A stretch of DNA of 23,995 nucleotides from a virus, in IMG/VR virus record IMGVR_UViG_3300020204_005688, positions 1 to 23,995 of that record; one strand, 5' to 3'. The notes below the pieces were generated by a model. That model was given only the letters and a program-made list of their open reading frames with translations. It was not told the DNA's origin and did no database searches. The position numbers were made by a program, and so were the translations under genes. This document shows, in pieces, positions 1 to 23,995 of this stretch (position 1 is the stretch's first letter; each line of letters opens with the position of its first letter).

Positions 1-165
1 GATTCCAGGGTTCAAGAGGGAACCAATGAAGGTCTAAGACAATCAGGAATGAAGCTAAGATGTGTTCAAAGCTGTCCTGCACAAATTGGTGCCACCCCGC
101 CTCACTGGGGTGACATGAACGAATGGTGGAACGGTCTCATGGTTCTAGTCCTGGAGAAGAATTGA
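1..165 (+). CDS. C-terminal fragment of an unrecognised protein (cut by window edge)
   Basis: Frame 1 is open from the first base and ends at TGA 163-165, giving 54 residues that end in WWNGLMVLVLEKN. The stop overlaps the ATG of the next gene (TGATG), the same coupling used at many junctions in this window, which supports a real gene end. The fragment has two cysteines (C-V-Q-S-C) and a Trp-rich end (HWGDMNEWW) but no motif that I can assign to a family. Its position at the head of a glycan cassette makes a sugar-related enzyme plausible, but that is inference only. Confidence 0.55.
   Translation, partial: DSRVQEGTNEGLRQSGMKLRCVQSCPAQIGATPPHWGDMNEWWNGLMVLVLEKN
153..159 (+). promoter_or_regulatory. 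Ribosome binding site deciding the glycosyltransferase start
   Basis: GGAGAAG lies five bases before the ATG at 165. An in-frame ATG at 123 has no comparable site and would add 14 residues (MVERSHGSSPGEEL) ahead of the beta-strand that normally opens a family 2 glycosyltransferase, so 165 is the better start. Confidence 0.6.
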
Positions 166-1097
166 TGGAAAAAGTAACATTTGGAATAGTGAATTGCAAT
201 CGACTTCATTATCTGAAGAGCTGTTATGAATCGATAGTTTCAACCACATCAGAGTATCCAGACAAGGAGATCATTGTAGTAGACAATGCATCCACTGAGT
301 CTGGCACTTTAGAATTTCTTGAAGAGCTAAAGTCTCAAGGAGTCTTAGTAGTTAGGAATGAATCTAGAGATCCAGCTAATGAGTTTGCCAAGGGTCTAAA
401 CAAAGTTTGCAGTCTTGCAACAGGAGAGTTCATCATACCGCTCCAGGGAGACATGCAGTTTGTTGTTAATGGCTGGCTTACTGAGTTTGTTAGCTTCTAT
501 CGTTCAAACATCGACACAGTTGGCTGTATCTGCCTTGATGCTCAAAGAAGAGTAACACACAACTCTCATGCAAAGTCAATGACGCATTTTTTCGGAGATG
601 GTAAGATAAAGTTCTGTTTTGATCTCGAGAGACCCCCATTCTCAGGAGCTGGAGACTGCATGTACTCTAGAAAGGCTGTAGAAAGATTCTATCCCTGGAG
701 TGAGAACAATGTCAATCACGAGGGAACGCTAGACTCTGAGACAGCTATGCTGCAAAAAGTCAAAAGGATCAAATCAGAGAATTCGATCGAGATCTACTGC
801 GCTGTTCCTGCTGTCCCAGCCTCTATTGCAATATACACCGATCCGCGCGGGACCAATGCCAGAATTAGGGGAAATCGAAGGTATGGGCAATATTGGCCTG
901 CAAAAGGTCCGAGCTCCAGGTACTATAGCATTACGTCGGTTGATCAAGCGATATTTGACTTCAATAAATTTCCAGTTTCAATAGAAGAAATTGCATCTCC
1001 CATAGGATGGTCAGCTCCGATTGATGAACATGGTTCATGGCTGAAGAAACCCATTAGGCCCGAGACAGCAAGTGAAAGCGACTACACTACGCTTTAG
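165..1097 (+). CDS. Family 2 glycosyltransferase (GT-A fold)
   Basis: 310 residues. It probably transfers a sugar from a nucleotide donor in the cytoplasm. The N-terminus is a typical GT-A Rossmann-like half: a first strand (VTFGIVNCNR, residues 4-13), then EIIVVDNAS with D40 as the expected nucleotide-contact aspartate. ATGEFIIPLQGDMQF (about 85-99) follows, with D96 in the place of the usual DXD metal-binding motif, here reduced to QGD. The C-terminal half is not recognised and may bind the acceptor. The upstream gene's stop overlaps its ATG and the next gene starts nine bases after its stop, so it is probably co-expressed with them. The GT2 family call is good; donor and acceptor are unknown. 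The degenerate DXD may mean altered metal dependence. Confidence 0.8.
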   Translation: MEKVTFGIVNCNRLHYLKSCYESIVSTTSEYPDKEIIVVDNASTESGTLEFLEELKSQGVLVVRNESRDPANEFAKGLNKVCSLATGEFIIPLQGDMQFVVNGWLTEFVSFYRSNIDTVGCICLDAQRRVTHNSHAKSMTHFFGDGKIKFCFDLERPPFSGAGDCMYSRKAVERFYPWSENNVNHEGTLDSETAMLQKVKRIKSENSIEIYCAVPAVPASIAIYTDPRGTNARIRGNRRYGQYWPAKGPSSRYYSITSVDQAIFDFNKFPVSIEEIASPIGWSAPIDEHGSWLKKPIRPETASESDYTTL

Positions 1098-1106
1098 GAG
1101 AATTAG

Positions 1107-1766
1107 GTGAATAATCAAAATTTTGAAGACATCTGGAGAGATCCGAGGTGGTCTTACCTTACATCTGGATTTAGACCCGAAGAAGGATTTACAGCCAGAT
1201 ATCCTGGAAAATCACTTCTCTTGTCGAAATACGCTTCAATGCTCCCAGAGAAAAGCAGCGTCATAGAGATTGGCTTTAACATGGGCCACGGAGCTTTCTC
1301 TTTGCTAAGAGAGGGAAAAAATATCATTGAGTTCATATCTTTTGATATCTGTTTTCATGAATACGTGAAAGAAATTTGGAGAAAGTTTTCTGAAGAATTC
1401 CCGTCTTTTCATACTGTTGAGGGAGACACAACTTTGACACTAGCTGAGATATCTCAAAGAAGGCCAGCGTCTTTTGATCTAATTCATATTGACGGAGGTC
1501 ATTCTTATGAGATAGCAAAATCAGATCTAGAGTTCTCAATAGCTCTTGCAAGAGAAGGCTCTTACATCATACTTGATGACTTTAATATTCCAGACATTCA
1601 AAAATCGTACAGTGAAATTAACAAGCGCTACCTTGATGAAGTCGAAGAAATTCACTTAACTTCAGGAGGTAGCTTGTCTGATGTTGGAAATTCCAGGCAG
1701 TCAATTTCAAAGGTCCTGAGAAGGACTTCATATGGAGATCAAAGAAGTGTATTTCTGCGACTTTGA
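1107..1766 (+). CDS. SAM-dependent methyltransferase (Methyltransf_24/TylF-like)
   Basis: 219 residues starting at GTG 1107, with AGGAG at 1096-1100 in front. It is a class I Rossmann methyltransferase: motif I is VIEIGFNMGHG (residues 52-62), the acidic end of strand 2 is D80 (ISFDI), and the family signature HIDGGHSY lies at 127-134. ILDDFN (155-160) follows, where the aspartates fit the metal-binding positions of TylF-like sugar O-methyltransferases. The length is normal for a one-domain enzyme. Its end overlaps the next gene by 35 bases in another frame. Lying between a glycosyltransferase and sugar-activating enzymes, it most likely O-methylates a sugar or glycan, but the target cannot be read from sequence. 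Confidence 0.8.
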   Translation: MNNQNFEDIWRDPRWSYLTSGFRPEEGFTARYPGKSLLLSKYASMLPEKSSVIEIGFNMGHGAFSLLREGKNIIEFISFDICFHEYVKEIWRKFSEEFPSFHTVEGDTTLTLAEISQRRPASFDLIHIDGGHSYEIAKSDLEFSIALAREGSYIILDDFNIPDIQKSYSEINKRYLDEVEEIHLTSGGSLSDVGNSRQSISKVLRRTSYGDQRSVFLRL

Positions 1767-2388
1767 AAAATTTAGAAACAAGCACCTAGCGGAGACTGCT
1801 TTCTTTTTCGGATCTGGACCTACAGTGAGAGATTTTGACATATCTCTTGCAAAGGATGCAGTTAGAATTGGAGTTAACGAGACCATATTTCTGGGATTTG
1901 AACTTGATTACTTTTTTACAGGAGATGCTGCAGATCCAAAATTTTATCAAAGAATAGAAGAATTTAACAGCTTTGAAGCTAGGATTCAGAAGTTTGTTGG
2001 GATTGACCCAAGGGATGAATTGAATATCCCCAAAAGAATACCAGGATCAGTAAAAAATTCGCTTCATTATAATACGAGGCTAAGATCGGTCTTCTCTCCA
2101 GATCCTACGATATTTCCTATCGCTAGGTGGGGATCGATTTCTTTTGATGTTATGCAAGTTCTCTCCTTTATGGGATTCAAAAAGATATACCTTGTAGGTC
2201 ATGATTGCGATTACTCAAAGGGAACATTCCATACAAGCTTCAGTACTGGAAATGGGGAAATGGTAAAGCTTCTTAGCCACTGGAATAAAATGAAAAATTT
2301 TCTTGAAAATTGTTATCCAGACTTGGAAGTATATTCTATCAATCCGGTTGCTTTGAAGATCTTCAAAGACGCAACATCTGACTTATAG
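1732..2388 (+). CDS. MptE/DUF115-like glycan-associated protein
   Basis: 218 residues from ATG 1732, preceded by AAGGA at 1721-1725. It shows the layout of the DUF115/MptE-like fold: an N-terminal nucleotide-contact loop FFGSGPTVRDF (25-35), then RIGVNET (45-51) where Asn follows a strand, then YFFTGDAAD, and near the C-terminal third IYLVGHDCDY with G156-H157-D158. This pattern (GxGPS...VN...D...GxD) is known in archaeal MptE pyrophosphokinases and in bacterial glycosylation proteins such as motility-associated factors. Here a glycan role is far more likely because of the neighbours. It could be a glycosyltransferase or a nucleotide-sugar-binding enzyme. The fold assignment is moderate and the function is inferred. 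Confidence 0.6.
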   Translation: MEIKEVYFCDFEKFRNKHLAETAFFFGSGPTVRDFDISLAKDAVRIGVNETIFLGFELDYFFTGDAADPKFYQRIEEFNSFEARIQKFVGIDPRDELNIPKRIPGSVKNSLHYNTRLRSVFSPDPTIFPIARWGSISFDVMQVLSFMGFKKIYLVGHDCDYSKGTFHTSFSTGNGEMVKLLSHWNKMKNFLENCYPDLEVYSINPVALKIFKDATSDL

Positions 2389-2391
2389 GAG
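2387..2391 (+). promoter_or_regulatory. Ribosome binding site of the cytidylyltransferase-cupin gene
   Basis: AGGAG overlaps the stop codon of the preceding gene (TAG 2386-2388) and sits six bases before ATG 2398, fixing that start and not the internal ATG at residue 15. Confidence 0.6.
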
Positions 2392-2397
2392 CAAAGA

Positions 2398-3579
2398 ATG
2401 CATTCAAATAAGAGTTCAATCCAGACTAAAAAGCTCGCAATGATCCCAGCTAGAATGGGAAGCAAGAGAGTTCCTAATAAAAATCTAAGAATGATAGATG
2501 GGAAGCCTCTAATTTCTTTCATCATAGAGGCAGTAATTGAGTCAGGGTGTTTTAAGAAAGATGAAATTTTTATCAACTCTGAATCTGAAATATTCAAAAA
2601 GATTGCGGAGATGCATGGCGTAAACTTCTATAAGAGAGATCCTTCTCTTTCAACAGATGAAGCGACAAACGATGATTTTGCAAGAGACTTTATTGAGAAA
2701 ACAGGATGCGATATTCTCTTCCAGTTTTTATCAACATCTCCCTTTTTAAACAAAGAAGAGATTTCAAAATTTGTCAACAAGATGATTGATCAAAATCTTG
2801 ATACTTTGATCTTAATCAAATCAAATCAAATTGAGTGCATTCACAACTCTACGCCAATTAATTTTAATCAGAAGAAGAAGACGCCGCCATCTCAGAGCTT
2901 GAATCCTATTTTTGCATATGCTTGCGGCATGATGTCATGGAGATCTTCAAAGTTTCTAGAAAATATGAAAAAATTTGGCGCTGCGTATCACGGAGGCGAT
3001 GGGAAGACTGGCTTCTTTGAAATTAAAGGTTTTTCCACGGTTGATATTGATACTGTTGAAGATTTTGAACTTGCAGAAGTTATTTACTCGCACATAAATA
3101 GACAGAAAAAGGTAGAGCCGAGATATTTTGATCCAGAAATTGACTCGCTTGTCGAATATGAAGAGCATGTTCCATCAATTCTTGGAAGAGACGGAGTCAA
3201 TAGCTCAGACTTTGACTCCGCGAATATCACAATTACAAAGGTTCGAGAAGTAATCGAGGAGAATAAAGACAAAGATTCTTGGCTTCGAAGGGTCGTTAAT
3301 ACAGAAAATAACAGCTGTTGCTTGATCTCTCAGCAACCTGGAGAAGGAAACAGGCTTCATTTTCACCCTAGCTGGAATGAGTGGTGGTACATTGTTGATG
3401 GAGAATGGGACTTTGAAATTAATAATGAGGTGAAAAGAGTTGTCAAAGATGATATAGTTTTTATACCTCGAAACACATGGCATAAGATTACAGCAGCTGG
3501 GAATAAACCCGCTGTTAGACTTGCTGTAAGTCGAGAAGATGTCAAACATGGTTACAGGACGAGAAATAAAAACAGCTGA
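2398..3579 (+). CDS. CMP-sugar synthetase (NeuA/KdsB-like) fused to a cupin domain
   Basis: 393 residues. Residues 12 to about 235 form a cytidylyltransferase of the acylneuraminate/Kdo type: the nucleotide-binding signature PARMGSKR is at 17-24, followed by K28-N29 and the strand IFINSES. QFLSTSPF and the family-typical end VDIDTVEDFELAEVIY follow. Such enzymes join CTP and a nonulosonic or octulosonic sugar to give CMP-sugar plus pyrophosphate. After a linker, about 290-385 is a cupin barrel: HFHPSWNEWW gives metal ligands H321, H323 and E328, and PRNTWH gives H362. Usual NeuA proteins are about 220-240 residues, so the cupin is an added domain that could isomerise, epimerise or sense a sugar. 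The 3' end overlaps the next gene by 41 bases. Sugar identity is unknown. Confidence 0.82.
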   Translation: MHSNKSSIQTKKLAMIPARMGSKRVPNKNLRMIDGKPLISFIIEAVIESGCFKKDEIFINSESEIFKKIAEMHGVNFYKRDPSLSTDEATNDDFARDFIEKTGCDILFQFLSTSPFLNKEEISKFVNKMIDQNLDTLILIKSNQIECIHNSTPINFNQKKKTPPSQSLNPIFAYACGMMSWRSSKFLENMKKFGAAYHGGDGKTGFFEIKGFSTVDIDTVEDFELAEVIYSHINRQKKVEPRYFDPEIDSLVEYEEHVPSILGRDGVNSSDFDSANITITKVREVIEENKDKDSWLRRVVNTENNSCCLISQQPGEGNRLHFHPSWNEWWYIVDGEWDFEINNEVKRVVKDDIVFIPRNTWHKITAAGNKPAVRLAVSREDVKHGYRTRNKNS

Positions 3580-4756
3580 TATAAGCTTTCACAGGATCCA
3601 GCTCGATCTGGAAAAAAGTGAAGGATCTTATATCTTTGACAATATCACACAGAGGAAATATCTAGATTTTTTTGGTATGTACTCATCTTTGCCTCTTGGT
3701 TACAATCACCCGTCTTTCTTAACAAAAGAATTTGAACAAGACATGATAAGGGTGTCAAGGGTCAAAGTTTCCAATTGCGAGATGAGAACACCAGAATTTA
3801 ATAGATTTGTTGATAATTTTTCCAGATTTGCAATTCCAAGAAGCTTCGCATCCGTTCATTTTTCTTGTACGGGTGCGCTCGCTGTTGAACATGCAATAAA
3901 ATCATGTCTGTTTCACAAGATGAGACAAGAAAAGAACAGTAATTTTGTTTCAGTTTCTTTTCTTAATTCTTTTCATGGAATAACATCGTATGGAAATTTT
4001 CTCACTGATAGATGCGGAAATGTGAAAAAAAGATTACAAGATTGCCCAAACATTGGGTGGCCAAAAGTTGATATTTCAGACTTAAGATCTTTGGAAAAAA
4101 TTTTAAGAGAAGAAAATGTCTCTTCTGTAATACTTGAACCCATTCAATGCACATTTGGAGACATTGTTGTACCTGTTGAGACATTAAATGAGATAAGATT
4201 CTTAACAGAAAAGTACAAAGTCCCGCTAATATTTGACGAGGTTCAAACCGGATTTTGTAGCACAGGAAATATCTGGTTTTTCAATAGCTTGAATTGGGAA
4301 CCTGACGTTGTAGTATTTGGAAAGAAGAGCCAAGTTTCTGGATTCTTCATCAAGGAAAACTTCTCTCAGATATTTGAAGAAGGAAATGCAGGAAGAGTTT
4401 GCGTAACGTTTGATGGAGATCTAACAGACATGGTTAGGTGCCATCACATAATTAATAAGATAAAAGAACATGAATTTAAGATATTGAAAGATGTAAAGAT
4501 TTTTGGAGAAAAAATAAGAGAACAGCTTTCTCTGATAGACGGAATTGAAAAAGTAAGAGGATCAGGCGTTTTAATTGGTTTTGACCTAATCACCCGTGGA
4601 AAAAGAGATAAGTTTGTAATGAAACTCAGAGAAAGGGGAATGATCTGTAATACAGCAGGAGAAAGATCGATAAGGCTCAGGCCTTCTCTCACGGCAACAG
4701 ATCAAGATCGAGAAGAAGCTGTTAAGTTAATTACGGAGACTATGTATGCTAACTGA
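3539..4756 (+). CDS. Class III PLP aminotransferase, L-lysine 6-transaminase-like
   Basis: 405 residues. Fold-type I, class III signatures are clear: a small-domain start YLDFFGMYSSLPLGYNHP, then TGALAVEHAIK in the PLP phosphate region. LEPIQCTFGD follows, then LIFDEVQTGF with D233 as the aspartate that pairs with the PLP pyridine nitrogen. FGKKSQVSG holds the Schiff-base lysine (K262 or K263). The FGKK.QV.G form and AVEHA resemble L-lysine epsilon-aminotransferase more than ornithine or GABA enzymes. In this cassette it may aminate a keto- or aldehyde-sugar, or make an amine donor; that is inference. An alternative ATG at 3548 would shorten it by three residues. Arginine codons are almost all AGA/AGG. 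The last 11 bases overlap the isomerase gene. Confidence 0.85.
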   Translation: MSNMVTGREIKTADISFHRIQLDLEKSEGSYIFDNITQRKYLDFFGMYSSLPLGYNHPSFLTKEFEQDMIRVSRVKVSNCEMRTPEFNRFVDNFSRFAIPRSFASVHFSCTGALAVEHAIKSCLFHKMRQEKNSNFVSVSFLNSFHGITSYGNFLTDRCGNVKKRLQDCPNIGWPKVDISDLRSLEKILREENVSSVILEPIQCTFGDIVVPVETLNEIRFLTEKYKVPLIFDEVQTGFCSTGNIWFFNSLNWEPDVVVFGKKSQVSGFFIKENFSQIFEEGNAGRVCVTFDGDLTDMVRCHHIINKIKEHEFKILKDVKIFGEKIREQLSLIDGIEKVRGSGVLIGFDLITRGKRDKFVMKLRERGMICNTAGERSIRLRPSLTATDQDREEAVKLITETMYAN

Positions 4757-5306
4757 TTTTGAGAACCTGGAGCCTACATTTGAGAGGACTGTTGGAACAC
4801 AACAATGGAAGACATTGCAGACTGATTTTAATGCTGCAGAAGATGTCTACATAATTGGAAATGGTGGAAACATGTCCGTTGCATCGCATGGTGCCTCTGA
4901 TATTTCTAGGCTAACAAACAAGCGGACATACTCGCTTGATAGTCAAAGTTTTGCCACCTCAGTTGCAAATGACTTTTCTTATGATGAGATGTTTGTAAAG
5001 TGGCTTTCTAGATACGCCACTGGAAACACAAAGTCCCTGCTGATTGGCTTATCAGGATCAGGAAATTCCAAGTCAATTCTTAAGGCGCTTGACTGGGCAA
5101 ACACAAGGTACAATTTTTCATGCGTTCTAATTTCTGGACAAAAGTCCATAGCGCTTGATCCAAAGATAAATGAAGTTTGCTTTGATGTGAAGTATTTTCA
5201 CAGTGCTGAGATTTTATCTCTTATGGCTGTTTATGAACTCATTGTTGGCTGTGGCAACGCCTGTCCTACAATAAAGTCTGAAATTATAAGAAAGTATGGA
5301 AAATAA
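4746..5306 (+). CDS. SIS-domain phosphosugar isomerase (GmhA-like)
   Basis: 186 residues, about the length of GmhA (sedoheptulose-7-phosphate isomerase). The SIS fold is marked by VYIIGNGGNMSVASHGASDISR: GNGG is the phosphate loop and the His of ASHGA matches the AQHF histidine of GmhA. LIGLSGSGNSKSI follows, the second Ser/Gly-rich phosphate-binding loop. The C-terminal helix YFHSAEILSLMAVYELI also fits GmhA. It should convert a ketose phosphate to an aldose phosphate, or the reverse, in the cytoplasm. It overlaps the aminotransferase at its start and the HAD phosphatase at its end, so isomerase and phosphatase are likely made together, as in heptose or Kdo pathways. DiaA-type DNA-replication proteins share this fold but make less sense here. 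Confidence 0.8.
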   Translation: MLTDFENLEPTFERTVGTQQWKTLQTDFNAAEDVYIIGNGGNMSVASHGASDISRLTNKRTYSLDSQSFATSVANDFSYDEMFVKWLSRYATGNTKSLLIGLSGSGNSKSILKALDWANTRYNFSCVLISGQKSIALDPKINEVCFDVKYFHSAEILSLMAVYELIVGCGNACPTIKSEIIRKYGK

Positions 5307-5730
5307 AATAGAAGATTTTTTTAAAGAGAAGAGATTTAATTCTTTTCCCGATGAGACAAAAAACATCGCAATTGATTTTGATGGAGTGATTCACAAGTGC
5401 TCAAGGGGATTTTATGACGGATCAATCTATGATGATCCTGTCGAAGGAGTGCATGAATCTCTTCAAATTATTTCAAAAAGATTTAATATCATAGTTTTTA
5501 CAGCAAAGGCAAGAGAAGATAGGCCAAAACTAAATGGAAAAACAGGAAAAGAGCTTGTGTGGGAGTGGCTAAAAAAGCACAATCTAGATCTCTTTGTTTC
5601 TGAAGTAACAGCTGAAAAACCTCGTGCTGTTGCCTACATCGATGATAAAGCGATTAAATTCATCTCCTGGGAGCAGGCACTTAAAAGCACATTTGAAATT
5701 CACTCGGAGTCAAAGGAAGAAAAGACATGA
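5296..5730 (+). CDS. HAD-superfamily phosphatase, small
   Basis: 144 residues with all four HAD motifs: I, IDFDGV with nucleophile D27 and D29; II, FTAKARE with T69; III, a lysine around K108 (TAEKPRA); and IV, YIDDKAI with D116-D117. There is almost no cap insert, so it is a minimal HAD enzyme that could act on a large substrate or a phosphosugar. It starts inside the last codons of the SIS isomerase, and its own stop overlaps the ATG of the UDP-sugar dehydrogenase. That placement suggests removal of phosphate from the isomerase product or a later intermediate, comparable to GmhB or KdsC; the exact substrate is unknown. Small HAD proteins of this kind occur in many phages. Confidence 0.75.
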   Translation: MENKIEDFFKEKRFNSFPDETKNIAIDFDGVIHKCSRGFYDGSIYDDPVEGVHESLQIISKRFNIIVFTAKAREDRPKLNGKTGKELVWEWLKKHNLDLFVSEVTAEKPRAVAYIDDKAIKFISWEQALKSTFEIHSESKEEKT

Positions 5731-6701
5731 GTATAGGTGTAATTGGACAGGGATTTGTTGGGGGCAGTCTCACTACAGTTTTTTCTGAGCGTGGTGAGAC
5801 TGTTTATGTATATGACAAAGCTGGCAAGCTTGCCACAGGTGGTATCAACGGTTTCAAGCGTGAGATCACTAGGGATTTCATCTATCCTGGATCTATCTCT
5901 GAATTTGTCCAGGAGTGCGAAGGAACGTCAGGATTTTCAGGTGTCTTCTTTATATGCGTTCCGACACCGATGTACGAGGATGGATCACCTGACGTCTCAA
6001 TTGTTGAGGACGTTCTCGAGCTTGTCTGCACAGCTCCATACACTGCTGACTCACCTCAGCGCATTGCAGTGATTAAGTCAACTGTCCCACCAGGATCGAC
6101 CGAAAGATGGAACAAGATGTTTAATGATCGAGGTCTACATGTTGTATTCAACCCTGAATTTTTAACTGAAGCAAACGCTGTGAACGATATGCGTGAGCAG
6201 AATCGCATCGTTCTTGGTGGACCTCGTCCTTACATCAACACAGTGCGTAACGTTTTTCAGCGTGCTTTTCCAAAGGTTACTATCATCAAGACTAGCTCTA
6301 CGACAGCCGAGATGGTCAAGTATGTGACAAACTGCATGCTCTCGGTCAAGGTGTCATTCGCTAATGAGGTTGCTCAGATTTGTGAAGCATTGGACTCTGA
6401 TGGACTTAACATCGATTATGATAAGGTCGTTGAGTATGCAAAGTTTGATCGTCGACTTGGTGAATCTCACTGGTCTGTTCCTGGCCCTGTTCCAACTCAT
6501 GACGGTCGATACGTTCGTGGTTTCGGTGGTCACTGCTTCCCGAAAGACATTAACGCGTTGATGAGTGTCGCCCGACAGTACGGTGTGAATCCGACCGTCA
6601 TGCAGGCTGCCTGGGACAAGAACCTTGAGGTTCGAGGCTTGGATGATAGAGATTGGGAGAAGCAAGTGGGTCGAGCTGTAAGTAAGCGGAAGAATTCATG
6701 A
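5727..6701 (+). CDS. UDP-glucose/GDP-mannose dehydrogenase family protein, short form
   Basis: 324 residues. It oxidises the C6 alcohol of a nucleotide sugar to a uronic acid using NAD. The NAD loop GVIGQGFVGG is at 4-13. FICVPTPM, KSTVPPGST, NPEFLTEANA and the central helix region EMVKYVTNCMLSVKVSFANEV all match the family. The catalytic cysteine C270 is in GFGGHCFPKDINAL. The family usually has 380-450 residues; here the C-terminal NDP-sugar-binding domain is almost absent, while the catalytic part is intact. Arginine codons are mainly CGT/CGA/CGC, with only about three AGA/AGG, opposite to the genes on its left, which points to a separate origin. It overlaps both neighbours by four bases. 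Confidence 0.88.
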   Translation: MSIGVIGQGFVGGSLTTVFSERGETVYVYDKAGKLATGGINGFKREITRDFIYPGSISEFVQECEGTSGFSGVFFICVPTPMYEDGSPDVSIVEDVLELVCTAPYTADSPQRIAVIKSTVPPGSTERWNKMFNDRGLHVVFNPEFLTEANAVNDMREQNRIVLGGPRPYINTVRNVFQRAFPKVTIIKTSSTTAEMVKYVTNCMLSVKVSFANEVAQICEALDSDGLNIDYDKVVEYAKFDRRLGESHWSVPGPVPTHDGRYVRGFGGHCFPKDINALMSVARQYGVNPTVMQAAWDKNLEVRGLDDRDWEKQVGRAVSKRKNS

Positions 6702-7579
6702 AAGCTCTAGTTACTGGAGGGGCCGGTTTCATCGGATCTCACATTGTCGATACATTGATCAAAAGAGGAGATCAAGTTATTTGTGTTGATGATGAATCAG
6801 CACCGCAAAATAATAAATTCTACTGGAATGATTCTGCCATCAATGTTCTCGCAGATATTCGCACAGTGCACCGGAGCATATATGAAGGCGTAGATGTCGT
6901 TTTTCATCTTGCAGCTCGCTCCAGGATACAGCCAACTGTAAATAATCCATCTCAGTGCTTCTCTGTCAATGTTCTTGGCACGCAAGAGGTTCTGGAATCA
7001 AGTCGTCTTGCCGGAGTGAAAAGAGTAGTGTATTCTGCATCTTCCTCTTATTATGGGCACGCATCCAGACCGCCTTTCCTGGAAGATGCACCCAAGGGTT
7101 GCGCGACTCCTTATTCACTCTCTAAGTGGCAGGGCGAAGAAGTCTGTGATCTCTACACAAGACTTTACGGACTCTCGACAGTTTCTCTTCGATATTTTAA
7201 CGTATATGGACCAAGAGAACCACTCAAGGGAGAATATGCGACTGTAATAGGCTTGTTTAGATGTCAAAGTGCCGCAGGAGAGTCAATGACTATCGTAGGC
7301 GATGGTGAACAGCGGCGAGATTTCACACATGTATTTGATGTTGTGAGAGCCAATCTCCTTGCTGCGAATAGGTGCAATGTTACGGGACCTGTTAATATTG
7401 GAACTGGTAGGAATTATTCTATTAATCAACTTGCAACCATGATCGGTGGATCCACACAAAATATTACAGATCGCGTCGGTGAGACAAGGACCACAATGGC
7501 TGACGTTACAAGGGCAGCCAGAGATCTTGACTGGAAGTCTGAATTCAGGCTTGAGGATTATATTAATGAAAAGTTGTAG
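6698..7579 (+). CDS. NAD-dependent sugar epimerase/dehydratase (extended SDR)
   Basis: 293 residues. It is an extended short-chain dehydrogenase acting on a nucleotide sugar: the Rossmann loop TGGAGFIGSH is at 6-15, D34 of CVDDE is the NAD-ribose acid, and VFHLAARSRIQ is the next signature. The active site has Ser in YSASSSYYG and the YSLSK pair (Tyr-x-x-x-Lys). RYFNVYGPRE and RRDFTHVFDVV are substrate-domain motifs of UDP-GlcNAc/UDP-glucuronate 4-epimerases and dTDP-glucose 4,6-dehydratases. A 4-epimerase acting on the uronic acid made by the gene before it (ATGA overlap) is the simplest reading. It is slightly shorter than typical (310-340). Arginine codon use is intermediate between its neighbours. 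Confidence 0.85.
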   Translation: MKALVTGGAGFIGSHIVDTLIKRGDQVICVDDESAPQNNKFYWNDSAINVLADIRTVHRSIYEGVDVVFHLAARSRIQPTVNNPSQCFSVNVLGTQEVLESSRLAGVKRVVYSASSSYYGHASRPPFLEDAPKGCATPYSLSKWQGEEVCDLYTRLYGLSTVSLRYFNVYGPREPLKGEYATVIGLFRCQSAAGESMTIVGDGEQRRDFTHVFDVVRANLLAANRCNVTGPVNIGTGRNYSINQLATMIGGSTQNITDRVGETRTTMADVTRAARDLDWKSEFRLEDYINEKL

Positions 7580-7600
7580 AACTTGTATTAATATTTATTT
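7580..7600 (+). promoter_or_regulatory. AT-rich spacer, possible promoter
   Basis: This 21-base gap is one of only a few real spacers in the window and is nearly all A/T. It holds TATTAATATT, which could serve as a -10-like box, and its complement contains AATAAATA, a match to the NATAAATA form of T4-like late promoters, pointing left. No Shine-Dalgarno is seen before the GTG at 7601. A break between the glycan cassette and the nuclease transcript is plausible but unproven. Confidence 0.25.
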
Positions 7601-8416
7601 GTGAATACATTCCCAACTGGCAAACCTCACGTTTCTTACTCTGAAATTAGAGCTTGGAAAGACTGCTCTTGGCGTCATAAGCTTGTCTACGTTGATAAGA
7701 TTGACATGTTCAAGCCTAGCCCTAATATCGATTTTGGTACTCATGTCCATCTTGAGTGTGAAGACTTCCTAAGGAGCAGAACTTTTAATCTTGATCGACT
7801 TGAGCAAAATATTCGATCTGGATGGGAGAAGAAGGGATTTGGTGATCCTGAACCCTGGATTAGAGAGGCAAAGCAGATCATTGAGGAGATTCCTGCATTT
7901 TTGGAGCAGAATTTTCCTGGATGGGAATGCATTGCATCTGAACATGCCCTGTACGAATCAATCGAAGGTCACGAAGTTAAATTCAAGGGCTTCATCGACG
8001 GAATGATTCGTGCAAAAAACAAGAGAGGTCAGGATCGACTCTGGCTAATTGACTGGAAGACAACAAGCGCAAGAGGGTGGAACGCAGACAAGCGACGAGA
8101 TTTTTTGGTCCAGGCACAACTTGCTCTCTACAAGTATTACACGAGTCAGAAATTTGAGATAGATCCAAAAGAGATTAAGTGCGGATTTGTACTTCTAAAG
8201 AGGGGAGCAAAGCAAGGGAAAGCGTGTGAGCTAATCGACATTGCAGTTGGACCAAAGACACTTGAGAATGCAAATAAGCTCGTGACATCAATGATCACTA
8301 GCGTCTCTTCTGGAAAAGCAATAAAGAATAGAATGTCATGCACTTACTGCGAGTTTAAGGGCACAGATCACTGTCCTGGGTCTGCAGAGTATTCGGCATT
8401 TACGACAGGTAGATAA
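7601..8416 (+). CDS. PD-(D/E)XK nuclease, RecB/Cas4-like with probable Fe-S cluster
   Basis: 271 residues. It is a RecB-family single-strand-type exonuclease fold. The N-terminal helix VSYSEIRAWKDCSWRHKL is the usual family opening. GTHVHLECEDF holds the motif-I histidine region, FKGFIDGMI gives the metal aspartate D133, and LIDWKTT gives D151 and K153. QAQLALYKYY is the following QxxxY-type helix. Four cysteines, C22 plus C247, C250 and C258 (CTYCEFKGTDHC), have the spacing of the Fe-S cluster in Cas4 and AddB nucleases. Start: GTG 7601, because a stop codon lies 12 bases upstream in frame and the next ATG would remove the conserved N-terminus; no ribosome site is visible. A role in phage DNA processing or recombination is likely. 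No cas genes are nearby. Confidence 0.82.
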   Translation: MNTFPTGKPHVSYSEIRAWKDCSWRHKLVYVDKIDMFKPSPNIDFGTHVHLECEDFLRSRTFNLDRLEQNIRSGWEKKGFGDPEPWIREAKQIIEEIPAFLEQNFPGWECIASEHALYESIEGHEVKFKGFIDGMIRAKNKRGQDRLWLIDWKTTSARGWNADKRRDFLVQAQLALYKYYTSQKFEIDPKEIKCGFVLLKRGAKQGKACELIDIAVGPKTLENANKLVTSMITSVSSGKAIKNRMSCTYCEFKGTDHCPGSAEYSAFTTGR

Positions 8417-8435
8417 AAGAATATTGTTTCACTAA

Positions 8436-9683
8436 ATGAGCACTAAAAAGAAAGTTCTAATTCTATCTGACCACGCCTTGTCAACATCTGGCGTTGGAAC
8501 TCAAACACGTCATTTAGTCAATGGACTCCTTGAAAAAGGAGGCTGGACTTTTAGGCAATTTGGTGCTGCAGTCAAGCACACAGATTACCGAACTGTTGTT
8601 GTCAATGATGATTTCATCATCAAGCCAATCGATGGATTTGGAAATCGCGATCTTTTACGAGTGACACTTGCAACAGAAAAGCCTGATCTTCTTTTAATAT
8701 TTACAGACCCAAGATTCTTCATCTGGCTCTTTGAGATGGAGGATGAGGTTCATCAGATCTGCCCGATTGCTTGGTGGCATGTGTGGGACAATACTCCGTA
8801 TCCAGAGTTCAACACGCCACTGTACCAGTCGACAGATCTGATAAATTGTCATTCATATGCAACCTATGAGATGATCAAAGACAGGTTTCCAGAAAAAACA
8901 AACTTTGTTCCTCACGCAGTTCCTGGTGATCTTTTTTACCCGCTTTCTCAAACAGAGAAAAGAAACTTTAAGTCTCAGCTTCTTGGGCCTGATAAAGTTG
9001 ATCACTTTGTCGGAATCTGGGTCAATAGAAACGCAAGGAGAAAGAGACCAAGTGACGTGCTTGAATCCTGGAAGATATTCCTAGATGATCTAAAGTTCAA
9101 GCACGGACACACAAAAGCATCTCTCATAATGCATACTGATCCTTTGGATCAAGAAGGACCAAACTTGTATGCAGTATGTGAGCAGCTTGGAATCACAGGA
9201 AACGTAGTCTTCTCGAAGGAGAGACTAGGTTTCGATAAGATGAATGTGCTTTATAATGTCTCAGATTTCTGCATCAACATCAGCTTTGCGGAAGGTTTTG
9301 GCCTGGCGACTCTTGAGGCAATGAATGCCGGAGTTCCAATAATTGCTGCAAAAACAGGCGGGCTTACTAGACAGGTAGTTGATTACAGAGATGGATCCCA
9401 CAATGGAGTTGCTCTTGATATTGATCTGAAGACTCTAGTTGGCTCGCAAGGCGTGCCATACATCTACGAGGATTATGTCACTTCTGAGAACACAGCAAGA
9501 GCAATGATGAAGATTTATGAGCTATCTGATCTCGAGAAGAGAAAGCTTAGCTACAAGGTTTCTGACTATGCAAAGAATGAATTTGCATTCTCAAAAACAA
9601 TTGATGCCTGGCATGAAACAGCGGGGAATCTGGTAGATGGCTGGAAGAAAAATAGAAAGACATTCAGCGTGCAGGAGATTTGA
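8436..9683 (+). CDS. GT-B glycosyltransferase, family 4-like (first of a pair)
   Basis: 415 residues. The N-terminal Rossmann domain starts with KVLILSDHALSTSGVGTQTRHLVNGL, whose glycine-rich loop is typical of GT4 acceptor domains. The C-terminal donor domain has FVGIWVNRNARRKRP, the strand after the linker, and the EX7E motif FAEGFGLATLEAMNAGVPIIA with E286 and E294, followed by AAKTGG. The enzyme should transfer a sugar from a nucleotide donor with retention of configuration. It is separated from the nuclease by 19 bases (GATAAAAGAATATTG-rich, no clear ribosome site) and overlaps the next glycosyltransferase by one base. Possible targets are phage DNA, virion proteins or host surface glycan; the sequence does not decide. 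Confidence 0.83.
   Translation: MSTKKKVLILSDHALSTSGVGTQTRHLVNGLLEKGGWTFRQFGAAVKHTDYRTVVVNDDFIIKPIDGFGNRDLLRVTLATEKPDLLLIFTDPRFFIWLFEMEDEVHQICPIAWWHVWDNTPYPEFNTPLYQSTDLINCHSYATYEMIKDRFPEKTNFVPHAVPGDLFYPLSQTEKRNFKSQLLGPDKVDHFVGIWVNRNARRKRPSDVLESWKIFLDDLKFKHGHTKASLIMHTDPLDQEGPNLYAVCEQLGITGNVVFSKERLGFDKMNVLYNVSDFCINISFAEGFGLATLEAMNAGVPIIAAKTGGLTRQVVDYRDGSHNGVALDIDLKTLVGSQGVPYIYEDYVTSENTARAMMKIYELSDLEKRKLSYKVSDYAKNEFAFSKTIDAWHETAGNLVDGWKKNRKTFSVQEI
9673..9677 (+). promoter_or_regulatory. Ribosome binding site deciding the second GT4 start
   Basis: AGGAG lies five bases before ATG 9683. A TTG at 9680 is also in frame but would leave only two bases of spacing, so ATG 9683 is preferred. Confidence 0.6.
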
Positions 9684-10843
9684 TGAAGATAGTAATTAGA
9701 GCCCCTCTTCTCAGCATTTCTGGATACGGGCAGCACAGTAGGCAGGTTTTTGAGGCTGTAAAGAAGATAACAGGTGCAGATGTTTCCACGCAGATCGTTC
9801 AGTGGGGAAATACATCCTGGAATATCGATATCGACGCTGAGAATGGACAGGTTGGAGAGATTATGCGCCTCTCTACAGACAAGCAAAAAGACTTCGATGT
9901 CTCAATTCAGGTGCAGCTTCCCGATGAATGGACTACAGAGCTTGCAAAGATAAACATAGGTGTGACCGCTGCAGTCGAAACAGACATTTGCAACAAATCC
10001 TGGATTGACAGTTGCAACAAGATGTCTGCAATTGTCGTTCCTTCAAAATTCACAAAAGGAGTCCTAACGAGAACAGGAGAAGTTTTAGTTCCGATTCACG
10101 TGATTCCTGAGTGGTTCATCCCAGAAGTCCAGAATTCACAAAATTCAATTGATATACCTCTTCGAACAAACTTCAACTTTCTGATTGTTAGTCAGCTCAC
10201 TGCTATTGATTCTGATATTGATAGAAAAAATGTTATGAATACAATTAGATGGATATGCGAGACTTTCAAGGATGACAAAGATGTAGGAATAGTCATAAAA
10301 ACAAATAGCGGAAGAGGAACTGCACTTGACAAAATGGTGACCAGCCAGGCAATAAAGTCAATAGTGGCAGGAGCAAGAGGAAATAGTAAGATTCCTGTCT
10401 ACTTTGTGCATGGAAATATGACAAACTCTGAAATTTCAGCGATGTATAGACATCCAAAGATCAAAGCACTAGTCAGTCTTACACGGGGCGAAGGATTTGG
10501 ATTGCCGCTACTCGAGGCTGCTGCATCTGGCTTGCCGGTCATAGCGACTGACTGGTCAGCTCACACAGAGTTTTTAAATTTAGGAAAGTGGATAAAAACT
10601 GAGTACAAGCTAGTTGAGATACCAGAAAGAAGAGTAGACAATAGAATATTTGTCAAAGGATCAAAATGGGCTGATCCTACTGAAGATACTTTTAAGAGAA
10701 AGATTAAGAAATTTAGAGAATCAAGTGAGATTCCCAAGCAGTGGGCAAATGACCTTGCTCAACTTTGCATTGATAATTTTTCCAGAGAATCAATTATGAA
10801 GAAGTATGAGTCTTTTTTCAAAGAGATTCTAGTTAATGATTGA
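9683..10843 (+). CDS. GT-B glycosyltransferase, family 4-like (second of a pair)
   Basis: 386 residues. It begins KIVIRAPLLSISGYGQHSRQVFEAV, again a GT-B N-terminal domain with a Gly loop (SGYG) near the start. The donor domain has NFLIVSQLTAID, VGIVIKTNSG and VYFVHGNM. The EX7E motif is RGEGFGLPLLEAAASGLPVIA, with E270 and E278, followed by DWSAHTEF. It is a different sequence from the preceding gene, so the pair is not a recent duplication; two transfers in series on the same acceptor are an attractive idea. It overlaps the previous stop (TGATG) and the next gene by eight bases. Donor sugar and acceptor are unknown. Confidence 0.83.
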   Translation: MKIVIRAPLLSISGYGQHSRQVFEAVKKITGADVSTQIVQWGNTSWNIDIDAENGQVGEIMRLSTDKQKDFDVSIQVQLPDEWTTELAKINIGVTAAVETDICNKSWIDSCNKMSAIVVPSKFTKGVLTRTGEVLVPIHVIPEWFIPEVQNSQNSIDIPLRTNFNFLIVSQLTAIDSDIDRKNVMNTIRWICETFKDDKDVGIVIKTNSGRGTALDKMVTSQAIKSIVAGARGNSKIPVYFVHGNMTNSEISAMYRHPKIKALVSLTRGEGFGLPLLEAAASGLPVIATDWSAHTEFLNLGKWIKTEYKLVEIPERRVDNRIFVKGSKWADPTEDTFKRKIKKFRESSEIPKQWANDLAQLCIDNFSRESIMKKYESFFKEILVND

Positions 10844-11135
10844 GTTCTTTTTTTCAATTACAGTTATTCTTCTTTCGATTTCGGTATACTACAATATCAA
10901 GTTTGGAATATTTATCCTCAACATCATTGACTTAATCGAAGAAAGTCTTGATGCTCTTGATGAAAAGTACAGGATATTCAATAAAATTCTCGAAAAACCT
11001 GTATTCTTTGATTCTGTAGAAATCAGACAGGTAATACAAGAGATTAAATCCTGCCAGGAGCTTTTGCTGGTTATTGCAAATAAAATTTCAAAGCCGGGGA
11101 GATCTATCACAGATGAAAAAGAACAGAAAGAGTAG
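10836..11135 (+). CDS. Small single-span membrane protein, unknown function
   Basis: 99 residues. Residues 2 to about 34 are one long hydrophobic stretch (FFFSITVILLSISVYY then FGIFILNIIDLI), most simply one membrane anchor without a signal-peptidase site. The rest is charged and helix-forming (ESLDALDEKYRIFNKILEK), with a C-terminal tail rich in Lys/Glu, and may form a coiled coil in the cytoplasm. It overlaps the glycosyltransferase before it and the sigma factor after it, so it is translated with them. I do not recognise a family. Roles such as membrane docking of the neighbouring glycosyltransferases or a lysis accessory are guesses. Confidence 0.6.
   Translation: MIEFFFSITVILLSISVYYNIKFGIFILNIIDLIEESLDALDEKYRIFNKILEKPVFFDSVEIRQVIQEIKSCQELLLVIANKISKPGRSITDEKEQKE
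11096..11101 (+). promoter_or_regulatory. Ribosome binding site deciding the late sigma start
   Basis: GGGGAG is 11 bases before ATG 11113, a little long but the only purine-rich site. A TTG at 11074 in the same frame would add 13 residues inside the preceding gene with no site near it. Confidence 0.45.
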
Positions 11136-11835
11136 ATCTCCCGCTAAGAATAGTTTAAAATTATACTTTCACGCAGGAACTCATGATGCCATCGTTAAGT
11201 TTCAAAGTGAGACAGACGATGAGATGAGACAGAAAATGTACGAGCAAGAAATATTGCCTGCTTTTACGAAGCTGGTAGAGAACCTGATCTTCATTCATGG
11301 TGCAAATGCGCATGTAGCGGTTGATGAATTCAAGAATGATTGTGTGAGCTTTCTCTATGAGAAAATGAAGAAATTTGACGATTCTCGTGGAACTAAAGCA
11401 TTCTCTTACTTTAATGTCGTGGCAAAGAATTGGATCATCATGAGGATGAGACAGAAAATCAAGCACACCAAGAAGCACATCAACATTGATGATAAAACAA
11501 TTGTCTCTGAGATGGAAGTTTTAAACGTCGTAGAGCCGACATTTGAGATTCATGGTTCAGCCGGCAAGAAGACAATCCAAACAGAGCAGCTTGGCCTGAT
11601 GTTTAATGAGCTTTCTGATCGAATTGAACAGGATCATGAGAAGATTTGCCTTGAAGCAATTGAGAAGCTTTTTCAGAATATTGACGATATCGATTTCTTC
11701 AACAAGCGAGCAGTCTTTGTCTACATAAGAGAGATGACCAATCTAAACACTAAACAGATATCAACCGCGATGTCGTCAATCAAGAAACACTATAGAGAGA
11801 CTATGAAAGAGTGCGAGTTTGACATATTTGACTAA
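11113..11835 (+). CDS. gp55: Late-transcription sigma factor, T4 gp55-like
   Basis: 240 residues from ATG 11113. T4-type gp55 is a minimal sigma-70 relative that lets host RNA polymerase use late promoters (TATAAATA). The core region-2-like segment is LYEKMKKFDDSRGTKAFSYFNVVAKNWIIMRMRQK, with the family-typical FD..RG.KAFSYF..IA run followed by a basic helix that should contact core polymerase and the -10 box. An early piece (YFHAGTHDAIVKFQ) and the hydrophobic helix LVENLIFIHGA precede it. The C-terminal third is helical and ends in an acidic tail, CEFDIFD, like the clamp-binding tail of gp55. The length is near other T4-like late sigmas (about 150-240). It lies just before the structural genes it would switch on. 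Confidence 0.75.
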   Translation: MKKNRKSRSPAKNSLKLYFHAGTHDAIVKFQSETDDEMRQKMYEQEILPAFTKLVENLIFIHGANAHVAVDEFKNDCVSFLYEKMKKFDDSRGTKAFSYFNVVAKNWIIMRMRQKIKHTKKHINIDDKTIVSEMEVLNVVEPTFEIHGSAGKKTIQTEQLGLMFNELSDRIEQDHEKICLEAIEKLFQNIDDIDFFNKRAVFVYIREMTNLNTKQISTAMSSIKKHYRETMKECEFDIFD

Positions 11836-11843
11836 GGTGATGA

Positions 11844-12224
11844 ATGCCAAAAAATAGCGCAGATGCTGAAATGATAAACGATCAAATGAACATACTCAAG
11901 GAAAAAGAGGGAAAGGTTGCGAGATTTGAAGGCCTCCTTGAGTCTATTGATGGTCTTGATAGCAAGAAGAAGGTTCTATGGATCGAGATATACAGAAATG
12001 CTATCACAGACAGGGAGAGCGCATCAATTCTTTTCACCGACACAATTATACAGCTAAAAGGAAATGCTGCAAACCATAGCATTCTAGGCCCTGTTGTAGT
12101 TAAATACATAGAAAGAATGTCGAGGGCGAACGACCAGCTTATAAAGCTGGCTGAAATTATTACGAGTGAGGACAACAAACCTCTCGACACAAACTCAATA
12201 TTCGACCAAATATCTGAGGATTGA
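11844..12224 (+). CDS. Conserved-looking phage helical protein, unknown function
   Basis: 126 residues from ATG 11844, with a weak site (AAGGTGATGA) ahead. It is predicted all-helical and charged: a helix ILKEKEGKVARFEGLLESIDGLDSKKKVLWIEIYRNAITDRESAS, a middle helix ILFTDTIIQL, then YIERMSRANDQLIKLAEII and an acidic end SIFDQISED. The KKKVLWIEIYRNAI and YIERMSRANDQLIKLAE segments look like a small phage protein that is common in T4-like marine phages, but I cannot name it with confidence; a DNA-packaging (small terminase-like) or baseplate-assembly role are both possible. It sits between the sigma factor and the spike gene; the stop overlaps the next start (TGATG). Confidence 0.6.
   Translation: MPKNSADAEMINDQMNILKEKEGKVARFEGLLESIDGLDSKKKVLWIEIYRNAITDRESASILFTDTIIQLKGNAANHSILGPVVVKYIERMSRANDQLIKLAEIITSEDNKPLDTNSIFDQISED
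12216..12220 (+). promoter_or_regulatory. Ribosome binding site before the gp5-like gene
   Basis: GAGGA precedes a TTG (12221) and two ATG codons (12224 and 12227). The spacing suits ATG 12224 or 12227; TTG 12221 directly abuts the site and is unlikely. Confidence 0.45.
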
Positions 12225-13366
12225 TGATGTTTGATGAAATACTAGTAATTGATTACATTACAGACATAAATGAGCTTTCTGAATCAGACGTGGCTGGACT
12301 TGTTGATAAGGTTAATGACTCCTACTTGCTTAAAAACTGCCCCAACGGGACAGTCATAGGGAAAAGAATATCAAGCTCTGAAAATACACAGTCAATGATT
12401 TTTTACCCTTTCTTTTCTCACATTAGGACTCCTGTGAAGGCTGGCGAGCGTGCTTGGGCTTTTTCACCTCCAGGAAGAGGCCCTTCATATTGGATCACAA
12501 GAAAGGTCCAGGATTCTTGCTCTGAAGATCCTAATTTCACATTCGAAGGAAGGTCACGGGTTGCGCCAGATCTGATTGACAAGAAGAGCGGTAGAAAAAA
12601 TCTTATTTCAACATTCCAAGACTCTCGGGCTGCAGGAGCTTCAATCTCAGATGTTATTAAGTCTGCCATCTCGAGATCTGAATTTATCGGAGAGCCTACA
12701 TTAAATGTAAAGAGCAAATCAACAGATTTCTGCCTACAAGGATCGAACGGAGCAATCATAAAGCTTGGAAATGAATCCTCAGCCGGGTCTGCGACTATCA
12801 ATCTAGTAGCTGGCCTGGCGACAACTGACTCAATTGAGTCGATACAGAATAGCAACAAATTTACTGGAAAAAGCTATAAAGAGACAATCAAGCCGCTCAT
12901 AGGCAGTGATAGTAGTAGCGAAGAAAGATCAAATGCTGTTCTTGCGGGGTCTCTAAGCGCAGATGATCCATCGCGCTTAATAATATCTCAGAAATTTTCT
13001 GCTGACTCCTACTATAGCTTTGAAGGAGATAATGCCGGTGAGGTTCCAACAATCTCCCTAAAGACCGATTGCGTCAGAATTATTGCACAAAATGATTTAA
13101 AAATAGTAGTTGGAACTAGCTCAGATCCATCAAGCATAATCATGAAGAGCAATGGTGATATCATCATCACACCATCTTCTCTGGGAATTATAAAGCTCGG
13201 CGGCGAAGATGCAACAGGCGCAATCCTTGCCTCTGTTGATTCTGTTGTTACTGCAGGAAAAGTTGAAGCACCGTCTCTTGTCTCAACGGCAGGAGGAATA
13301 CTTGGTGCTCCCGCACTTCCTGCAACTGGAATTTTTTCCACCAAGGTCTTGGTCAAGGTTACCTGA
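12224..13366 (+). CDS. gp5: Baseplate hub/central spike protein, T4 gp5-like without lysozyme
   Basis: 380 residues from ATG 12224 (12227 also possible). The N-terminal 110 residues look like the OB-fold of gp5: CPNGTVIGKRISSS, SMIFYPFFSHIRTPVKAGERAWAFSPPGRGPSYWI. The middle has a helical part (SDVIKSAIS) and then DFCLQGSNGAIIKLGNE. The C-terminal half has short repeated strands, VRIIAQNDLKIVVGT and GDIIITPSSLGIIKLGG, of the kind that form the trimeric beta-helix needle that punctures the outer membrane. There is no T4-lysozyme-like domain between OB-fold and needle, as is usual in cyanophage-type hubs. The C-terminus LPATGIFSTKVLVKVT may be the tip. Assigned by motif recall and by position before gp25/gp6. 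Confidence 0.7.
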   Translation: MMFDEILVIDYITDINELSESDVAGLVDKVNDSYLLKNCPNGTVIGKRISSSENTQSMIFYPFFSHIRTPVKAGERAWAFSPPGRGPSYWITRKVQDSCSEDPNFTFEGRSRVAPDLIDKKSGRKNLISTFQDSRAAGASISDVIKSAISRSEFIGEPTLNVKSKSTDFCLQGSNGAIIKLGNESSAGSATINLVAGLATTDSIESIQNSNKFTGKSYKETIKPLIGSDSSSEERSNAVLAGSLSADDPSRLIISQKFSADSYYSFEGDNAGEVPTISLKTDCVRIIAQNDLKIVVGTSSDPSSIIMKSNGDIIITPSSLGIIKLGGEDATGAILASVDSVVTAGKVEAPSLVSTAGGILGAPALPATGIFSTKVLVKVT

Positions 13367-14457
13367 TGGGAACATTATCGACAGCTGGAATAATATCCGA
13401 AGGTGATATAACCACATCTGCTAGAACAAAATATCGGGACAATGTTGTCACAACGCTGTCTGAAGGAATAACGCTTGGTGCTACAACGCTTCCACCTAAA
13501 TCAATTTCAATGGGAAATTTTGAGACAGATCCGATTGATACAGTCAATCAGAATTTTCCCGCGTGGCATGGGCTTTACGTTGATGGATTGCAAAAAAATA
13601 TCGCATTGCTTCTAGACTCGATTCCGCCATCCGCAATTTTAAAATTTCTCATCCCCCCAATATTTGATCCAACTGAACCGATTGCAAGAGTTATATCTGA
13701 GCTTCAGGATCTTTTTTTGGAGATAGAATCACTTCTGGGAATTTCAATTGTTGATATTTTAATATCTCAAATTGCTGTTACGATTGAAAAAGCAGCTGAT
13801 ATAACTACTGCAATATCAAATGGAGATCCGGATGCATTTTTTGAAGGAGTAAAATCAACTATATCTGCAGCGCTTGAAGCTGCGGGGGTAGATCCTTCTG
13901 AGGTGGTTGAAAAAATTGACGAACAAAAGGATAAGATTGTTGCAAAGGGCGAGCAAATTATTGAAGATGCACAAAATGCAATAGAGGGAGCTCTACCTGA
14001 AATTCCTATACCGGCGCTTGATATTTCTTTCATGGATCCTACAGTTGATGTATCTCCTCTTTTTGCAACAGTTGAAGCAAATGGATACGATGGAATCGCT
14101 ACAAAATTTATCAAAATGATGACAGTGTTTCTCGCTATTCCTTCTAAAATTGTTGAAGCAGCTCAGAAAGCATCTGACACGGCATCAGCTGCAATCAAGG
14201 CGATTGTTGATGCTCTCAATTTGCTCATAATAGATTTTCAAAAAGGAATAGTAGATCTTCTTAACGCTGTAATAGGATTTATCTGGGATCTTATCTCGCA
14301 GGCCATAGGTATCATTTCAACTGCATTCCTGGAAATTTCCTCAATAATCAACATTGTGTTCTTTTTTGCAAAATGCTTCATCATCTCAATTATTGGCTTT
14401 CTTCTCGGGGCAGGATTAATTGCGCTTGCAGCAGCAAAAGCTTTTAATCTTGCTTGA
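13366..14457 (+). CDS. Hydrophobic structural-module protein, unknown
   Basis: 363 residues, starting in a TGATG overlap with the gp5-like gene. The N-terminal 75 residues are polar (TTSARTKYRDNVVTTLSEGITLGATTLPPK then GNFETDPIDTVNQNFPAWHGLYVDGL). The remainder is long, mainly hydrophobic or amphipathic helices: SAILKFLIPPIFDPTEPIARVISELQDLFLEI, an acidic part EVVEKIDEQKDK, a second set ASAAIKAIVDALNLLIIDFQKGIVDLLNAVIGFIWDLISQAIGII. It ends in an almost uninterrupted hydrophobic run, residues 328-362. That is unusual for a baseplate part and may be membrane-inserting or injected with the DNA. I do not recognise the family. Its place between spike and gp25 suggests a virion or assembly role. 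Confidence 0.6.
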   Translation: MGTLSTAGIISEGDITTSARTKYRDNVVTTLSEGITLGATTLPPKSISMGNFETDPIDTVNQNFPAWHGLYVDGLQKNIALLLDSIPPSAILKFLIPPIFDPTEPIARVISELQDLFLEIESLLGISIVDILISQIAVTIEKAADITTAISNGDPDAFFEGVKSTISAALEAAGVDPSEVVEKIDEQKDKIVAKGEQIIEDAQNAIEGALPEIPIPALDISFMDPTVDVSPLFATVEANGYDGIATKFIKMMTVFLAIPSKIVEAAQKASDTASAAIKAIVDALNLLIIDFQKGIVDLLNAVIGFIWDLISQAIGIISTAFLEISSIINIVFFFAKCFIISIIGFLLGAGLIALAAAKAFNLA

Positions 14458-14473
14458 TCTTGATTTCTTCGCT

Positions 14474-14481
14474 TCTAAATA
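14474..14481 (+). promoter_or_regulatory. Candidate T4-like late promoter box
   Basis: TCTAAATA differs from the T4 late consensus TATAAATA at one position and lies in the 33-base gap before gp25, ten bases from ATG 14491. A start point about seven bases downstream would leave almost no leader, which counts against it unless gp25 is read from a longer message. A gp55-like sigma is coded about 2.6 kb upstream. Position and match are suggestive only. Confidence 0.35.
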
Positions 14482-14490
14482 ATTAAGAAC

Positions 14491-14958
14491 ATGGCGACAT
14501 ATAGCTTCAAAAGTGTCGGAGAATCCAGCAACCCAAGATCTGTGCAAGAAGTGCAACCGATTCCAGTTGGAATTTTGACACCAGTGAGAGCTTCTAGGAA
14601 AACTGGCGGCCCGTTTGAAATGTCACTCTCTGTTCTTGACCAGCAAATTGATAATTTTAGAAACATGCTCCTAACCAACCACGGAGAGCGTCTTCCCACA
14701 TATGACTTTGGAGCAAACCTTAGATCCCTAGTCTCAGAGAGGCTCGCGATTGCAGATTATGACGAACAAGCCATGAATCTAATCAAGGCTACAACAGAAA
14801 AGTACATGCCTTTTATCAGCCTTGACATGTTCGAGACTGAAGTTTTACAGACTGATGAACAGGGAATAGCAAAAATCAGAGTGAAGGTAGATTTTTCCAT
14901 ACCTCGACTTTCAACGCAGAAAAAGAGAGTTGAGGTTACAATTTCAAATTATGGATAA
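14491..14958 (+). CDS. gp25: Baseplate wedge protein gp25
   Basis: 155 residues, the normal size of gp25-like wedge proteins, which form the core wedge bundle with gp6 and a sheath-initiating contact. The hallmark is GERLPTYDFGANLRSLVSE (roughly 65-83), the GER..P.FG..L motif of the GPW/gp25 fold, after MSLSVLDQQIDNFRNMLLTN. Strands IAKIRVKVDFSIP and RVEVTISNYG close the domain. The N-terminal 35 residues (ATYSFKSVGESSNP...PVGILTPVR) are an extended arm, a T4-type feature also seen in cyanophages. The next gene follows three bases after its stop, so gp25 and gp6 are co-translated, in keeping with their stoichiometric assembly. Confidence 0.88.
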   Translation: MATYSFKSVGESSNPRSVQEVQPIPVGILTPVRASRKTGGPFEMSLSVLDQQIDNFRNMLLTNHGERLPTYDFGANLRSLVSERLAIADYDEQAMNLIKATTEKYMPFISLDMFETEVLQTDEQGIAKIRVKVDFSIPRLSTQKKRVEVTISNYG

Positions 14959-14961
14959 AAA

Positions 14962-16812
14962 ATGGCAATTAACAATGTAAAGAAAGATCTAAAAAAGAAA
15001 CGTCAAAGAAACTACCTTGCGCGAGATTTTGATTCAATACGTGCAGAGCTTCTACAGTACGCTCGAACTTATTTTCCAGACAAGATTCAAGATTTTTCTG
15101 AAGCATCCGTAGGCGGAATGCTTCTTGATTTGGTCGCACACGTCGGAGATGTCACTTCTTTTTATCTGGATCACCAGTTTAACGAAATAAATCTTGAGAC
15201 ATCTGTCGAAAGATCGAATGTAGAAAGGTTAATAAGGCTGGCAGGAGTAAAAATACGGGGAGCCTCTCCGGCGTATTGTGATGTTAGTTTTTCTTTTACT
15301 GTTGATTCAATCTTGACAAGCACTGGATATCTGCCCGCGACTGTTCAACTACCTGTCTTAAAATCAGGATCAAGAGTTCAATCAAACACAGGCGTTTCTT
15401 TCTTTCTCCTAAATGATCTAGATTTCACAGAAGTTGATGGATTTGGAAAATTTCTGTACACATCGACTGTAAATACTACTGACTCAGATGGAAATCCACT
15501 GACATACATTGTCACTAGATCCGGAAAATGCATGTCAGGAGCAATATCAGAAGAGCAATTTACGTTTGGATCAGATGCAACACCATTCAAGACAATTGCT
15601 TTGTCAAATCCAAATGTCAGTGAAATTATTCTGGTGAAGGACACTGAAGGAAATGAATACTACGAGGTGGATTCTTTATCACAGGACACTGTCTTCAAGG
15701 CCATAGAGAACTATAATTCTGATTATGCAGACGTGCAGAATGCAATTGCAGTAATTCCTGCTCCCTACAGATTTGCAACACGAGCTGATTCTGATTCCGG
15801 CGCAGTAACTTTAGTATTTGGATCGGGTCAAGCTGATACACTTGACAATGATATTCTACCGGATCCAAGCGAGGTATCTCTTCCGCTTTTTGGAGATAAA
15901 AAGGTCTTCTCAAAGGTTTCAATTGATCCAAAGTCGATGATCAATTCAAAAAGTCTAGGAATATCTCCGACAAACACAACAATACGAGTCAGATATCGGC
16001 ATGGCGGTGGATTATCACACAATGTTTCTGCTAACTCAATAAAGACTGTTAGCAATCTTGTAACAAAATTTAATGAGGCAATTGCATCAACAAAGGCAGC
16101 AACAGTTCGAGCTTCTATTACCATAAAGAATGAATCAGATGCGCAAGGAGGAGAGAACTCTCCAACGCTAGAAGATCTTAGAAGCATCGCTCTAAGCATA
16201 AGAAATTCACAAAATAGAGTAGTATCCAAGGAAGACTTGATTGCAAGAGTATTTCTTATGCCTTCAAATTTTGGAAGAGCTTTCAGAGTAGGAATACAGT
16301 CAAATCCTGTTAATCCACTAGGATCGCTTCTATTTGTTGTTAGCAGAGATGCTGATGGTTTTCTTACACAGTCTCCGGACACTTTAAAAAGAAATATTTC
16401 AACCTACATAAATGAGTTCAGATTAGTTTCAGATTCATTTGACATACTTGATGCAAAAATTGTGAACATCGGCTTCAGTTACCAGGTCACGATAGATGAT
16501 AGAGAGGATAAATCGGGAATCATAACAAAGATCAATAATGCACTGAAAAATTATCTTGCTACAACAAGCATGCAGATAGACGGATCCGTACAGGTTGCTG
16601 ATCTGATAAATCTGATACTGAACCAAGATGGAGTAATTGGGCTTGAGAGTTACGAATTTACGAGCCTTGCAGGAGAAATTGACGGAAGAGAGTATTCATC
16701 TTTTTCAATTAGCCCGAAACGGTCAATTCGTCGAGGATTTTTATCACCTCCGCTTGGAGGAATATTTGAGGTAAAATTTCCAGACTCTGATATTGTTGGA
16801 AATGCAATCTAG
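14962..16812 (+). CDS. gp6: Baseplate wedge protein gp6 (Baseplate_J family)
   Basis: 616 residues, near T4 gp6 (660). gp6 dimers form the inner ring of the baseplate. The N-terminus RNYLARDFDSIRAELLQYARTYFPDKIQDFSEASVGGMLLDLVAHVGDVTSFYLDHQFNE matches the conserved gp6/J-like opening (about 16-75) and has NLETSVERSNVERLIRLAGVKIRG next. The J-like core appears at about 400-520: LEDLRSIALSIRNSQNRVVSKEDLIARVF, typical for the family. The end is LINLILNQDGVIGLESYEF and SFSISPKRSIRRGFLSPPLGGIFEVKFP. A coding junction of eight bases separates it from the next gene. Assignment is firm; details of the central insert (about 130-370) are not. Confidence 0.87.
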   Translation: MAINNVKKDLKKKRQRNYLARDFDSIRAELLQYARTYFPDKIQDFSEASVGGMLLDLVAHVGDVTSFYLDHQFNEINLETSVERSNVERLIRLAGVKIRGASPAYCDVSFSFTVDSILTSTGYLPATVQLPVLKSGSRVQSNTGVSFFLLNDLDFTEVDGFGKFLYTSTVNTTDSDGNPLTYIVTRSGKCMSGAISEEQFTFGSDATPFKTIALSNPNVSEIILVKDTEGNEYYEVDSLSQDTVFKAIENYNSDYADVQNAIAVIPAPYRFATRADSDSGAVTLVFGSGQADTLDNDILPDPSEVSLPLFGDKKVFSKVSIDPKSMINSKSLGISPTNTTIRVRYRHGGGLSHNVSANSIKTVSNLVTKFNEAIASTKAATVRASITIKNESDAQGGENSPTLEDLRSIALSIRNSQNRVVSKEDLIARVFLMPSNFGRAFRVGIQSNPVNPLGSLLFVVSRDADGFLTQSPDTLKRNISTYINEFRLVSDSFDILDAKIVNIGFSYQVTIDDREDKSGIITKINNALKNYLATTSMQIDGSVQVADLINLILNQDGVIGLESYEFTSLAGEIDGREYSSFSISPKRSIRRGFLSPPLGGIFEVKFPDSDIVGNAI

Positions 16813-16820
16813 GAGAAGAA

Positions 16821-18335
16821 ATGTATAGAATATTTCAAGCTGATAAAGATTCTTACATTACAAATAAGATAATTTCTAATACACTTAGAGCGACAGACTC
16901 AAATACAGGTCAAGCTGGCACTATAGATTTGTTCAAGATCTACGACGAGAACACCTACAGTGGAGAAGATGCCCCGATAGAGCTAAGTCGTGCGATAATT
17001 CACTTTGATCTAGAAGACCTTAGATCATCTCTTACATCGGGTGATTTTGACATAAGTAGCCCAAGCTTTTCCTGCAGCTTATATCTTCATGATGTCTACG
17101 GTGGTCAGACAACTCCGAATAATTTTTCTCTTGTTGTTTATCCTCTTTCAAAAAGTTTCGACGAAGGTAAGGGTCGAGATGTTGTGAGATTTGAAGACAT
17201 TGATGTTGTTAACTTCATAACAGCGTCTGTGTCACTGACAGCAGTTACCTGGTCTATGTCAGGCGCGGCACACGGAGGAGATCTTGGAAATCAAAATGTT
17301 GATTACTTCACAAGAGGAAACCTGAATGACGGGTTAGGGATTGTTTCATTCGAATCTCTCCAGGTTTTTTCAACAGGAGAGGAAGATTTAAACGTTGATG
17401 TCACAAAGATCGTGTCAGGCGTGCTCTCAAATCAGCTACCAGACGCAGGGTTTAGAATATCATTTACAGGAAGTCAAGAGCAGGACACCAAGACAAGATT
17501 TGTGAAGAGATTTGCGTCAAGAAACACCACAAATACGGCAAAAAGACCGAAATTGATAGTGACATATAACGATGTCATTTCAGATGAAACAAATTTATTT
17601 GAATTTAATTCAACAGGATCTATATTTCTGAATTCATTCTCAAAGGGCGTTGCTACAAGCTTAACTTCGGGATCCTCTCTGACGAGTCTGACAGGAAATA
17701 ATTGTCTCGTGGTTAAGCTTCAGTCAGGTAGTATAGCTCGTACTTACAACGCATCGCAGCACAAGATTGGATCCGTTCCAATAACTGGAATCTACAGCTC
17801 AAGCTTTTTGGTAAATTCATTTGACTCTGACATTAGAGCCTATCTAACAAGTAGCAACGCAAGCAATCTTGTGTTTGGAGTTAAGTGGCTATCAACTGAT
17901 CAGACTGTACAGTTTGCAACAGGCGCACTTGAGATAAAGGGGATAGATGCCACGTATTTTACTCAAACCCCAGAGCGGTATTTTATTAATATTACAAACA
18001 TGCAAGCTGCCTACAAGAGCGATGAAAAAGTAAGATTCAAGATGTTTATCGAGGATTTCACACGGCCTGTTACTTTTGTTAAAACACCAATTGAAAACAT
18101 TGGTGTTATAGTTGAGAACTGCCTCTATAGAATCAGAGACTTTGAAAGTGACGATGTCATAATTCCTTTTCACGACCCTGGGACTCGTGTATCGAATGAT
18201 TCAACATCTCATTATTTTGATTTTTACATGTCATCTCTCCCCAAGGGAAGAACTTACACTTTTGACTTCAAGATCTCAACAAAGGGAAGAAACATAGTTA
18301 TCAATGACGTGGCTGCCAAATTTAGGGTAGAATAA
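16821..18335 (+). CDS. Beta-rich virion protein, DNRLRE-like N-terminus, unknown role
   Basis: 504 residues from ATG 16821, with AGGAG overlapping the gp6 stop. The start MYRIFQADKDSYITNKIIS.N...A.DSN.G.AGTIDLFKIYDEN resembles the opening of DNRLRE/carbohydrate-binding-type beta-sandwiches (DayI....N then L..F). SRAIIHFDLEDL follows, as does FSCSLYLHDVYGGQTTPNNFSLVVYPLSKSFDEG and a fairly polar, Ser/Thr-rich sequence up to KRPKLIVTYND at about 250, the usual end of that fold. The second half is another set of strands (TSGSSLTSLTGN, FDSDIRAYLTSSN, RTYTFDFKISTKG). It stands where wedge proteins gp7/gp8 would be, so a baseplate part or attached fibre is likely. A gp7/gp8 identity was not established. 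Confidence 0.6.
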   Translation: MYRIFQADKDSYITNKIISNTLRATDSNTGQAGTIDLFKIYDENTYSGEDAPIELSRAIIHFDLEDLRSSLTSGDFDISSPSFSCSLYLHDVYGGQTTPNNFSLVVYPLSKSFDEGKGRDVVRFEDIDVVNFITASVSLTAVTWSMSGAAHGGDLGNQNVDYFTRGNLNDGLGIVSFESLQVFSTGEEDLNVDVTKIVSGVLSNQLPDAGFRISFTGSQEQDTKTRFVKRFASRNTTNTAKRPKLIVTYNDVISDETNLFEFNSTGSIFLNSFSKGVATSLTSGSSLTSLTGNNCLVVKLQSGSIARTYNASQHKIGSVPITGIYSSSFLVNSFDSDIRAYLTSSNASNLVFGVKWLSTDQTVQFATGALEIKGIDATYFTQTPERYFINITNMQAAYKSDEKVRFKMFIEDFTRPVTFVKTPIENIGVIVENCLYRIRDFESDDVIIPFHDPGTRVSNDSTSHYFDFYMSSLPKGRTYTFDFKISTKGRNIVINDVAAKFRVE

Positions 18336-18337
18336 GA

Positions 18338-21300
18338 ATGGCAAAGCTAAGAACTCGTCCGCCTCTTTTTAGAAGCAAAAAGACGCAGACAACGACAAAC
18401 AGCGTTAAAAAGAATGTCACAAATGACTCTTTGGGAGATCATGACTTTTCCAGCGATAATTTTTTACTTGATTCCTACGCTGCACCCTTCAAGTCAACCC
18501 AGCAGCTGAACATAGATTTTTCCAAATTTCAAAATCACACTTTCTTCTCTCCTGCACGCGCAAAAGTTGACATCGCGCTTCACAAGTGCATAAATGAGTT
18601 TCCTTATACAGGATCAAAGGCAAATGTTGAGAGGTTCATAACAAGATTAACAGGATTTGAAAAGTACGTCTTCGATCAAATTCCTAAAAACAAGGGATTT
18701 CTTTTCTTTTCAGGGTCTCAAGGGCCCAACGGGTCTTACATTTCTGTGAGTCCTTTCGCAGGAAATGAATTTTTTGGAGTACCAGGAGCGACAGGAGAGA
18801 ATTTTCTCAACGTAGATCACAACCCGTTTGAGATAGAGACTCATTTATACATTCCAGAAATACTCAATGATAATCAGGTGATTTGCCAGAGAAGTCAGAC
18901 TAAATCTGCTTTTACTTTGGCTCTCTCATCATCAAGCCAGACAGATCAATGCAAGATTATTTTTCTAGTTTCTTCTGCTTCTGATTCTTATGTTATCGCA
19001 TCAGGTTCTTGTTCTAAGGGGCAATTTTCTCATGTTAGAGCATGCCTTGAAAAAGAAAATGGTGGAAAAAAAGCAAAAATATACGTAAATAATCTTTTGA
19101 TTGCGTCATCTTCTGACATTCAGGATTTTGGAAGTCTAGTCTTTGACACTGCAAACTTCAATATTGGAAGCGGGAGCACGCACTCCATACTTGATTACAG
19201 CTTTTCCCCAGTTGAGACACTAAGCGGTGCACTTGATGAGTTCAGATTTTTTACTGATCAGAGAGATCAGAGCAAGGTAGAACTACAGCAAAAAACACAG
19301 ATATTTGCAACTTCAAGCTTAGGACTATACTTTAGATTTGACGAGCCGTCAGGATCGTATGACATGAGAGATGTTGTCCTTGATTATTCAGGACACTGCC
19401 TTCACAGCAGGATACAAAATTATTCAGAAAGTCTGAGAGTTGCAGCTTCTATTTCTAATCCAATGACTCTACAGGACGCTTACTTTAGCCCAGTATTGTA
19501 TCCTGACTATGATCAATTTGAGAACTTAATAAATAGACTCCTTAGTGATTCTGAATCTTATGACGCAATAAACCCAAATAACATCTTGAGTCTTGTACCG
19601 CTTCATTACCTTGAGGAAAGTGCCCTTGCATCGGGCTCGCCTCAGTATGATTCTGGAATTGGCATTGCTCCGAAGCTTGCCAGTATTCCTGGAACTGGAG
19701 AGCTTCATAATTCTTCTCCTCTTTTAAGAATTCTCGTAATAATGTCAATCTCTCTCGATGAAATAAAACAGTTTGCAGATGACTTATCTAAAGTTCTTGC
19801 GATTGAGCCGGGAAGCGATACTCAAATTAGCGGACAGATGATAAGGTACGCTGCAGATTATTTTGGGATCACTCTTCCAAACTTTTTCGCTAAGTCAACA
19901 GTGGATCAATTTTCTTTTGGAGAGAACATAGAAGATGATGTAGTCACAAGATACACACTTCGTGGATTGAGGGACGATTTGTGGAGAAGACTTCTTTACA
20001 ATATGCCCTACATTGTTTCATCAAAGGGAACAAGAGGCGCTGTTAGGTCAATTCTCTTATCTTCAGGAATAGTTCCTGAAAATTTCTTTGTGATAAGAGA
20101 GCTTGGAATGGCAGGAGAAACCAGGATAAAGAATCTGAGAGATAAATCTGAAGAGGTTATATCTGTCCTAGACTTCTCAGGAAGTATTTTAACTCCTACA
20201 GGAGTTTTTGTCTCTCCTGGGGTCATGTCAAATTCACCAAGAATAATTAGTCCATTTTTAAGCGCGTCTAGAGTCGAAATTGGATTTCCAGATCCTGTTG
20301 GAACTTTCGTTAATAAATCTGATCAATTCTTTCACGGAATTTCAAATTCAACAAATGATGGTCTCTTAACTTCAGGATCTTTTTCAATTGATGCTTCATT
20401 TATTTTCGACAAAAGATTAAATCATCCCTCCAGACAGAGCCTCTTCAGACTCTTAACAACAGGAAGCTCATTACCTAGAGACTTTCTTGTTGCTAACGTC
20501 TTCTTTGATAGAACAAGTGATGAAACTGGAAATCTTACTTTAGCGCTAAATGCCTCTGCTGAAATACCGATAAATCAGCCAAAACCTTTGATCCTCTTTG
20601 TATCGGGAGTAAATCTCTTTGACGGAGAGCGGTGGACTGTAGGCATTGAAAGAAAAAGAGCAGATGAAGCAGGATTTTTATCTTCAAGCTACACTTTAAG
20701 ATGTGCGCGACAGGTCGGAGAGAATGTAACTTTCTTCAAAGACGCAGCTTTTTATTCGGAAACATCAGTCTCACCAGGTCTCAATGTGTTTCAGAATTTA
20801 ATACCTACTTTCAATGCATCTGGGACTTACACAATAGTAGGCTCTCAAAGTTTTTCAGCGTCTACAAGATTTTTAAACTCGTACTCTGATTATATTACTT
20901 CTAGGTTTACTGGAAAAATTTCAGGAATCAGATTTCAGTCTCAGGCGATTGGTGATGCTTCATTCATCGAAAGGTCAAGAAATTTTGCTAGCATCGGGAC
21001 TAGCAACCCAGAAATTGGTTTAGGTTTTGACCTCGTCCAGACCGGAGCATTCCAGAGACTAAGAATTGATGCATCCTGTGATCAGGCAACTACAGCTTCA
21101 GATGGATCTGGGAACATTAGAATATTTGATTTTAGTCAGAATTCAATGCACTTTCTAGGATCAGGATTTTCTGCCAACACAGAAATAATAAAACCGCAAA
21201 CTGTCTACGTAGATCGAGTATCTCCGAGATTTGATTTGCAGCAAGTCTACAACAAGGTAAGAGTGCGGGGCCTCAATAACCCAGCTGAATCTGATCCTGA

Positions 21301-21817
21301 CTACATTATTTCAGGACCTGCTTATGAGATTTATGACACTACTGAGATAGTTGATGATACAAGATTTTCAATTGAGCACTCTGTTGTCAAAGCGCTGAAT
21401 GAGGATGTTATTTCTACTATCGGAGACGTTCAGTATCTTGAAGACGTGCTAGGTCAGCCGCGTGATTTTTTCAATGATTCATACTCAAGGATAGATCATT
21501 TTTCAGATGTCTATTTCAATAGGCTGACTGGAAAGATGGATCTAGCAAGGACATATGATGTTTTCAGATGGGTTGATGTTGCGCTTACTGATATTGTCGA
21601 ATCAGTTCTGCCAAAAAGAACAAAGTTTTTAGGAATAAACTACATTATTGAACCCCACATCCTAGAGAGAGCAAAAATAAAATACAGGTTTGATCAAATG
21701 TTCATGCTAACAAATGACATGGTAGGTCTTAAGTATGAAGATGTTGTTCTTGATTATTCTACAAATATTTTAAATATCAGTAGTGAAAATATTGATGGAG
21801 TTTTGAAAAGCAAATGA
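18338..21817 (+). CDS. Large baseplate/tail protein with two lectin-like (concanavalin A/LamG) folds
   Basis: 1159 residues, the longest gene here, with a length like T4 gp7 (1032). It starts two bases after the previous stop, with a weak ribosome site. Residues about 155-345 look like a LamG/concanavalin-A jelly roll: PFEIETHLYIPE, CKIIFLVSS, FSHVRACLEKENGGKKAKIYVNN and GALDEFRFFTDQRD. A second such unit lies at about 675-880: SGSFSIDASFIFDKR, TGKISGIRFQSQAIGD. The C-terminal 120 residues have FNRLTGKMDLARTYDVFRWVDVALTDIVESVLPKRTKFLGINYIIEPHILERAKIKY, a run I recall from other marine phage tail proteins. It probably is a wedge or tail-tip protein able to touch glycans. Identity with gp7 is a hypothesis. 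Confidence 0.65.
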   Translation: MAKLRTRPPLFRSKKTQTTTNSVKKNVTNDSLGDHDFSSDNFLLDSYAAPFKSTQQLNIDFSKFQNHTFFSPARAKVDIALHKCINEFPYTGSKANVERFITRLTGFEKYVFDQIPKNKGFLFFSGSQGPNGSYISVSPFAGNEFFGVPGATGENFLNVDHNPFEIETHLYIPEILNDNQVICQRSQTKSAFTLALSSSSQTDQCKIIFLVSSASDSYVIASGSCSKGQFSHVRACLEKENGGKKAKIYVNNLLIASSSDIQDFGSLVFDTANFNIGSGSTHSILDYSFSPVETLSGALDEFRFFTDQRDQSKVELQQKTQIFATSSLGLYFRFDEPSGSYDMRDVVLDYSGHCLHSRIQNYSESLRVAASISNPMTLQDAYFSPVLYPDYDQFENLINRLLSDSESYDAINPNNILSLVPLHYLEESALASGSPQYDSGIGIAPKLASIPGTGELHNSSPLLRILVIMSISLDEIKQFADDLSKVLAIEPGSDTQISGQMIRYAADYFGITLPNFFAKSTVDQFSFGENIEDDVVTRYTLRGLRDDLWRRLLYNMPYIVSSKGTRGAVRSILLSSGIVPENFFVIRELGMAGETRIKNLRDKSEEVISVLDFSGSILTPTGVFVSPGVMSNSPRIISPFLSASRVEIGFPDPVGTFVNKSDQFFHGISNSTNDGLLTSGSFSIDASFIFDKRLNHPSRQSLFRLLTTGSSLPRDFLVANVFFDRTSDETGNLTLALNASAEIPINQPKPLILFVSGVNLFDGERWTVGIERKRADEAGFLSSSYTLRCARQVGENVTFFKDAAFYSETSVSPGLNVFQNLIPTFNASGTYTIVGSQSFSASTRFLNSYSDYITSRFTGKISGIRFQSQAIGDASFIERSRNFASIGTSNPEIGLGFDLVQTGAFQRLRIDASCDQATTASDGSGNIRIFDFSQNSMHFLGSGFSANTEIIKPQTVYVDRVSPRFDLQQVYNKVRVRGLNNPAESDPDYIISGPAYEIYDTTEIVDDTRFSIEHSVVKALNEDVISTIGDVQYLEDVLGQPRDFFNDSYSRIDHFSDVYFNRLTGKMDLARTYDVFRWVDVALTDIVESVLPKRTKFLGINYIIEPHILERAKIKYRFDQMFMLTNDMVGLKYEDVVLDYSTNILNISSENIDGVLKSK

Positions 21818-22524
21818 AGCCATTTAAAGATGAAGGCAGGCTTAGAGAGACTAACTATGTCCAATCATCTAATGTCTCGTTTGTTCCCGATAAAAACGGG
21901 TATGGAGTTGAGATAAGGAGAGGAAGAGACGTCTTTAGAAGATCAAATCAGATTTTCATCTCTTCTGGGCGCTGGGCAGACATGAGAGATGACGGTATCA
22001 TTGATCAAGAGATTTCTCCTATCGTTATTGGTCAGCTTACAAATGCACTAGACTTTGAGCCATACCAAGATCAAAATGAAAGAGTTAATCCTGTGCATGT
22101 TTTAAGTGCAGGAGAGATCATAGTTAAAAAAACCATTGATTTCGAAGAAGAGACATCCAAGGATGGAAGAATTACAGTTTTCAACATTAGTGCGAGAGGA
22201 TACATAGCAAAAGAAGAACTTCCATTCCAGACCAGAGGAATAAAGGTCACAAACGATTCAATCTCTGGCTACAGCGAAGGAATGCGGTACAATCCTTTCC
22301 TCGATGGAGGAGAGTCGGAGCTAGGAGTACCTCGTGTTGGTTTCTACGGAAATAATTCGGTTACTAGAATGGTTTTCAATGATGTTGTAGACATAAACGA
22401 TCTAGGAATACAGATTGACACCGGAGACTATGATTCTGATTATGAGACGGGTGCTTTTGGAATGACACTTTACTCTGCAGAATTTGGGACAGACTCAATC
22501 GCATTTGCAGGACTTAAAAAATGA
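21814..22524 (+). CDS. Unrecognised structural-module protein
   Basis: 236 residues whose ATG overlaps the preceding stop (ATGA) and whose stop overlaps the next ATG, so it is tightly coupled to two putative virion proteins. The N-terminus is basic (KPFKDEGRLRETNYVQ, EIRRGRDVFRRSNQIF). A beta-rich middle carries EIIVKKTIDFEEETSKDGRITVFNISARGYIAKEELPF. The acidic, Asp/Tyr-rich C-terminal part (NDVVDINDLGIQIDTGDYDSDYETGAFG) could bind metal. There is no signal peptide or membrane segment. I cannot match it to a family. Baseplate or fibre-connector function is inferred from position alone. Confidence 0.6.
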   Translation: MKPFKDEGRLRETNYVQSSNVSFVPDKNGYGVEIRRGRDVFRRSNQIFISSGRWADMRDDGIIDQEISPIVIGQLTNALDFEPYQDQNERVNPVHVLSAGEIIVKKTIDFEEETSKDGRITVFNISARGYIAKEELPFQTRGIKVTNDSISGYSEGMRYNPFLDGGESELGVPRVGFYGNNSVTRMVFNDVVDINDLGIQIDTGDYDSDYETGAFGMTLYSAEFGTDSIAFAGLKK

Positions 22525-23995
22525 AAAGTAGATTTCTAAATGTTTCTCCTCGTGCTTATATTCGGCAAAAAGATTCAGTCAATACACTTCCACCGATTGT
22601 TCGCACTGGATACCAAAATGAGCTAGGAAAATATTCATCTCCTTTTGATGATACTAAGTCAACAATAGTTTTTAAAAATTCTCAAGTTCTACTTGCTCCC
22701 TATATGATCTCCGGGGAAAAAGCAGGAAGTTCTGGATTTCTGACTGGGACACTTCTTGTTACAGCTTCTCTTGGCGATTCAAATGCATTTCTTGAAAAGT
22801 CGATAAATTCATCACCTATCAATCCTTTCAAAGAAGGAAGCAATATAACTGCCTATTTGAAAAAGTCAGATGGTCTAGGCTTTCCAGAGGAAAATTATCC
22901 GGGATTTAGTTCATCAGATAGGGATAAAACAGCACTAATATTTGATATATCGACACAGGCAGACTTTGATGTGTTGAAATTGAATGAGGGAGATGCAAAG
23001 AACACGTCAGGCCCATTCTCGGGCCAGCAGGGATCTGGATTTCTGTATTACGATTATTTAAAAAAATCCTGGCAAGATATAGGAACCAGAGATCCGTCTA
23101 CTGGTCAGACAATTAAATATGATCCTGTTCTAAAGCTTGATCATCAGAAACTTACTGCACCTGGAACAAGCCTTGCACAAGTATCTGCAGGGAACAAAGA
23201 GTTTCTTTGCCAATTTGCAAGTAGCCCTTACAGTATAATTTCTGAAGGTCCTCAATATGTTCCAAAAAGTGTTGAAGCGCTCGAAGCAAGAGGATATCAT
23301 AGGATCGGAGAGCCAACTTCTTTTTTTGAGGCACCATATGCTCCCAGATATCATGCAACAACCGGAAGTGGAATTAGGCTTTCTGATTATATCAATGATC
23401 CCTTTGTCGTAGATAGAATAACTGTCACTCTTCCTGTTCGGGCTGTTCGAACACAGACGCCGCCAAATCCGGGCGAGCCGCCTACACTATTTGATTATGG
23501 ATTTGGAAGAGATATTGATAACCACGTATTTTTCATCTATGTTCAAAATAGATCAAATGCAAATCCCGATAGCAGACAAGATGTTTCAAGCAGTCTGCGA
23601 TATTTAATTGCAAAAGAGTCCTTCTGTTTTTTCAATGAAATAGTTCTTGATTCAGTAAGCCTCGGAACACGTCCAATTCACGCCTATGCAAAGGCTCTCT
23701 CTTTTTCAATGGGAACAAAACTTGCATCATCTAGCTTGAGTCCGGTATCACAAAGCATAGATGCTGTTATTAAAATGAATTTTAGGCCTCTAACCTTTCA
23801 GAGTTCGTTTGGAACAACATCCAAGCTTGCCGGTAGCGACGACATCGTGTCCACCCCGGCCGCGCTAACTAGCAGCGTATTTATACAAAACTTCTGGAGA
23901 GGTGGACAAATCGGATCTGGAAGCACTGGGCTGATTGATTTAAGGTCTGCATCGCCAGCTTTAATTAGAAACTTAAACGCAATGTCAGGAGCAAT
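22521..23995 (+). CDS. Large virion protein, 3' end outside the window
   Basis: Open from ATG 22521 to the last base, at least 491 residues, with no stop in frame. It begins MKSRFLNVSPRAYIRQKDS; a hydrophilic, Ser/Gly-rich sequence follows with long loops (GPFSGQQGSGFLYYDYLKKSWQDIG, about 163-187), which is the look of tail or fibre proteins. At 310-320 there is a proline-rich stretch (VRTQTPPNPGEPPT), possibly a hinge. The later part has FFIYVQNRSN, YLIAKESFCFFNEIVLDSVSLG and SAVIKMNF-like strands. The ATG overlaps the stop of the previous gene. No family assigned; a baseplate or tail-fibre protein is the likeliest reading. A short G+C-rich patch lies near its 3' end in this window. Confidence 0.65.
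   Translation, partial: MKSRFLNVSPRAYIRQKDSVNTLPPIVRTGYQNELGKYSSPFDDTKSTIVFKNSQVLLAPYMISGEKAGSSGFLTGTLLVTASLGDSNAFLEKSINSSPINPFKEGSNITAYLKKSDGLGFPEENYPGFSSSDRDKTALIFDISTQADFDVLKLNEGDAKNTSGPFSGQQGSGFLYYDYLKKSWQDIGTRDPSTGQTIKYDPVLKLDHQKLTAPGTSLAQVSAGNKEFLCQFASSPYSIISEGPQYVPKSVEALEARGYHRIGEPTSFFEAPYAPRYHATTGSGIRLSDYINDPFVVDRITVTLPVRAVRTQTPPNPGEPPTLFDYGFGRDIDNHVFFIYVQNRSNANPDSRQDVSSSLRYLIAKESFCFFNEIVLDSVSLGTRPIHAYAKALSFSMGTKLASSSLSPVSQSIDAVIKMNFRPLTFQSSFGTTSKLAGSDDIVSTPAALTSSVFIQNFWRGGQIGSGSTGLIDLRSASPALIRNLNAMSGA

Follow-up and report, generated by a model that had tools for sequence, protein, structure and literature searches.

A phage-borne CMP-sugar synthetase–cupin fusion beside what looks like an uncharacterised amino-sugar pathway

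Introduction

To our knowledge, CMP-activated sugars are few in biology (the sialic acids, Pse, Leg, Kdo and their kin), and nearly all of them derive from NeuB or KdsA enzymes. The locus studied here raises the question of what a phage would do with a single protein that joins a CMP-sugar synthetase to a cupin. The gene lies on an IMG/VR virus contig (IMGVR_UViG_3300020204_005688) that was analysed over its whole length of 23,995 bases, referred to below as the window. Baseplate wedge genes (phrog_219, phrog_10646) mark the contig as a fragment of a marine, contractile-tailed phage. The fusion and its neighbours look like part of an uncharacterised amino-sugar pathway. Found in several bacterial phyla and in marine phages that are abundant, a conserved cluster that combines CMP activation with a cupin, usually without a linked NeuB or KdsA, suggests that cell surfaces and flagella bear a sugar not yet characterised. 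For phages, if true, such a cluster would be a route to alter the envelope of the host or the phage particle itself.

Domain architecture and structure models

The 393-residue frame holds both domains that a sequence-only reading had assigned to it, with PARMGSKR at residues 17-24 and the putative metal ligands H321, H323, E328 and H362 where that reading placed them. CTP_transf_3 (PF02348) matches residues 14-134 (E 1.6e-22, 80.9 bits against a Pfam gathering score of 22.6) and Cupin_2 (PF07883) residues 311-377 (E 4.6e-14, 52.3 bits against 27.2). Both Pfam families also match in 47/47 aligned homologues.

The first half had been described as NeuA/KdsB-type, and the NeuA side of that description fits better. 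The PseF model (TIGR03584) aligns to residues 13-231 with E 1.5e-26 (93.4 bits, cut-off 205.7), whereas the best KdsB model gives E 2.6e-11 (43.1 bits, cut-off 193); none of the PseF, NeuA and KdsB equivalog cut-offs among the NCBIfam models is reached. By these profile scores the synthetase half is nearer to NeuA/PseF than to KdsB, and a KdsB identity is rejected because the score falls both below its cut-off and below PseF. The fold, the CTP-site motif and the Asp pair are common to NeuA, PseF and CMP-Kdn synthetases (PF02348), from which the fusion differs in its divergent substrate region and its extra cupin. The CTP-site residues are R19, G21, S22, K28, N29, R80 and T113-S114-P115, with D216/D218 as the metal Asp pair. 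Across 47 aligned homologues R19, S22, K28, N29, N60, R80, T113, S114, P115 and D216 are invariant, and D218 is kept in 46/47. The stretch of the substrate pocket (about residues 140-200) is divergent and aligns poorly to solved enzymes, so the substrate sugar cannot be read from this half.

The cupin half carries a germin motif, G315-x5-H321-x-H323-x4-E328-x6-G335. Its metal set is intact, as originally described: H321, H323 and E328 are invariant in the 47 homologues, together with R319, W326 and W337, and H362 is kept in all 46 that are ungapped at this position. An AlphaFold2 model built from the homologue alignment (mean pLDDT 92.6, pTM 0.81) bears out the assignment. The cupin half is a predicted β-barrel, with strands at residues 295-301, 306-312, 328-334, 336-341, 344-349, 353-356, 362-367 and 372-378, mostly at pLDDT above 90. 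The top Foldseek matches in the PDB (9t4z, 1qwj, 1eyr, 9ftc) all cover the first half, where the best structural matches are to synthetases of CMP-Kdn, CMP-Neu5Ac and CMP-Pse (TMt 0.84-0.85 against 9t4z and 1qwj). Cupins are among the structural matches in a library of viral protein structures, in which no structure spans both halves (best TMq 0.46).

A nucleotidyltransferase followed by a cupin isomerase in one chain is also the plan of ManC/AlgA (GMP_PMI), although the first half of ManC belongs to PF00483 and that of the fusion to CTP_transf_3. Membership of the ManC family is rejected: TIGR01479 scores 15.6 bits against a cut-off of 372.95, over the cupin alone. A second C-terminal domain likewise occurs in vertebrate CMP-sialic acid synthetase (an N-domain and a C-domain) and in NeuA proteins with an esterase-like domain. 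In both the vertebrate and the bifunctional NeuA proteins this partner domain is not a cupin. The C-domain of the vertebrate enzyme has been discussed previously (PMC8636478).

Distribution of the fusion

A frameshift or chimeric contig is rejected as the origin of the fusion by the intact frame and by 51 independent intact fusions, proteins with both signature motifs in one open frame (36 viral, 15 from bacterial or archaeal bins). Among the viral contigs of IMG/VR, a single-sequence scan located the full-chain fusion at 17 loci (48-65% identical) and a profile scan at 38. A scan of bacterial and archaeal genomes returned 44 loci, about half of them covering the full chain, in SAR86, Marinimicrobia, SAR324, SAR116, Pelagibacteraceae, Alteromonas, Omnitrophota, Planctomycetota, Margulisiibacteriota and others. 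In an alteromonad-order genome other than the two described below, synthetase and cupin are two adjacent frames, with an aminotransferase next.

The sequence-only reading knew of no described phage case. No precedent turned up in tblastn searches of 50,697 cultured-phage records, among solved structures, in the viral structure library or in the literature searched, yet the fusion is no phage-only novelty, since diverse bacteria carry it as well. Plasmids searched by tblastn did not yield the fusion either. Among the papers searched, none treats this cytidylyltransferase–cupin architecture, including those on TIGR04425, dehydroquinate synthase, sugar phosphate cyclases and flagellin glycosylation. 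The cyanophage 'cytidylyltransferase' of PMC9146016 is treated there as the glycerol-3-phosphate type. As far as these collections and this literature show, the layout is real, widespread and previously uncommented.

In a phylogenetic tree, the window protein belongs to a clade of nine members, all of them viral (SH-aLRT 99). Viral and bacterial fusions are intermingled in the tree, with no fewer than two changes and five at best. The fusion on one contig binned as Thaumarchaeota (L019, JACAFS010000027.1, 1-13864) is separated by hardly any distance in the tree from that of a phage locus (L007); since the gene order of the phage is shared too, the contig probably comes from a phage and was mis-binned.

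The gene run in the window

The fusion gene sits in a gene run that begins at the contig edge (Table 1), in the order GT2, methyltransferase, GT42-like transferase, fusion, class III aminotransferase, SIS isomerase, HAD-like protein, nucleotide-sugar dehydrogenase and GalE-type epimerase. Immediately before the fusion lies the gene for a predicted CMP-sugar transferase. Its match to a PHROG sialyltransferase (E 2.3e-4) is below significance for function by itself, and its AlphaFold2 model reaches a pLDDT of only 68.3, with TM about 0.5. Of the PDB matches at E<=0.001, 12/13 are CstII/Cst sialyltransferases, namely the Campylobacter Cst enzymes of GT42. Downstream, the aminotransferase gene shares 41 bases with the fusion gene; its product retains the PLP lysine motif FGKK in alignment and is nearest in the PDB to lysine 6-aminotransferase. 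The PDB matches of the SIS protein are phosphoheptose isomerases. Neither a cyclase nor a FabG-type SDR was seen in the window, in which the run is cut by the contig edge and may be incomplete.

Two annotations in the run deserve comment. The PHROG matched by the small HAD-like protein is called 'phosphoheptose isomerase' and its cultured-phage relatives are called polynucleotide kinase; both names seem wrong because the motifs look HAD. In the UGDH-type dehydrogenase (324 aa), matches are limited to the first two UGDH domains, and none to the C-terminal UDP-binding domain was reported.

Table 1. Features of the fusion gene and the surrounding gene run, with positions in the window
Feature	Position	Strand	Evidence or remark
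Glycosyltransferase family 2	123..1097	+	same gene run
Methyltransferase (Methyltransf_24)	1107..1766	+	same gene run
Predicted CMP-sugar transferase, GT42/CstII-like	1732..2388	+	directly upstream of the fusion
NeuA-like CMP-sugar synthetase/cupin fusion	2398..3579	+	393 aa, no internal stop
CMP-sugar synthetase half, residues 11-231	2428..3090	+	Pfam CTP_transf_3, PseF model, conservation, Foldseek
Cupin module, residues 250-387	3145..3558	+	Pfam Cupin_2; ligands H321, H323, E328, H362
Class III aminotransferase	3539..4756	+	Pfam Aminotran_3, E 4.3e-56
SIS-domain sugar-phosphate isomerase, GmhA-like	4746..5306	+	SIS_2; TIGR00441 E 4.8e-15, below cut-off
Small HAD-like protein, possible phosphatase	5296..5730	+	phrog_1238 E 3.6e-16; DFDGVI ... 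YIDDK motifs read from sequence
Nucleotide-sugar dehydrogenase (UGDH type)	5727..6701	+	same gene run
NAD-dependent epimerase/dehydratase (GalE type)	6698..7579	+	same gene run

Neighbours across loci

Over 82 sampled loci, the commonest neighbours of the fusion are SIS proteins (55), FabG-like SDRs (55), aminotransferases (51) and an AroB-like cyclase (42); bacterial loci additionally carry Gfo/Idh and D-2-hydroxyacid dehydrogenases. This cyclase corresponds to TIGR04425 (P_lya_rel_AroB, 'AroB-related putative sugar phosphate phospholyase (cyclizing)') and scores above cut-off in Alteromonas and in 6/12 viral records. A small HAD-like gene is found at fusion loci where the cyclase is missing. 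The counts (HAD vs cyclase 3/29, 0 both; p 0.013), drawn from few lineages, are suggestive of mutual exclusion.

Putative users of CMP-sugars adjoin the fusion, as seen from the CstII-like gene directly upstream in the window and from a GT29-like gene in the same place in 16/36 viral cases. The GT29-like family, of the Pfam sialyltransferase clan, occurs at 35 loci. At four loci (L014 6062-7987, L068 6078-7985, L072 6085-8007, L083 6057-7979) the protein encoded just before the fusion is some 640 aa long and contains the GT29-like transferase, perhaps together with a second domain.

Aminotransferases and a second SDR, here called SDR2, replace each other at fusion loci. Where the flanks are long enough to tell, 29 loci carry the aminotransferase alone of the two and 6 carry SDR2 alone; no locus combines them, and 4 loci lack both (Fisher p 6e-5). 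The split is partly confounded with lineage, since every SDR2 in this set comes from a bacterial locus. Within the bacterial loci alone the corresponding counts are 4, 6, none and 1. The cupin module also exists on its own, as a protein of some 140 aa (L051-L061). At L051-L060 (near 9980-11900) it forms a conserved trio with a FabG-like SDR and a free CTP transferase, in Prochlorococcus (cyanobacteria), SAR116, alphaproteobacteria, Bdellovibrionaceae, Spirochaetales and others. The SDR2 proteins of bacterial fusion loci without the aminotransferase form one clade in the tree with the SDRs of the trio; cupin, SDR2 and synthetase thus belong together even when unfused.

Proposed function and alternatives

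The fusion is probably a bifunctional isomerase or epimerase and CMP-sugar synthetase on a ManC-like plan, making an amino sugar of unusual type that is activated with CMP, in most cases where the phage encodes no NeuB or KdsA. Like NeuA, the synthetase half would move CMP from CTP to an acidic sugar of the ulosonate type, attaching it at the anomeric hydroxyl, and the metal-dependent cupin half would isomerise or epimerise a carbonyl-bearing intermediate of the same pathway, the two steps sharing a polypeptide as they do in ManC. The class III aminotransferase whose gene overlaps the fusion gene in the window would aminate the intermediate just before or after the cupin step, and the upstream GT42-like transferase would spend the CMP-amino sugar to decorate a surface glycan of the host envelope or virion. 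We infer the CTP specificity, the carbonyl substrate of the cupin, the order of steps, the identity of the sugar and the acceptor from these comparisons. Since reductase and transaminase could be swapped only if both consume a carbonyl, the cupin would act beside a ketone: it may isomerise or epimerise next to this group, the carbonyl being reduced or aminated before or after, and the fused synthetase would then add CMP. The sequence-only reading suggested that the cupin could act on the sugar ahead of its activation, as an epimerase or isomerase; this agrees with the gene context, from which the cupin reaction itself is deduced. Because the two steps lie within one soluble protein, the substrate can be hunted directly.

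That reading had also offered sensing as a role for the cupin. A non-catalytic regulatory domain, one that adjusts the synthetase on binding a metal, the sugar or the CMP-sugar, would fit the matches of AraC_binding, a Pfam family of sugar-sensing cupins, in 46/47 homologues, but the four metal ligands together with N305, N318, R319, W326 and W337 are conserved across phyla, beyond what a sensor needs, and the free cupin lies beside an SDR and a CTP transferase like a pathway enzyme. Sensing is less favoured on these grounds, above all the full conservation of the metal ligands, and we consider it unlikely.

A second alternative concerns the supply of the sugar. Neither NeuB nor KdsA is found in 28/32 viral records, which are fragments and can miss genes; in two large records (G411, 128 kb; G412, 123 kb) NeuB, KdsA and TIGR04425 are all absent. 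The host would therefore supply the acidic sugar, or the cluster would make one otherwise. Host supply is plausible in such records, and the NeuA half might then simply re-activate an ordinary host Kdo or nonulosonic acid, the cluster being a relic or a generic cell-surface cassette and the cupin incidental. KdsA is present in two viral records, one of which (L005) has KdsB and GT29 too. In L005, however, a separate CTP_transf_3 gene stands beside KdsA, which makes the fusion dispensable for Kdo; the missed equivalog cut-offs also speak against an ordinary substrate, and the strong conservation of the cupin against a relic. This alternative appears distinctly improbable. The KdsA-like and CTP_transf_3 genes of L005 (5355-6820) lie beside both the aminotransferase and the fusion.

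Decarboxylation or oxygenation by the cupin, after the manner of OxdC or quercetinase as its nearest solved relatives by sequence, is very improbable: the matches to MncA (2vqa), OxdC and quercetin dioxygenase are weak (36-49 bits over 65-80 residues), reflect a shared motif uninformative on chemistry, and neither reaction is evidently needed in a CMP-sugar pathway.

Candidate sugars and the alteromonad cluster

For the preferred bifunctional enzyme, the candidate sugars weighed from the gene set were Kdo8N, a C7-cyclitol and a ulosonate made via a D-2-hydroxyacid dehydrogenase, with none favoured over the others. A more specific scheme is possible, if on the doubtful side. The fusion could be the activating enzyme of a so far undescribed NeuB-independent pathway in which the AroB-like phospholyase TIGR04425 cyclises a sugar phosphate and oxidation and amination follow. 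The product would be an amino sugar outside the classical types, perhaps carbocyclic, activated with CMP, intended for bacterial flagellin and envelope glycans and borrowed by marine phages. TIGR04425 is a partner of the fusion at the loci counted above and was not seen in the 24-kb window.

Two alteromonads share the conserved order SIS, Gfo/Idh, SDR, cyclase, 2-hydroxyacid dehydrogenase, SDR2 and fusion, and in both the cluster adjoins flagellin, FleQ and FliF (L029 5009-18581, L088 1843-17423). The flagellin neighbourhood is the usual place of CMP-nonulosonate genes. The seven-gene cluster of TIGR04425 and fusion is a candidate for a new flagellin glycosylation island. In bacterial loci without the aminotransferase, a DUF4862 protein follows the fusion or SDR2 (L021 11858-12631, L025, L026, L031, L034).
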